Below are positions 1 to 53,982 of a stretch of DNA of 53,982 nucleotides, piece by piece. The DNA is taken from the NCBI GenBank assembly GCA_003141675.1, contig PLND01000053.1, positions 6,153 through 60,134 of the forward strand, read 5' to 3'. The translations under genes were made by a program, and so were the position numbers. The DNA comes from Anaerolineae bacterium (lineage in GTDB: Bacteria; Chloroflexota; Anaerolineae; Anaerolineales; RBG-16-64-43). The notes under the pieces are model-generated. The model saw only the letters and a program-made list of their open reading frames with translations, did no database searches and had not been told where the DNA came from. Within the stretch, counting starts at the first letter, position 1; every line of letters starts with the position of its first letter.

Positions 1-17
1 GAGGGGTTAGGTTCGTG

Positions 18-23
18 TACAAT
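18..23 (+). promoter_or_regulatory. -10 box of a probable leaderless promoter for the LysE gene
   Basis: The hexamer TACAAT ends 7 nt before the ATG at 31, which would place transcription start on the start codon. There is no Shine-Dalgarno sequence between them. The -35 region is cut off or weak at the window edge. The same geometry recurs at ftsY and the DsbA-like gene. Confidence 0.5.
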
Positions 24-30
24 ATTCCCC

Positions 31-651
31 ATGTCTTTTCTGGTTTTTCTTTCCGGCGCGATCGTCATTTCCCTCTCGGGCGTTCTCGCGCCCGGGCCGG
101 TGACGGCCGTGACCATCGGCAAGGGAAACGACTCGCCGCATTCCGGCGCCTGGATCGCCGTCGGCCACGGAATCGTCGAGTTTCCCTTGATGATTCTCCT
201 GGCGCTTGGCATCGGGCAGTTCCTTGCAAGCGCGTGGCTCAAGACCACCCTCGGTATCCTTGGGGGATTATTTTTAATCTTCATGGCGATCAGCTTGCTG
301 CGGGGGATAGGACGGCAGGCGGTTAATTCCTCGTCCTACTCGGGTTCTCCGGTGCTCGCGGGGATACTACTGACCCTGGGAAGCCCGTTCTTCTTCGTGT
401 GGTGGGCGACGATCGGTGCGGCTCTCATTCTGCAATCCTGGGCGTTCGGACTGATAGGATTTGTGGTCCTTTGCATTTCCCACTGGTTGTGCGATTTTCT
501 ATGGGGATATTTTCTGTCGGCGATTTCCTACGCCGGCGGTCAATTCTTCGGCCGGCGTTTTCAGCAGGTGGTATTCGCCGCGTGCGGATCGGCGCTGCTG
601 GTTTTCGGCGGATGGTTCCTCTACAACGCCGCCGCTCCGCTTCTGGCCTAA
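31..651 (+). CDS. LysE/RhtB-family amino-acid exporter
   Basis: This 206-residue protein is hydrophobic throughout, with about six predicted membrane segments, the usual size for the LysE/RhtB family of amino-acid and homoserine efflux carriers. The N-terminal stretch SGVLAPGPV matches the conserved small-residue/PGP motif that family members carry in their first helix. The substrate cannot be read from sequence. The start at 31 is chosen because a TACAAT -10 box lies 7 nt upstream, implying a leaderless message. It is convergent with the YitT-family gene, with a hairpin between the two stops. Family assignment is firm; substrate is unknown. Confidence 0.85.
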   Translation: MSFLVFLSGAIVISLSGVLAPGPVTAVTIGKGNDSPHSGAWIAVGHGIVEFPLMILLALGIGQFLASAWLKTTLGILGGLFLIFMAISLLRGIGRQAVNSSSYSGSPVLAGILLTLGSPFFFVWWATIGAALILQSWAFGLIGFVVLCISHWLCDFLWGYFLSAISYAGGQFFGRRFQQVVFAACGSALLVFGGWFLYNAAAPLLA

Positions 652-662
652 CCCCCCTGTGG

Positions 663-693
663 TCCCCCCATTTGCCGGAGCCAATGGGGGGGA
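663..693. terminator. hairpin between convergent genes
   Basis: An inverted repeat pairs TCCCCCCATT with AATGGGGGGA across a 10-nt loop. It lies between the stops of the LysE and YitT genes. There is no clear T tract, so it is a possible bidirectional terminator or a small palindromic repeat. Confidence 0.35.
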
Positions 694-708
694 CGAGTTC
701 TTGGCGGG

Positions 709-1557
709 TCACGGATTCAACGGCTGGAATCCCTCGCCGAGCGCTTCGTTCGCCTGGCCGATGACGACGAACGCGTCGGGATCGGCTTCCAGAATGATCG
801 TTTTAAGCTGATTGACTTCCGAGCGGCTGATCGCGCAGAAAAGGATCTGCCGTGGTTTGCCGGAATACATCCCCGTCCCCGTCCACATGGTCACCCCACG
901 CTGCAGATCATGGATGATTTTCTCCGAGACTTCTTTCGGATGCTCGGTGACGATGGTGGCGGCGCGTACGATGTTCGAACCTTCCGACGCCAGTTCCGCC
1001 GCGAGGCCGGACGTATAGAGTGCGACCACCGCGTAGAGCGCAAGCGTCCAACTGAAAGCGAGAGCCGACCCCAGCACGACGGCGGTATCGGTGATCAGGT
1101 AGCTCTGGCTGAGAGGTATCCCCCGCCATTTGCCGAGTACCCGGGCGAGGATGTCGGTGCCGCCGGTTGTTCCTTTAGCCCGGAACACCAGCCCCATTCC
1201 AATTCCCATGATGACGCCGCCGAAGAGGGCGTTCAGCACCGAATCCCCGGTGAGATTCCGGGGCAGGTATCGCGGCAGCAGGTCGATCAACCCGGCATAG
1301 AGCACCACCGCCAGGAAGGTGCGCAGAAGGAAGCGCCGCCCGCCCAAGAAGCGCCAGCCGAGGAAAAAGAGCGGCAGGTTGCCTAGGATGATCATTACGC
1401 CGATCGGCCAGCCGGTATACCGGTTGATGATCTGTGCAAGACCGCTCACCCCGCCGGCAGCGAGCTTCCCTGGGATCAGGAACATGTCCATCCCGACCGC
1501 CTGGAGCACTGCGCCAAGGAGGATGAGGAAAATGTCCCGCAGAGGAAATTTTTTCAT
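709..1557 (-). CDS. YitT-family membrane protein (DUF161 plus DUF2179)
   Basis: This 282-residue protein has an N-terminal membrane block of about five to six helices (residues 1 to about 175) followed by a soluble C-terminal domain. The soluble part, with YSGKPRQILFCAISR and DPDAFVVIGQANEALGEGF, is typical of DUF2179, so the whole matches the YitT/YvjA family found in many Firmicutes and Chloroflexota. The molecular function of the family is not established. The ATG at 1557 is preferred over an upstream start at 1749 because GGAGG lies just ahead of it and the upstream extension is Arg/Pro-rich shadow sequence. Confidence 0.85.
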   Translation of the reverse strand: MKKFPLRDIFLILLGAVLQAVGMDMFLIPGKLAAGGVSGLAQIINRYTGWPIGVMIILGNLPLFFLGWRFLGGRRFLLRTFLAVVLYAGLIDLLPRYLPRNLTGDSVLNALFGGVIMGIGMGLVFRAKGTTGGTDILARVLGKWRGIPLSQSYLITDTAVVLGSALAFSWTLALYAVVALYTSGLAAELASEGSNIVRAATIVTEHPKEVSEKIIHDLQRGVTMWTGTGMYSGKPRQILFCAISRSEVNQLKTIILEADPDAFVVIGQANEALGEGFQPLNP

Positions 1558-1859
1558 TACATCGCCTCCGGACAGTTGGTTCAAATCACAAGCATTGTAC
1601 ACGGAATACACCGGCCGGACTGAATGCTCCTGAAGCGGCGCGCTCCGACCCCGGCTCCGCCGTGTGGGCCGAGGGCGCCGGGCAGGGCCGGAGCGTCGGG
1701 CCGGAGCATCGAGAAACCCCAGAAGGCGCCGAGAAAAGAGGGTTATCAATTACAAGGGATTATTTCTTGTGTCGCATTCCGAGATCCTTCGGCGCTTTCC
1801 GTGTACTCGCCTTTTCTGTTGTAAAGTACAATTCATTTGGAATACGAAAAGGAGAACCT

Positions 1860-2900
1860 ATGACCCACCGTAATCATTTCGCCAGCGATAATTGTTCCGG
1901 GATGTGTCCGGAAGCCGTGCAATCCATGCTCCATGCCAATCCGGGGTATGAAGTATCCTATGGGGAAGACCACTGGACCGCGCAGGTTTGCGAAGAACTA
2001 CGCGCCGTGTTCGAAACGGATTGTGAAATCTTTTTCGTTTTCAACGGAACCGCCGCCAACTCGCTCGCGCTTTCCGCGCTGTGCCAATCCTACAACAGCA
2101 TCATCTGCGCCGACACCAGCCACGTGGAGACCGACGAATGCGGGGCGCCGGAATTCTTTACCAACGGGGCCAAGCTGCTTCTGGGAAAGGAAATCGACGG
2201 CAAGCTCCAGCCGGAAAGCATCGAAACCATCGCGAGGAGCGGCCGGGAGATTCACTTCCCCAAACCTAGGGTGGTCAGCGTCACCCAGGCGACGGAATTG
2301 GGCACGGTGTATACCCCGGCGGAATTGCACTCGATCCATGCCGCCGCCCAAAAATACAACCTGCGAATCCACATGGACGGCGCTCGGTTCGCAAACGCCT
2401 TGGCGCACTTGAACGTATCCCCCAAGGAAATCAGCTGGCAGTGCGGGGTGGACGTGCTCTGCCTGGGCGGGACTAAGAACGGGCTGGCGGTGGGCGACGC
2501 GATGATCTTCTTCAACAAGGCGCTGGCGGAGGATTTTGCCTACCGCTGCAAACAAGCCGGACAACTCGCGTCGAAGATGCGGTTCCTCGCCGCGCCTTGG
2601 ATCGGTCTGCTCAAGAACGGCACCTGGCTGAAAAACGCCGCGCATGCCAACCAGAGCGCGGCGGCGTTGGAAGCCCGCTTGGAAAAAATCCCGGAACTGA
2701 AAATCCTGATGCCCTGTCAGGCGAATTCGGTGTTCGTGCGGATGCCGCCCGCGCTGATTCACTCGCTGCACGAGAAAGGCTGGCATTTTTATAATTTTAT
2801 CGGTGAGGACGGCGTCCGATTGATGTGTTCCTGGAACACACGGGAGGAGGACATTGAGGAGTTTGTTGCGGATATTAAATATTCTCTCTCGAAAGCCTGA
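1860..2900 (+). CDS. low-specificity L-threonine aldolase family, PLP-dependent
   Basis: This 346-residue protein belongs to the fold-type I PLP aldolases that cleave threonine or allo-threonine to glycine and acetaldehyde. Landmarks are the Asp of RIHMDGARF (D173), which pairs with the pyridine nitrogen, the PLP Schiff-base lysine in LGGTKNG (K206), and His88, in the position of the ring-stacking histidine. Length is normal for the family. The ATG at 1860 has AAGGAG 6-7 nt upstream; a longer reading frame lacks such a site. The gene stands alone, divergent from the YitT gene. Substrate preference (L-threonine, allo-threonine or other beta-hydroxy amino acids) cannot be read from sequence. 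Confidence 0.85.
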   Translation: MTHRNHFASDNCSGMCPEAVQSMLHANPGYEVSYGEDHWTAQVCEELRAVFETDCEIFFVFNGTAANSLALSALCQSYNSIICADTSHVETDECGAPEFFTNGAKLLLGKEIDGKLQPESIETIARSGREIHFPKPRVVSVTQATELGTVYTPAELHSIHAAAQKYNLRIHMDGARFANALAHLNVSPKEISWQCGVDVLCLGGTKNGLAVGDAMIFFNKALAEDFAYRCKQAGQLASKMRFLAAPWIGLLKNGTWLKNAAHANQSAAALEARLEKIPELKILMPCQANSVFVRMPPALIHSLHEKGWHFYNFIGEDGVRLMCSWNTREEDIEEFVADIKYSLSKA

Positions 2901-2935
2901 TCCTGAGCCGAAACAGAGTGCAGAAAAAAGATAGA

Positions 2936-3163
2936 TGTCATTGCGAGCGACCGCCTGCCCTCGTGTTCTTCGGGGGAAGGGAGCGAAGCCCCGGCCTCGC
3001 CCCGGTATGTGCAACCTTTGCAGAGTACGGGCCGGGGCGGGGCAATCTCGTTTTTCATGTCAGAAACCCCAGATTGCTTCGCCCGCCCCGGTTGGGGTGG
3101 GCCGGGGTCGCTTCGCTCCCCCGGCCTCGCAACGGCGAAGCCGAGGCGGAGCTCGCAATGACA
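2936..3163. repeat. 228-bp palindromic element with 13-bp terminal inverted repeats
   Basis: TGTCATTGCGAGC at 2936-2948 is exactly complementary to GCTCGCAATGACA at 3151-3163. Inside, a second pair of related arms (GGGGCAATCT near 3037 and AGATTGCTTCGCC near 3071) faces the other way, so the element is a nested palindrome. It has no convincing ORF and sits 35 bp after the threonine aldolase stop. It resembles a non-autonomous MITE/REP-type repeat. A related half-copy may lie at 14984-15024. Confidence 0.7.
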
Positions 3164-3260
3164 AATCTCGACTTTTTCCGTATCCCGCTAAATAATAATT
3201 TCTCGTTTGCATGAAATCAGCCGGGCGGCAATTCCCGGCATGGTTCGTGAATAGCAATTA

Positions 3261-3295
3261 AAAAAAGACCTGGCGTTTTATCGCCAGGTCTTTTT
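3261..3295 (-). terminator. rho-independent terminator of the oligopeptide ABC operon
   Basis: A perfect stem AGACCTGGCG/CGCCAGGTCT closes on a 6-nt loop. On the minus strand it is followed by a T run (A run 3259-3266 on the plus strand). It lies 14 bp past the stop of the last operon gene. T residues also flank the other side, so it could work in both directions. Confidence 0.85.
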
Positions 3296-3308
3296 AATCT
3301 TCCTGCAG

Positions 3309-4367
3309 TTATCGCCGGATTTGTCCCCGCAGTTTGGGATCCATGATATCCCGCAGTGCGTCGCCGACCAGATTCCATCCCAGAACAAATAAAATCAGGG
3401 CAATTCCCGGGTAAATCACGATCCACCAGTATTGCGACAAGGTTGGGATCCAATTCCGCGCGAAGCTGATCAACTGTCCCCAATCGGCATACCCCACCTC
3501 GGTGCCGATTCCCAGGAAGCTCAACGCGGCGAAACTAATCACGATGGTACCGATGTCCATCGAAGCCAATACGAGTGTGGGGTAAATGGCGTTGGGGATG
3601 ATGTGGCTGAAGAGGATCCGGCTGTCGTTGGCTCCCACGACCCGGGCCGCAGTGACAAAATCCCGTTCCCGGATGGAAAGGATATCCCCGCGGATCAGGC
3701 GGGCGTAGCTCATCCAGCCGAAGACCACCAGGGCGATGGTCGGAGGCCAGATGCCCCGGCCAATGATCGGGGTGAGGATCGCGGAAAGTGTGAGGGCGGC
3801 CATGATGAACGGGAAGGCCATGAAGATCTCGGTGAAGCGCATGAGGATTTCATCCACCCAGCCGCCGTAAAAGGACGCCACGGCGCCAATGATGATCCCG
3901 ATCATCAAGGTGAGACCTTCGATGAGCACGCCCACGATGATTGCCGTCCGCGTGCCCCAGACCAGGCCATAGAAGATATCCCACTGTCCGCTTGTCGTAC
4001 CGAGGACATGGAACCATTTATCCTTCCCGGTAATTGCCTTCCACCAGAACGGCAGTGGAGGAGCTTGGCGAAGCCATGCAGTTCCGGGTGGAAGGGGAGT
4101 AGTGCCGAAACCATCGCGCGGAATTGAGTAAGGGTTCGTTGGTGTTGCTGGCGGGACGATTTGGGCGGCAAAGATGGCCACCAGCACAAAGAACAAAATC
4201 AGGCTGGTGCCAATTATCGAAAGCGGATTAGTGATAACGCCCCGGAATATCCGGTAAAACTCGGGGCCCAAGACCCGTTCCATCCGGTTGAGTTTTCGCA
4301 GTTGGATGTCCGGTTCGACCCCGGCATTTTCCGGGGGGACGGGAGTCGATTGGTTCGCTGCGCTCAT
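3309..4367 (-). CDS. oligopeptide/dipeptide ABC transporter permease, DppC/OppC type
   Basis: This 352-residue inner-membrane subunit begins with a soluble N-terminal stretch, then a first TM helix near residue 50 and a cluster of about five helices in the C-terminal half. The segment GANDSRILFSHIIPNA fits the EAA loop that docks to the ATPase coupling helix. The arrangement is typical of the DppC half of nickel/peptide permeases. It is the last gene of the operon, 14 bp after the DppB-type partner, and is followed by a strong terminator. A long periplasmic insertion of about 80 residues follows TM1. Family assignment is firm; substrate is inferred. Confidence 0.93.
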   Translation of the reverse strand: MSAANQSTPVPPENAGVEPDIQLRKLNRMERVLGPEFYRIFRGVITNPLSIIGTSLILFFVLVAIFAAQIVPPATPTNPYSIPRDGFGTTPLPPGTAWLRQAPPLPFWWKAITGKDKWFHVLGTTSGQWDIFYGLVWGTRTAIIVGVLIEGLTLMIGIIIGAVASFYGGWVDEILMRFTEIFMAFPFIMAALTLSAILTPIIGRGIWPPTIALVVFGWMSYARLIRGDILSIRERDFVTAARVVGANDSRILFSHIIPNAIYPTLVLASMDIGTIVISFAALSFLGIGTEVGYADWGQLISFARNWIPTLSQYWWIVIYPGIALILFVLGWNLVGDALRDIMDPKLRGQIRR

Positions 4368-4381
4368 GAAAAATTTTCCTT

Positions 4382-5434
4382 TCAGCCCAGCCGGACCCTG
4401 GGATCGAGAAATGCGTACAGGATATCGACGACAAGGTTAGCGAGAATGAGAATCACGCCGGTCACCAGCGTAAAGGCCAGAACGGTGACCACGTCGTAGC
4501 GTGCCGCGGCTTCCGCGGCGGCGGAACCCATGCCCTGGAAATTAAAAATCGTTTCGGTAATCACCACGCCGCCCAGCAAATAGGCGATGGTGATCCCGCT
4601 GTAGGTAACTACCGGGATGAGTGCGTTGGGACGGGCATGCTTATTAATCACGTCGTTCTCCGGAACGCCTTTGGCGCGGGCTGTGGTGACGTACTCCTGC
4701 CGCAGGGTCTCGAGCATCGAAGAGCGTGTGATCCGCAGAAACGCCGCGAGCGAAGTGTATGCCAGGGTTACCGCCGGCAGCACCAGATGCCGGATCGCGT
4801 CCCAGAAAATATCGAAACGAAGATTTAACAGCGCATCGATTGTGATCAAATGGGTGTATTGCCGGTAATCTGTCTTGGCGACCCAATCCGAAATTCGTCC
4901 GGCTGGGAACCAGCGCAGATCCGCGTAAAAAATCATCAGGACAAGAATACCGAAGACAAATACCGGAAAAGAATATCCGATGATGCTGAAGACCCTTGCC
5001 CCCTGGTCGATCCATTGGTTGTGATGGACGGCCGCCGTCACCCCCATCCAGATCCCAATGATGATGATGGGAATGATCGCGTACAGAGTGAGTTCAAGTG
5101 TGGCAGGAAACCGCAAGGCCAGAAGCTCGGCCACCGGGCGGCTGGCGGATCGGGAGAAACCGAAGTCGCCCCGCAGGATGCCGCCGACGGTTTTTCCGGT
5201 ATCGGCATCCTTCCGCCCTACCAGCCAGTGCCAATACTGGACATAAATCGGGTCGTTTAAACCATATTTAATAATGATGCCCCTCATCACTTCCGCGTTC
5301 TTGGGAATATCCCGTACGTACAACGCGGACCGCGCCTCCGGTCCCAAGAGCTGCAACATCAGGAAGATAAGGACTGTCATGCCGAACAACGTGAAGGGCA
5401 TAATGAGCAAACGCCTAATGAAATAACTAATCAC
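4382..5434 (-). CDS. oligopeptide/dipeptide ABC transporter permease, DppB/OppB type
   Basis: This 350-residue permease starts with the typical MISYFIRRLLIMPFTLFG first TM helix of DppB-like proteins, then a periplasmic loop and about five more helices. The EAA loop reads GVPENDVINKHARPNALIP, as in the BPD_transp_1 family. It is the heterodimer partner of the downstream DppC-type permease. A 111-bp gap with a perfect 16-bp hairpin separates it from the binding-protein gene upstream, probably lowering permease expression relative to the binding protein. Confidence 0.93.
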   Translation of the reverse strand: MISYFIRRLLIMPFTLFGMTVLIFLMLQLLGPEARSALYVRDIPKNAEVMRGIIIKYGLNDPIYVQYWHWLVGRKDADTGKTVGGILRGDFGFSRSASRPVAELLALRFPATLELTLYAIIPIIIIGIWMGVTAAVHHNQWIDQGARVFSIIGYSFPVFVFGILVLMIFYADLRWFPAGRISDWVAKTDYRQYTHLITIDALLNLRFDIFWDAIRHLVLPAVTLAYTSLAAFLRITRSSMLETLRQEYVTTARAKGVPENDVINKHARPNALIPVVTYSGITIAYLLGGVVITETIFNFQGMGSAAAEAAARYDVVTVLAFTLVTGVILILANLVVDILYAFLDPRVRLG

Positions 5435-5470
5435 GGATACTCCTTGCCAGTCTGCGTGTTGTTGCTGCCA

Positions 5471-5508
5471 GTAATCCCCCCTTCCCGATTGGGGGAAGGG
5501 GGGATTAC
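5471..5508. repeat. perfect 16-bp inverted repeat between binding-protein and permease genes
   Basis: GTAATCCCCCCTTCCC (5471-5486) is exactly complementary to 5493-5508 across a 6-nt loop. There is no T tract. Its position between a binding-protein gene and its permeases is where mRNA-stabilising or attenuating hairpins are often found. A C/T-rich relative of the same kind occurs at 28938-28974. Confidence 0.75.
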
Positions 5509-5545
5509 GTATACCGGCGGCGTTGCCGCCATACCGCAGTTTCCG

Positions 5546-7594
5546 CTAACTCTTCGAGAGCGAATAGAAATAGAGGTCCGAGTAAAGCGGATTCCAGTAG
5601 AACCCGTTCACCCAGCGCTGGAAATAAAAGCGCGCGCCCGCCTGCGCGAGCAGGATTGCGGGTACGTTATCGTAATACAGCTGGTTGAACTGCTTGTAGA
5701 TCGCCGCGCGCTTGACTGGATCAGTCTCGTGCGCGCCTTGTTGCACCAACGGCGTCATCTGATCGATGAGCGATTTCGGCAAGCCCTGTTTCCCGCCAAA
5801 GTTCCCCAGCGAGTAGGTGAACACCCAGTTATGCGGATCGGGAATGTCTTCGATCCAGCCGAGGATGAAGAAAGGCAGTTTCTTGTGCTGGTAGGCGGTC
5901 AGGTAGTTCGACCATTCCAGGCCCTGGGCTTCGACTTTGAAATTCGGGTTTACCTGGCTGATGTCGTTCTGGAAGATCTGGGCGACGGTTTGGCGCGCCG
6001 TGTTGCCGGTGTTATAACCGATGGTCAGCCGGAAGCCCTCGTCCCACAGGCTCTTGCCGTCGGCCGACTTCCAGGTCGAGGCCTTGAACTCGTCCGCGCA
6101 TTTACCCGGATCGTAGGAGTAGTGGGCGCCGGTCGGCTCGTCGCCGATTTCCCCCTGCAGCATGACATCGTTGGCCTGAACGCCTTCACCCATCTCCACA
6201 TCCTTGATGTACGTGTCCCAGTCGAAGCAGTAAGCAAAGGCTTTGCGAACATGGATGTCGGAGAAGAAGTCGGCGGGAACTCCATTGCCGTCCAGTTTGC
6301 CGGAACCGATGAAGGTGTTGCCGCCCGTCGTGTCGATCTTGAAATTAAAGAAGGCATCGGTGCGGTTGGCGACGGGCTGTTTGACATAGCGCACGGCCTG
6401 CTTGTCGGCGCCATCGATGGCACATACGCCATTCGCATCGCAGGTTGCGCCTTCGAGCGTATCCAGTTGGGTCCAATCGGCCGCACCACCCGGCACGATG
6501 TAGTCCCCGTCACCCGCCTGGAAGGTCGCAAACCGAGTGGCGAATTCGTCGATCTGCTTGATGATGACGGTCTGAATCTTCGCTACACCGGAGGGCCCGC
6601 CGGTCCACAGCGGGGTCTTGAGCCAATAGTTCGGATTGGCTGTCAGGGTCATTTGCTGGTCGCCCCATTCCTTCAGCGTATACGGGCCGGTCCCGTTTTC
6701 CCCTTTGCCGATGGGGTTCTTGTTCTGTTCTTCGGAGGTCGGCGCGTAGAAGTTCTGCCAGGTTGCGCAGTCGCCGTTCCATCCGCCGTTAGCTCCCACC
6801 CAGGTCTTATCCTGAACTCCGCCCCACATGTTGGCGAAGGTAACAAGGAACGGACCCCAAGGCTGCGCCAGATTGAATGTGACTGTGCCGGCGGTGTCAT
6901 CCGCAACGATGGCGGAAGTCACTTTCTGGCAAAGTGCCGTCAGATCCGCTGGTTTTTCCTTTCCAAGGCCTTCGCGGTTGTCGAGCAATCCTTTCGCGCC
7001 GTCGGGGTCGAGCTGATCGGTGATGTCGTTGTTGGCTGTGGTTCCCAGAACCGGTTCGGTAAACAGCCACTGCGGCGAGATGGAGCCGCCCGATAAAATC
7101 CCGCGCTGGAAGGTGAACGCCACATCGTCCGGGGTCATCGTATCGCCGTTGTGGAATTTGACACCCGTCCGGATCTTAAAGGTATAGGTCTTTCCGTCGG
7201 CGGAGATGCCGCCATTTGCGGCGGAAGGAACTTCCGTGGCCAACTGTGGAACCAGCTCCGTGATTGAATCCCGCTTGTAGGTCAAGAGGTAGTCGTAGAC
7301 CTGCTGGATGATCCCACCACTTGCCGTGTCGTAGGCCAGTGCGGGGTCGAGTGTGTCGACGTTCCCGAATTCCAGAGCGACAAACGTGGTCGGGTCTTTG
7401 GATTTAAACCCGGCCGAGAACGTGGGCGTGTTGGTTGCCGCTATCGTCGGTATGGCCGTCGCCGCGGCCGTCGAAATGGCCGTCGCCGCGGTGGTCGGGA
7501 TTTCCGTTGCCGTGGCTGCGGTGCCGCAAGCCGAAAGGATCATGCCGCCCACGACCATCAGGCCGATAACAAGGATTTTCTTTCCATGGAACAT
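5546..7594 (-). CDS. peptide ABC transporter substrate-binding lipoprotein (SBP_bac_5)
   Basis: This 682-residue exported lipoprotein has a signal peptide ending in LSAC (lipobox) and then a Thr/Ala-rich linker of about 40 residues before the folded domain. The body shows hallmarks of the DppA/OppA family such as TYTFKIRTGVKFHNGD and MTPDDVAFTFQRG. It is longer than usual for the family because of insertions in the second half. It captures peptides or similar ligands outside the membrane and delivers them to the permeases encoded downstream. The ATG at 7594 has AAGGAGG upstream. The ligand is not certain, since related proteins bind nickel chelates, sugars or opines. Confidence 0.92.
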   Translation of the reverse strand: MFHGKKILVIGLMVVGGMILSACGTAATATEIPTTAATAISTAAATAIPTIAATNTPTFSAGFKSKDPTTFVALEFGNVDTLDPALAYDTASGGIIQQVYDYLLTYKRDSITELVPQLATEVPSAANGGISADGKTYTFKIRTGVKFHNGDTMTPDDVAFTFQRGILSGGSISPQWLFTEPVLGTTANNDITDQLDPDGAKGLLDNREGLGKEKPADLTALCQKVTSAIVADDTAGTVTFNLAQPWGPFLVTFANMWGGVQDKTWVGANGGWNGDCATWQNFYAPTSEEQNKNPIGKGENGTGPYTLKEWGDQQMTLTANPNYWLKTPLWTGGPSGVAKIQTVIIKQIDEFATRFATFQAGDGDYIVPGGAADWTQLDTLEGATCDANGVCAIDGADKQAVRYVKQPVANRTDAFFNFKIDTTGGNTFIGSGKLDGNGVPADFFSDIHVRKAFAYCFDWDTYIKDVEMGEGVQANDVMLQGEIGDEPTGAHYSYDPGKCADEFKASTWKSADGKSLWDEGFRLTIGYNTGNTARQTVAQIFQNDISQVNPNFKVEAQGLEWSNYLTAYQHKKLPFFILGWIEDIPDPHNWVFTYSLGNFGGKQGLPKSLIDQMTPLVQQGAHETDPVKRAAIYKQFNQLYYDNVPAILLAQAGARFYFQRWVNGFYWNPLYSDLYFYSLSKS

Positions 7595-7744
7595 GTTCTT
7601 TCCTCCTTTTTAATCATCGGAAAGACAACGAGTTTACTCGGATGCGAATCTATTCTATTTGAATTTCCGCCACCTCCTTTTCTAGGTGTCCTTCCTTTCC
7701 CCATGGTGTCCTATTTTCATCTTTCCTCGCTTGCTTTCAGCCCC

Positions 7745-8760
<1,016 letters not shown>

Positions 8761-8764
<4 letters not shown>

Positions 8765-9750
8765 CCCCGCGGCTTTCCGAGATCGATATCCCACCAGCAA
8801 GCCGACGTGTGGCTGTCGGCGATCGGCATCAGCGGCGGATTTTCCGCCCGGCAATGATCGAAGGCATAGGGGCAGCGCGGAACAAAAGGGCAGCCCCGCA
8901 CCGGTTGGCACATATCCGGTGGGAATCCTTTGATGTTGACCAGCCGGTGAATGCCTTGCTCGTCGATCCGGGGCAGCGAACCCAGCAGCCCGCGCGTATA
9001 AGGATGCTGCGGGTTGGCGTACAGCTCCTTGACGGGCGCATGCTCGACGATGAACCCGGCGTACATCACCACGACGCGCTGGGCGATCCCGGCGATCACA
9101 CCCAGGTCGTGCGTGATCCAGATAATCGCCATCTTAAACTCGTCCCGCAAGTGTTTGACAAGCTCCACAAATTGCGCCTGGATCGTCACATCCAGGGCGG
9201 TGGTCGGTTCGTCGGCGATGAGCAGGGGAGGGTTGCACGCCAACGCCATCGCGATCATTACGCGCTGCCGCATCCCGCCGGAAAACTGGTGGGGATAATC
9301 CGCCAGCCGTTTCTCCGGGCTGGGGATTCCCACATGTGTGAGAAGCTCGATCACCCGTTCGCGGGCTTGTTTCTTGGTCACGTGTTTATGGATCAATACG
9401 GATTCCGCCACCTGGGTTTCAATATTTAGAACCGGGTTGAGGGAGGTCATAGGGTCCTGGAAGACCATCCCGATTTGACATCCGCGGACCTGGCGGATTT
9501 CCTCGGGAGTCATTTTCAGGAGATCCTTGCCTTGGAAGACGGCTTCCCCGCTTTCGATCCGCCCCGGCGGCATGGCGATCAGGCGCAATATAGAAAGCAC
9601 CGATACGCTTTTCCCGCAGCCACTCTCGCCGACGATCCCCAGCGTCTCTCCTTCATCCACATGGAAACTCACGCCGTTGACGGCATTGATGATGTCAGTG
9701 TCGGTATAAAATTTTGTTTCGAGATTCGTTACGGAGAGGACTTCGGGCAT
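8761..9750 (-). CDS. oligopeptide ABC transporter ATPase, DppD/OppD type
   Basis: This 329-residue ATPase has Walker [10 protein letters not shown], signature [15 protein letters not shown], Walker [13 protein letters not shown], and an oligo_HPY tail with [14 protein letters not shown]. It is the first gene of the operon, an order (ATPases, binding protein, permeases) that differs from the classical binding-protein-first layout. It forms the ATP-driven engine with the overlapping DppF-type subunit. Confidence 0.93.
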
Positions 9751-10272
9751 GGAGGCTTAGCCACCTGTCTTAAGATTTTTGGGGGTAGACTTGCCCTTGG
9801 GGAGCATGTCGGTAAATTTTAGCATATTATCCGCGTTTAAGAGCAAGGTTGTATCGAAATAACCAGTCCCAAATAGCGTGAAATTCAAGCCCCGGCAGCT
9901 TCTGGAAATCGCGCCGATTAGAGGCCGGAGGGAACCTCTGAAACACATCGTCTGCCCCCTTTATACTGGATAATCCCTATAAATACGGTTTCCTGGGGCC
10001 ATTGGAGGCGGACAATCCCCTTCGATTACGGGGATCGGGGGTGGCTTGCTTCTCGGGGGAATTCCCGGTTGGAAAAGGAGGATTCCGGGGATAAGCGGAC
10101 GGGGTTCGGATATTCCGAAAGGTGCTATATCGAATTAAGTTGAAAGATGAAAAATTATTCCACATCAATGCATTTCAATCCCGACGAATTCCCTATTTGC
10201 TCTCCCTCCGTGCGGATGAAGCAGTCCCAAAATGGGATTAGTGCGTTCCGTAAGTAAAGCTAGGAAGATCCG
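9751..10272. other. intergenic region upstream of the peptide ABC operon
   Basis: This 522-bp gap must contain the promoter for the ABC operon on the minus strand. An AT-rich patch near 9815-9845 offers a possible -10 (TAAAAT) but no convincing -35. Short ORFs here (for example 63 codons ending at 9757) lack ribosome binding sites and recognisable composition. No RNA gene is seen. Confidence 0.4.
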
Positions 10273-11817
10273 CTACGGTACCCATGCCGCACGCCGGATG
10301 ACGGCATCCATAGAACCCATTTCACGCGGGACGAAATCCGGCGCGGATGCGGCAAGGAGGGTGCCGTTTTCAAATGCAATTAATAGGGTATTGCCCTCGA
10401 GCGGGTCCCAAACCATCGCCCCCACGTCGCCTTCCAAGATTTCCCGCCACGTACCGTCCGGAAATTTAATCTTCACCCGATGGATGCGATTCTCGATCAC
10501 CTCCCAGGCCTGGTTGCCGCTTTTCGAGACGGTTGGTTGATAGGAAGCGCCGGCCAAGGGCGGTTCGTAGCGCGTGGATCCGTCCGGTGAAAAGAGTGCT
10601 TCGGGATAGGATTGAAAGAGCCCGCTTTCGGGAAGCCAGGTTAGGACGTAAGCTTTTTTATCCGATATCTTCCACGGCGCAAGCGATTCCGGAAGGAGAA
10701 GATAGGTCCCTTCCTCGAGCGAACAGGAGCATCCGGAATCGATGGAGAAAATGACGGCGCCGTTTTCCGGCGACCAGGCAGGTTGCGTATAGAAGCAAAA
10801 ATCCACGATCGGCGTTTCCAGTCCGGTGGTGACGTCCACTGATCTCAAATTGCGGGCGATGCATTTTTCGTCGCTGGTGTACATCAGATAGTGCGTATCA
10901 TCAGACCAGCCGAGCAGATTGTGGAAGGTCCCCTTGGGCGCGGGCTGCGGGATTTCCACCCCGTCGGAAATCCGCACGGCCCACAGTCCGTCCATCGGAT
11001 GAAACCCGACGTACGTGGCGCCGTACGGAGGAACCCAGCTGATCCCGATGTGCAGCAAATATTTTCCGTCCGGCGACCAGATCGGATCGATGGTTTGGGT
11101 GGGATCCTGGACGAGTTGCCTGGTTTTCCCCGTGGTGAAATCGTAGCTAAACAAGTCCGCCGACGGGCCGGGGACGGCGCCGAGGAATGCCAGAACATCG
11201 TTCGAACCCGGCTGCCAAGCCAGATCCGGATACTGCGTGAGGGCGTAATAGGCGAACGCCTTCGGCGTGAACGAATTCAATGCGATCTCTTTTTGGGTGA
11301 TGTCCTGCAGGTGCTCGATCGTGCTCGCCTTTCCCGTCGGTAAGTCGACCGCTATCAGATCGGGCCCTTTGGCGCCGGCGACCACTAGCGCGATCCGATC
11401 GCCCTGGGGTGAGATGGAATTGTGAATATCCTGTTCCGAGTCTCGAATCCCTCGATCGGATATGCGGGTTAGAAATCCGCCGTCGGGGTTGGCGATCCAG
11501 ATGCCCGCATCGCCTTCGAAGAGCACGTACGGTCCCTGGGGATTAAGGCCCGCTGGAAGCGGTGTGTCCGTCGGCGGAACGGACGTGAATTGTGGCGTCG
11601 GTGTGGGGGATGCGAGTTCCGATGCGACGGCGGCCGTGACGCCGTTGGTCCCCTTGAGCGGGGAGGCGGCTATCGATGCGGAGCCGGCAATATTGCTGCA
11701 GGAGGAAAGGAAGAAGAGGAAAGCCGGCACTCCCAACCTGTGAAATGTCGAAATGAGGGACTTTTTCTCATGACGTTTCACCGCGCCGACAGCGATCAGA
11801 CCAAAATCCGTTGTCAT
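10273..11817 (-). CDS. PD40/TolB-like beta-propeller lipoprotein
   Basis: The protein has a charged N-terminal region, a hydrophobic core ending in the lipobox-like FFLSSC, a Ser/Ala/Thr/Pro-rich linker, and then repeated propeller blades marked by motifs such as ISPQGDRIALV, IWSPDGKYLL and WSPENGAVIFS. Such proteins are exported and anchored by lipid, with a six-bladed propeller for protein or ligand contact. The start is uncertain: 11817 (ATG, 514 residues) is used because a GGTGG lies 13 nt upstream. A GTG at 11781 would give a more standard signal peptide. It lies downstream of the sigma/partner pair on the same strand and may belong to that signalling unit. Confidence 0.7.
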   Translation of the reverse strand: MTTDFGLIAVGAVKRHEKKSLISTFHRLGVPAFLFFLSSCSNIAGSASIAASPLKGTNGVTAAVASELASPTPTPQFTSVPPTDTPLPAGLNPQGPYVLFEGDAGIWIANPDGGFLTRISDRGIRDSEQDIHNSISPQGDRIALVVAGAKGPDLIAVDLPTGKASTIEHLQDITQKEIALNSFTPKAFAYYALTQYPDLAWQPGSNDVLAFLGAVPGPSADLFSYDFTTGKTRQLVQDPTQTIDPIWSPDGKYLLHIGISWVPPYGATYVGFHPMDGLWAVRISDGVEIPQPAPKGTFHNLLGWSDDTHYLMYTSDEKCIARNLRSVDVTTGLETPIVDFCFYTQPAWSPENGAVIFSIDSGCSCSLEEGTYLLLPESLAPWKISDKKAYVLTWLPESGLFQSYPEALFSPDGSTRYEPPLAGASYQPTVSKSGNQAWEVIENRIHRVKIKFPDGTWREILEGDVGAMVWDPLEGNTLLIAFENGTLLAASAPDFVPREMGSMDAVIRRAAWVP

Positions 11818-12299
11818 CCGTGAATAATTACCACCGGCCATCCTAGTTCGTAGCTGTCGAAGGATTATCCATCCCCGGATTGTGGAGCCATTCGTGCGCA
11901 TATTGTATAAGTATAATCCCGCCCTTGGCACATAATTAAATTTTATGGTCCGGGCTTTGCTTACCCTCTTGACCTGGAGAAGCATGACCCAGATATTAAA
12001 GCGAATGGTTGTCATCGATGGGAGTGCATTTCGCGACCTAGATGATTTATTTTCTGCATCGACATGCTCGTTGAGAATCCACGCACACCCGGAGCTTAAG
12101 CTCCGGGCTTTCAACCACGCCTGCCCTCGCGCTTGCCCTCGCGAAGCGGGGGAAGCGGGGGCCGGAGAAATCCGGCTTCAGATCATTTGCTAAGCCGGAT
12201 GATTCGATCCCTGTAATCAATGCCTTCCTCGGCAAATGGGTACTACTTTTATTGCATCCGTTGATTGACATTGGTTTAAGGCCAAGCTTCGAGCCGGGC

Positions 12300-12362
12300 G
12301 CCGTTAATAGCTCGGGGCTTCAGCCCCGGGGGAATTCCGGTCGATCACCCGGCGGCTTATCC
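12300..12362. repeat. direct repeat with internal hairpin, copy 1
   Basis: The first 31 bases (GCCGTTAATAGCTCGGGG and the CTTCAGCCCCGGG following) are identical to 12463-12493. Similarity continues for about another 30 bases. The GGGGCT-TC-AGCCCC core folds into a short hairpin. A looser relative with the CCGGAGCTTAAGCTCCGG palindrome lies at 12089-12106. Confidence 0.75.
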
Positions 12363-12462
12363 TTCGCATCCCCGGCCCGCCCGGCTTTACCCTTCCCTCG
12401 CGCCTGCCCTCGCGAAGCGGGGGAAGTGGAGGCCGGGTGGCTCCCCCTGCGGTTTTACGGGT

Positions 12463-12525
12463 GCCGTTAATAGCTCGGGGCTTCAGCCCCGGGTGAATTC
12501 CGGGCGATCGCTTGGCGGGCTATCC
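12463..12525. repeat. direct repeat with internal hairpin, copy 2
   Basis: This is the second copy of the 12300 repeat, 163 bp downstream. Between the copies, the block CCTGCCCTCGCGAAGCGGGG (12403-12422) matches sequence at 12131-12151, so the whole region looks like serial duplication of palindromic units. Confidence 0.75.
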
Positions 12526-12594
12526 CATCGCCTAGGACCTGCCAGGAGATCCACTAATCTGATAACTCGAGCGGTCGAATCCATACCGCCACCA

Positions 12595-14025
12595 TCATGG
12601 CTTCCCGGGGGGCGACCAAATGAGAGTCCAAGGGCCAGGCACGGAAACACCAACATCGCTGTCCAGTTCGACGGTTAATTTTCCAATTGGTATATGTCCA
12701 TTCTTATAGGTAACAAACACATCATCTGGGTCCACTATGCAGTCTTCATTATCAAGTCCTTCTAAAATGCAGAGACTAAAATCGTGGCTATCATCGGTAA
12801 GTCGATGATTTGTAATAAAGGTATAGCCCGTCTTTGTCATTGTTACTTCCTCGATCACATATTCAACCCCGAGCAAAATGACATGTTGATTGATTTTCCA
12901 TGTTTGACCAATTTGTGGATTTGCGCCGGTATCGAACTGGAAAGTGGCGCTTTCGCTTGTATGAACACCTACATTATCCAACCGCAGGGTCAGCGGGAAG
13001 ATGATGGGTTTTTCGATTTCGTAGGCCCATTGAAACGAGTTATTCCATTGATCCGCTGGCCGGATGTCGGTCCGTGGCCAAGCCGTAATCCTATTTCCTT
13101 TTGCATCCGTAAAGATAAAAGGATCAACTACAGGATAATCTTTGCCTACCCCACAACATTGACCAGGCAAATCACCCGCGTTGGTGAAATTCCCAATCAA
13201 GAGATATGAATCTTCATATTCGATAACTCTATCCAGATAGAGACCCGTACCATTTGGTACGCGGGTTGGCATGGGTGGCCAGTTGGTCGGATATTCATCG
13301 GTAATTTCAAGAGTCGGGCTGGCGGTTGTTTTGAAGGTTGGGCCGGATTTCTGGGCGGTAACCCCGATTTCCACGCCGGGGGTAATAAAATTCTTGGGAG
13401 CAGGGATGAGCGAGAAGGGGACTTCCAAATTGAACGTCGGTCCAAATTTGTTCGTGGGATCGACGTTGGGGAAGACCAACACAACTTTCTGCGTATCCGA
13501 AGGTAAAGGCGGAAATGTACTACTTGTATTAATACGACCGCTCTCGCTTGACCATCCCATTCCGCCGCCAGTGGAGGAAGTTAGTTCTTTGCCGTTTCCC
13601 AAACGCAGGACGGGAATGGGGAAGAAATCACCGGGACCAAATGGGAAGCCATCGAAATGATACTGTATCACCGTGCGGGTTGCATCCGCTATGACTGTAT
13701 CCACCACAATGATAACCCCTCCATGCTGCACGCGGACCGGCTCCTTTAGGACACGAACAGGTGCGCTCAAATCCACGAGACCCACGCCGGGGAGGTAGCC
13801 CATGGTTTTTCCGATCACATACGCCACGCCGGTTAACAACGCCAGGGCGAGAACCAAAACAAGAATCAACAAAGCGGGTCTTGAACGCAAGGTTTGTAGG
13901 AAGGTCTTCTTTCTTCCACGAGCGGAATCGGGGATAAGGTTAACGAGGCGCGGCAGCAGATTGATGTCGCTCGGAATGTAGTCGGCTGCAACCGCATCCA
14001 GAACATCGTGATACGTCCTGTTCAT
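12595..14025 (-). CDS. membrane-anchored ECF sigma partner (anti-sigma-like) with large external domain
   Basis: This 476-residue protein has a short cytosolic N-terminus (about 48 residues), one TM helix (49-70), then the motif GYLPGVGLVD and a long external domain. The start overlaps the stop of the upstream ECF sigma gene (ATGA), the classic layout for a sigma/anti-sigma pair. The cytosolic part lacks the His/Cys pattern of zinc anti-sigma factors, so any sigma binding must use another helix type. The external domain is paralogous to that of the protein at 46653: both have RVLKEPV/RVLAEPV near the TM and FDTGANP..GQ.W..NQ further on. DUF4179-type proteins have a comparable layout, but the assignment is tentative. 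Confidence 0.75.
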   Translation of the reverse strand: MNRTYHDVLDAVAADYIPSDINLLPRLVNLIPDSARGRKKTFLQTLRSRPALLILVLVLALALLTGVAYVIGKTMGYLPGVGLVDLSAPVRVLKEPVRVQHGGVIIVVDTVIADATRTVIQYHFDGFPFGPGDFFPIPVLRLGNGKELTSSTGGGMGWSSESGRINTSSTFPPLPSDTQKVVLVFPNVDPTNKFGPTFNLEVPFSLIPAPKNFITPGVEIGVTAQKSGPTFKTTASPTLEITDEYPTNWPPMPTRVPNGTGLYLDRVIEYEDSYLLIGNFTNAGDLPGQCCGVGKDYPVVDPFIFTDAKGNRITAWPRTDIRPADQWNNSFQWAYEIEKPIIFPLTLRLDNVGVHTSESATFQFDTGANPQIGQTWKINQHVILLGVEYVIEEVTMTKTGYTFITNHRLTDDSHDFSLCILEGLDNEDCIVDPDDVFVTYKNGHIPIGKLTVELDSDVGVSVPGPWTLIWSPPGKP

Positions 14026-14567
14026 TTCGCGTTCCTTTCCCCGAGCAAACTCCGCAAACGGTTACGGGCGGCGTTCAATAACCATTTGACGGTACCCGGC
14101 GCGGCGCCGAGCGTGCGCGCCATTTCCCCTTCACTCATTCCAAGATAATAACGATCGATAATTACAGCACGTTGTCTCGGCGAGAGTTTCGATATAGCGG
14201 AGAGAATTTCCTTTCGGAGATGTGCAAACTCCACCTGTGATTCGACCGTGGCAGCACGATCGAGCAGCGATTCCACTTCGTCCAGATCATCCAACGGAAT
14301 CGATCGGTTTTCGCGTCGCACCAGATGCAACGCCATATTGACCACGCTACGCATGAGATACGGCTCGAACGGGCGCGTCTCGTCGAAGTGTTGGATGCCT
14401 TCTATCATTCGAAGGAACGTCTCTTGAACGACATCCTGTGCGGTGGTTTCATCATGCATGATAAGGAATGCCACTCGAGCCGCTTTGACCTGATAACGCA
14501 CGACGAGCGGTTCTAACCCGCTGGTATCCCTGCGTTTTAAGCGGCGGATGGCCTGCAGATCATCCAT
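14022..14567 (-). CDS. ECF-family RNA polymerase sigma factor
   Basis: This 181-residue sigma-70-family protein has region 2 around AAQDVV-like TTAQDVVQETFLRMIEG and region 4 in KLSPRQRAVIIDRYYLG followed by the helix-turn-helix GMSEGEMARTLGAAPGTVK. Length is typical of ECF sigma factors, which lack regions 1 and 3. GGAGG lies 7 nt before the ATG at 14567. It overlaps the membrane partner gene by 4 nt and is therefore probably held inactive by it. It is related to the second ECF sigma in the window (46095). Confidence 0.92.
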   Translation of the reverse strand: MDDLQAIRRLKRRDTSGLEPLVVRYQVKAARVAFLIMHDETTAQDVVQETFLRMIEGIQHFDETRPFEPYLMRSVVNMALHLVRRENRSIPLDDLDEVESLLDRAATVESQVEFAHLRKEILSAISKLSPRQRAVIIDRYYLGMSEGEMARTLGAAPGTVKWLLNAARNRLRSLLGERNAK

Positions 14568-14850
14568 GAAATCCTCCGTTATGGATATGCACGCTCACAA
14601 TATATATATCCAATGCTAAGTCAAAAGGTTGGGTATTTTTTCCTATCAGATAGCACATCCGGCGATTCTTGCGCTTTAAGCAGCACAACCCTACGCGCCT
14701 ACCTGTGCTGGCCACTTGGCTTATTCTGATTAAATGGTGGTGTGTCTCTTCTTGGGATTCCTAAAGTCCGCAAAGTTTCGTAGCGATCCAACAGGATATA
14801 TATCACACTTGTTATGCGTACCTAATTGATTGTTATTCGAGCACAATTTG

Positions 14851-14885
14851 CGGGAGAGATATTGCCGAGGGCAATATCTCTCCCG
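14851..14885. repeat. perfect 16-bp hairpin with 3-nt loop
   Basis: CGGGAGAGATATTGCC (14851-14866) pairs perfectly with 14870-14885. No T run follows on either strand, so it is not a standard intrinsic terminator. It lies about 150 bp downstream of the last gene of the ubiquitin-like operon and could end that transcript by RNA folding or stabilise it. Confidence 0.7.
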
Positions 14886-14983
14886 TAAAAACCACATAAG
14901 TTAATTTATTGACATACTGGAAGAATATCTTAAAACCTCTGAAATGTCTCCTTTAATTCCATTCAAAATGGCTTTTCCATTAG

Positions 14984-15024
14984 AAGGTCGCGACGCCTCG
15001 CTCCTTACGGGGCTCGGAGTGACA
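14984..15024. repeat. dispersed-repeat fragment
   Basis: The stretch GAAGGTCGCGACGCCTCGCT and the following ACGGGGCTCGGAGTGACAT resemble one end of a widespread type of GTGACA-ended palindromic repeat, like the 2936-3163 element. Only one arm is evident. It ends 14 bp from the stop of the VWA gene. Confidence 0.35.
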
Positions 15025-15037
15025 TTATTAAGAAATT

Positions 15038-16195
15038 TCATTTTAATTTAATTCGACTCGCCTTTGGCTCTTGCAGCCGGATCCTGGGAGCGGTCGATTT
15101 GTATTGGCTTTCACCCATGCTCTTGGCCGGCACCAGGGTCAGGATTTTTTGCGCTCCGGCTGGCGCGAAGAGCAGCACGATCAATGCGGCCAGCAGGCCG
15201 AAGAACAGCGGCCAGGAAGACGACGGGGAAACCGCCGCCTCCGGAACCAGGCCGCCCGGGTTGTAGGCTCCCTTGGCGGGCACGGCGAGCGTGGAATCCG
15301 AAAGTTTGACGCTCAATGCGCGGTTGAGACCGTCCCGCAACGAAGCAGGGGAAACGTAAGTGATCACGTACTCGCTCTGCAGCGCGCGCCCATACTGTTC
15401 GTACAAATTGCGCAAAGCGGTGGCGTCGTTGACGTATCCATAACTCCCGCCGGCGCGCTCGGCCAAGCTCTTCAGCGACGGTTCGTCGATACCGGCGAGG
15501 GAACTCGTTTTCTGGGTGGAATCGCCGAGGCCGATCGTGGAAATGGAGAGTCCCGGCGGGCCGATCGCGGCGACGATGCCGTCGGCGGTTTGCTTGCTGC
15601 GGTTGTCCATCCCGTCGGTGAGGACGATGATCGCCTTGCGGCCGGAGACGTCCTTGAGCAGGTCGGTTCCCTGGATCAGGGCGTCGTACATCGCCGTATC
15701 GCTCCCGGCGATCAACCCTTGGATCGCCAACTTTAATTTGTCATGATCGGCCGTCACCGGCTGCACATAGGTAATGCGCGTATTAAAGGAAAGGAGGCCG
15801 GCTTCGTCCCCGGTGCGCATCTGATCGACGTAGGCGGAGGCGGCCGATTTGGCCGAGGTCAGTTTATTGTCGTAGTTCATGCTTGCGGAAATATCCACCA
15901 CGAGCAGAGTGGTCAGGGGCACGCTGTTCCCGATACCGGTGACATCGCTGGGAGTGATCCGCTTGCTGTTTTCATAGAGTTGAATGGTATCGAGCTTGAC
16001 CGGGGCGGGTTCGCCTGAACTCTCGGTCACCGAGATGTACACCTTTACCTTCGGAAAAGCGGAAGTATCGACCTGGGTGATGTGCACCTGCAACTGGCCC
16101 GAAGCCTGGGCATGAACCGGCGCGGCGCGTAGCCCCAGGGCTGCCAGGACGAGGAACGGAAGGAAAAATCTGATTTGCGTTCTAAACCGGTCCAT
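15038..16195 (-). CDS. VWA-domain protein of the ubiquitin-like operon, exported, with cytosolic tail
   Basis: This 385-residue protein has a signal peptide (residues 1 to about 30, ending VHAQ), an Ig-like segment, and a von Willebrand A domain (about 96-275). The MIDAS metal site is intact: DISAS (D101, S103, S105), T167 in SDTAMYD, and D194 in TDGMD. A single TM helix follows at about 328-346, then a basic tail of about 39 residues that should be cytosolic. The tail ends APRIRLQEPKASRIKLK, closely matching the end of the Ubl-E2 protein. It is the last gene of the operon, 3 nt after the FHA gene. A role as external ligand-binding sensor is inferred. Confidence 0.88.
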   Translation of the reverse strand: MDRFRTQIRFFLPFLVLAALGLRAAPVHAQASGQLQVHITQVDTSAFPKVKVYISVTESSGEPAPVKLDTIQLYENSKRITPSDVTGIGNSVPLTTLLVVDISASMNYDNKLTSAKSAASAYVDQMRTGDEAGLLSFNTRITYVQPVTADHDKLKLAIQGLIAGSDTAMYDALIQGTDLLKDVSGRKAIIVLTDGMDNRSKQTADGIVAAIGPPGLSISTIGLGDSTQKTSSLAGIDEPSLKSLAERAGGSYGYVNDATALRNLYEQYGRALQSEYVITYVSPASLRDGLNRALSVKLSDSTLAVPAKGAYNPGGLVPEAAVSPSSSWPLFFGLLAALIVLLFAPAGAQKILTLVPAKSMGESQYKSTAPRIRLQEPKASRIKLK

Positions 16196-16198
16196 GCT

Positions 16199-17056
16199 TC
16201 ACCTCTTTTCGTGATAGACGAGTTCCGTATTTCCCAGCCGCAGGATTTGACGGTTGGCAAGCTGCGCCAATTCCACCCGCCGTTTGTTGACGAATGTTCC
16301 CGTCTTGCTCATATCCTTGATGGTGAAATGCGAGCCGTTACCCGTGAGCATCGCGTGTTGCGGGGCGATATCCGGGTCGGGGAAGACAATGTCGGCTTTG
16401 AGCGCATCGCTGCCGAGGATGACGCTCGGGCCCTTGGCTTTGAGGAATTTATCCAGGATGAACTCGGCTCCGCGCAGCTTGCCGCTGGCCACTTCGATCC
16501 AGGCCCGCGATAGCAGCACGACGATCAGCGCGATGAGCGCTCCGACCGACCCTCCCAGTAGCACCAAGCCCAGCGCCTTTCCCAGGAGCGGATTCTTCAG
16601 CGCGTCGCGGGCGGCTTCCAAAAAGCCTCCACCCACGATCCCGCCGAGCAAGCCTCCCAGCGCGCCCTTCCACATCTGGCTCCCGCCGGTGATCCCTTCG
16701 GCCAGGCCGATCAACCCGCCGAACACTCCCCATCCCAGGGCGCGGCCGAAAAAGCCCGCCCCCAGAATCTGAAACAGGAATTCCCCGAGCGGAAGGCCGA
16801 TGGCGCCGGCTATAAGGCCAAGGCCCGCGGCGACCGCTCCGGCCCGCAATGCGCGGGCGAAGTTCAGCGTGAAGAGGCCTTCGGTGACTCCGATGAGCAA
16901 TCCAATGCTAAGGCCGATCAGCGCGCCTACGAACACTTCGCTCAGGTAGACGCTGCCGGTGAAGGATAATCCCGCCAGGTTGCTGATCTGCCATCCCAAA
17001 AGCCCCCCGATCGCGCCCAGGATTCCATAGTTGTAAGTCCGCATTCCTCTACTCAT
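16199..17056 (-). CDS. polytopic membrane protein with C-terminal FHA domain
   Basis: This 285-residue protein has about five to six Gly-rich TM helices (between residues 10 and 183) followed by a cytosolic FHA fold (about 210-283). FHA domains normally bind phosphothreonine. Here the usual GR is GS (217-216 region, LGSDAL), the usual S-x-x-H is APQH (231-234), and NGT is TGT (252-254), so the phosphothreonine pocket looks degenerate. The start overlaps the JAMM stop by 8 nt and GGAG precedes it. A scaffold role at the membrane for the conjugation machinery is inferred. No kinase gene is nearby. Confidence 0.85.
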   Translation of the reverse strand: MSRGMRTYNYGILGAIGGLLGWQISNLAGLSFTGSVYLSEVFVGALIGLSIGLLIGVTEGLFTLNFARALRAGAVAAGLGLIAGAIGLPLGEFLFQILGAGFFGRALGWGVFGGLIGLAEGITGGSQMWKGALGGLLGGIVGGGFLEAARDALKNPLLGKALGLVLLGGSVGALIALIVVLLSRAWIEVASGKLRGAEFILDKFLKAKGPSVILGSDALKADIVFPDPDIAPQHAMLTGNGSHFTIKDMSKTGTFVNKRRVELAQLANRQILRLGNTELVYHEKR

Positions 17057-17762
17057 GGTTCTCCGCTCCTTCCGTCAATCCCTCTGGTTTTTCCAGTTCG
17101 AGGTTCTTCCAATACACAAGGCTCTTTCCGGAATTCCCGACGATCTCCAGAAATCCATGGTAGCGGTGATGGTCGAGGCTCCCGTCTTCTTCCCGCACGA
17201 AGAACCCGCCGATCTGGGTGTGCGGTTCGATGACCAGCGCCACCTGCCATGGTTCCGGAAAAAAATGTTGATGCAGCCAAAGGTCGTAATCCGAAAGGAA
17301 AACGCCCATTCTTGGGTGGGTGTGGAACCACCCGACCATGCGCTTTTCCGGATAGCGCGTCTCCTGCTCGTCGTGCAGTGCCACCAACGTATCCTGGGTG
17401 AAGGTGAGGAAAGCGCTTCCGTGCCGGGTGAACCGGGCGGGGAGCACGGCTTCCGCCACGATGAATTGCTCCCCGCTCGGATTGTCGATCCGCCATTGGC
17501 CGATAAGCGCTCCGCCCACTTCGTTGTCCATATCCTGTCCGGCCAGGGAACAGATCTGGACAAACGCGGGCTGGGTGAGGAACACCGACACCGCGGGTTT
17601 GCTCCCGTCCCGGTCGAACGGCGAGTTCCACCGCCGGACCTTCGATCGCGGGATGCGCGAGGGGCGCGGGTCCGGAGTCTCGGGCGGGCCGAGCCGGACG
17701 CGCGAAGATTCCGTTTTGGGGAATTCTTCGCCCTGTGGGAGTTCTGCATCGACCATCGGCAT
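17049..17762 (-). CDS. JAMM/MPN metallo-isopeptidase (deubiquitinase-like)
   Basis: This 237-residue protein carries a JAB/MPN domain (about 55-210). The zinc-binding JAMM signature is complete: E81 in NEVGG, and H147-x-H149-P with S157 and D160 in HTHPRMGVFLSDYD. Such enzymes cleave isopeptide or peptide bonds at the C-terminus of ubiquitin-like proteins. The N-terminal 50 residues are Pro/Arg-rich and disordered-looking, with the SSRVRL motif shared with other operon products. The start at ATG 17762 is preferred over a TTG at 17771 because AAGGG sits 8 nt ahead. It follows the free Ubl gene directly, so it is likely to process or deconjugate that Ubl. Confidence 0.92.
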   Translation of the reverse strand: MPMVDAELPQGEEFPKTESSRVRLGPPETPDPRPSRIPRSKVRRWNSPFDRDGSKPAVSVFLTQPAFVQICSLAGQDMDNEVGGALIGQWRIDNPSGEQFIVAEAVLPARFTRHGSAFLTFTQDTLVALHDEQETRYPEKRMVGWFHTHPRMGVFLSDYDLWLHQHFFPEPWQVALVIEPHTQIGGFFVREEDGSLDHHRYHGFLEIVGNSGKSLVYWKNLELEKPEGLTEGAENHE

Positions 17763-17774
17763 GACAGTCAACCC

Positions 17775-18041
17775 TTAGCCGGCGGTGACGTCGGCGGTGA
17801 GGATCAGGCGGTCGCCGGTGGGAACCGACGCGGAGGAAAGGGTTTCCTCCTCCTGCAATTCGCGCCCCAGCGCCTTGCTGTCGATGCGATAGCTCATCGG
17901 TCGGCCGTCGGGACCGGTAGTCGGCAGCTGCAGCGAGGTGGTCAATTCCGGAATGAGTTCCTTGACGACCACGTCGTTCGGAACCTCCGCGGTGCGGGAG
18001 CCGCCGGATGGTAATACTACGGTAACGGGAACGTCAGCCAT
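17775..18041 (-). CDS. free ubiquitin-like protein (YukD/EsaB-like beta-grasp)
   Basis: This 88-residue protein fills a single ubiquitin-like beta-grasp domain of the YukD-like type. It matches the N-terminal domain of the Ubl-E2 fusion at 63 of 88 positions by hand alignment without gaps. It ends in DVTAG, so a single glycine is already at the C-terminus and ready for adenylation by the E1. In the fusion the same point reads TAGG before the E2 begins. GGAGA precedes the ATG. Its place next to E2 and JAMM genes supports a role as the conjugated tag rather than a type VII secretion part; no WXG100 or EssC gene is present. Confidence 0.9.
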   Translation of the reverse strand: MADVPVTVVLPSGGSRTAEVPNDVVVKELIPELTTSLQLPTTGPDGRPMSYRIDSKALGRELQEEETLSSASVPTGDRLILTADVTAG

Positions 18042-18056
18042 TTTCTCGTCTCCTTA

Positions 18057-18317
18057 TTACGAATTGCGGATGGTGCGCGGGTTTGGGTCCTGCTTGTCTT
18101 GCGGATACGCGCTCAATTGGTCCTCGTTCTTTGTATACGGAAGAAACGGAGAAGAGCCGAAGTCACGGAAAAATTTATTGTTCTCCTTGCCCCATTTATT
18201 TCCAATCAAGGAGTTGGAGTTATCCAAAAGGAATTCTCGGTGAGTTCCGTTATTTTCGGTGCCCCCGGCCCGACCCATGCCGGGGCGGGCTTCCGTGTAC
18301 TGGTTTTTACTAGACAT
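18057..18317 (-). CDS. small Asn-rich ORF in the ubiquitin-like operon
   Basis: This 86-residue frame lies between the Ubl-E2 and free-Ubl genes with 15-19 bp on either side. A strong AAGGAGG sits 5 nt before its ATG, better than most neighbours. The product is polar, rich in Asn, Gly, Lys and Ser, with no TM helix, no Cys and no family I recognise. The underlying DNA is more AT-rich than its neighbours and shares GCCGAAGTCACGG-type sequence with the dispersed repeat at 45845-45985 (reverse orientation). It may therefore be translated repeat sequence rather than an old gene. If real, it could be a dedicated substrate or adaptor. Confidence 0.4.
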   Translation of the reverse strand: MSSKNQYTEARPGMGRAGGTENNGTHREFLLDNSNSLIGNKWGKENNKFFRDFGSSPFLPYTKNEDQLSAYPQDKQDPNPRTIRNS

Positions 18318-18336
18318 TCCTGCCTCCTTGTCCTTC

Positions 18337-19173
18337 CTACTTCAACCGGATGCGCGGGGCGGGGTTTTTTTTCAGTTTGACCCGTCCCGGCCGCAACAGT
18401 TCGCGCTCGTCCACCGGAAACGCGTGCGGATGGTCGGCCCGGTAGGCCCGGCTCCAGCGCGCGGCATCCGGATCCCAGGGGAAGGGCGGCTTGGTGGGAT
18501 CGTCGTGGAAGTTCTTGTACTGCACCATTTCGCCCAGCATGATCACCAGTCGGTCCAGCGAACGGCTGGCGGTCCACCAGGCCACGTCGATGCAAACTGT
18601 TTTGTTGAGATGGTGAATATTCGGATGCCAGATCGGGGTCAGCCATTTCAGCCCGGGCCAGCGCTGCGGATACTGGTTGTGCAGGTAGATTTCCACCTGA
18701 TGATGGCTGGAATATTTGGGCCGCCCCAGTTTGTCGATTGCGGCGATTCCCTTACATCGGTACGTGACGATGTACCGTTCCGGCGCGGGGGATCCCCTGG
18801 AATCCACAGCCTCGAAAGTAATCAGGCTGCTCTGGGCGGCCAGTTCGCGCATCAACTCGTAATCCGCGATCAACCGGCGCACGCGCGGGCTTTGGGAGAG
18901 CGCCATGCCGCCGGCGGTGATGTCCGCCGTCAGGATCAAGCGGTCGCCGGAGGGAATCTTGGCCGAGGCGAGGGTTTCGTCCTCGCGCAGCTCGCGGCCC
19001 AGCGCCTTGCTGTCCATGCGGTATCCCATCGGCCGACCATCGGGTCCGACGGTGGGCAGTTTGAGAAGCGACGTGAGCTCCGCCATCAGGTCGCGCACCG
19101 GCGCGTCGTCGGGTACGTCGGCGGTGCGGGCGCCGCCGCTGGGCAAAACGATGGTCACGGATAGATCAGCCAT
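18337..19173 (-). CDS. ubiquitin-like domain fused to E2 conjugating enzyme
   Basis: This 278-residue protein has an N-terminal YukD-like Ubl (1-88) ending TADITAGG, then an E2/UBC fold (about 95-245). The E2 core shows the canonical order: a P-rich strand (YPQRWPGLKWLTPIW), the HPN triad (H183-P184-N185), and the catalytic cysteine C194 in KTVCIDVAWW with the following tryptophans. A basic tail ends GRVKLKKNPAPRIRLK. It should accept activated Ubl from the E1 as a thioester and pass it to substrate. The GG junction could be cut by the JAMM to release a second Ubl, or the fused domain could regulate the E2. AAGGAG precedes the ATG. Confidence 0.93.
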   Translation of the reverse strand: MADLSVTIVLPSGGARTADVPDDAPVRDLMAELTSLLKLPTVGPDGRPMGYRMDSKALGRELREDETLASAKIPSGDRLILTADITAGGMALSQSPRVRRLIADYELMRELAAQSSLITFEAVDSRGSPAPERYIVTYRCKGIAAIDKLGRPKYSSHHQVEIYLHNQYPQRWPGLKWLTPIWHPNIHHLNKTVCIDVAWWTASRSLDRLVIMLGEMVQYKNFHDDPTKPPFPWDPDAARWSRAYRADHPHAFPVDERELLRPGRVKLKKNPAPRIRLK

Positions 19174-19235
19174 TGTGTCGGGCTCCTTGTGTTACAAGAA
19201 TTTACATCCGTATCGTTCGCGTTCCCGCCGGAAGG

Positions 19236-19970
19236 TCAGGTGTGATAATGCGGAACCTGGCACATTCCGGTGATATCCCAGCAATCCTTGTGGTGGCGGG
19301 TGTGGCAGATCGGGCACACGACCACTCCGCGCGGATCCCTCGCCTCGATCGGTTGCAGGCAGTAGGGGCATTTGTATTTCTCGGCCCCGGTCAGGCGGAT
19401 CTCGGCATCGGGCCGCGCCCTTTGGAAGAACCGCAGTACGCCGCCGAAGCGATTGCGGGATGGGCGCGCGTCCTTTGCCGGCGCAGTGGCTTTAATTTTC
19501 TTTTCCAGTGCGGCGGATGGCTGCGGTTCCCCCAGAACCTCTCCGGCTGGTGCGGGGGCGGCGCGTTTCCTCCAGGCAACGAGGGCGAGCGCGGATGTGG
19601 CGGCGCCGATCGCCATCAATCCCAACGCCCCCCAATCCGGACGTCTCTCCGCGGGGAGGGTGGGATCGGCGCCGACCAGTCCCTGGGTCAGCCAACCCAT
19701 GATCAACAAGCTCAGCAATGTGGCGGTGATCGCGGCGGTTAATCGCAGCGGAAACGAAAACCGGCGAAAGAAAAGACGGGAGACGAACCCCAGGAAGATG
19801 CCTGCTCCCGCAGCGGCCGCGATTGCATAAACCCACGGCAAGATTGTGTCGTTGACCACCCCGGCAACCGCGAACCCCGCCGCCGTGAAACAAGCCAGCA
19901 GCGCCAGAAGTTCCAATCGGAACAGCAGCAGAAACAATCTCGGTGAGGAGTAAGGCTGGGAACCGCTCAC
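19236..19970 (-). CDS. four-TM protein with C-terminal RING-like zinc domain (candidate E3)
   Basis: This 244-residue protein has four TM helices (about 12-38, 44-64, 74-96, 113-133), a flexible Ala/Pro/Lys-rich linker, and a compact C-terminal zinc module (201-243). The ligands fit a binuclear treble-clef/RING: C201-x2-C204, C219-x2-C222, H226 or H227 and C230, C237 and H241 or H243. The segment CPICHTRHHKDCW is typical of the prokaryotic RING family 1. The gene starts with GTG overlapping the E1 stop (GTGA), so the two are coupled. A membrane-bound E3 that holds the E2 is inferred; a pure structural zinc ribbon is possible. Confidence 0.85.
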   Translation of the reverse strand: MSGSQPYSSPRLFLLLFRLELLALLACFTAAGFAVAGVVNDTILPWVYAIAAAAGAGIFLGFVSRLFFRRFSFPLRLTAAITATLLSLLIMGWLTQGLVGADPTLPAERRPDWGALGLMAIGAATSALALVAWRKRAAPAPAGEVLGEPQPSAALEKKIKATAPAKDARPSRNRFGGVLRFFQRARPDAEIRLTGAEKYKCPYCLQPIEARDPRGVVVCPICHTRHHKDCWDITGMCQVPHYHT

Positions 19971-21640
19971 GGCACACTCTCGTCCGGTGCCGTTTTTTCG
20001 TCGTGTAGAACGATCCGTCCGGCCGCCGGGCCCTTGTCTCCCTCATCCGGTTCCACGGCTTCCCCCAGGGAGATGCGTTCACGCAGCGGGATGGCAGAAA
20101 CGGCTTCCGGATTTTCGAAATGCCGGAAGTGCAGCGTCTCGGAAAGATCGCCGGTTAATTCGTAGAACCGAAACTCGCTTGAGTTGCGGGCGCGCAGAAT
20201 GTGAAGGGGGGGCACGCCCACGCTGGAAAGCGTCCGCTCCAGGAAGGTCTCGTCGCCGCGGATCTCGTGTGTCAGCTCGATTTCGCGCAGCAGGCCGCAG
20301 GACGGACAGTGGCCGGCTTCGAAGGTCACCGCTTCGAGCGGACGCAAGACCTCCTCGCGGGTGTGGCAACTCGGGCAGGTGAGAGAGAGGATCAATTCCT
20401 GATCCAGTTCGATCACGGCGTCGGACCCCAGATCCTGGCGCACCAGGCGCAACATCTCGGAGAGGGTTGTGCGGGAAGCACGCGCCGGAAGCTCGATCAC
20501 CTCGCCGTAGACCCAGTGGCTCTCGCAATCCTCGCGCGGGACATAGGCGCTGGTGTGCATCTCGTTGGTCAATCCGTTGAAATGCACAACCTTGCCTGCT
20601 TCCACCGGCATCCCGTGGATCAGCTTGAGCGCTTCCTGAGCCTGCATGCCGCCGATGATCGACGCGATCGTGGGAGTGGTCGGGACTTTTCCCAGGAGGA
20701 TGTTTTGCCGAGCCAGCAGCGGGCAGGAATAGCGCAGGGAAAGATCGCGCCGCGCCTGCTCGGTGAGCGTGCATTCGAAACAGGCTCCGCGGCCGGGGAC
20801 GAACGTGCGCACCAGTCCCAGCAACTCCTGGATGGCGCCGTCGACCCACGGCTTGTTCATCCAATAGCAGAAGCGGTTCAACGCCAGCCGGGCTTCGCGG
20901 TTATCGAGGCATCCGATCACGGCGTCCATGCGCCGGATGATTCCCAGGCCCAGCTGGGTGGTCACGTCCCCATCGAGGTATTGGACGTGCACATGTGGAT
21001 TGAGGCTCCTGGCGCGCGAGGCGACAACCTGGGCTTTGCTGCGTTTGGTATCCCCCTCGCGGAAGAGCACCGAGCGACTGAGGTTGGCCGCCTCGACCGT
21101 ATCGAAATCGACGATAAAAAGGTGTCCGATACCCATCAGGGCGAGGTTCTTGATCACTTCGTTGCCGAGCGCGCCCGCGCCCACCACCATCACATTGGCG
21201 TCCCGGACCTTGTCCTTCTCCCACCAGGAAATGAATTCGAAAGTTCCCAGCCGGTCCGTTTGCAGATTGGGAACGTGGAGCGGTTTTTCCGAGCTAGCGG
21301 GGAGGCGGTGCGGGCCGCTCGGGGTTTCTCCGCCGGGCGGGGTTTTTTCCGCGCCAAGCTGCCGGTAGGCGCCGGCCAGGTCGCGGGCCGCCGCGAGATT
21401 GTCGGCGTCCAGTTTGCACGCGAACCATCCCACGCCGGCCCGGGCTTCGATCAGACCGTTTTCTTCCATAGCCTTGAGCGCCTCGCGTAGCGTGGCGCGG
21501 CTGATATCCAGTTGCTGGATCAACTCCCTTTCGGAGGGGAGTTGTTCACCGGCCTTAATCGATCCATCGAGCACAGAGCCCGACAGACGCCCGGCGACAG
21601 CCTGTGATAATGACACGTGTCCGATCGGTAATATCTTCAT
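19967..21640 (-). CDS. GntR winged-helix fused to E1-like ubiquitin-activating enzyme (ThiF/UBA)
   Basis: This 557-residue protein opens with a GntR winged helix (about 3-75; QLPSERELIQQLDISRATLR, GLIEARAGVGWF), replacing the usual small-molecule effector domain by an E1. The adenylation domain (about 148-345) has the nucleotide loop VVGAGALGN, the acidic strand end IVDFDTVEAANLSRSVLF and the CLDNREAR segment. Candidate catalytic cysteine is C306 in RYSCPL; C287/C290 (CFEC) and the CPSC pairs at 422-425 and 445-448 look like zinc ligands. The ATG at 21640 is preferred over a TTG at 21706 because the TTG lies in the -35 box. It is the first gene of the operon and probably represses it. Confidence 0.92.
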   Translation of the reverse strand: MKILPIGHVSLSQAVAGRLSGSVLDGSIKAGEQLPSERELIQQLDISRATLREALKAMEENGLIEARAGVGWFACKLDADNLAAARDLAGAYRQLGAEKTPPGGETPSGPHRLPASSEKPLHVPNLQTDRLGTFEFISWWEKDKVRDANVMVVGAGALGNEVIKNLALMGIGHLFIVDFDTVEAANLSRSVLFREGDTKRSKAQVVASRARSLNPHVHVQYLDGDVTTQLGLGIIRRMDAVIGCLDNREARLALNRFCYWMNKPWVDGAIQELLGLVRTFVPGRGACFECTLTEQARRDLSLRYSCPLLARQNILLGKVPTTPTIASIIGGMQAQEALKLIHGMPVEAGKVVHFNGLTNEMHTSAYVPREDCESHWVYGEVIELPARASRTTLSEMLRLVRQDLGSDAVIELDQELILSLTCPSCHTREEVLRPLEAVTFEAGHCPSCGLLREIELTHEIRGDETFLERTLSSVGVPPLHILRARNSSEFRFYELTGDLSETLHFRHFENPEAVSAIPLRERISLGEAVEPDEGDKGPAAGRIVLHDEKTAPDESVP

Positions 21641-21649
21641 AGGTTGGCT

Positions 21650-21674
21650 GGTATGCTGGTCAGACCAGTATACC
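21650..21674. promoter_or_regulatory. 25-bp palindromic operator with FadR/GntR-type core
   Basis: The site has core CTGGTCAGACCAG (21656-21668) extended by GGTAT/ATACC arms. Apart from the centre, only one symmetric pair mismatches. The TGGT-N3-ACCA core matches the FadR-subfamily GntR consensus. It covers the predicted transcription start of the E1 gene and ends 10 bp before its ATG, the expected place for autorepression by the winged helix of the E1. Confidence 0.8.
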
Positions 21675-21678
21675 AACA

Positions 21679-21706
21679 ATTCTAAAAGGTTTTTAAGGCT
21701 TGTCAA
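21679..21706 (-). promoter_or_regulatory. sigma-70-type promoter of the ubiquitin-like operon
   Basis: On the minus strand TTGACA (21706-21701) is followed after 16 nt by TAGAAT (21684-21679). The predicted start falls near 21672, inside the palindromic operator. Both hexamers are near consensus, so the operon should be strong when not repressed. Confidence 0.75.
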
Positions 21707-22099
21707 TGGTCAATTTAATAGGCAAAAATGCTTTTTCCAATAATAGAAGCTTTTTTATTAAGGTCGCCGTCCTGTTTATAAAATGGTGAAGAATTATTCG
21801 AGGAACTGACCATTTTGGCGTTATTTCAAAAACAGTTTAATCAGCCACATTCCCTGGGATGCAAAAAAGTCACTATGGTTCGATGCGATTAAGTTTGACA
21901 AAATCGAATGCCGCTCGAAATTTCTTTCTTTTGACCGATAATTGGTTGAAAATCATTCCGATTGATCCATGAATCTAAAAAAAATACGCTATAATCCGGC
22001 TCAACTAGATCGAAGGAGAGGTTGGTTTGCTCTCCTGCATTTCCGGCGAGTTCCTTTGGGGAAGGAACCGATCTCATCCCTTTTTCTCATGGAGGAAAA
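21707..22099. other. intergenic region between divergent operons
   Basis: This 393-bp AT-rich gap separates the ubiquitin-like operon from the amino-acid ABC operon. It contains the -10 box at 21990-21995 and a leader of about 100 nt before the binding-protein gene. No further ORF or RNA gene is supported. Confidence 0.5.
21990..21995 (+). promoter_or_regulatory. -10 box upstream of the amino-acid ABC operon
   Basis: A perfect TATAAT lies 105 bp before the binding-protein ATG. No good -35 is seen at normal spacing. The leader that follows has no obvious riboswitch. Confidence 0.45.
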
Positions 22100-22867
22100 A
22101 TGAAGATACGATCTTTGGTGATCCTTTCCGTCCTCATGGTGGCCGCCATGCTGATTTCCGGTTGCAGTGGTGGTATCTTGGGAGGCAAACCCAAATACAC
22201 CGTCGCCACCGACGCCACCTGGTACCCCTTCGAGTTTGTGGATGAGAACTCCAAGGAGATCGTCGGATTCGATATCGATCTGATGAAGGCCATCGCGGAT
22301 AAAGAAGGCATCCAGGTGGAATTCAAGAATGTCGCTTGGGAGGCCCTTCTGGCAGGGATGGCCCAATGCCAGTACGACGCGGCGATTTCCTCGATCTCCA
22401 TCACCGAGGACCGCAAACCGAATATGCTTTTCTCCGATCCGTACTACACGGTCGGACAGCAGGTAGTGGTGGCCGCCGATAACGCCACCATCAAGGGTAA
22501 AGACGATCTGAGCGGAAAAAAGGTGGGCGCGCAAATATCCACCACCGGCGCCATTGAAATCGGAAAGATCACCGGGGCGGAGCTGGTGAACTTCGATACC
22601 ATCGGCCTGGCCTTCCAGGCGCTAATGAACGGCAGCATCGACGCCGTGGTGGCCGATAACGTCATGGCCCTGGGTTACGTCAGCAAGTATTCCGACAAAA
22701 TGAAAGCCGCGGGAGATCCCTTTACCGGCGAGTCGATCGGCATTGCCGTATGCAAAACCAAACCCGATCTCCTCAAGAAGATGAACGACGGTCTGGCGAA
22801 AGTCACAGCGGAGAATTTGATCGACACACTCAACACCCAGTGGGTGAAGAATCAAAAATTGCCGTAA
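22100..22867 (+). CDS. amino-acid ABC transporter substrate-binding lipoprotein
   Basis: This 255-residue protein has a lipoprotein signal ending LISGC and then a family-3 solute-binding fold (SBP_bac_3). Typical motifs are the N-terminal YTVATDATWYPFEFVDE, IVGFDIDLMKAIA and the segment AALSSISIT-like DAAISSISITEDRK. It binds a polar or charged amino acid outside the membrane. GGAGG lies 4-5 nt before the ATG at 22100. It is followed by a terminator-like hairpin, then the permease and ATPase genes, so the binding protein is probably made in excess. The exact amino acid is not readable from sequence. Confidence 0.93.
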   Translation: MKIRSLVILSVLMVAAMLISGCSGGILGGKPKYTVATDATWYPFEFVDENSKEIVGFDIDLMKAIADKEGIQVEFKNVAWEALLAGMAQCQYDAAISSISITEDRKPNMLFSDPYYTVGQQVVVAADNATIKGKDDLSGKKVGAQISTTGAIEIGKITGAELVNFDTIGLAFQALMNGSIDAVVADNVMALGYVSKYSDKMKAAGDPFTGESIGIAVCKTKPDLLKKMNDGLAKVTAENLIDTLNTQWVKNQKLP

Positions 22868-22873
22868 GGTCTT

Positions 22874-22908
22874 ACCGCGGGGCGGATAAAACGCCTCGCG
22901 GTTTTTTT
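22874..22908 (+). terminator. intra-operon terminator/attenuator
   Basis: ACCGCGGGGCG pairs with CGCCTCGCGGT (one G-T wobble) over a 7-nt loop, followed by seven T residues. It lies 7 bp after the binding-protein stop. Partial read-through would give the usual excess of binding protein over membrane subunits. Confidence 0.8.
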
Positions 22909-22911
22909 ACG

Positions 22912-22961
22912 CGAAGGGCGCTCCGCATGCCCGAAACCGCTAGGCTGGGGAGCGCCCTTCG
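22912..22961. repeat. 13-bp inverted repeat before the permease gene
   Basis: CGAAGGGCGCTCC (22912-22924) is exactly complementary to 22949-22961. It follows the attenuator directly and ends 22 bp before the permease start. It may shape the processed 5' end of the downstream mRNA. Confidence 0.6.
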
Positions 22962-22983
22962 TTTGAAACTTGGATTATTGCCC

Positions 22984-23817
22984 ATGGAAAAAACCAAAAA
23001 AGAATTGGAACCGCTTCCGCAAAAAGGGATAATCTCCTCCCCTGGCGAAGAGCTCGGGGCGCATATGGATCCCTGGTGGGGTCTGGTGATCGGCGCCGTG
23101 ATCCTGGTGATTGTGCTGATCGTGGCGGTTCCGAATCCGTATAAAAGAATTTTCCGTTTTGTATCGGACGGGATCAGCATAACGATCATCACCACGCTGA
23201 TCTCCTTCGTATTGATGATCTTCCTGGGATTGCTGGGCGGGCTCGGGCGCAACTCGAAAAACCGGCTGGCAAATGGAATCGCCTCGTTGTATGTGGAAAT
23301 CATCCGCGGCATTCCGCTTCTGGTGCAATTGATTTTCTGGTACTACGCCTTCCCCTCGCTGGCGCAAAGCCTGGGGGATCAATTCCATATCGCCGCCCTC
23401 TCGGGTTTCCAGGCCGCGGCGTTGCCGATGGCGATCCTTGGTTTGACCATCTGTTACGGAGCCTACATGAGCGAAATCTTCCGTGCCGGGATTCAGAGCA
23501 TCCCCAAAGGACAAATTGAAGCGGCCCGCAGCTTGGGGATGAGCAATGGGCAGACGATGCAGCATGTGGTCCTGCCCCAGGCGGTACGGGTGATCCTGCC
23601 CCCGGTGGGGAACGAGTTCGTCTCGCTCCTCAAAGATTCCTCCCTGGTCAGTGTGGTGGCCGTCACCGATATGACCCGCCGGGGCCAGGAATTCATGGGG
23701 GCGACCTTCATCACCCTCCCGACCTGGGCGATGGTGGCGCTCTTATATCTGGTGATGACGCTGTTCTCGGCGCGGATCGTCGCGTGGATCGAAAAGCGCG
23801 TGAAGTATGAAAGGTGA
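22984..23817 (+). CDS. amino-acid ABC transporter permease (HisM/GlnP type)
   Basis: This 277-residue permease has a cytosolic N-terminus of about 30 residues, then about five to six TM helices. The BPD_transp_1 EAA motif is seen in [20 protein letters not shown], and [14 protein letters not shown] is the family hallmark. There is only one permease gene, so a homodimer is expected. The ATG at 22984 is used because homology begins shortly after it; the ribosome binding site is weak. The ATPase gene starts 4 nt after the stop. Confidence 0.92.
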
Positions 23818-23821
23818 GACA

Positions 23822-24583
23822 ATGGAAAACCCGGCCGGCGCGGATCCAATCATCCGCATCGAAAAAGTGTGCAAACGGTTCGGCGCCTGTGAAGCATTGC
23901 GCGGGGTGAGCCTCGCGGTGAACCGAAAGGAAGTCGTCGTGATCATCGGCCCTTCCGGCTCCGGAAAATCCACTCTCCTGCGGTGCATCAACCGCCTGGA
24001 GGAATACGATTCCGGGCGGATCACGGTCGACGGCATTCCGCTGGATACGGCGAAAAATATCAACGCGGTCCGCACCGAAGTGGGGATGGTCTTCCAGTCG
24101 TTCAATTTGTTCGCGCATCTAACCGCGCTCGATAACATCACTTTGGCGCAGCGGATCGTCCGCAAGCGCAACCGGCAGGAAGCCGAACGGGTGGCCCGGG
24201 AACTCCTCGAGAAGGTGGGCATTCCCGAAAAGGCAAATTTTCGTCCGGCGCAACTTTCCGGCGGCCAGCAACAGCGCGTCGCCATCGCGCGGGCCCTGGC
24301 GATGAATCCGCGGATCATGCTGTTCGACGAGCCCACCAGCGCATTGGATCCGGAAATGATCAACGAGGTGGTGGAGGTCATGGAGAAGCTGGCGTACGAA
24401 GGGATGACGATGGTTGTGGTCTCCCATGAAATGGGGTTCGCTCGCGCCGCGGCCGACCGGGTACTGTTCATGGATGAGGGTCAGTTCATCGAGGAGGGAA
24501 CCCCGGACGATCTATTCGATCATCCTAAGCAGGAACGGACCAAGGCATTCCTGGGGAAGGTCTTGCATATCCATAATCAATAA
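23822..24583 (+). CDS. amino-acid ABC transporter ATPase (GlnQ/HisP type)
   Basis: This 253-residue ATPase has Walker [10 protein letters not shown] (43-51), Q-loop VFQSFNLF, signature [15 protein letters not shown], Walker [13 protein letters not shown] and the switch histidine in [10 protein letters not shown]. Length and motifs are those of polar amino-acid importers. The ATG at 23822 is preferred over one at 23807 because AAGGTGAG lies just ahead; the longer form would overlap the permease stop. A strong terminator follows. Confidence 0.94.
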
Positions 24584-24601
24584 TGGTTGTCATTTCCGAT
24601 G

Positions 24602-24645
24602 AAAAAACCGCAGGGGCGGATCGCGATCCGCCCCTGCGGTTTTTT
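24602..24645. terminator. bidirectional terminator built on a GGGGCGGATC palindrome
   Basis: A 20-bp perfect stem (AAAAAACCGCAGGGGCGGAT with its complement at 24626-24645) separates the convergent ATPase and translin-like genes. T runs are present on both strands. The GC core GGGGCGGATCGCGATCCGCCCC resembles the dispersed palindrome at 27043-27072. Confidence 0.9.
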
Positions 24646-24677
24646 ATAGGTGGGTTGCCTGTTTATAAAGCCCCGCG

Positions 24678-25313
24678 TTATTTCTTTTGCAGCGATTGTT
24701 CGAGCGCGGCGGCGGCGCGCTCTGCGGATTCCAGGCGCAGACTGAGCGTCAGATCGCCGCGGGTGCGTTCTGTAACCCCCCGAACCAAATCCGTGGTGCG
24801 GCGCAATCCCCCGGTCAGCGCGTCGGGGTAATCCAACGTCACCAGCAGCGAGTAGATATCGTCCATCAATCCAAGCAATCGCTCCGCTTCGGCGTTTCCG
24901 CCGCGGCGCAGCATGTCCAAGCTCCGACGCCGCAGTTCGCCGGCGGCCTCGCCCAGACCGTTGAGGTAGGGTGCAACATCCACTTCCAAGTCCGCCGCGC
25001 TCGGCAACGGAAGCTCGCCCACCAGCGCGAACACGATGCTCGCCTCCGAAAGCTCCTTGAGTGCATCCTGGGTGTATCCGGCGAAGTACAGGTCCGGATA
25101 GTCCGCCAACCCCTGCTGCATTTCCTTGGCCTGGGTGCGTGCCTGGCGGAGATTTTCCTCGGCCAGCGCGCGCTCGTCGCGGTGCACCGCACGGATGGCA
25201 AGCGACGAGTAGCGGATCACCGCACGCGATTGTTCGAGCGCCCGGTCGCGGGCCGTGTTTTTGGCACGCAGCAACGCGTGCATTTGTTCGCCGATCGCGT
25301 CCAATCCTTCCAT
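24678..25313 (-). CDS. translin-family protein
   Basis: This 211-residue all-helical protein matches the translin superfamily. The N-terminal helix RDRALEQSRAVIRYSSLAIR followed by VHR, and the C-terminal region with LVTLDYPDAL, GLRRTTDLVRG and TERTRGDL, follow the family pattern. Eukaryotic translin/TRAX bind and cleave RNA; archaeal and bacterial members also form ring-like assemblies, with less certain roles. It is the last of a minus-strand run ssb, DUF3467, translin, with only 4 bp to the DUF3467 gene. Start at 25313 is the first ATG with homology. Confidence 0.8.
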   Translation of the reverse strand: MEGLDAIGEQMHALLRAKNTARDRALEQSRAVIRYSSLAIRAVHRDERALAEENLRQARTQAKEMQQGLADYPDLYFAGYTQDALKELSEASIVFALVGELPLPSAADLEVDVAPYLNGLGEAAGELRRRSLDMLRRGGNAEAERLLGLMDDIYSLLVTLDYPDALTGGLRRTTDLVRGVTERTRGDLTLSLRLESAERAAAALEQSLQKK

Positions 25314-25317
25314 GGTC

Positions 25318-25668
25318 CTAACCTTCTTTCGGGGATTCCGGAGCAGGGTCTCCCGTCGGTTTGCGGAAGAGCTGTTCGGCCAGCGATGGCCCTTCCGGCA
25401 TGCGGATCTCGCCGTATTGCTTTTCGAATTTGGCGAGATTCTCGCCCAGTGCGCGATGCAGCGCTTTGGCGCACAGCGGAGTGAGGATCACCCGCGCGTA
25501 AATCCGCGCCTTCGGCATCGCCGGCAGGATGCGCGCGAAGTCGATCACCATCTCGGCCGGCGAGTGGGCGATCAGGGCAAGGTTGGAGTACACCGGTTCG
25601 AGGGTTCCCGGCAGTTCGATCGGAATCGGCTGGGGAGCGGCCGGAGGATTGGATTGCTGTTCGCTCAT
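25318..25668 (-). CDS. DUF3467 family protein
   Basis: This 116-residue protein shows the DUF3467 pattern: a short Pro-rich N-terminus, then PVYSNLALIAHSPAEMVIDF, ARIYARVILTPLCAKALHRA and LGENLAKFEKQYGEI. The function of the family is unknown, although it is widespread and often near transcription or replication genes. The ATG at 25668 is preceded by GAGGTGG. A terminator sits between it and ssb upstream, while the translin-like gene follows 4 bp after its stop. Confidence 0.8.
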   Translation of the reverse strand: MSEQQSNPPAAPQPIPIELPGTLEPVYSNLALIAHSPAEMVIDFARILPAMPKARIYARVILTPLCAKALHRALGENLAKFEKQYGEIRMPEGPSLAEQLFRKPTGDPAPESPKEG

Positions 25669-25679
25669 CACCACCTCGC

Positions 25680-25708
25680 AAAAAAAAAGGCGGGGGATTC
25701 GCCCCGCC
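25680..25708 (-). terminator. intrinsic terminator between ssb and the DUF3467 gene
   Basis: On the minus strand GGCGGGG pairs with CCCCGCC over a short loop and is followed by nine T residues. It lies 9 bp after the ssb stop and 12 bp before the DUF3467 ATG, so DUF3467 and translin would be made by read-through. Confidence 0.85.
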
Positions 25709-25716
25709 ACTACTAC

Positions 25717-26133
25717 CTAGAAAGGAATTTCCTCTTCCGTTGCCGGAGCCGGTGCGGCGCCGGTATCGTTTTCCGGGCCGGCGTCCTGCTTCTGGCCGAG
25801 GAAGCGCACGGTCTCGGCGTTTACTTCGAACGAAGCGCCGATTTCACCGTTTTGCCGCTTGAATGTGCGCGGGCCACCGGTCTGGCGGTCGCAAACCAGG
25901 CGTCCCTCCACCAGAACCTGCCTGCCTTTGGCGAGGTACTGTTTGCATACCTCCGCCTGTTTGCCCCAAACGGAAATGCGGAACCAGATGGTCTCTTCCA
26001 CGTTTTGCCCGTCCGAACCCGTATACCGGCGGTTGCTGGCTACGGAAAAGGACGTTACCGGCTGGCCGCCGGGCGTGTAGCGCATTTCCGGATCTTTGCC
26101 CAAATTTCCCACCAGGATGATTTTATGGAACAT
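25717..26133 (-). CDS. ssb: single-stranded DNA-binding protein
   Basis: This 138-residue protein has the OB fold of bacterial SSB: MFHKIILVGNLGKDPEMRYT at the N-terminus, WFRISVWGKQAEVCKQYL in the middle and VEGRL. The C-terminus ends EEEIPF, the acidic-hydrophobic tail that recruits partner proteins. Length is slightly below the E. coli form. The ATG at 26133 has GGAGGAG upstream; the longer frame from 26175 adds basic residues without homology. A good promoter lies at 26188-26215. The disordered linker is short. Confidence 0.94.
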   Translation of the reverse strand: MFHKIILVGNLGKDPEMRYTPGGQPVTSFSVASNRRYTGSDGQNVEETIWFRISVWGKQAEVCKQYLAKGRQVLVEGRLVCDRQTGGPRTFKRQNGEIGASFEVNAETVRFLGQKQDAGPENDTGAAPAPATEEEIPF

Positions 26134-26187
26134 GGCTCCTCCCCTTGAACTTCGTTTTCCCGGCCTGCGTGGCAACGGGATAAATTG

Positions 26188-26215
26188 ATTCTACCCTCGA
26201 AGAGAGAATTTTCAA
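26188..26215 (-). promoter_or_regulatory. sigma-70-type promoter of ssb
   Basis: On the minus strand TTGAAA (26215-26210) and TAGAAT (26193-26188) are separated by 16 nt. The predicted start lies about 45 nt before the ssb ATG. Confidence 0.65.
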
Positions 26216-26369
26216 AGAAGACCGATCGGTAAAGATCGGGGCGGGTACCACAGGATGGAGCCGATCCCTTGTCGGCCGTTTCCATCATTTGGAAACAGAG
26301 TGATTTTTTCCATTTCCTCTGGCGGCTATCGACCTGGGTTATATATAATGAAGGAGGAGGGCGCCGCCT

Positions 26370-27047
26370 ATGACCTACGATAAAATCCTGCGCCACTTGA
26401 AAGCGAATGCCAATCCCGCCGGGTTGGAAGGGATGGCCAAGTTTGGAATCCTGACAGAGAACGCGTTGGGGTTGTCGATGCCGTTCTTGCGTCAGACTGC
26501 CAAATCCGCGGGCATCGATCATGCGCTGGCGCTTCGGCTCTGGCAGAGCGGAATCCACGAAGCGCGCATCCTCGCTGCCCTCGTCGACGATCCGGCGCAA
26601 GTGACTTCGGCCCAAATGGAAGATTGGGTGAACGATTTCGATTCGTGGGACGTCTGCGATCAGGTTTGTGGAAATCTCTTCGACCGGACCCGTCTTGGCC
26701 GGCGCAAGGCGGCGGCGTGGACCAGGCGGAAACCGGAGTTTATCCGGCGGGCGGGTTTCGCCTTGATGGCGGCCCTGGCCTGGCACGACAAAGAGGCGGG
26801 CGATGAACTGTTCCTCGGATATCTGCCGCTCATCGAAAAGTATGCATCCGACGAACGGAATTTTGTAAAGAAGGCGGTCAACTGGGCGTTGCGGAACATC
26901 GGCAAACGCAACCGCACATTGAATCACGCCGCCGTCGCCTGCGCCCGCCGCATTGCCCGGCAAGAATCCCGCGCCGCGCACTGGGTGGCCGCGGACGCGA
27001 TCCGGGAATTGACGGATCCAAAAACGGTTGCGAGGATTAAATCGTAG
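26370..27047 (+). CDS. AlkD-like DNA alkylation repair protein
   Basis: This 225-residue protein consists of HEAT-like helical repeats typical of the AlkC/AlkD glycosylase-type family. Landmarks are FGILTENALGLSMPFLR at the start, WVNDFDSWDVCDQVCG, and NFVKKAVNWALRNIGKRN, where the Trp/Asp positions line the DNA-binding face in family members. It would remove alkylated bases without flipping them. A TATAAT at 26344-26349 and AAGGAGGAGG precede the ATG. The stop codon TAG lies inside a 30-bp palindrome. The methyltransferase at 40487 is a second alkylation-repair enzyme in the window. Confidence 0.85.
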   Translation: MTYDKILRHLKANANPAGLEGMAKFGILTENALGLSMPFLRQTAKSAGIDHALALRLWQSGIHEARILAALVDDPAQVTSAQMEDWVNDFDSWDVCDQVCGNLFDRTRLGRRKAAAWTRRKPEFIRRAGFALMAALAWHDKEAGDELFLGYLPLIEKYASDERNFVKKAVNWALRNIGKRNRTLNHAAVACARRIARQESRAAHWVAADAIRELTDPKTVARIKS

Positions 27048-27072
27048 GGGCCGGTCGCGACCGGCCCCTACG
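27043..27072. repeat. perfect 30-bp palindrome overlapping the alkD-like stop codon
   Basis: CGTAGGGGCCGGTC (27043-27056) and the rest read identically on both strands. The TAG of the AlkD-like gene is part of it. A related unit, GTAGGGGCGGACC with GGTCCGCCC, lies at 48995-49019 after another stop codon. It is a dispersed REP-like element that may end or protect mRNAs. Confidence 0.8.
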
Positions 27073-27124
27073 GACGATTTACGAATGACGAATGAAGGGG
27101 TGCGTCGCCGACGCGCCCATACGG

Positions 27125-28918
27125 TTATTCTCTGCTGTCCACCGCCTTGTTCACCATCGCAATAAATTGCTCCACCGGCATCGCGCCCTTGTCCTCGCCG
27201 CTGCGCAGGCGGACCGCCACCGCGCCGGCGACTGCTTCCTTGTCGCCCATCACCAGCATGTAGGGGATTTTCTGCATCTGCGCGTCGCGGATCTTTGCGT
27301 TCATGCGTTCGGTGCGCACATCGACATTCACACGGATGCCAGCCCGGCGCAGCTGATCGGCAACCTTCTGCGCGTATTCGTTATGGCGATCGGCGATCGG
27401 GATGGCCATCACCTGGACCGGCATCAGCCAGACCGGGAACGCGCCGGCGTAGTGTTCGATCATTACCCCGAAGAAGCGCTCCATCGAACCGAGCAGCGCC
27501 CGGTGGATCATATAAGGTTGCTCCTCCTGGCCGGCTTCGTTGATGTAGTGCAGGTTGAAGCGCGCCGCTTCGTTGAAATCGAACTGGATCGTGCTGCATT
27601 GCCATTCGCGGCCGATGGCGTCCGCGATCTTCAGGTCGATCTTCGGCCCATAGAAGGCGCCTCCGCCCTCGTCCAACGCGTACTCCAGACCCGAGCGTTC
27701 CAGCGATGCGCGCAGCGCTTCGGTGGCCGCTTCCCACTGGGCTGCCTCACCCACGGATTTCTCCTTGGGCCGCGTGGCCAGGTAGGCGTGAAACTGGGTG
27801 AACCCGAACGCGCGCAGGATATGCAGACAAAATTTCAGAACGCGGTCGATTTCCTCCGGCATTTGGTCCGGCCGGCAGAAGATGTGCGCGTCGTCCTGCG
27901 TGAAACCGCGCACACGCATCAACCCGTGCAACACGCCCGGCTTTTCGTAGCGGTAAACGCTGCCCCATTCCGCGTATCGAATCGGAAGTTCACGGTACGA
28001 GCGCAACCCGGAATTGTAGATCATGATGTGGAACGGGCAGTTCATCGGTTTGACGTAGTAGGTTTCGTTGTCCATTTCCATTCCGGCATACATGCTCTCG
28101 CGATAGAAATCTAGGTGCCCGCTGGTTTCCCATAGATGTCCGCGTCCGACGTGCGGTGAATCCACCAACTCGTAGCCGTTCGCGAGATGTTCCCGTTTAC
28201 AGAAGTCCTCCATCAAATAGCGGACGAGCGCCCCTTTCGGATGCCAAAGCACCAGCCCGGGCCCGACCTCCGGGTTGATGGAGAACAGATCCAGTTCCTT
28301 GCCGAGCTTGCGGTGGTCGCGTTTCTTGGCCTCCTCCAGCCTCCAAAGGTACTCCTCCAGCTCCTTGGCCGAATCCCATGCGGTGCCGTAGATGCGCTGC
28401 AGCATCGGGCGCTTCTCGTCGCCGCGCCAGTACGCGCCCGAGACGTTAAGCAGCTTCAATGCGTCGGGGTTGATCTGCCCGGTGCGCTGGACATGCGGTC
28501 CGCGGCACAGATCCGTAAAGGTGTCGCTCGTGTATATGGAAATCACCGGCGGGGCGGTGAGCGGGTTGCCATCCTCGTCGGCCGCGCCGTGCTCGAGACC
28601 TTCGATCAACTCGAGCTTGTAGGGCTGATCGGCGAACAGCTGCTTGGCTTCTGCGGCGGAGAGCTCGCGGCGGACGAACGGGTGGTCGCCGCGGATGATC
28701 TCGCGCATCCGGCTCTCGATCTGGCCCAGGTCCTCCGGGGTGAGCGGGCGCGGCAGATCGAAATCATAATAGAAACCGTCCTCGATTGGCGGTCCGATGG
28801 TGATCTTGGCCTGGCCGGGGAACATCTCCATCACCGCCTGCGCCATCACATGCGATGCGGAGTGGCGGAGCCGGTAAAGCGGCGTCTCTGAATATTTTTC
28901 GGTTTTGCGGATCGGCAT
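27125..28918 (-). CDS. thrS: threonyl-tRNA synthetase without TGS domain
   Basis: This 597-residue class II synthetase charges tRNA-Thr. The N-terminal editing domain starts almost at once with HSASHVMAQAVMEMFPGQ (the HxxxH motif), so the usual TGS domain of about 60 residues is missing. The catalytic core shows MNCPFHIMIY (zinc Cys), RVRGFTQDDAHIFC (motif 2) and the C-terminal anticodon-binding domain QVMAIPIADRHNEYAQKVA. AAGGAGG precedes the ATG at 28918. A T-box leader lies upstream, so expression should rise when uncharged tRNA-Thr builds up. Confidence 0.95.
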   Translation of the reverse strand: MPIRKTEKYSETPLYRLRHSASHVMAQAVMEMFPGQAKITIGPPIEDGFYYDFDLPRPLTPEDLGQIESRMREIIRGDHPFVRRELSAAEAKQLFADQPYKLELIEGLEHGAADEDGNPLTAPPVISIYTSDTFTDLCRGPHVQRTGQINPDALKLLNVSGAYWRGDEKRPMLQRIYGTAWDSAKELEEYLWRLEEAKKRDHRKLGKELDLFSINPEVGPGLVLWHPKGALVRYLMEDFCKREHLANGYELVDSPHVGRGHLWETSGHLDFYRESMYAGMEMDNETYYVKPMNCPFHIMIYNSGLRSYRELPIRYAEWGSVYRYEKPGVLHGLMRVRGFTQDDAHIFCRPDQMPEEIDRVLKFCLHILRAFGFTQFHAYLATRPKEKSVGEAAQWEAATEALRASLERSGLEYALDEGGGAFYGPKIDLKIADAIGREWQCSTIQFDFNEAARFNLHYINEAGQEEQPYMIHRALLGSMERFFGVMIEHYAGAFPVWLMPVQVMAIPIADRHNEYAQKVADQLRRAGIRVNVDVRTERMNAKIRDAQMQKIPYMLVMGDKEAVAGAVAVRLRSGEDKGAMPVEQFIAMVNKAVDSRE

Positions 28919-28937
28919 GGCTGCCTCCTTGGTTGAC

Positions 28938-28974
28938 CACTCCCCTTCCCCCCTTCCCTTAAGGGAAGGGGAGT
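28938..28974. repeat. C/T-rich palindrome between T-box terminator and thrS
   Basis: CCCTTCCCTTAAGGGAAGGG (28951-28970) is a perfect palindrome with further pairing outside it (ACTCCCCTTCCC with GGGAAGGGGAGT). It lies in the thrS leader about 20 nt before the ATG and belongs to the same general type as 5471-5508. Confidence 0.6.
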
Positions 28975-28990
28975 GCGGGTTGGGTCGTTT

Positions 28991-29243
28991 AAAAAAAATT
29001 TCGCCCCATCACAGGGGCGAGAGAGTTCGCGGTTCCACCCAAATTCCCCCGGAAGAGAACACTCCGAGGCTCTTGCAGCCGCTAACGGGGCTGAGCCGTT
29101 CTCCATACTCGGCGGTAGTTCGCCTTTCCGGTTCAAGCCGCCGGGGGGTTTTCGGTTGACTTGGATTGTGGGGCTTGCACCGCGTCCCCGCTCGCTGAAA
29201 TCCGCTGACAACTTACTCGTCCCGACGATTGCCTTGGGTATGA
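28991..29243 (-). promoter_or_regulatory. T-box riboswitch in the thrS leader
   Basis: On the minus strand the leader holds the canonical T-box GGTGGAACCGCGA (29038-29026), directly followed by a terminator hairpin TCGCCCC/GGGGCGA (29020-29001) with an eight-base T run. Upstream is stem I with GACGAGTAAG near 29222 and the GGTGCAAGCCCC region near 29180. A candidate Thr specifier ACC occurs in GAACTACCGCC near 29120. Binding of uncharged tRNA-Thr should favour the antiterminator and turn thrS on. The exact 5' limit and specifier are inferred. Confidence 0.88.
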
Positions 29244-29244
29244 A

Positions 29245-29268
29245 CCCCGGTCGAGATCCGAACCGGGG
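29245..29268 (-). terminator. hairpin after tRNA-Val
   Basis: ACCGGGG/CCCCGGT form a 7-bp stem with a 10-nt loop directly after the tRNA gene. There is no T run, so it may be a processing signal or the first helix of the thrS leader rather than a terminator. Confidence 0.4.
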
Positions 29269-29271
29269 AGG

Positions 29272-29345
29272 TGGGCGGTATAGGGCTCGAACCTACGACC
29301 TCACGGATGTCAACCGTGTGCTCTAACCAACTGAGCTAACCGCCC
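29272..29345 (-). tRNA. tRNA-Val (anticodon GAC)
   Basis: On the minus strand the 7-bp acceptor GGGCGGT/ACCGCCC, D arm TAGCTCAGTTGGTTAGAGCA, anticodon stem CACGG/CCGTG with loop TTGACAT, and T arm AGGTTCGAGCCCT form a complete cloverleaf. Bases 34-36 read GAC (Val). The discriminator is A followed by CC, then T, so the final A of CCA is not encoded in place. It lies directly upstream of the thrS T-box leader on the same strand. Confidence 0.95.
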
Positions 29346-29442
29346 AAGCGACGGGGATTTTACCGGATTTTGATCCTCCCCGCCAGAGGAATTTGGGCCG
29401 GCTGCTTCAGCATGAACTGCCGGCCCAAAATCGTCGAATACG

Positions 29443-30285
29443 CTAGGGGGTAATCGTGATGCTCTTGATTAAATCATTCAACATCAGGATCGACGGGTTG
29501 AAACTTGCCGGTTGTACGGAGTTCAATTGGCTGGTCATTTGCGCGTAGTACGGGTCGGGGTTGCTGTATAAGTCCGCGGGCGGATTGTCCCCGTTCTCTG
29601 GCAGACTGGGATGCGAGATGGGAAGAATGATCGAAATCCAATACTTCCCGTCGGACGTAAGCCCCTGGTAGGAGAAGAACATCTCGTGATTGTTTACCGG
29701 GTAATATGCCTGGGCGTACTCGGTCACGATGTGGTAACCGCTTCCGTTGGTAAACGCAACAATGTTGTACCGCGCGAAGAACAGTTGGCGCGCATATTGG
29801 ATCGGCAGCAGCGGAAGATCGTTGCTGCCGGGAGCCCCGCCAGCGATCATGGCTTGCAGGGCGGTCACATCCGCGTTGATGGCGTCCGGCAGAAGCTGGC
29901 TGAACGGTTCCACGGGGAAGACTGAGATGACCGGTTTCATAAACCGGTCGGAAAGGATGTACCCCTGTAGCGAGACTTTCGTGTATTGCGGGTTGGTGCC
30001 AATACCCGTCGGGCTTATGAACTGGGGTGTGGTTTCGCACTGAATGCTCGTCGCAAGAGTGGGATCCAGATAAAAAGAAAGCTCGTTACAGGAAACATTC
30101 GGTGCCGGCGTATCGGTTGCGGCTTCGGTGGCCGGCGCAGCGGAGGTATTGGTCGGCGTAAGAGGAATACCTTGTGTATCCGTTGCTCCCGGTTGGGAGG
30201 TTACGCCCTGGGTTACCGTTGTCGAAATGTTGCACCCTAAAAGGATAATCGCCAGGATGATAAGGCTTACTAGAAATCGTTTCAT
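29443..30285 (-). CDS. lipoprotein of unknown function
   Basis: This 280-residue protein has a signal peptide with lipobox ILLGC and a Thr/Ala/Pro-rich linker of about 45 residues, a layout repeated in several lipoproteins of this window. The body has FNPSILMLNDLIKS near the end and resembles no family I recognise. It contains about two Cys after the lipid Cys (VSCNEL, IQCETT), which could form a disulfide. AAGGAGGAG precedes the ATG, and a TATAAT box lies at 30308-30313 on the minus strand. It is divergent from the large membrane protein at 30386. Confidence 0.8.
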   Translation of the reverse strand: MKRFLVSLIILAIILLGCNISTTVTQGVTSQPGATDTQGIPLTPTNTSAAPATEAATDTPAPNVSCNELSFYLDPTLATSIQCETTPQFISPTGIGTNPQYTKVSLQGYILSDRFMKPVISVFPVEPFSQLLPDAINADVTALQAMIAGGAPGSNDLPLLPIQYARQLFFARYNIVAFTNGSGYHIVTEYAQAYYPVNNHEMFFSYQGLTSDGKYWISIILPISHPSLPENGDNPPADLYSNPDPYYAQMTSQLNSVQPASFNPSILMLNDLIKSITITP

Positions 30286-30307
30286 TGCTCCTCCTTAGAA
30301 CGAGGTC

Positions 30308-30367
30308 ATTATACTTGGATTTGAAGGGGCGGAATGCGATGAGGCGGGCGCCCTGCGATGATATACT
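30308..30367. promoter_or_regulatory. divergent -10 boxes between lipoprotein and membrane-protein genes
   Basis: TATAAT on the minus strand (30313-30308) serves the lipoprotein at 23 nt from its ATG. TATACT on the plus strand (30362-30367) lies 18 bp before the GTG at 30386. The -35 elements are not clear. Confidence 0.45.
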
Positions 30368-30385
30368 CGATGCGTAACGAGGCCG

Positions 30386-32545
30386 GTGTTGAAAACTCGG
30401 ATTGGTTTATTGTTGGTCCTGCCCCTCCTCTGGCTCGCTCCGCTCCTCGGCGGATTCGGGCAAATTCATAATTCGCCCGGCGCGGAGTTTTCAGATCTGA
30501 CCGTCACCCATTGGCCTAACGCCGAGTTTTTACGGCAATCGTTAATCCGATACGGCGAGATCCCAATGTGGAATCCACAAACGTTGGGTGGGACGCCCTT
30601 CGCGGCCGATCCGCTGTCGGGGATCTATTACCCGCCGCTATGGCTGGCGCTGGTGATTTCACCGCCGCTGGCTTTCAACATCCTCTTTCTTTTGCATTTG
30701 GCTTTTGCCGGGATTGGAGCGTTTCTGCTGGCACGCGACGAAGGCGCTTCGACCACCGGCGCACTGCTGGCGGGAATTGCTTTCGGCGGGTTGCCGAAGT
30801 TTGTCGCGCACGCGGCAGCCGGGCATCTGACCCTGGTACTGGCCGTATCCTGGACTCCATGGCTGTTGCTCGCCGCGCGCAGGGCTGCACGGACCGGGAG
30901 CTTGCGCGCATGGTCCTTCGCCGGTGTTATGGCCGGCGCCATGTTCCTCGCCGATCCACGCTGGGCGATTCCATCCGCTTTGGCCGCCCTCGGATATGCG
31001 ATCGTTTCCGCCGGAGACAACCCGGCGCGGGAATCGGCGCGTATCCGGATCATCGCCTGGGGGAAGAACTTTTTATTGTTCGGCGCGTTTGCCGCGGCGG
31101 TATCGGCCGTGCTCGCGTTGCCGATGGCCCAGTTCGTCTCGCTCTCCACGCGGGCGAATCTCTCGGGGACGGAAGCCGCCACTCAATCGCTGCCTTTCCT
31201 TTCGCTGCTTGGCTTGATATTCGGCGGAATAGGAACTTCGGTGGAATGGGAGGTATACCCGGGAGTCGTCGTGCTCGCGCTGGCGTTGTTCGCTTGCTTC
31301 CATATCGTTTTCCGCCCCCATGCTTCCGATAAAGGCCTGAAAAAAGCAGAGGGTGACGCAGGCGTCTTCTGGATCATTCTGCTGATTCTTGCGGTTTTCC
31401 TTTCCCTGGGTTCAAACATTCCGGGCTTTTCGGCCGTGATCGGCGCGATTCCCGGTGCTGGCCTGCTGCGCGTTCCTCCGCGCTGGATGTTCCTGGCCGG
31501 ACTGGCGCTCACGATGCTCGCCGCGCGTGGGATGACCGCGCTGGAATTGAAAACGGATCAAGGTGGTATCCTCAAGAAGATCGGTTTTGCGTTGGCATCG
31601 GGCGGCGCGGTTCTCGCGATCGCATCCTGGTTTATGAAATTGCCTCCGGCACTATGGCAGGATGGATTGATCTGGGGCGCGGCGGGCGTCATTCTCTTCG
31701 TCGGGTTCCTCTCGAGACGTTGGGCGTCTAGCGTGGGCGCCGCCCTGATCTGCCTGGCGATCTTGGATTTTGCGGTTGCCGATTTCCGTTTGATCGACCC
31801 GCACCCGGCCGTGGTCGAACCGCCCGGCGTCGAGGCGGCCTTGTCGTTCCTGCAAAAAAATACCGCAGGATACCGCGTCTACTCTCCCTCTTACAGCATC
31901 CCGGCTTTGGACTTCGTGAACGGCGATTTGCGTTCGCTGGATGGCGTCGATCCGCTGATGCTGCTCTCCACGGCGAGGGTGGTTTCGACAGCGGCGGGCG
32001 TTTCACGGCCGGGATATTCCGTCACGCTGCCCGCGTTTGCCACCGGCAGCCCGGTGATCGACAATCAGGACGCCATCCCCGACGCGCGCCTTTTAGGCCT
32101 TCTGAACGTGCGCTACATCGTTTCGGCGTTTGCGATCCCTGACGCCGCGCTGAACCTTCGTGAAAAAGTACTCGGCATTTTCCTGTATGAAAACCCGATG
32201 GCAATGCCGCGTGCATGGGTTGCAGAAACCCTCGATGATTGGGATCGGCCGGTCGGGAACCGCGCGGCGCGGGTGGAATCCGAAAGCCCGAACCGGTTGC
32301 GTCTGACCGCCGAAGGACCCGGATGGCTGATCTTCGCCGAGGCGGCTTATCCCGCCTGGCGTGCGACGGTGGACGGGAAAAGCGCGGCGGTACGCACCGC
32401 CGGCGGGTGGTGGCGTGCGGTCGAGCTTGGACCGGGAACGCACGAGGTGCAGATGAGCTATGATCCCGGATTGCCGTTGACCGGGGCGGCCGTGACGTTC
32501 TTCGCGCTGCTCTTGTTTTTCGGAGTGTGGCGATGGGCAAAGTGA
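30386..32545 (+). CDS. YfhO-like large polytopic membrane protein
   Basis: This 719-residue protein has about a dozen TM helices and an early extracellular loop with HWPNAEFLRQSLIRYGEIPM and NPQTLGGTPFAADPLSGIYY, typical of YfhO-type and GT-C-fold glycosyltransferase-like proteins. A soluble C-terminal section with AEAAYPAWRATVDGKSA and a final TM follow, as in YfhO. In Firmicutes YfhO family members help glycosylate wall or lipoteichoic acids; the role here is unknown. The start is a GTG at 30386 (or TTG at 30389) with GAGG just ahead. It is a paralogue of the gene at 38053 and overlaps the next gene. Confidence 0.8.
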   Translation: MLKTRIGLLLVLPLLWLAPLLGGFGQIHNSPGAEFSDLTVTHWPNAEFLRQSLIRYGEIPMWNPQTLGGTPFAADPLSGIYYPPLWLALVISPPLAFNILFLLHLAFAGIGAFLLARDEGASTTGALLAGIAFGGLPKFVAHAAAGHLTLVLAVSWTPWLLLAARRAARTGSLRAWSFAGVMAGAMFLADPRWAIPSALAALGYAIVSAGDNPARESARIRIIAWGKNFLLFGAFAAAVSAVLALPMAQFVSLSTRANLSGTEAATQSLPFLSLLGLIFGGIGTSVEWEVYPGVVVLALALFACFHIVFRPHASDKGLKKAEGDAGVFWIILLILAVFLSLGSNIPGFSAVIGAIPGAGLLRVPPRWMFLAGLALTMLAARGMTALELKTDQGGILKKIGFALASGGAVLAIASWFMKLPPALWQDGLIWGAAGVILFVGFLSRRWASSVGAALICLAILDFAVADFRLIDPHPAVVEPPGVEAALSFLQKNTAGYRVYSPSYSIPALDFVNGDLRSLDGVDPLMLLSTARVVSTAAGVSRPGYSVTLPAFATGSPVIDNQDAIPDARLLGLLNVRYIVSAFAIPDAALNLREKVLGIFLYENPMAMPRAWVAETLDDWDRPVGNRAARVESESPNRLRLTAEGPGWLIFAEAAYPAWRATVDGKSAAVRTAGGWWRAVELGPGTHEVQMSYDPGLPLTGAAVTFFALLLFFGVWRWAK

Positions 32546-34113
32546 CGCGCGCCGAGTGGCGCTGGGCACTGGCTTTTGCGGTCGGCGTGATGGCGCTGCT
32601 CACGCTGCCCTATCTGATTGCATACCAATCGCAGGGAAGCGGACGGCGCTTCAGCGGCTCCCTGTTCGCCGTCGAAGACGGCAACTCCTACATCGCCGAT
32701 ATGCGCCAAGGCGCGGACGGCGCGTGGTTGTTCCGGGATCCCTACACCAGCGAACCGCAGAGCGGCACGCTGATCTACTTGCCGTATCTGCTGCTGGGCA
32801 AACTGGCGGGCGGTGCGGAAATGCACGGACAGCTGGTTGTCCTTTTCCGCTTGGCGAACATCTTGGCGGGGATCGCGATGATGCTGGCGGTCTATCGCTT
32901 CCTGGCATGCTTTCTCGAAAGCATCCCGCTGCGGCGCTGGGGAATGGCGGCGGCGGCCTTCGGAGGAGGTTTTGGCTGGCTCCTCGCCCTGCGTGGAGTC
33001 TATCCGATTGAATTCACCTCTCCCGAGGCGTTCGGCTTTCTTTCGATTTTTGGAATTCCGCATCTCGCCGCAGCCCGCGCGTTGCTGTTGCTCGCGCTGG
33101 CGTGGTTCCTTACGCCGCGTCCCGCAGCGGAGGTCGGCCGCCAGGGGGTGAAAATAGGCGTGGCGCTCATCGGGTTGTGGTTGTTCCAGCCGCTCACAGT
33201 GCTTGTCGCCTGGGCGGTGATGGCGGCGGCGGTCGCGCTCTCGTTCCTGAAAATGCGGATCCGGCGGACGGGGGACGGTGGGCCTGTACGGGACGGATTG
33301 ACGCGCGCTTCGATTGCAGTGGCGTTTACGATTCCGTTCGTCCTGTATTCCGCGCTGTCCTTCGCGCTCGATCCGATCCTGCGGCAATGGAACGCGCAGA
33401 ACGTGCTTCCCTCGCCTCCCTTCTGGCAGTACCTGCTTTCGTACGCCGTGCCGCTTCTGCCGGCGCTGGCGGGCGCGTACCTCGCCCTGCGCGAGGATGA
33501 CCGCTGGCTGCTGTTGATCGGGTGGGCGCTGATCTTTCCGGTCATGGTGTATCTGCCGGTGGGTGTTCAACGCCGGCTGGCGGAAGGGTTCTGGATTGTG
33601 CCGCTCATCCTGGCGCTCTTCTTTGTCGAAAGGAAAATGGCCGGCCTGGCCCGCAGAGCGGCGCTTGCCATCGCAATGGCGTTCATGCTTGCGGCGACCG
33701 CGCTTTTTCTAGGCTGGGCTTTGGAGCAATCCGCGTCTCCCCATGCGCCGGCGTTCCTGCCGTCGGAGGAGGTCCGCGCCTTCGATTGGCTGGATATAAA
33801 CGCCGAGCCGGGCACGGTGGTGCTCAGCGACTTCAACGCGGGAAATGCGCTTCCAGCCTATGCCGATCTGGTGTCCTACATCGGCCACGGTCCCGAAACG
33901 CTGAATGGCGTGCAAAAACAATCCATCGTCCAGGTTATCTTCGACGGTGCTCGTTCCGGCGAGGAGCGTTTGGCCGCGCTCCGGCAATCCGGCGCGCGCT
34001 ATGTGCTGGTCGGTCCGGAGGAAGGCGCACAATTGGGAACGGGAATTACCGGTTGCCGGCGAGTATACAATGCAGGCGGATGGGAAGTTTGGGAAATCTT
34101 GCCGGCGGATTAA
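32533..34113 (+). CDS. polytopic membrane protein, possibly GT-C type
   Basis: This 526-residue protein has about ten or more TM helices and a first extracellular loop with SLFAVEDGNSYIADMRQG and LFRDPYTSEPQSGTLIYLPY. The C-terminal soluble stretch (from about residue 415) with FDWLDINAEPGTVVLSDFN and GARYVLVGPEEG resembles the outside domain of many predicted membrane glycosyltransferases. I cannot assign a reaction. The ATG at 32533 overlaps the end of the upstream gene by 13 nt, so the two are co-translated and may act together in surface glycan assembly. Confidence 0.75.
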   Translation: MGKVTRAEWRWALAFAVGVMALLTLPYLIAYQSQGSGRRFSGSLFAVEDGNSYIADMRQGADGAWLFRDPYTSEPQSGTLIYLPYLLLGKLAGGAEMHGQLVVLFRLANILAGIAMMLAVYRFLACFLESIPLRRWGMAAAAFGGGFGWLLALRGVYPIEFTSPEAFGFLSIFGIPHLAAARALLLLALAWFLTPRPAAEVGRQGVKIGVALIGLWLFQPLTVLVAWAVMAAAVALSFLKMRIRRTGDGGPVRDGLTRASIAVAFTIPFVLYSALSFALDPILRQWNAQNVLPSPPFWQYLLSYAVPLLPALAGAYLALREDDRWLLLIGWALIFPVMVYLPVGVQRRLAEGFWIVPLILALFFVERKMAGLARRAALAIAMAFMLAATALFLGWALEQSASPHAPAFLPSEEVRAFDWLDINAEPGTVVLSDFNAGNALPAYADLVSYIGHGPETLNGVQKQSIVQVIFDGARSGEERLAALRQSGARYVLVGPEEGAQLGTGITGCRRVYNAGGWEVWEILPAD

Positions 34114-34200
34114 ATCCAACCACGGATTACACGGAAAAATATTAAAAATATTTTTCAATCCGTGAAATCCGTGGTTGGATCCGTGTAATCTGTGGTAGAT
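34114..34200. repeat. CCACGGATT-type dispersed palindrome, copy A
   Basis: CCAACCACGGATTACACGGA (34119-34138) is mirrored by AATCCGTG and GAAATCCGTGGTTGG (34157-34177), with an extra TCCGTGTAATCTGTGG arm after it. Related intergenic copies lie near 41000, 42490 and 45845. Confidence 0.7.
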
Positions 34201-34226
34201 GTTCTTCGCAATAAGAGGAGGCCGCA

Positions 34227-35210
34227 ATGCAATATCGGGAACTGGGACGTACCGGATGGAAAGTTTCCGCGGTCAGTTTCGGCGCGTGGGCAATCGGTGG
34301 CACCTGGGGGTCGGTTCAGGATTCCGAATCCCTCGCCGCGCTGAACCGCGCACTCGACCTGGGGGTCAATTTCTTCGACACCGCTGACGTGTACGGCGAC
34401 GGCCACAGCGAAAAACTGATGGCGCAATTGCGCCGCCAGCGGCGCGAACCTTTCTACGTGGCTACCAAAGCCGGCCGCCGGCTGGACCCGCATACCGCCG
34501 ACGGTTACAACCGCAAAAATTTAACCGCGTTCGTCGAGCGCAGCCTGAAGAACCTGGAAACCGAAGCCATCGACCTGCTGCAGCTGCACTGTCCGCCGAC
34601 GGACGTCTATTACCGGCCGGAGGTGTTCGGCGTGCTGGACGGCCTCGTGCAGGCGGGGAAGCTGCGGTATTACGGCGTGAGCGTGGAAAAGGTGGAGGAA
34701 GCGCTGAAGGCGATCGAGTTCCCCGGCGTGCAATCGGTGCAGATCATCTATAATATCTTCCGCCAGCGCCCGGCGGATCTCTTCTTCGAGCAGGCGCAAC
34801 GACGCAAGGTGGGGATCCTGGCGCGGGTGCCGCTCGCCTCGGGTATGCTCACCGGAAAATTCACGGCCTCCAGTACTTTCGAATCCGACGACCACCGCGC
34901 ATTCAACCGCCACGGCGAGGCGTTCGACCGCGGAGAGACCTTCGCCGGCCTGGATTACAACCTGGGATTGCAGGCGGTCGGGAACCTGAAACCGATTGTG
35001 CCCGCCGGGATGACCATGGCGCAAATGGCGCTGCTTTGGATTCTGATGTCTCCCGCCGTCACCTGCGCCATACCCGGTGCCAAACGGCCCGCGCAGGTGG
35101 AGGAAAACGCCGCGGCGGCCGATTTTCCGCCGCTCACCGCGTCCGCGATGGACCGGATCGGAGCGATCTATAACAGCCAAGTGAAACCGTTGGTGCATCC
35201 GTATTGGTAA
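34227..35210 (+). CDS. aldo/keto reductase
   Basis: This 327-residue protein belongs to the NADPH-dependent aldo/keto reductases with TIM-barrel fold. The catalytic tetrad can be placed: Asp in NFFDTADVYG, the Tyr of that segment, Lys in YVATKAGRR and His in LQLHCPP. The C-terminal part MAQMALLWILM and CAIPGAKRPAQVEENA is the usual cofactor-binding region. Substrate is not readable. AGAGGAGG precedes the ATG. It is a single gene between a dispersed repeat and a minus-strand terminator. Confidence 0.9.
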   Translation: MQYRELGRTGWKVSAVSFGAWAIGGTWGSVQDSESLAALNRALDLGVNFFDTADVYGDGHSEKLMAQLRRQRREPFYVATKAGRRLDPHTADGYNRKNLTAFVERSLKNLETEAIDLLQLHCPPTDVYYRPEVFGVLDGLVQAGKLRYYGVSVEKVEEALKAIEFPGVQSVQIIYNIFRQRPADLFFEQAQRRKVGILARVPLASGMLTGKFTASSTFESDDHRAFNRHGEAFDRGETFAGLDYNLGLQAVGNLKPIVPAGMTMAQMALLWILMSPAVTCAIPGAKRPAQVEENAAAADFPPLTASAMDRIGAIYNSQVKPLVHPYW

Positions 35211-35270
35211 GGGCCGGTTTTCATCGAACCGCGCGACCGTGTGGAAGTTATGATCCCCCGTTTTTAATTT

Positions 35271-35311
35271 AAAAAAATTCCGCCGGATCCATTTATCGGA
35301 TCCGGCGGAAT
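35271..35311 (-). terminator. terminator of the NrtA/SsuA-type gene
   Basis: ATTCCGCCGGATCC (35277-35290) pairs perfectly with 35298-35311, followed on the minus strand by seven T residues. It ends the binding-protein transcript. Confidence 0.85.
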
Positions 35312-35352
35312 GCACCTGTCGATGGCAAGCTAGCGTGACTTCTACGCGCGGG

Positions 35353-36393
35353 TTATTTCACCAGCGGTAAGTTCTTCTCTTTCAACACCGCATTCAAAGC
35401 CGTCAAGTCGTTAATCCCGTCCAAGTTGGGTTGGGTTTTCAGGAACCCCGCCTCGTAAGCCGACTGGGCGGATTTGGCCAACGAGGCGCTGATCGGATCC
35501 CAGGTGGGTTTCATCCTGCCCCAGGCCATCGAGAGCACGTCGGAGGACAGCGCTTTGCCGGTGAGCTTTTGAATCTGAGCGTTCATCAAGGTCTGGGCGT
35601 CGCCGGGATTTTCCAATTCCCACTGCGTGATCTCCACGTGCGCGCGCAGCCAGGCTTTGACCGCATCCGGATGGGCTGCGAGGAATTTTGTATCGACGAT
35701 GATTAGCGCTGTGGTGAACTGGCCGCCGGTCTCCGTCCATAGATCCCGCTCGTCGACAAAGACCGTACCGCCGCCGTCAATCACCAGCCGGCTGGCCCAG
35801 GGTTCGGGAACCCATGCCCCGTCGATCTGCCCGAGGCGGAACAGGTCGAGGATCTGCGCGTTATCGGTCGGCACGACTTCGACGTTGCCGCCTTGTTCTT
35901 TGGTTTTCAGTCCGTGCTCGGCCAGGTAGCCGCGCAGTGCCACATCCTGGGTGTTCCCCAGTTGAGGAGTGGCCAGTTTCTTGCCCGCCAAATCCGCGGC
36001 GGATTTGATGTTCGCTGCGGGACGCACCACGAACGCCGCACCGCCGCTGGTGGCCCCGGCCACGACGCGCAACGCTTTGCCCTCGGATTGGGTGTACCCG
36101 TTGATGGCCGGATTGGGGCCGATGTACGAAAGATCGATCTGCCCGGCGAACAAGGCTTCGATCACGGAAGGCCCGGCGTTAAACACCGTGGTCTGGATTG
36201 TGACGTTGTCGCCCAATGCTTTTTGAAAATCCCCGCGGGCTATGCCGATGAGCGCCTGCGAGTGGGTGATGTTGGGGAAATATCCCACGCGCATGGCGAA
36301 TTTTACAGCCGGAGTGGACGGGGCGCTTTTGCAACCCGCCAGGAATAGGACAACCGCCGGCAGAAGGCTCCGGATGAGTATTTTCTTGTTCAT
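35353..36393 (-). CDS. NrtA/SsuA-type substrate-binding lipoprotein, orphan
   Basis: This 346-residue lipoprotein (lipobox FLAGC) matches the aliphatic sulfonate/nitrate/taurine binding family (NMT1/SsuA). Typical segments are RVGYFPNITHSQALIGIA, FNAGPSVIEALFAGQIDLSYIG and DGAWVPEPWASRL. The cognate permease and ATPase are not adjacent, which is unusual, as most such genes sit with them. The ATG at 36393 has GGGAG ahead; an upstream frame to 36417 adds only 8 residues. Ligand is unknown. Confidence 0.88.
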   Translation of the reverse strand: MNKKILIRSLLPAVVLFLAGCKSAPSTPAVKFAMRVGYFPNITHSQALIGIARGDFQKALGDNVTIQTTVFNAGPSVIEALFAGQIDLSYIGPNPAINGYTQSEGKALRVVAGATSGGAAFVVRPAANIKSAADLAGKKLATPQLGNTQDVALRGYLAEHGLKTKEQGGNVEVVPTDNAQILDLFRLGQIDGAWVPEPWASRLVIDGGGTVFVDERDLWTETGGQFTTALIIVDTKFLAAHPDAVKAWLRAHVEITQWELENPGDAQTLMNAQIQKLTGKALSSDVLSMAWGRMKPTWDPISASLAKSAQSAYEAGFLKTQPNLDGINDLTALNAVLKEKNLPLVK

Positions 36394-36733
36394 GTTTTGC
36401 TCCCTCATATTCCTCAATACACGACAAACATAGTCGGGTTTTACTATAAAAAATTATATCCCTATTCGTTTTTTTTGAAGATTATCAAGAAACTCAGTCG
36501 TTTTTCACCGGGTAAGTGGATGCCACGCTCGCCAGCGGAATTTATTTTGTTTTGCCGAAATGCGGTGGATCGGCGCAAGCGGACAGTTGAAATACCGAAC
36601 CGCCATAAAAAAGCGAGTGCGAGAAAACATGGCTTGTCGAGGAATTGCCGCACCGAAGGGTCAACATTGGGTTAATTAAAAAAATGCCCGGAGCCTTGGC
36701 TCCGGGCGTGAATCTTTTTCAGCGACTTCAATC
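36394..36733. other. intergenic region
   Basis: This 340-bp gap should contain the promoter of the binding-protein gene (AT-rich 36420-36480, minus strand). A 92-codon frame at 36397-36675 has no ribosome binding site or family resemblance and is not called. A terminator hairpin at 36680-36716 is listed separately. Confidence 0.45.
36680..36716 (-). terminator. terminator of the propeller lipoprotein gene
   Basis: GCCCGGAGCC pairs with GGCTCCGGGC in a tight hairpin; T-rich sequence follows on both strands. It lies about 20 bp after the minus-strand stop at 36734. Confidence 0.8.
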
Positions 36734-37885
36734 CTATTTTAACTTCACCCAATCGATGACCTGCGAATCGGCGGGCAAAGTGACCTGGTAAGGATTCCAT
36801 TCGCCGGTTTTAACCGCAAACACGCCGGACGTTGCAAGGAAAATCAGCGCTTCGCCGTCCGGACTCCAAACGGGGTGGTCACCATTGCCGATATGATGTT
36901 CCTCGCTGCCGTCGGGGCGCATCACCCACAAGGAAACTTTACCGTCCTGCGCGAGCTCGGTTTGGTTGGCCACGGCCAGCCACGTTCCGTCCGAGCTCCA
37001 TGCGAGGTGGTAATTGCCGACATCGCTTCCGCCGAGGACTGTGTAGCGATGCAGCAGCATTACCTGCAGCGTGTCCAGATCGAGCACCGCTACGCCGCTC
37101 CAACCGTTGCTGCCGGTTTGATCGCCGAAAAGTTGCCAGGCGATCTTGCGGCTGTCGGGAGACCAGGCGGGGTTGGTTGCGATCCGGTATTTTTCCGGAA
37201 ACGACTTCGGGAAGATCGGCATCATGCCGCCGGTGAAGTTGTAAACCCAGGGGATTCCGCCGCGGTCGTAAGCGATCGACTGGCCGTCGGGCGAAAGCGC
37301 GGCCGGAGAATTCGATCCGATCTCTTCGTCGATCACGAGGTAGTTCGTTCCGTCCGTTTTCACCGTCGCCGGATAGCCGGCTATGGGTTGAATGTCGTTT
37401 TTAAATTGGTAGTGAAATACAATGATCCCAGGTCGGGCGGGCCACCACTGGTAATCCGTTTCGACTTTATCGTTCGTCCGGGTTAGGTTGATATTTTTCC
37501 CCGTCCCGAGATCGGTCAGCCAAATGTCCCCGTTTTCACTGTACACCACCTGCTTCTGATCGGGGGATAACCTCGGATTGCTCTTGGTGCTGAGTTGTTT
37601 TGATTGACCATCGGCCTGTACGATCCATAATCCCAGGGATGCGGCGTCATTGCCTACCTTAATAAATACAAGCCCGGGTGTGGGGGCAGCGGGGGGAAGC
37701 GTCACCGCGGTGGTGGGAGTGGATGTAGGAAGAGCAGGTTGAGTGGGAGACGGTGTATTGGTGAAGGCAGCCGCTGGAGCGGTTGAAACGAGAAGTTCCG
37801 GCTTGGGGGTCGGCGTTCCCCCGCACGCGGAAAGCAGAGCCACGGCGACCGGGAGGAAAAGAAATAGACGCGGATTAAGGGGCAT
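36734..37885 (-). CDS. PD40/TolB-like beta-propeller lipoprotein
   Basis: This 383-residue protein has a lipoprotein signal ending LLSAC, a Thr/Pro/Ala-rich linker of about 50 residues and propeller blades with the usual SPD motifs: NPRLSPDQKQVVYS, AALSPDGQSIAYD, AWSPDSRKIAW, AWSSDGTWLAV and VWSPDGEALIFL. It is probably anchored outside the cell membrane. The ATG at 37885 has AAGGAG 7 nt ahead; the frame can be read back to 38062, but that extension has no homology. It is divergent from the membrane protein at 38053. Confidence 0.85.
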   Translation of the reverse strand: MPLNPRLFLFLPVAVALLSACGGTPTPKPELLVSTAPAAAFTNTPSPTQPALPTSTPTTAVTLPPAAPTPGLVFIKVGNDAASLGLWIVQADGQSKQLSTKSNPRLSPDQKQVVYSENGDIWLTDLGTGKNINLTRTNDKVETDYQWWPARPGIIVFHYQFKNDIQPIAGYPATVKTDGTNYLVIDEEIGSNSPAALSPDGQSIAYDRGGIPWVYNFTGGMMPIFPKSFPEKYRIATNPAWSPDSRKIAWQLFGDQTGSNGWSGVAVLDLDTLQVMLLHRYTVLGGSDVGNYHLAWSSDGTWLAVANQTELAQDGKVSLWVMRPDGSEEHHIGNGDHPVWSPDGEALIFLATSGVFAVKTGEWNPYQVTLPADSQVIDWVKLK

Positions 37886-38052
37886 GGAAATCTCCTTCCC
37901 GATCGGCGGCGTCGGATACTTCCTTTCCGATTTCTCGCCAGCGCCGCATGCCGGGAACTTGGAAAGATTATATAACCAAAGCCATCCGGCGAGGAATCGG
38001 AATATGGTTCCGGGCGCTTGCCTGCCCCCTGGAAACAGGGTATACCAGACGT

Positions 38053-40401
38053 ATGACGCCATCCGTCGTTTGGGTGCGCATGAAGAACTTTTTTTCGCGC
38101 GTGGATCCTGCTTATGGGGTTCTGATCGGCGCGTTGCTCGTTCTTTTGTGGCCGGTCCTGGCTGGCGTCCGGGATATCTTTTGGGGGCTGCCGTTGTTGC
38201 AGTTTTACCCCTGGCACGAGATAGCCAAGCAAATCCTCTTCAGCGGCCACTTGCCACTCTGGAATCCTTTGTTTGGAATGGGAGCGCCGCTGCTGGCCAA
38301 CGCCCAATCGGCGCTGCTGTATCCGCCAAACTGGCTGCTCCTCATTCTTCCGGTCGATTACGGACAGGGCTTGCTGCTGGCGGGGCATCTCCTCTGGGCC
38401 GGGATCGGCATGGTAAAGCTCAGCCGCAAGCTTGGGATAGGCTTCCTGGGGCGGACGGTGGCCGGGCTGGCGTTCATGCTCTCCGGGTACCTCGCGGCGC
38501 GAGCGTGGTTCCTGACCATCAATGCCTCCATCGCGTGGCTGCCTTGGATTATCCTGGCCGGGGAGGAAGCCGTCCGTCAGCGGAAGGGAATCCTCGCGTG
38601 GCCGCTCACCGCGGCGCTTTGCCTGCAGTGGCTGGCCGGCCACTGGCAGACGGCCTGGTATACCTGGCTGATCCTCCTGGGTTGGATGGCTGTGCGCGCT
38701 GTTTCCATGCGCCTCCCCGGAAGACAGATACTGCTGACCGGAGTGCGGCTTTTTGCCGCCAGCGGGTTGGCCTTCGCGCTCGGTGCGGCGCAATTCCTCC
38801 CGACGGTTGAATACTGGTGGGCATCGCAGCGCGCGGCGGGGGCGGAGATCGCCTCGGCCCTGACGTATTCTTTCTGGCCCTGGCATTGGCTCACGCTGAT
38901 CGCCCCGAATTTTTTCGGCAACCCGGCGCACGGCGATTACTGGGGATATGCCAATTACTGGGAAGACGCGATCTATATCGGGCTATTGCCGCTGAGCCTG
39001 TCAGTGACGGCCGTGATCGGCAGAATCCGCCGCAGGGGGATTTCGGATTTCCCGTATGGGTACCTGCTGGCGTTGCTGGGATTGACCGCAGTCCTTGGAA
39101 TGGGCAATTGGACTCCGGTCTTTCTGTTTCTATTTCAACACGTTCCCACGTTTAATTTATTCCAGGCCCCGGCGCGGATCATGGTCGGGTTGGTGTTTGC
39201 ACTTTGCCTGCTGGCTGCGGCCGGCGCCGAGGGTTGGGCCCGGGCGCAGGAGACGTCCCGCCGCGGGCCGGCGAACCTCGGGGTGATCGCGGCGGCGGTG
39301 ACGATCGGCGGAATCGGCGCGGCTTCCCTGAAGGTAATCCACTCGACGTTTCCGCTTTCCATCATCGTCGCCGGAACGCTGGGAATCCTTATCGCCCTTG
39401 TATGGTGGCTCAAAATCGAATCCCAAAACCGTCCGGGGCTGGTGCGAATCTGGCCGGCGGCAGCTGTCGCGCTCGTCGCGCTCGATTTGCTCTTTACCGA
39501 CGCCGGATTGCTTCCCGTCACCTCACCGGATCTGTATCGGATGGCCAATCCGGCGGGCGCGGAGATCGCTGCGAAGCTAAATGGAAGCCGCCTCTTTATG
39601 CCGGAGGATATTCGCTACCGGCTGATGTACAGCCGGGCGTTTTTGTTCCGCACGTTTTCGGGGATCGCGGATTGGATGGATGTCCGGCGCTGGGAACTGC
39701 CCAACACGGCATGGATGGACGGTATTTCGTCGGCGAACAATTTTGATTCATTTGTTCCCGGCCGATACGCCGCGTTGATCGAGAGCGCGGAAACGCTTCC
39801 GGATTCGCAACGCGTGCGGATTCTGGGAATGATGGACGTCGGCGCAGTCTGGGAGTGGCCCGCAAGCGCGGATTCCCCTTCGCTGCGATATCTTGGAGAC
39901 GGTGCGGCGCGCGCATGGGGCGTGTGCCGAGCGCGCTGGATGATCAACCCGGAAGACGCCCGGGCTGCGGTGATCGATCCGGCATTTGATCCGCGGCAGG
40001 CCGTGATCGTCGAAACCGGGCGGGGGGAGGAAGGCGCGGCCTGCCTCTCGGAACCCAAGGTTGCGCTGGAACCGTCGAACGATCCCAACCTCGTGCGCGT
40101 CGACGCGAATTTTACGCAGGATGGGTTTCTGGTTCTGGCGGATGTGAATTATCCCGGCTGGAGTGCGTTCCTCGACGGCACGCGCGTCCCGCTACTGCAG
40201 GCGGATTACGCTTTCCGAGCGGTCCGCGTGCCCGCCGGGGAACATATCGTGGAATTCCGATTTGCGCCGCTGTCTTTCTCGGGCGGATTGATTCTCTCGG
40301 TCGGAATGTTCTTGGCGCTGATTGCCGTCGGATGGTATGGCCGGTTGCGAAAATCCGGTAACCGCAGCCCGGACGACGAACCGGCCATTCCGGAGAAATG
40401 A
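38053..40401 (+). CDS. YfhO-like large polytopic membrane protein
   Basis: This protein of about 782 residues has many TM helices, the early loop FYPWHEIAKQILFSGHLPLW and NPLFGMGAPLLANAQSALLY typical of YfhO-like proteins, and a C-terminal section with ADVNYPGWSAFLDGTRVPLL and GEHIVEFRFAP before a final TM. It is a paralogue of the protein at 30386. A role in moving or adding sugars to envelope polymers is inferred from the family. The start is uncertain: ATG 38053 is used because TATACC lies 6 nt ahead, suggesting a leaderless message; ATG 38080 is the alternative. Confidence 0.8.
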   Translation: MTPSVVWVRMKNFFSRVDPAYGVLIGALLVLLWPVLAGVRDIFWGLPLLQFYPWHEIAKQILFSGHLPLWNPLFGMGAPLLANAQSALLYPPNWLLLILPVDYGQGLLLAGHLLWAGIGMVKLSRKLGIGFLGRTVAGLAFMLSGYLAARAWFLTINASIAWLPWIILAGEEAVRQRKGILAWPLTAALCLQWLAGHWQTAWYTWLILLGWMAVRAVSMRLPGRQILLTGVRLFAASGLAFALGAAQFLPTVEYWWASQRAAGAEIASALTYSFWPWHWLTLIAPNFFGNPAHGDYWGYANYWEDAIYIGLLPLSLSVTAVIGRIRRRGISDFPYGYLLALLGLTAVLGMGNWTPVFLFLFQHVPTFNLFQAPARIMVGLVFALCLLAAAGAEGWARAQETSRRGPANLGVIAAAVTIGGIGAASLKVIHSTFPLSIIVAGTLGILIALVWWLKIESQNRPGLVRIWPAAAVALVALDLLFTDAGLLPVTSPDLYRMANPAGAEIAAKLNGSRLFMPEDIRYRLMYSRAFLFRTFSGIADWMDVRRWELPNTAWMDGISSANNFDSFVPGRYAALIESAETLPDSQRVRILGMMDVGAVWEWPASADSPSLRYLGDGAARAWGVCRARWMINPEDARAAVIDPAFDPRQAVIVETGRGEEGAACLSEPKVALEPSNDPNLVRVDANFTQDGFLVLADVNYPGWSAFLDGTRVPLLQADYAFRAVRVPAGEHIVEFRFAPLSFSGGLILSVGMFLALIAVGWYGRLRKSGNRSPDDEPAIPEK

Positions 40402-40486
40402 GTCGGACGAAAATACGATCCACGCGGGCCGGAGTGGGGTTTCCAACAGGCATTCACTATTCACGATCGGCATCGCAGAGGCGGAC

Positions 40487-40999
40487 ATGAAAACAAAAAC
40501 ATTGGCCTACGACGTCTTGGAAACCAACCCGGGCCCGGTTTATGTGGCGTGCACCGAATATGGGCTGGCGATGGTGCAAATCGGAGGAAGCGCTGCGGCC
40601 TGGAAACGTCAACTGCGGAGGTTTTTTTCCACCGCCGCCGAAAAAAAACCGGCCGCAGTCCGCGAGGCGGCGTCACAAATCCGCGAATATCTCCGGGGCA
40701 AGCTACGGTCGTTCCACACCCGGATCGATTGGCGCGTAATGAGCCCTTTCCAGCGCCGCGTGTTGCGCGTCGCACTGCGTATTCCCTACGGCCGGGTGGC
40801 CACCTACGGGGAGATTGCGGCCGAGATCGGCAATCCGCGCGCGGCGCGCGCGGTGGGCCGGGCGCTGGCTGCCAATCCCATCCCGCTGGTTGTGCCCTGC
40901 CACCGCGTAATCGCGAGCAGCGGCGCGCTCGGCGGGTATAGCGCGGCGGGCGGGGTGCGGGTGAAGCGGAAACTTTTGGATCTCGAGCGCGGTAAATAA
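40487..40999 (+). CDS. ogt: O6-methylguanine-DNA methyltransferase
   Basis: This 170-residue suicide enzyme moves the alkyl group from O6-alkylguanine to its cysteine C138 in the PCHRV motif. The helix-turn-helix (RIPYGRVATYGEIAAEIG), the arginine finger RAVGRALAANP and the following GGYSAAGG loop are in the normal order. Length matches Ogt-type enzymes without the Ada regulatory domain. The ATG at 40487 has AGAGG ahead. The stop is followed by a dispersed CCACGGATT repeat. Confidence 0.93.
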   Translation: MKTKTLAYDVLETNPGPVYVACTEYGLAMVQIGGSAAAWKRQLRRFFSTAAEKKPAAVREAASQIREYLRGKLRSFHTRIDWRVMSPFQRRVLRVALRIPYGRVATYGEIAAEIGNPRAARAVGRALAANPIPLVVPCHRVIASSGALGGYSAAGGVRVKRKLLDLERGK

Positions 41000-41096
41000 T
41001 TTCACCACGGATTGCACAGATAAAAACGGATTGCACGGAGGATATAGAAAATCCGTGCAATCCGCGGTCCCCCTCCGTGAAATCTGTGGTTATTAA
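40998..41096. repeat. CCACGGATT-type dispersed palindrome, copy B
   Basis: CACCACGGATTGCACAGA (from about 41003) and ACGGATTGCACGGAGG pair with AATCCGTGCAATCCGCGG and CTCCGTGAAATCTGTGG (41050-41093). It lies between two convergent genes. Confidence 0.7.
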
Positions 41097-41184
41097 AACC
41101 TCGTCACCGTTTCTTCCAATCAGTCAAATAGTAAATCCGAAATCCGGAGACCCCATTGCGAAAACGGGTCTTTGGATACCTCAA

Positions 41185-42375
41185 TTATCTCAGGGAATAA
41201 TATCCATGCGGATCGACGCGCACGCCGTTATAGATCATTTCGAAATGCAGGTGAGGTCCGGTGGAATTGCCGGTTGATCCGCCCAGCCCGATTTGGCCTC
41301 CGCGTTGAACGGTATAGCCGCATCCTACATCAATCCGACTAAGGTGGCCGTACACGGTCTGCCAGCCGTTGCCGTGATCGATCACAATGAGGTTGCCGTA
41401 GCCCCAGGTATTCCATCCCGCGTAGACTATCACTCCACGGTCTGCGGCGTGAACAGGTTCGCCAAGGGTGAGGTATAGGTCGATGCCGTGATGGTAAGCG
41501 GAGTAATTGTTCCCGACGATCCAATTGCTGGCGGTGGGCAGGAACCAGGAACCCGTGCCGGCAGATCCGCTGTAGACGCCGTTGCATGCGCCCGGCCCGC
41601 CGAAGGTCCAAGAGGTGCCGCTCGTCGAACGGACAATTTGAGGTTCCCATGCCTTGAATTCCCGGTGGCCGCCCGGAACAACCAGCCACATTCCGGGAGG
41701 TATGCCGGGATTTTGGATGTCGATGGTCGGAGAGAGATAGTTGCCGGGCCAAAGGATTATATCTTCCGGAGTTACGCCGTATGTGCTGGCCACCGTGTCC
41801 AGCCGATCTCCGGCCTGCCATTGATAATATAATCCGTCGACCGGCAGGATATTTAGCACCTGGCCGGGGACAATGATCTCCGGATTATCCTTCAGGACGT
41901 CGTAGTTGGACCATAGGATGGTTTCCGGTTTGATCTTGAACTTATCGGCGATAGCAAAGAGAAAGTCACCCGATTGCACGGTATACGTAATCACGTCCGC
42001 CCGGAAATCGGCGGGCTCGGTGGAACCCGAGGTGATCAACCGGGAGAGGTAAGGATTCAGATTCGCGCGGCTTACTTGCGGGAGGGATTGGCCCGCTTCT
42101 TCGGAAGCGGAGGGTGTTTGAGCCGCGGCTTTATTCCCGGTGGAAGCGGACAACCACGAGCTCACCGCGGGTTTGGCCAGCACGACTACCGCAACCAAAA
42201 TCGCGAGGAGCATGAAAAAGCCGAACCATCGCAGCCAGGATTGCCGCAGAATTGCCAACCAAGGATTATTATTTACCGCCGAGTCGCTATGTCCGCCCGG
42301 CTCAAGTTGGGAGGATGCTGGCGATTTCGCGGCTTCAGGCCCAATTTCGGGTTTTATTTTTGTGTTTGGATCCAT
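41185..42375 (-). CDS. LysM and M23-peptidase domain protein
   Basis: This 396-residue protein has a cytosolic N-terminus, one TM helix (about 49-67), two LysM-type segments (YTVQSGDFLFAIADKFKI and YQWQAGDRLDTVASTYGV) and a C-terminal M23 metallopeptidase domain. The zinc ligands are intact: HHGIDLYL (H and D), YGHLS, and GPHLHFE. It should bind peptidoglycan or another glycan outside the membrane and cut peptide cross-links. The ATG at 42375 has TAGAAT 6 nt ahead and no ribosome binding site, pointing to a leaderless message. Confidence 0.92.
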   Translation of the reverse strand: MDPNTKIKPEIGPEAAKSPASSQLEPGGHSDSAVNNNPWLAILRQSWLRWFGFFMLLAILVAVVVLAKPAVSSWLSASTGNKAAAQTPSASEEAGQSLPQVSRANLNPYLSRLITSGSTEPADFRADVITYTVQSGDFLFAIADKFKIKPETILWSNYDVLKDNPEIIVPGQVLNILPVDGLYYQWQAGDRLDTVASTYGVTPEDIILWPGNYLSPTIDIQNPGIPPGMWLVVPGGHREFKAWEPQIVRSTSGTSWTFGGPGACNGVYSGSAGTGSWFLPTASNWIVGNNYSAYHHGIDLYLTLGEPVHAADRGVIVYAGWNTWGYGNLIVIDHGNGWQTVYGHLSRIDVGCGYTVQRGGQIGLGGSTGNSTGPHLHFEMIYNGVRVDPHGYYSLR

Positions 42376-42741
42376 GGAAATATTCTAGCACATCCGCCGA
42401 AGCGCCTTTATTAATATCGGAAAAATAATAGGGATTATGCCCGAAAAATAGTAGATCCGCGATATTTTCTCATCAAATTGTTAGTAGAAAAAACTGGAAT
42501 TACGGATTCCACGGAGAAATATCCGGATTACGCGGAATAATTAAAATGATTATTGGTAAATATATTTTCCCCCTCATCCAATCCGTGTACCGCTTTAATC
42601 CGCCGGAAATGGGTGATCGTTTTCGGTTCCGTTTCGCCCGCGATTATCCCGCTTTCGCGGGATGAGAATTATTCCGCCGCTTGAGGCGCTAAATCTTGGG
42701 TGTTGCCTTCTGGAATACCGCGCTGCTTGCCTCGCGGTGGT
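42376..42741. other. intergenic region with dispersed repeat, copy C
   Basis: This 366-bp gap contains a degenerate CCACGGATT-type repeat (TTACGGATTCCACGGAG at about 42496 and CATCCAATCCGTGTACCGC at about 42574) and a small hairpin ATCCCG/CGGGAT at 42646-42663 that may end prfB transcription. No gene is supported. Confidence 0.5.
42382..42387 (-). promoter_or_regulatory. -10 box of a probable leaderless promoter for the M23 gene
   Basis: TAGAAT on the minus strand (42387-42382) ends 6 nt before the ATG at 42375. No Shine-Dalgarno sequence is present. Confidence 0.5.
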
Positions 42742-43843
42742 TCATTTTTTATTTCCGATCCGGGAGCGGAGAAAGGATTCGATGAAACCATCGATCTCCC
42801 CGTTGAGCACCGCCGTGGTGTTTCCGGTTTCGTATTCGGTGCGGTGGTCCTTGACCATCTGGTAGGGATGCAAGACGTAGGAGCGGATCTGGCTGCCCCA
42901 TTCGGCTTTGATGTGCTCGCCCTTAAGCGCAGACAGCTCTTTTGCCTGCTCCTCGCTCTGGAGGGCAAGCAGCCGGGCGCGCAATACTTTCATAGCATTT
43001 TCACGGTTCTGGGTTTGTGAGCGTTCGTTCTGGCATGTGACGACAATGCCGGTGGGCAGGTGGGTGATGCGAATGGCGGTTTCGTTCTTCTGTACGTTCT
43101 GCCCGCCCGCGCCCGAGGAGCGGTAGGTTTCGATCTTAATATCCGCCGCCGGGATGTCGATCTCCCCGGCTTGCTCGAGCTGCGGGTAGACCTCCACCAA
43201 CGCGAACGAGGTATGCCGGCGGTTGGCCGAATCGAAGGGCGAGAGCCGCACCAGGCGGTGGACTCCCTTCTCGGCCTTGAGGTATCCGAACACGTGGGTC
43301 CCCTTGAAGGAAATCGTGACGCTCTTGATTCCGGCCTCTTCGCCGGGCATGCGGTCCAGAATTTCGGTCGCAAACCCGCGGCGTTCGGCCCAGCGCAGGA
43401 ACATGCGTTCGAGCATCTCCGCCCAATCCTGGCTGTCGGTTCCTCCGGCGCCGGCGTGGATCGAGAGGAATGCATCGGCGTCGTCGTAGGGTTCGGAGAG
43501 CAGCGCTTCCAGGTCGAGCCTTGAGAGGTCGGATTCGATGCCGGCGGTTTCTTGTTCCAATTCGGGCAGAAGGGATTCGTCCCCGAGTGAGGCCAGTTCG
43601 AGTGCATCGCGCACGCGATGCTCCATGCCGCGCCATTCGGCCACCCGGCCGCGCAAGCCGGTGAGTTCGCGCATGAGTTTTTTTGCGCTATCGGGGGAGT
43701 TCCAAAGCGCGGGATCCGCCGCTTGTGTTTCGAGTTGCTTTAGTTGAGTTTCCTGTGACGCGAGGTCAAAGACTCTCCAGCAGGTGGCGGAGTTTGTCGC
43801 TTGCGGTGGTCAGGCGTTGGGTAATATCGTCGAAGACGGACAT
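42742..43843 (-). CDS. prfB: peptide chain release factor 2 with programmed +1 frameshift
   Basis: The gene is read in two frames. The first covers 25 codons from ATG 43843 to the in-frame stop TGA at 43768-43766. At CTT-TGA-C the ribosome shifts +1 and continues from GAC (43767-43765) to 42742, giving 366 residues, the normal RF2 length. RF2 recognises UGA and UAA through the SPF motif (about 201-203) and triggers peptide release through GGQ (246-248). GGAG sits just before the shift site, as in E. coli, where it stimulates the shift. A TATAAT promoter box and AGAGG precede the start. Confidence 0.95.
43765..43780 (-). promoter_or_regulatory. programmed +1 frameshift site of prfB
   Basis: On the minus strand the order is GGAG, AGT, CTT, TGA, C. 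The slippery CTT, the UGA stop with a following C, and the upstream Shine-Dalgarno-like element match the autoregulatory site of RF2 genes, where low RF2 favours the shift. Confidence 0.92.
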
Positions 43844-44155
43844 GATGGTTTCCTCTCGGATGATTATAAGGGATTACCCGCGGATTCGTATCCGCGGGAT
43901 CTACGGAGGCATTGGAAAGGATGGACAGGATCAGAAAAAAATCTTGAAAATCCCTGTCAATTTGTTCTTATGTTCAATAAAAATTCACCGGTGAAGGAGG
44001 GGTGGTTTTATCGACCCCTCCCGGCCTCCGGCCCCGGAAAATCACCGAGGCTCCGCCACCCGCCCCGTCATGGGGAGGGCAGGGGAGGGGTAAGTGATCC
44101 CTCGAGAAATAATTCGCAACATCCCACCTATCCCGGCCTCCGGCTACGCTCCCTA
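43844..44155. other. intergenic region upstream of prfB
   Basis: This 312-bp gap holds the prfB -10 box TATAAT (43868-43863, minus), a perfect palindrome CCCGCGGAT-TCGT-ATCCGCGGG at 43877-43898 that overlaps the expected -35 position, and from about 44005 G/C-rich repeats that run into the end of ftsY. Confidence 0.55.
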
Positions 44156-44185
44156 TTATGGGGAGGGAAAGGGAGGGGTAAGCAG
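44005..44185. repeat. two related GGGGAGGG-type repeat units reaching into ftsY
   Basis: The two units share CCGGCCTCCGGC (about 44029 and 44132) and ATGGGGAGGG...GGGAGGGGTAAG (about 44069-44093 and 44158-44181). A third relative with CCCTCCCCATTCTGGGGAGG lies at 51775-51798. The second unit supplies the last codons and stop of ftsY. Confidence 0.65.
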
Positions 44186-45076
44186 CCCGTCGAGAAATTT
44201 TTCGCGATCGAACGGCGCCAGATCCTGCGATTGCTCGCCAAGGCCCACGAAGACAATCGGCAGCCCGAGCTCCGACCGGATGCGGAAGACGATCCCGCCC
44301 TTGGCGGAGCCGTCGAGCTTGGCCAGGATCACGCCGTCGGCCGCGACCGCCTCGCGGAATCCCGCCGCCTGGGCCAGCGCATTCTGGCCGGTGGATGCGT
44401 CCAGGACCAGCCAGGTGTGGTGCGGCGCGCCGGGAACGACTTTGCCCAGCACGCGGCGGATTTTCTTCAGTTCCTCCATCAGATTGAAACGCGTGTGCAG
44501 CCTCCCAGCCGTATCCACGATGAGCAGATCGGCTTTGCGGGAGAGCGCGGCCTGGGCGGCGTCGAATGCCACCGCGCCCGGATCGGAACCGGGGGCGCCG
44601 GTGATCAATTCCACCTTGAGCCGCTGAGCCCAGACCTCGAGTTGTTCGGAAGCCGCGGCCCGGTAAGTATCCGCCGCGGCCAGCAGCACGCGTTTCCCCT
44701 CGCGCTGATAGCGGTCCGCCAGTTTGGCGATGCTGGTGGTCTTGCCGGAGCCGTTCACTCCCACGATCAACAGGACCGAGGGTCTGGTAGTGAATTCAGC
44801 TGCGGCGGGGGATTCTAAAAAAGAGCCGAGAAATTCGCGCAGGGCTTTTTCCAATTCAGCCCGCTGCAACATGCCCTGTTCCTTTACCTTGCGTTGGAGA
44901 AAAGCGATCGTTTCCTGAGTCAACCGCGGACCCAGATCCGCCTGCAGCAAAAGCGATTCCATTTCCTCCCAGGCGGCGGGGGTGATATCCGTCGCCCCGA
45001 GGAGCGAAGCCACGCGGCCGAAAGCCGCGCGGCGGGTGCGAGAGAGCGCCTGTTTCCAATCCCCGGATGCAGTCAT
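44156..45076 (-). CDS. ftsY: signal recognition particle receptor FtsY (NG domain)
   Basis: This 306-residue GTPase docks ribosome-SRP complexes at the membrane. The N domain is followed by the G domain with G1 GVNGSGKTTS, the insertion-box segment AADTYRAAASEQL, G3 DTAGRLHT and G4 AKLDGSAKGG (the usual TKLD is AKLD). The acidic A domain seen in E. coli is absent, as in many bacteria. The C-terminal residues LLTPPFPSP come from a dispersed GGGGAGGG repeat. The ATG at 45076 has a TATAAT box 7 nt ahead and no ribosome binding site, indicating a leaderless message. Confidence 0.94.
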   Translation of the reverse strand: MTASGDWKQALSRTRRAAFGRVASLLGATDITPAAWEEMESLLLQADLGPRLTQETIAFLQRKVKEQGMLQRAELEKALREFLGSFLESPAAAEFTTRPSVLLIVGVNGSGKTTSIAKLADRYQREGKRVLLAAADTYRAAASEQLEVWAQRLKVELITGAPGSDPGAVAFDAAQAALSRKADLLIVDTAGRLHTRFNLMEELKKIRRVLGKVVPGAPHHTWLVLDASTGQNALAQAAGFREAVAADGVILAKLDGSAKGGIVFRIRSELGLPIVFVGLGEQSQDLAPFDREKFLDGLLTPPFPSP

Positions 45077-45083
45077 TCCGGAG

Positions 45084-45144
45084 ATTATACCCGAGCCTCG
45101 AGTCGGAATTCCGATCGAATGGGCGCTTTACCGCGTGATACAAT
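45084..45144. promoter_or_regulatory. divergent leaderless promoters of ftsY and the DsbA-like gene
   Basis: On the minus strand TATAAT (45089-45084) ends 7 nt before the ftsY ATG. On the plus strand TACAAT (45139-45144) ends 7 nt before the GTG at 45152. Neither gene has a Shine-Dalgarno sequence. Confidence 0.6.
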
Positions 45145-45151
45145 CCCGCGC

Positions 45152-45826
45152 GTGAAGAACAATATCAATCTCCCTGCGAACACTTCACCGCGTTCCTGGC
45201 CGATCCGGCAGATCGTTCTGTGCTTGATCTTATTCGGATCCGGAATCGCGGTGGGTTACAGCGTAAGGGATTTCATCTTCCCCAACGGGAGCAACCCATC
45301 CAACACCGAATTGGACGCCAGCAGCCAAGACGATCCATCCTGGGGGCCGGCGGACGCCAAAGTTACCATGGTCGAGTTCGGCGATTTTCAATGCCCGTAT
45401 TGCCGGCAATGGTATTCGACGGTATATGAAAAACTTCAGGCGAATTACGGAAACAAGATCCGTTTCATCTTCCGCGATTTTCCACTCACATCGATCCACC
45501 CCGACGCGAAGCCGGCGGCGGTGGCCGCCAACTGCGCCGGTGAGCAGGGGCGCTACTGGGAATACTTCCGATTGCTGTATGGGAGTGCGAACTTGGGTAG
45601 CGCTATATATCAAACCTACGCGCAAGCGGTCGGGCTGGATCCCTCCAAATTCAACAGTTGCATAAAAAGTGACCGCTTCGACAAGGAGGTCATTCTCGAC
45701 TTGCACGACGGCGAGCGCCTTGGCGTATCGGGCGTGCCGGCCTTCTTCATCAACGGCAGGCTGATTTCCGGTCTGCAACCGTACGAGGCCTTCCAACAAG
45801 TAATCGACGATGAATTAAACAAGTGA
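45152..45826 (+). CDS. DsbA/thioredoxin-like membrane-anchored oxidoreductase
   Basis: This 224-residue protein has an N-terminal TM anchor (about 20-37) and an external DsbA-like domain. The active site is CPYC (81-84) in FGDFQCPYCRQW and the cis-proline loop is in GVSGVPAFFINGR. Such proteins form or shuffle disulfides in exported proteins. Two more cysteines (ANCAGE, NSCIKS) may form a structural disulfide. The GTG start at 45152 is preferred because TACAAT lies 7 nt ahead; an ATG at 45119 would place it across the promoter. Confidence 0.88.
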   Translation: MKNNINLPANTSPRSWPIRQIVLCLILFGSGIAVGYSVRDFIFPNGSNPSNTELDASSQDDPSWGPADAKVTMVEFGDFQCPYCRQWYSTVYEKLQANYGNKIRFIFRDFPLTSIHPDAKPAAVAANCAGEQGRYWEYFRLLYGSANLGSAIYQTYAQAVGLDPSKFNSCIKSDRFDKEVILDLHDGERLGVSGVPAFFINGRLISGLQPYEAFQQVIDDELNK

Positions 45827-45844
45827 GGGAATGCATTTCGTGTT

Positions 45845-45985
45845 GGATTGGGGGACACGGAAAACACCGAAGGAACCGAATCCACGGAAGGATAAAAAAT
45901 TATTCCCAATGTAAATAATTTCCATTTCTTGTTCGGTGACTTCGGCCCTTTATCGGTGAAATCCGTGTACTTCTTTGCGTTTCCA
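45845..45985. repeat. CCACGGA/ACCGAAG-type dispersed repeat, copy D
   Basis: GGACACGGAAAACACCGAAG (from 45853) and ATCCACGGAAGG are mirrored by TTCGGTGACTTCGG and ATCGGTGAAATCCGTGTAC (45940-45971). Part of this sequence, GTGACTTCGGC, also occurs in reverse within the small ORF of the ubiquitin-like operon. Confidence 0.65.
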
Positions 45986-46094
45986 CCTACAAATACTTCT
46001 TTATCTCCAGTTTGTCCCTTTTTGCCCGTTGCCCCGATATTATGCATAGAAGATAAAAGCTGATCCCGTACATCATCCGGAGGATTCGAACAGA

Positions 46095-46649
46095 ATGCCA
46101 AAATCCCAGCCGGCCGAACCGGTCGAACCCGCAGCGCAGGATGATACCGCCCTGATCCTCGCGGCGCGCCGGAATCCGGAGGCGTTCGCCGCGCTCTACG
46201 ACCGGTATGTGCCATCCGTATACCGCTACCTGTATGGCCGGGTCGGTTCGGCGCAGGAAGCCGAAGAACTGACGGCGCAGACTTTCCTGGCCGCGATCGA
46301 ATCGCTGCCGCGCTACGACCACCGCGGATATTTCTCCGCCTGGCTGTTTTCCATCGCGCGCCGCAAGGCGGCGGATTTCTTCCGCGCCCGGGAGCCGTTG
46401 CGGCTCGAGGAGGCTGGGGATTTTGCGTCCGAGGCGGATCTCCCCGGCGAGGTCGCCCGCGACGAGCAGATCCGGAAACTCGCGCGGTTGATCCGGTCGC
46501 TGGAGGACAGCGAGCGCGAGTTGATCCATCTGCATTTCACGGCCGGGCTGACCTTCGCCGAAATGGCTTCCGTTCTGGGAAAGAAGGAAGACGCGGTGAA
46601 GAAATCGATGTACCGGTTACTCGAGCGGCTGCACGGACGGATGGAGTAG
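46095..46649 (+). CDS. ECF-family RNA polymerase sigma factor
   Basis: This 184-residue sigma factor has region 2 in EAFAALYDRYVPSVYRYLYG and AEELTAQTFLAAIESL, and region 4 in LEDSERELIHLHFTAGLTFA followed by EMASVLGKKEDAVKKSMYRL. It is followed after 3 nt by a membrane partner that is paralogous to the partner of the other ECF gene at 14022. GGAGG lies about 10 nt upstream of the ATG. An autoregulated envelope-signal pathway is inferred from the pairing. Confidence 0.92.
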   Translation: MPKSQPAEPVEPAAQDDTALILAARRNPEAFAALYDRYVPSVYRYLYGRVGSAQEAEELTAQTFLAAIESLPRYDHRGYFSAWLFSIARRKAADFFRAREPLRLEEAGDFASEADLPGEVARDEQIRKLARLIRSLEDSERELIHLHFTAGLTFAEMASVLGKKEDAVKKSMYRLLERLHGRME

Positions 46650-46652
46650 GCC

Positions 46653-48992
46653 ATGAGTGATTATTTTCCTTCCCCCGAATGGTTGCAACAAATGCACTCC
46701 GCCGCGGCGGCTCCTTCCCCGCGGGATGAGTTCGTGCAAGGGTTGCGCGAGCGATTGGTGGCCCGCGGACTCGCATTCCAATCCCGAAGCAGAGTGCGCG
46801 CCCGTTTGGCGTGGGGGTTTGCCGTTGTTGCGATTTTGCTGGCGGCGGGTGTGCTGATCGCCGGCCCGCAGAACGTCGTCTCCGCCCTGCAAAAAATACT
46901 CGGCTATATCCCCGGCATCGGAATCGTCCAGGACGGTTCGATCCGCGTGCTGGCCGAGCCGGTGACCGTCACGCGCGACGGGATCACGCTGACGCTCGAA
47001 CAGGTGGTGGCGGATCCGACGCAGACGATTATCGTCTACAAGGCCGAGGGGCTGTCGGTCAAGGTTGCAAATTCCAATGGAGAGGGAGGGCCGCTGTGCG
47101 CCAAGCCGGAGGCGCTCCGCCTTCCCGGCGGGACCGAAATCGCCTTCACCGGAGGAGGGGGTGGCGGCGGTTGGGGGTCGGGATATCGCAGCCGGCTCGT
47201 CTACGGTGCCATGCCGCCGGATGTAAATGAAGGAACGCTTGCTGTTCCCTGCATTATGGACATGCCGCCGGGCAAAGCGCCGGAGGATTGGAGCCTGCCT
47301 TTCCGCCTCAAGCCCGCGCCGCCGGATTTAACCGTGATGCCGGTATTCGACCTGCCGACGCCGACCGTCGAACCCTCGCCGCTTGCGGCGACCGCAAGCC
47401 CGACGAAGGCTGAAACCTACGGGATCACGCTTTCGCTGGATCGGGTGATCACATTGGACGACGGTTATGCGCTGCTTGGCAGTCTGCGCTGGCACGACGA
47501 TCGATTGGCAAGCGCAGCCGGACCCATGCAGGCGATTGTCACGGATGCAGACGGGATGCCGATTCCCGTCGAGCAAGATTACGATGATTATGGAATGGCG
47601 CAGACCGTGGAACCTGGCGCCACCCGGTGGGCTTATCGAATCCAGGGTAAAGCATTTCATGGCCCGTTGACGTTGACGTTTCCCGACGTCGAAGCGTTCC
47701 TTCACAACCCGGTACCGATCCAATTCGATACCGGAGCAAACCCCCGCGAAGGGCAGCGTTGGGAGCTGAACCAATCGTTCCAGATCCTTGGCATTCCGGT
47801 TACGCTGCTCTCGGCCAAAATGATCACGCAAGGAGATATGCAGGGATTCGAGTTTGCCGTGCAGGCGCCGTTGGCTTTGCGCGCGCTGCAGCTCAACTTC
47901 GAAAAAAGCACGGGCTTGGTTCAAACGCAGGACAGGTGCTGCTCGAGCGGCGGCGGCAGCACTCCAAACCAGAAGGGCACCTTTAAAACCTACGCTCTCA
48001 CCGACTTCTCTCTGGTCGGAGGTCAAATCAACCTCTCTATCAATAATGTTACCTTGGCCGGTAGCTGGAACGTCACATGGAATCCGCCGGTCGTAGAAGG
48101 AGCGCCGACGGCGATGGCGCTCCCGCAGGTTTGCTTGACGGATGACAAGTGGAACCGACTGGCTGAAGGACCGGCGCTGCCTCTGCCGGTGGGACTGGGC
48201 GGAAAGATCCTCACCATGCGCGAAGCCGTGGCGCCCGATCCCTCGCTGTTTCTCTCCGGAGTGGACGGCAGCGGTGAAAAGGGATTGATCTTCGGCGATG
48301 GAATACTTTCACCCGATGGAAGCAAATTGCTTTTTGATCAGGACCAACGGATGTATATCCTCGATCTGGAGAGCGGCGTGAAAACCGCGCTCACGCCGCC
48401 CGGTGTGGATGGCATGCGCCCGGTGTGGTCCCCCGATGGCAAACATATTGCGATGACTCAATTCCTGGAAAATTATCACGTGGTGGTGATGAATGCGGAC
48501 GGGTCGGATCTGCACCGTGTAACCCGCGGGGTATCCATCGAGGAATCGGCTGGCTGGTCGCCGGATGGAAAACAAGTGCTGTATACCGTCCTTGGCGAAG
48601 GCGGCAAACAATACCTGAAGCTGGTGGATATTGATACGGGAGCGATTACAGACCTGTTCTCGATCACCTCAAAGGATCCGTCGCTGGCGCTTTCACCCGA
48701 CGGGCAATGGGTGGCGTATTTGGATCGCGGATTCGGGATGTTCGAGGCGAGCGTGTACGTTGCGCGCCTGGATGGATCGGACCGGCGCCTGATGGCGCAG
48801 CTGGACGCGCAGCCGTTCTTCGCCTATGGTCCGTTCTGGAGTCCGGACGGCAAATGGCTGGCGGTGAGCATCCAGGATGCGAACGCATTCCAGCCCGGTG
48901 ATCCGTCGATTGCGTTGATCCAGCCGGATACCTGCGAGGTGATTCCCCTGCCGGGAATAAAGGGTGAGATCCGTTCGTGGGTGCCGTCGTAG
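46653..48992 (+). CDS. membrane-anchored sigma partner fused to a TolB-like beta-propeller
   Basis: This 779-residue protein has a cytosolic N-terminus of about 50 residues, one TM helix (about 52-70), the motif GYIPGIGIVQD (84-94), a long external domain (to about 500) and a C-terminal propeller with blades GILSPDGSKLLFD, VWSPDGKHIAMT, GWSPDGKQVLYT, ALSPDGQWVAYL and FWSPDGKWLAVS. The external domain is paralogous to that of the protein at 12595: RVLAEPV, ADPTQTIIVYKAEG and FDTGANPREGQRWELNQ align. No zinc anti-sigma motif is seen. It probably senses an outside signal and controls the sigma factor encoded 3 nt upstream. Confidence 0.82.
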   Translation: MSDYFPSPEWLQQMHSAAAAPSPRDEFVQGLRERLVARGLAFQSRSRVRARLAWGFAVVAILLAAGVLIAGPQNVVSALQKILGYIPGIGIVQDGSIRVLAEPVTVTRDGITLTLEQVVADPTQTIIVYKAEGLSVKVANSNGEGGPLCAKPEALRLPGGTEIAFTGGGGGGGWGSGYRSRLVYGAMPPDVNEGTLAVPCIMDMPPGKAPEDWSLPFRLKPAPPDLTVMPVFDLPTPTVEPSPLAATASPTKAETYGITLSLDRVITLDDGYALLGSLRWHDDRLASAAGPMQAIVTDADGMPIPVEQDYDDYGMAQTVEPGATRWAYRIQGKAFHGPLTLTFPDVEAFLHNPVPIQFDTGANPREGQRWELNQSFQILGIPVTLLSAKMITQGDMQGFEFAVQAPLALRALQLNFEKSTGLVQTQDRCCSSGGGSTPNQKGTFKTYALTDFSLVGGQINLSINNVTLAGSWNVTWNPPVVEGAPTAMALPQVCLTDDKWNRLAEGPALPLPVGLGGKILTMREAVAPDPSLFLSGVDGSGEKGLIFGDGILSPDGSKLLFDQDQRMYILDLESGVKTALTPPGVDGMRPVWSPDGKHIAMTQFLENYHVVVMNADGSDLHRVTRGVSIEESAGWSPDGKQVLYTVLGEGGKQYLKLVDIDTGAITDLFSITSKDPSLALSPDGQWVAYLDRGFGMFEASVYVARLDGSDRRLMAQLDAQPFFAYGPFWSPDGKWLAVSIQDANAFQPGDPSIALIQPDTCEVIPLPGIKGEIRSWVPS

Positions 48993-48994
48993 TC

Positions 48995-49019
48995 GTAGGG
49001 GCGGACCGCCGGTCCGCCC
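48995..49019. repeat. GTAGGGGCGG-type palindrome after the sigma-partner gene
   Basis: GGGGCGGACC and GGTCCGCCC form a near-perfect palindrome right after the stop codon. It is related to the palindrome at 27043-27072. Confidence 0.65.
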
Positions 49020-49039
49020 ATTTACTTATCGATCTGCCT

Positions 49040-50062
49040 CTAGGACGATTGCGGTGTGTCTGTCCTTGCTTCCTCGCGCGCCTCTTTCACCGATAGTCCC
49101 TCGCGCAGCATGAACCATGCGCCCAGCAGGGTGATCGGCAGCCAGAGCGCGGCGTGCAGAACGACGGTGTAGGCCGTGGCGATGGCTTTGTCAACTCCAT
49201 AAGCCGTCAATACGGCGATCCCGGCCGCTTCAAACGTCCCTACGTAGCCTGGCGCCGCGGGAATGGTGGTGACCAGATTGGCAATCCCGTTCATCAACAT
49301 TAACGCGAAGAAGGAGACGCTGAAGGCGAACCCGTGCATGAGGAACCAATACTTGCCGGTTTCCAGCAGCCAGATCACGATCGAGGTAAACAGGATCATC
49401 ACGGCGTCGCGCGGCGAACGCAGGCAGCTCAGCCCTTCGAGGAATCGATCGGCGAGGCCTTGGAGTTTCGGACGGAAGCGGGTGGGCGTCAGATGGGCGA
49501 TTGACCATGCCACGGCCCGGGCTGTGACCGCGGGGAACATGGCGGCCAGCAGGAAGACGAGGAGCGCGCCGAAGAACACGCCCGTGCCGACGATCGCCAA
49601 TTCCTGGATGGTCCCGGCCACGCCGGAATCCCCATTAAGTTTGGCCAGCTCCGGCAGATTGACGAACACAAAAAGCATCATCACCACCGCGTCGAAAATG
49701 CGCTCGATGATCACGATCGCGAGGGACGCGCTGATGGCCACGCCCTCCTTTTGCTTGATCACATACGCCCGCAGCAGCTCACCGGCGCGGGCGGGGTAGA
49801 TGTTATTACCCATGTAGCCGATGCAAACGATCGGGAAGAGCGTTCGGACTGATACTTTCTTGATCGGACGCATCATATAATGCAGCCGCCAGGCGCGGAC
49901 CCAAACTCCGATAAAATAGACACCGATGCCGGGGATCAACCACAGGTAGTTCGCGCTGCGCAGCGAATCCCAGAGCTGCGGGAAATTCTGCTTGGGAAGC
50001 ACGAGGAAATATATACAAGCGATGCTGATCAGTAGGCCGAGCCAGAATTGCCAGCGTTTCAT
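49040..50062 (-). CDS. UPF0104/LPG-synthase-type integral membrane protein
   Basis: This 340-residue protein has about seven to eight TM helices and the family pattern of the lysylphosphatidylglycerol synthase/AglD flippase-like proteins: YIGVWVRAWRLHYMM-like GVWVRAWRLHYMMRP, CIGYMGNNIYPARAGELLRA, and FEAAGIAVLTAYGVDKAIAT. Family members move or modify lipid-linked compounds; the soluble aminoacyl-transferase domain of MprF is absent here. The substrate is unknown. It is convergent with the sigma-partner gene and divergent from rdgB. Confidence 0.85.
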   Translation of the reverse strand: MKRWQFWLGLLISIACIYFLVLPKQNFPQLWDSLRSANYLWLIPGIGVYFIGVWVRAWRLHYMMRPIKKVSVRTLFPIVCIGYMGNNIYPARAGELLRAYVIKQKEGVAISASLAIVIIERIFDAVVMMLFVFVNLPELAKLNGDSGVAGTIQELAIVGTGVFFGALLVFLLAAMFPAVTARAVAWSIAHLTPTRFRPKLQGLADRFLEGLSCLRSPRDAVMILFTSIVIWLLETGKYWFLMHGFAFSVSFFALMLMNGIANLVTTIPAAPGYVGTFEAAGIAVLTAYGVDKAIATAYTVVLHAALWLPITLLGAWFMLREGLSVKEAREEARTDTPQSS

Positions 50063-50125
50063 GGAATAATCCGTGGAAATGAAATAAGATTGCTTAGGAT
50101 TGTACCATCCAGAAGAGGAAGCGGA

Positions 50126-50755
50126 ATGATGACGAAGCCAAGATTACTTGTTGCCACGACTAACGCCGGTAAGCAGCGCGAGTATCGCGAGCTGTTGCGC
50201 GAGGTCCCCGCCGAGATTGTTTTCCCGGGCGACCTGGGGATCGCGCTGGAAGTGGAAGAGGATGGCACAACCTTCCGCGAGAACGCGGCCAAGAAGGCTG
50301 CCGCGCTGGCGCGCGCGTCGGGCCTGCTCTCCCTGGCGGACGATTCCGGTCTGGAAGTGGACGCGCTCGGCGGGGAGCCGGGCGTGCGCTCCTCGCGCTA
50401 CGCGGGTCCGGGCGCAGATGACCCCCGCCGCCGGGAGTTTCTTCTCGAGAAGCTCCGCGGCATCCCGGCGCCGCGCAAGGCGCGCTTCGTATGCGTGATT
50501 GCGATCACCATTCCCGGCGGCGGGATATCTTTCGCCGAGGGCGAGTGCCGTGGGGAGATCACACTCACCCAGCGCGGTTCGAACGGATTTGGGTACGATC
50601 CGGTCTTCCAACCGGAAGGCCGGCAGGTGACGTTGGCGGAACTGCCACCGGACGAAAAAAACCGAATCAGCCACCGGGCCCGCGCCGCGGCGGCGGCCAT
50701 ACCAATCCTGCGCACGTTGCTTGATTCAGAATCCGCCCGGAGGGAACATCCATGA
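50126..50755 (+). CDS. rdgB: RdgB/HAM1 non-canonical purine NTP pyrophosphatase
   Basis: This 209-residue enzyme hydrolyses dITP, ITP and XTP to monophosphates, keeping deaminated purines out of nucleic acids. Motifs are LLVATTNAGKQREYRELL at the N-terminus, LADDSGLEVDALGGEPGVRS with the catalytic acidic residues, GSNGFGYDPVF and the C-terminal SHRARA. The ATG at 50126 (a second ATG follows at 50129) has AGAGG ahead. The stop overlaps the next start (ATGA), so the two genes are translationally coupled. Confidence 0.94.
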   Translation: MMTKPRLLVATTNAGKQREYRELLREVPAEIVFPGDLGIALEVEEDGTTFRENAAKKAAALARASGLLSLADDSGLEVDALGGEPGVRSSRYAGPGADDPRRREFLLEKLRGIPAPRKARFVCVIAITIPGGGISFAEGECRGEITLTQRGSNGFGYDPVFQPEGRQVTLAELPPDEKNRISHRARAAAAAIPILRTLLDSESARREHP

Positions 50756-51669
50756 ACGTTGTCACCGGCTCCTTCGGTTTTATCGGACGCCATATCACCC
50801 AGCGCCTGCTTGAGCGCGGACAAACCGTGCGGACCATTACCACGCATCCCGACAAACCGAATCCGTTTGGAAGCGGGGTCGAAGCTTTCCCGTATGCTTT
50901 CGACTATCCGAAGGAACTGGAGGCTTCGCTGCGCGGCGCGGATGTGCTCTATAACACCTATTGGATCCGGTTCGAATACGGGGAAATGACGTACGCGCGC
51001 GCGTTGCACAACACAGCCACCCTCTTTGAATGCGCCCGGAAAGCGGGCGTGAATAAAATCGTCCATATCGGGGTCACCGGCAGTTCGGAAAGTTCTCCCC
51101 TGCCGTATTACCGCGGAAAGGCCGCGCAGGAACGGCTGCTGCGTGAGGCGGGCGTCCCGTTCGCCGTCGTCCGCCCGTCGCTCGTTTTCGGAGAAGGGGA
51201 CGTCCTGGTGAACAACATCGCCCGGTTGATGCGCGCCTTCCCCGTGTTCCCGGTTTTCGGGGACGGAAAGTACGAGGTGCAGCCGGTTCACGTCGACGAC
51301 GTGGCGGACATTGCGGTGGAATTCGCGCATTCCACAGAGCCCGCGACGGTCGATGCGATCGGTCCGGAGAAGTTCGCCTTCAAAGATTTCCTCCAGCTTG
51401 TCGCTGAAAACATCCGTCCCGGGATGATATTCCTGCCCATGCCGCCGGCGGCCGGGATCGCGCTAGGGTGGATGATCGGCCGGGCGCTGGGCGACGTCCT
51501 GCTAACCGCGGATGAATTGCGCGGCCTGATGCAGGGACTGCTTACCTCGCGCCAAAAGCCCAACGGGAAGATCGTTTTTTCGGAGTGGCTGCAAAAGAAT
51601 CGGGAGAGCATCGGCCGGTCGTACACATCGGAAATCAAGCGGCACTATGCATGGAAAAAGAGCGGGTAA
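50752..51669 (+). CDS. NAD(P)-binding atypical SDR/epimerase-like protein
   Basis: This 305-residue protein has a Rossmann fold with GSFGFIGRHI near the N-terminus and the segment YRGKAAQERLLREAGVPFAV, where YRGKAA gives the YxxxK pair. It resembles the atypical SDR group that includes complex I subunit-like proteins and TMR-type epimerases. The reaction is unknown. It begins within the rdgB stop codon. Confidence 0.85.
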   Translation: MNVVTGSFGFIGRHITQRLLERGQTVRTITTHPDKPNPFGSGVEAFPYAFDYPKELEASLRGADVLYNTYWIRFEYGEMTYARALHNTATLFECARKAGVNKIVHIGVTGSSESSPLPYYRGKAAQERLLREAGVPFAVVRPSLVFGEGDVLVNNIARLMRAFPVFPVFGDGKYEVQPVHVDDVADIAVEFAHSTEPATVDAIGPEKFAFKDFLQLVAENIRPGMIFLPMPPAAGIALGWMIGRALGDVLLTADELRGLMQGLLTSRQKPNGKIVFSEWLQKNRESIGRSYTSEIKRHYAWKKSG

Positions 51670-51739
51670 TCACCATAACCTACTTTGTACATCGGTGGAA
51701 TAACATTTTTCAGGGACAGGATTTAAAGAAAACCACTCC

Positions 51740-51800
51740 CGGCCTTCCCCTCGGAAAACCACCGAGGGTCCGACCACCCTCCCCATTCTGGGGAGGGGTC
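51740..51800. repeat. CTCCCC-type dispersed repeat
   Basis: CTCCCGGCCTTCCCCTCGGA and ACCCTCCCCATTCTGGGGAG GGGT-type arms resemble the units at 44005-44185. It sits between convergent genes, directly before the stop of the membrane protein at 51807. Confidence 0.6.
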
Positions 51801-51806
51801 CGCATT

Positions 51807-52457
51807 TTATCGTTTCTTCGAAATCACACTCGCTATAGTAATATTGATTCTTTCAATTCGTTTGTATAATCCTGGCAGGGATGCGGAGTACGCTACCAAA
51901 TAATACAGCATCGCCAGGAAGAAATTATGCGCCAGCAGAAACAGCGCGCCCGATCCCAAGGTTCGAATCAGGAATGAGATTACCTCCGCACGGGAAAAAC
52001 CTCCGGCTTCCTTCCGTTTTCCCAGGGCAAACTCGATCACCGATGCAAGCAGACCGGCAATCACCGCGAGCGAAAGAAAATTCACCAGCGGCCAGGCCGC
52101 GGCTCGGTAGAGGGACCAGCATGCTTCGTCGCGCACATCCCCCAATCCGCGCGGATTCGAAAAGCGGACGGATGCCCAAGCGAGGATCAATCCCAGCAGG
52201 ATTGCCGCCGCTGCGCCGAGCGCCCATTCCAAACCCGTCTGACCCGTCAGGCCGTAATCCCGCGAGGAGATCCATCCAAGGAGCAGGCCGCCGTAGGGCA
52301 GTCCGGGGCTTTTAATCCACGGTGCCAGATCGGATATCCATGGAAATCGGTTGGCCAGCGGGGTAACCACCCGCGCGGGCAGGAAGCGGATAAACAAGGG
52401 GAGGAGACAGACCGTCAGGGCGAGGACCAAGCCGGGGAGGAAGGGCGAATTTTCCAT
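51807..52457 (-). CDS. hypothetical integral membrane protein
   Basis: This 216-residue protein has about five to six TM helices and a soluble loop with SSRDYGLTGQTG and FSNPRGLGDVRDEA. I do not recognise the family; a distant relation to CPBP-type membrane proteases is possible but no EE or HxxxD motif is present. It starts 6 nt after the stop of the histidine kinase gene on the same strand, so the two are likely co-transcribed. Confidence 0.7.
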   Translation of the reverse strand: MENSPFLPGLVLALTVCLLPLFIRFLPARVVTPLANRFPWISDLAPWIKSPGLPYGGLLLGWISSRDYGLTGQTGLEWALGAAAAILLGLILAWASVRFSNPRGLGDVRDEACWSLYRAAAWPLVNFLSLAVIAGLLASVIEFALGKRKEAGGFSRAEVISFLIRTLGSGALFLLAHNFFLAMLYYLVAYSASLPGLYKRIERINITIASVISKKR

Positions 52458-52463
52458 TGTGCG

Positions 52464-53982
52464 TCAGGCGGGGGATTCGGCGACGGCGTCGGTCTGCAAG
52501 GGAATCCGCACTTGGACCCGCGTGCCTTTGCCGGGCGTGGAAAGGATCTGCAGGCTGCCGCCGGCCAGTTCGGCGCGCTCGCGCAGGTTCACCAGCCCCA
52601 GGCTGCTGCGTTCGGTGTAATGCTTCTCCACTTCGGCGAGGTTGAACCCGACGCCGTCGTCGGCCACTTCCAGAAAGAGGAAGTCGCCTTCGCGTTGCAT
52701 CCGGATCCAAACGTGCGAGGCTTGGGCGTGTTTGCGCGCGTTGCCGACCGCCTCGTCCACCAGGTTGAAGAGTACCCCTTGCCGGTTGATGTCGAGCTTG
52801 TCGGCGGAGCCGGCTTCCAGATCGATGTGGATATCCTGGTTGAAGGTATCGCGGGTTTTTTCAGCAAGCTGTTTGAGCGCGCCGCCCAACCCCTGGGTTT
52901 CGAGGACGAGCGGGCGCAGAGTGAACAGCATGTGCCGCATTTCCTTGGTGGCGCGCCGCGCGAGCTCCTCGATTTCGAAGAGCTCCTCGCTGGTAGTCTC
53001 CGGTTTGCGCTGCAACAAGCGCCGCGCGTAATTAACCCGCATGGCGATCGCCGCGGTGGCCTGGATCGGCCCGTCGTGCAGGTCGCTGGCGAGCTTCTTG
53101 CGCGCTTGTTCCTCCACCTCCACCAGCCGGTCGCGTTCCTCGCGCAGCGCCTGGAACAATTCCGCGTTGCGCAGAGTCGAGGCGGTCTGCTTGGTCAGGC
53201 CTTCGATCAGCTCAAGAAAGTCGCCTTCGAGGAAGTGCGGGTCGGGGTGGGCGAACAGCAGCGCGCCGCGGACTTCCTCCTCGACAACCATCGGCAGGAG
53301 AATCCCGGAGTGGCAGGCGTGCAGCGCCACCATCTGGGAAAGTTCCGGATCCTGAAGCGGGGCATCGGCCCGGGTGGGCATCCGCGAATGCAGAATGCGC
53401 GAGAGGGCGCCGGCTTCGCCGGGCAGGGTGGCGCGCAGATCGGCGCGTGTCAGGCGTCGCGCCGTGGCGATGAAGAATCCACTTTGATCGCGCAGAAGGG
53501 CCGCGCTCACCAGACGGCCGGTGGCGCCCTTCTCGCCGCTGCCCTCCGCGGCAAGGTCGAGTGCCGTATCTAGGATGCGCAGCGGCTCGAGGCTTCCGGT
53601 GATGGCGCTGGCCATGCGATAGACCGAGCGCACCAGCGTCTTGAGCCGGTCGAGTTCCTGGGTGAATACTTCGTCGCGCTTGCGGCGTTCGAGCGTCAGG
53701 CTGTGGTCCAACCGCCCGGACAGGTTGCCGGCGCCGCCGGCGATGATCATCAGCGGGATGCTCTCGATGAGCACCAGAGCGGCCGGGGTGACGTCCACCG
53801 TCGAGATTAAAAGGAAATATTGAAGGACGGTGAGCAGGCAGCCGGTGAGCACGCCCCAGATCGCGCCGAAGTAGATGGAAAAGGTGGCGGTTGGGAGCAG
53901 ACCAATCCAGAAAACCGCGCCCATCGAACCGCCGGTCTGTAAATAGATCGGCAGGATGAGGATGCCGTCGAGCAGCGCGATA
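52464..53982 (-). CDS. sensor histidine kinase (NarL/DegS type) with GAF domain, truncated at window edge
   Basis: The frame is open to the right edge, so the true start lies outside the window; at least 505 residues are visible. It has several TM helices in the first 100 residues, a GAF-like domain (FIATARRLTRADLRATLPG to about residue 245 from the first visible Met), a coiled stretch, and a HisKA_3 dimerisation box with the phospho-accepting His in ASDLHDGPIQ. The ATPase domain follows with DEAVGNARKHAQA (N box) and VADDGVGFN (G1). It would phosphorylate a LuxR-type response regulator, which is not present in this window. Confidence 0.9.
   Translation of the reverse strand, partial: IALLDGILILPIYLQTGGSMGAVFWIGLLPTATFSIYFGAIWGVLTGCLLTVLQYFLLISTVDVTPAALVLIESIPLMIIAGGAGNLSGRLDHSLTLERRKRDEVFTQELDRLKTLVRSVYRMASAITGSLEPLRILDTALDLAAEGSGEKGATGRLVSAALLRDQSGFFIATARRLTRADLRATLPGEAGALSRILHSRMPTRADAPLQDPELSQMVALHACHSGILLPMVVEEEVRGALLFAHPDPHFLEGDFLELIEGLTKQTASTLRNAELFQALREERDRLVEVEEQARKKLASDLHDGPIQATAAIAMRVNYARRLLQRKPETTSEELFEIEELARRATKEMRHMLFTLRPLVLETQGLGGALKQLAEKTRDTFNQDIHIDLEAGSADKLDINRQGVLFNLVDEAVGNARKHAQASHVWIRMQREGDFLFLEVADDGVGFNLAEVEKHYTERSSLGLVNLRERAELAGGSLQILSTPGKGTRVQVRIPLQTDAVAESPA

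Follow-up and report, generated by a model that had tools for sequence, protein, structure and literature searches.

Gene content of the conjugation operon

The window (the whole stretch of DNA analysed, 53,982 nucleotides of an Anaerolineae genome) carries an operon on its minus strand, on which all features given below lie. Its genes are transcribed in the order GntR-E1, TM-RING (Prok-RING_1), Ubl-E2, free Ubl, JAMM, TM-FHA, and VWA. The first gene (19967..21706) encodes an E1-like activating enzyme with a GntR winged helix at residues 33–95 (Pfam GntR, 61 bits) and a ThiF/E1 domain at residues 161–394 (ThiF, 191 bits), and its nearest solved relatives are UBA7 and UBA1. Cysteines 309/312, 328, 444/447, and 467/470, of which the last two sets are further CxxC pairs, are conserved among 61 relatives; the adenylation domain, together with the invariant C309/C312 and C328, leads us to predict an E1 that forms a thioester with the Ubl. 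A match covers the GntR domain in 59 of 69 relatives and also in genome G070, and the domain is absent from the outgroup E1s; its presence suggests that the E1 may also bind DNA, perhaps at its own promoter.

The second gene (19236..19970) encodes a membrane-anchored Prok-RING_1 protein (PF14446, 36.9 bits, above the cut-off). Its zinc ligands (C201, C204, C219, C222, H226, H227, C230, C237, and H241) are invariant in 69 relatives and account for two zinc sites, as in a RING, so that the protein is a predicted E3. Next comes the Ubl-E2 fusion (18337..19173; 278 aa), which matches YukD with 42.3 bits and, over the remainder of the protein, UQ_con with 34.5 bits (Pfam cut-off 27). The E2 catalytic domain (18340..18888) begins at helix 1 (residue 96) and ends in the basic tail PRIRLK. 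Both the HPN motif (H183, P184, N185) and the catalytic Cys194 are invariant in 55 orthologues, so that by sequence the protein has the profile, the HPN motif, and the cysteine of an active E2, and the genome contains no second UQ_con match.

Downstream of the free Ubl (17775..18041; 88 aa) lies a JAMM/MPN metalloprotease (17049..17771; Pfam JAB, 31.8 bits), a candidate for both processing and deconjugation. Its E84, H150, H152, S160, and D163, which make up the E...HxHx7SxxD motif, are invariant in 67 relatives, and its nearest solved relatives are AMSH and Rpn11 of Caldiarchaeum subterraneum. The last two genes encode a multipass membrane protein with a C-terminal FHA domain (16199..17056; FHA, 48.2 bits) and a VWA protein with a C-terminal TM segment and an RIKLK tail (15038..16195; VWA_2, 54.1 bits). 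Both are syntenic across relatives; we know of no FHA or VWA partners in the Caldiarchaeum operon. No proteasome subunit was found in the genome.

Purine-rich sites of the AAGGAG type precede both the free Ubl and the Ubl-E2 ORFs. The gap between these two genes is unusually long and contains an ORF of 86 aa (18057..18317) that has no Pfam or PADLOC match and no counterpart in any relative, and is probably not a gene. As the corresponding gap of 271 nt in locus L003 lacks this ORF, the free Ubl may have its promoter or a leader in this gap.

We also observed that a C-terminal tail of the form [RK][IV][RK]L is common to relatives of the E1 (35/69), the E2 (46/71), and the VWA protein (44/59), against a background of 2/487 in flanking ORFs, and that similar IxL stretches occur before the RING zinc site and near the JAMM N-terminus. 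This tail may be a docking motif shared by these proteins, with the Ubl as a potential partner. In 12–19 loci (L009, L010, L013–L015, and others) the operon is flanked by genes that, inspected by eye, resemble those for ribosomal L1/L10, NusG, and a LexA-like repressor, which suggests a location in the core chromosome rather than in a defence island.

Sequence and history of the free and fused Ubl

The initial annotation described the free Ubl and the N-terminal domain of the Ubl-E2 (residues 1–88; 18910..19173) as near-identical. The underlying count of 63 identical residues out of 88 in an ungapped alignment was correct, as were the coordinates and strand, but the wording is too strong for 72% identity. 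The two copies align with a BLOSUM62 score of 339, against a mean of 31 (SD 5.5, maximum 63) for 1000 shuffles. Their DNA is also 72% identical, falling to 51% at third codon positions, with dN of 0.20 and dS of 0.95. Such low third-position identity indicates an old duplication rather than a copy made in assembly.

Both copies match Pfam YukD (PF08817; 48.8 bits for the free and 42.3 bits for the fused Ubl, cut-off 27). In a Foldseek comparison the AlphaFold model of the fused Ubl matched ubiquitin with a TM-score of about 0.8; the free Ubl, used alone as a query against the PDB, gave no match. The fused copy retains the conserved face of the family (P11, G13, R16, GPDGR, Y51R52, and DSKALG). 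As first described, the free ORF stops directly after Thr-Ala-Gly (ACC GCC GGC TAA), and the fused ORF reads on into TAGGM (ACC GCC GGC GGC ATG).

A comparison of Ubl copy number and C-termini across orthologous loci, as proposed in the initial annotation, showed that the arrangement recurs. More than 70 Anaerolineae genomes retain the operon, and almost all of them have the two Ubl copies. Scanning species genomes yielded 75 loci (E-values of related loci are relative to the candidates), of which 72 (L003–L074) are the same operon from Anaerolineales and near relatives, in a sample that consists mostly of MAGs and in which species counts are non-independent events. One of the loci, L050, belongs to a cultured species, Pelolinea submarina. 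Where one of these 72 loci lacks either Ubl, a contig end or, in one case, a broken ORF explains it. We found no genome that carries the fused copy alone, a configuration that would prove release; L005, L006, and L070 just run off contig ends. In the remaining three loci (L075–L077), which are outgroups, an E1 is present, the Ubl is single and free, and the E2 is not fused. A second fused lineage (G529, G547, G580, G606, G642, G654, G711, and G718) and further lineages with an unfused E2 emerged from scans of relatives, of the phylum, and of the class. In the second fused lineage two JAMM proteins follow the free Ubl in tandem (L163–L167, L169, and L057).

The most informative relative is genome G070, whose operon is the same, with the GntR-E1, except that the E2 is unfused and there is a single Ubl, which ends in TAG. 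The E2 tree places G070 immediately outside the fused clade, at moderate support (93/52). In the Ubl tree the fused Ubls form one clade (100/82) with the free copies outside, a split that was weaker in a smaller Ubl sample including G070. Gene conversion or assembly duplication of the Ubl copies is ruled out by the saturation of synonymous sites and the monophyly of the fused clade. The simplest history is that a single Ubl was duplicated, one copy became fused to the E2, and both were then long retained.

A fusion of this kind could arise easily by chance read-through: in L158 (G691) the Ubl and the E2 are separate, adjacent genes about 20 nt apart. That the fusion is a mere relic of such an event, with no special role, is nevertheless hardly credible, since all complete relatives (81 distinct proteins) have preserved the Ubl fold under purifying selection, and short of a functional null result this conservation refutes it. 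Loss of the fused Ubl fold in orthologues, which would have counted against the initial proposal, was thus seen in none of the complete relatives.

The Thr-Ala-Gly junction and possible fates of the fused Ubl

The initial annotation had placed the junction at a Gly-Gly, with possible release by the JAMM. The second glycine proved not to be a feature of the junction. Residues T86-A87-G88 are invariant in 81 of 81 distinct fused proteins, preceded by Ile or Val at residue 85; residue 89 is Ala in 51, Gly in 20, Ser in nine, and Lys in one, and the tree requires 19 or more changes at this site. The sequence TAGG, found in 20/81 proteins only, does not place the fusion among di-glycine Ubl precursors. 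Since residue 89 varies in this way, we redrew the proposed cut site as TAG|X, after Gly88 (junction T86-A87-G88/G89; 18907..18918).

The body of the fused Ubl diverges faster than that of the free Ubl (mean pairwise identity 0.739 vs 0.798, with the fused copy lower in 85% of genome pairs), yet its tail is more conserved: residues 85–88 score 0.993 in the fused and 0.892 in the free copy, and the fused linker at residues 89–94, at 0.212, is almost without constraint. Synonymous sites are saturated, and the TAG codons vary at their third positions no less than other codons do, which speaks for purifying selection and not for a recent origin. In most relatives 7–11 residues link Gly88 to helix 1 of the E2. 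The AlphaFold model of the Ubl-E2, built with 55 orthologues, shows two mostly confident domains (pTM 0.61), which match ubiquitin and E2 structures, respectively, and pLDDT falls below 50 exactly at residues 86–90. Instead of the buried junction that would have spoken against release, the model therefore predicts a flexible one. In Chloroflexota, the YukD domains of genes outside conjugation operons lack a terminal TAG, whether they are fused or free. The YukD fold thus does not need these residues, and the tail is kept for its role as a Ubl C-terminus. An ancient fused copy with an invariant Thr-Ala-Gly tail suggests that the fusion is meant for cutting or recognition at this point. The most economical reason to keep it would be an enzyme that reads a flexible, exact Ubl C-terminus, and the JAMM is the obvious candidate. 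We also considered an internal restart at ATG codon 91 as a source of free E2, and rejected it because residue 90 is Met in just 10/81 proteins and a Met is not conserved there.

The free Ubl has the exposed C-terminal glycine of a conjugatable Ubl, and the view that it is made mature stands, given that 66 of 67 distinct free Ubls stop exactly at TAG, the sole exception ending TAG-GR. Together with this one (L008/L081), we found three natural pro-Ubls in the family, the other two being TAG-RQL (L158, G691) and TAG-QGRRA (L175, G615). Their extra residues imply that trimming after TAG occurs within the family.

On these grounds our preferred reading, which we regard as an even proposition, is that the fused Ubl is a precursor copy, cut by the JAMM after Gly88, and the free Ubl the ready tag. 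The free Ubl, translated with Gly88 at its C-terminus, would be the tag activated by the E1, and a second Ubl would be carried as a precursor at the N-terminus of the only E2 of the cell, with its recognition face and T-A-G tail intact. Cleavage after Gly88 by the JAMM of the operon would yield a second mature Ubl, which might then be conjugated, and an E2 starting with Ala, Gly, or Ser, as the E2 of unfused relatives would after Met removal. In this way one translation event would supply tag and carrier together, as in ubiquitin-ribosomal protein precursors. The precursor reading draws on the invariance of TAG beside a residue 89 that changes at least 19 times, the conserved tail on a faster-diverging body, the diverse third positions of the TAG codons, the low pLDDT of the junction, the lack of TAG in YukD domains outside conjugation, the three pro-Ubls, and the invariant catalytic residues of the JAMM.

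Studies of CsRpn11 provide a biochemical parallel. This enzyme cuts linear fusions after the C-terminal Gly of Ub and matures pro-Ub; it accepts Ala at P1, favours small over bulky residues at P1', and may fail on a tightly folded partner when no short linker precedes it (PMC6043591). The fused proteins fit such preferences, with Ala, Gly, or Ser at P1' in 80/81 and mostly 7–11 linker residues, and the operon JAMM can probably cut the Ubl-E2 after Gly88. On the other side, Arg or Gln after TAG in the pro-Ubls weakens the argument that a small P1' was kept for cleavage. As the JAMM also occurs in relatives with a single mature Ubl, processing is not its sole job, and deconjugation would be enough to account for it. 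A second source of tag moreover looks redundant beside a free Ubl in the same operon unless the copies differ functionally, and all these conclusions come from sequence and predicted structure.

A conserved internal tail may also serve binding in cis, and as the main rival we take seriously, if tentatively, the possibility that the fused Ubl is never cut and remains a permanent domain of the E2, acting like non-covalent backside ubiquitin or as a docking hub. Such a domain would bind the E1, the RING protein, the JAMM, or charged E2 and raise processivity or local concentration, and TAG would be part of its binding surface. The fused clade has conserved choices of its own (R27, V42, and I85, among others), as expected for a separate function; it shows no gene conversion with the free copy, and the fusion was never lost in the clade, contig ends and one broken ORF aside. 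By analogy, the [RK][IV][RK]L tails could bind a groove of the Ubl as SIMs bind SUMO. A binding role by itself would not, however, lead one to expect an invariant and unstructured TAG precisely where the old C-terminus lay, with a variable residue directly after it. The idea that A15 and L36 give the fused copy a hydrophobic interface of its own is unsupported, because the single Ubl of G070 has both residues, which are thus probably ancestral.

An N-terminal Ubl that keeps the E2 inactive or mislocalised until the JAMM cuts would share the sequence evidence for a precursor, including the presence of JAMM and Ubl-E2 in one operon in nearly all relatives. Such a proenzyme switch is unlikely, as nothing points to inhibition of the E2, and the linker of 7–11 residues with its low predicted confidence speaks against tight packing. 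Only slightly less doubtful is the combined proposal that JAMM cleavage releases a second tag with a function of its own and at the same time activates the E2, in which case a deubiquitinase-type enzyme would start the pathway and not merely reverse it.

The suggestion that the fused Ubl is a decoy for the E1 fared poorly. A decoy or inhibitor would occupy the E1 without being activated, and the conserved face kept on the fused copy is compatible with this. E1 adenylation requires a free C-terminal carboxylate, which the fused Ubl has only if it is cut; the 190 residues of E2 after Gly88 should not pass the adenylation channel, and a decoy would not need TAG. We consider this explanation very improbable.

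The locus offers a tag-enzyme fusion that occurs naturally within a pared-down, eukaryote-like bacterial conjugation pathway, in which a single E2 has one JAMM encoded next to it, and unfused relatives with a single Ubl serve as controls. Two questions become testable: whether Ub-fusion precursors and their maturation by DUBs exist outside eukaryotes, and whether an E2 can be supplied or switched by releasing its own tag. The invariant TAG also provides a simple marker that separates conjugated from non-conjugated YukD proteins.

Relation to known systems and further arrangements

Burroughs, Iyer and Aravind reportedly predicted in 2011 prokaryotic RING/E2/E1/JAB systems with YukD-like Ubls. 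With its YukD-like Ubl, E1, E2 with HPN and Cys, Prok-RING_1, and JAB, the locus most probably belongs to these Prok-RING_1/YukD systems, and the type of system is therefore not new; what is worked out here is the TAG junction and its comparative history. In eukaryotes ubiquitin is made in part as ribosomal protein precursors (UBA52 and RPS27A). As proposed here, they carry the tag at the N-terminus of a protein and release it after its C-terminal Gly, but in our case the partner is the E2 of the pathway itself and the tag is of the YukD type with a single-Gly end. YukD/EsaB of type VII secretion belongs to the same Pfam family (PF08817); judged by the WXG100 genes, which together with EssC/YukB mark the neighbourhood of that class, our locus falls outside it, as the genome has its WXG100 pair on a different contig.

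In bacteria, the joining of Ubl and E2-like domains within a single polypeptide is already known from type 6e operons, in which a polyUbl is fused to an inactive E2-like domain (PMC1779556, Table 1). In contrast to those tandem Ubls on an inactive E2, the fusion described here has one YukD-type Ubl, an E2 with intact HPN and Cys194, a separate free copy, and a different operon, and the invariance of the E2 catalytic residues excludes it from the 6e class. The Ub/E1/E2/RING/Rpn11 operon of Caldiarchaeum subterraneum, whose JAMM matures pro-Ub and cuts linear Ub fusions (PMC5654768, PMC6043591), shares the E1-E2-RING-JAMM cascade, deduced here from the genes; however, it is archaeal, has one Ub with Gly-Gly and a C-terminal extension of nine residues, and has no Ubl-E2 fusion. 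The ISG15-like anti-phage operon BilABCD also combines Ubl, E1, E2, and JAB, with the JAB processing the Ubl (PMC11354881), but BilA has two Ubl domains, BilB has a CEHH E2 site, and there is no RING. PADLOC found no BilA, BilB, or BilC match at the locus and just a weak match of the E1 to BilD, and with its HPN-Cys-type E2 the operon is not a member of this group. In the open-access literature we found no report of a long-conserved Ubl fusion to a catalytically intact E2 beside a free copy, and the conserved fusion to such an E2 is, so far as we found, new within a type of system already known.

Finally, two further arrangements were observed. Distant sister operons in L076, L077, L133, and L134 have an E1 without GntR, a single Ubl ending in TAG, and an unfused E2, and also encode two JAMM proteins, one of which in L076 has a likely membrane segment, and RING-like proteins. 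In L176:75-746 (G478), whose 5' end is missing at the contig edge, the order of the fusion is reversed: the E2-like domain comes first and the YukD-type Ubl last, with ...EAMAG-stop as its end, so that the glycine of the tag is the C-terminus of the E2.
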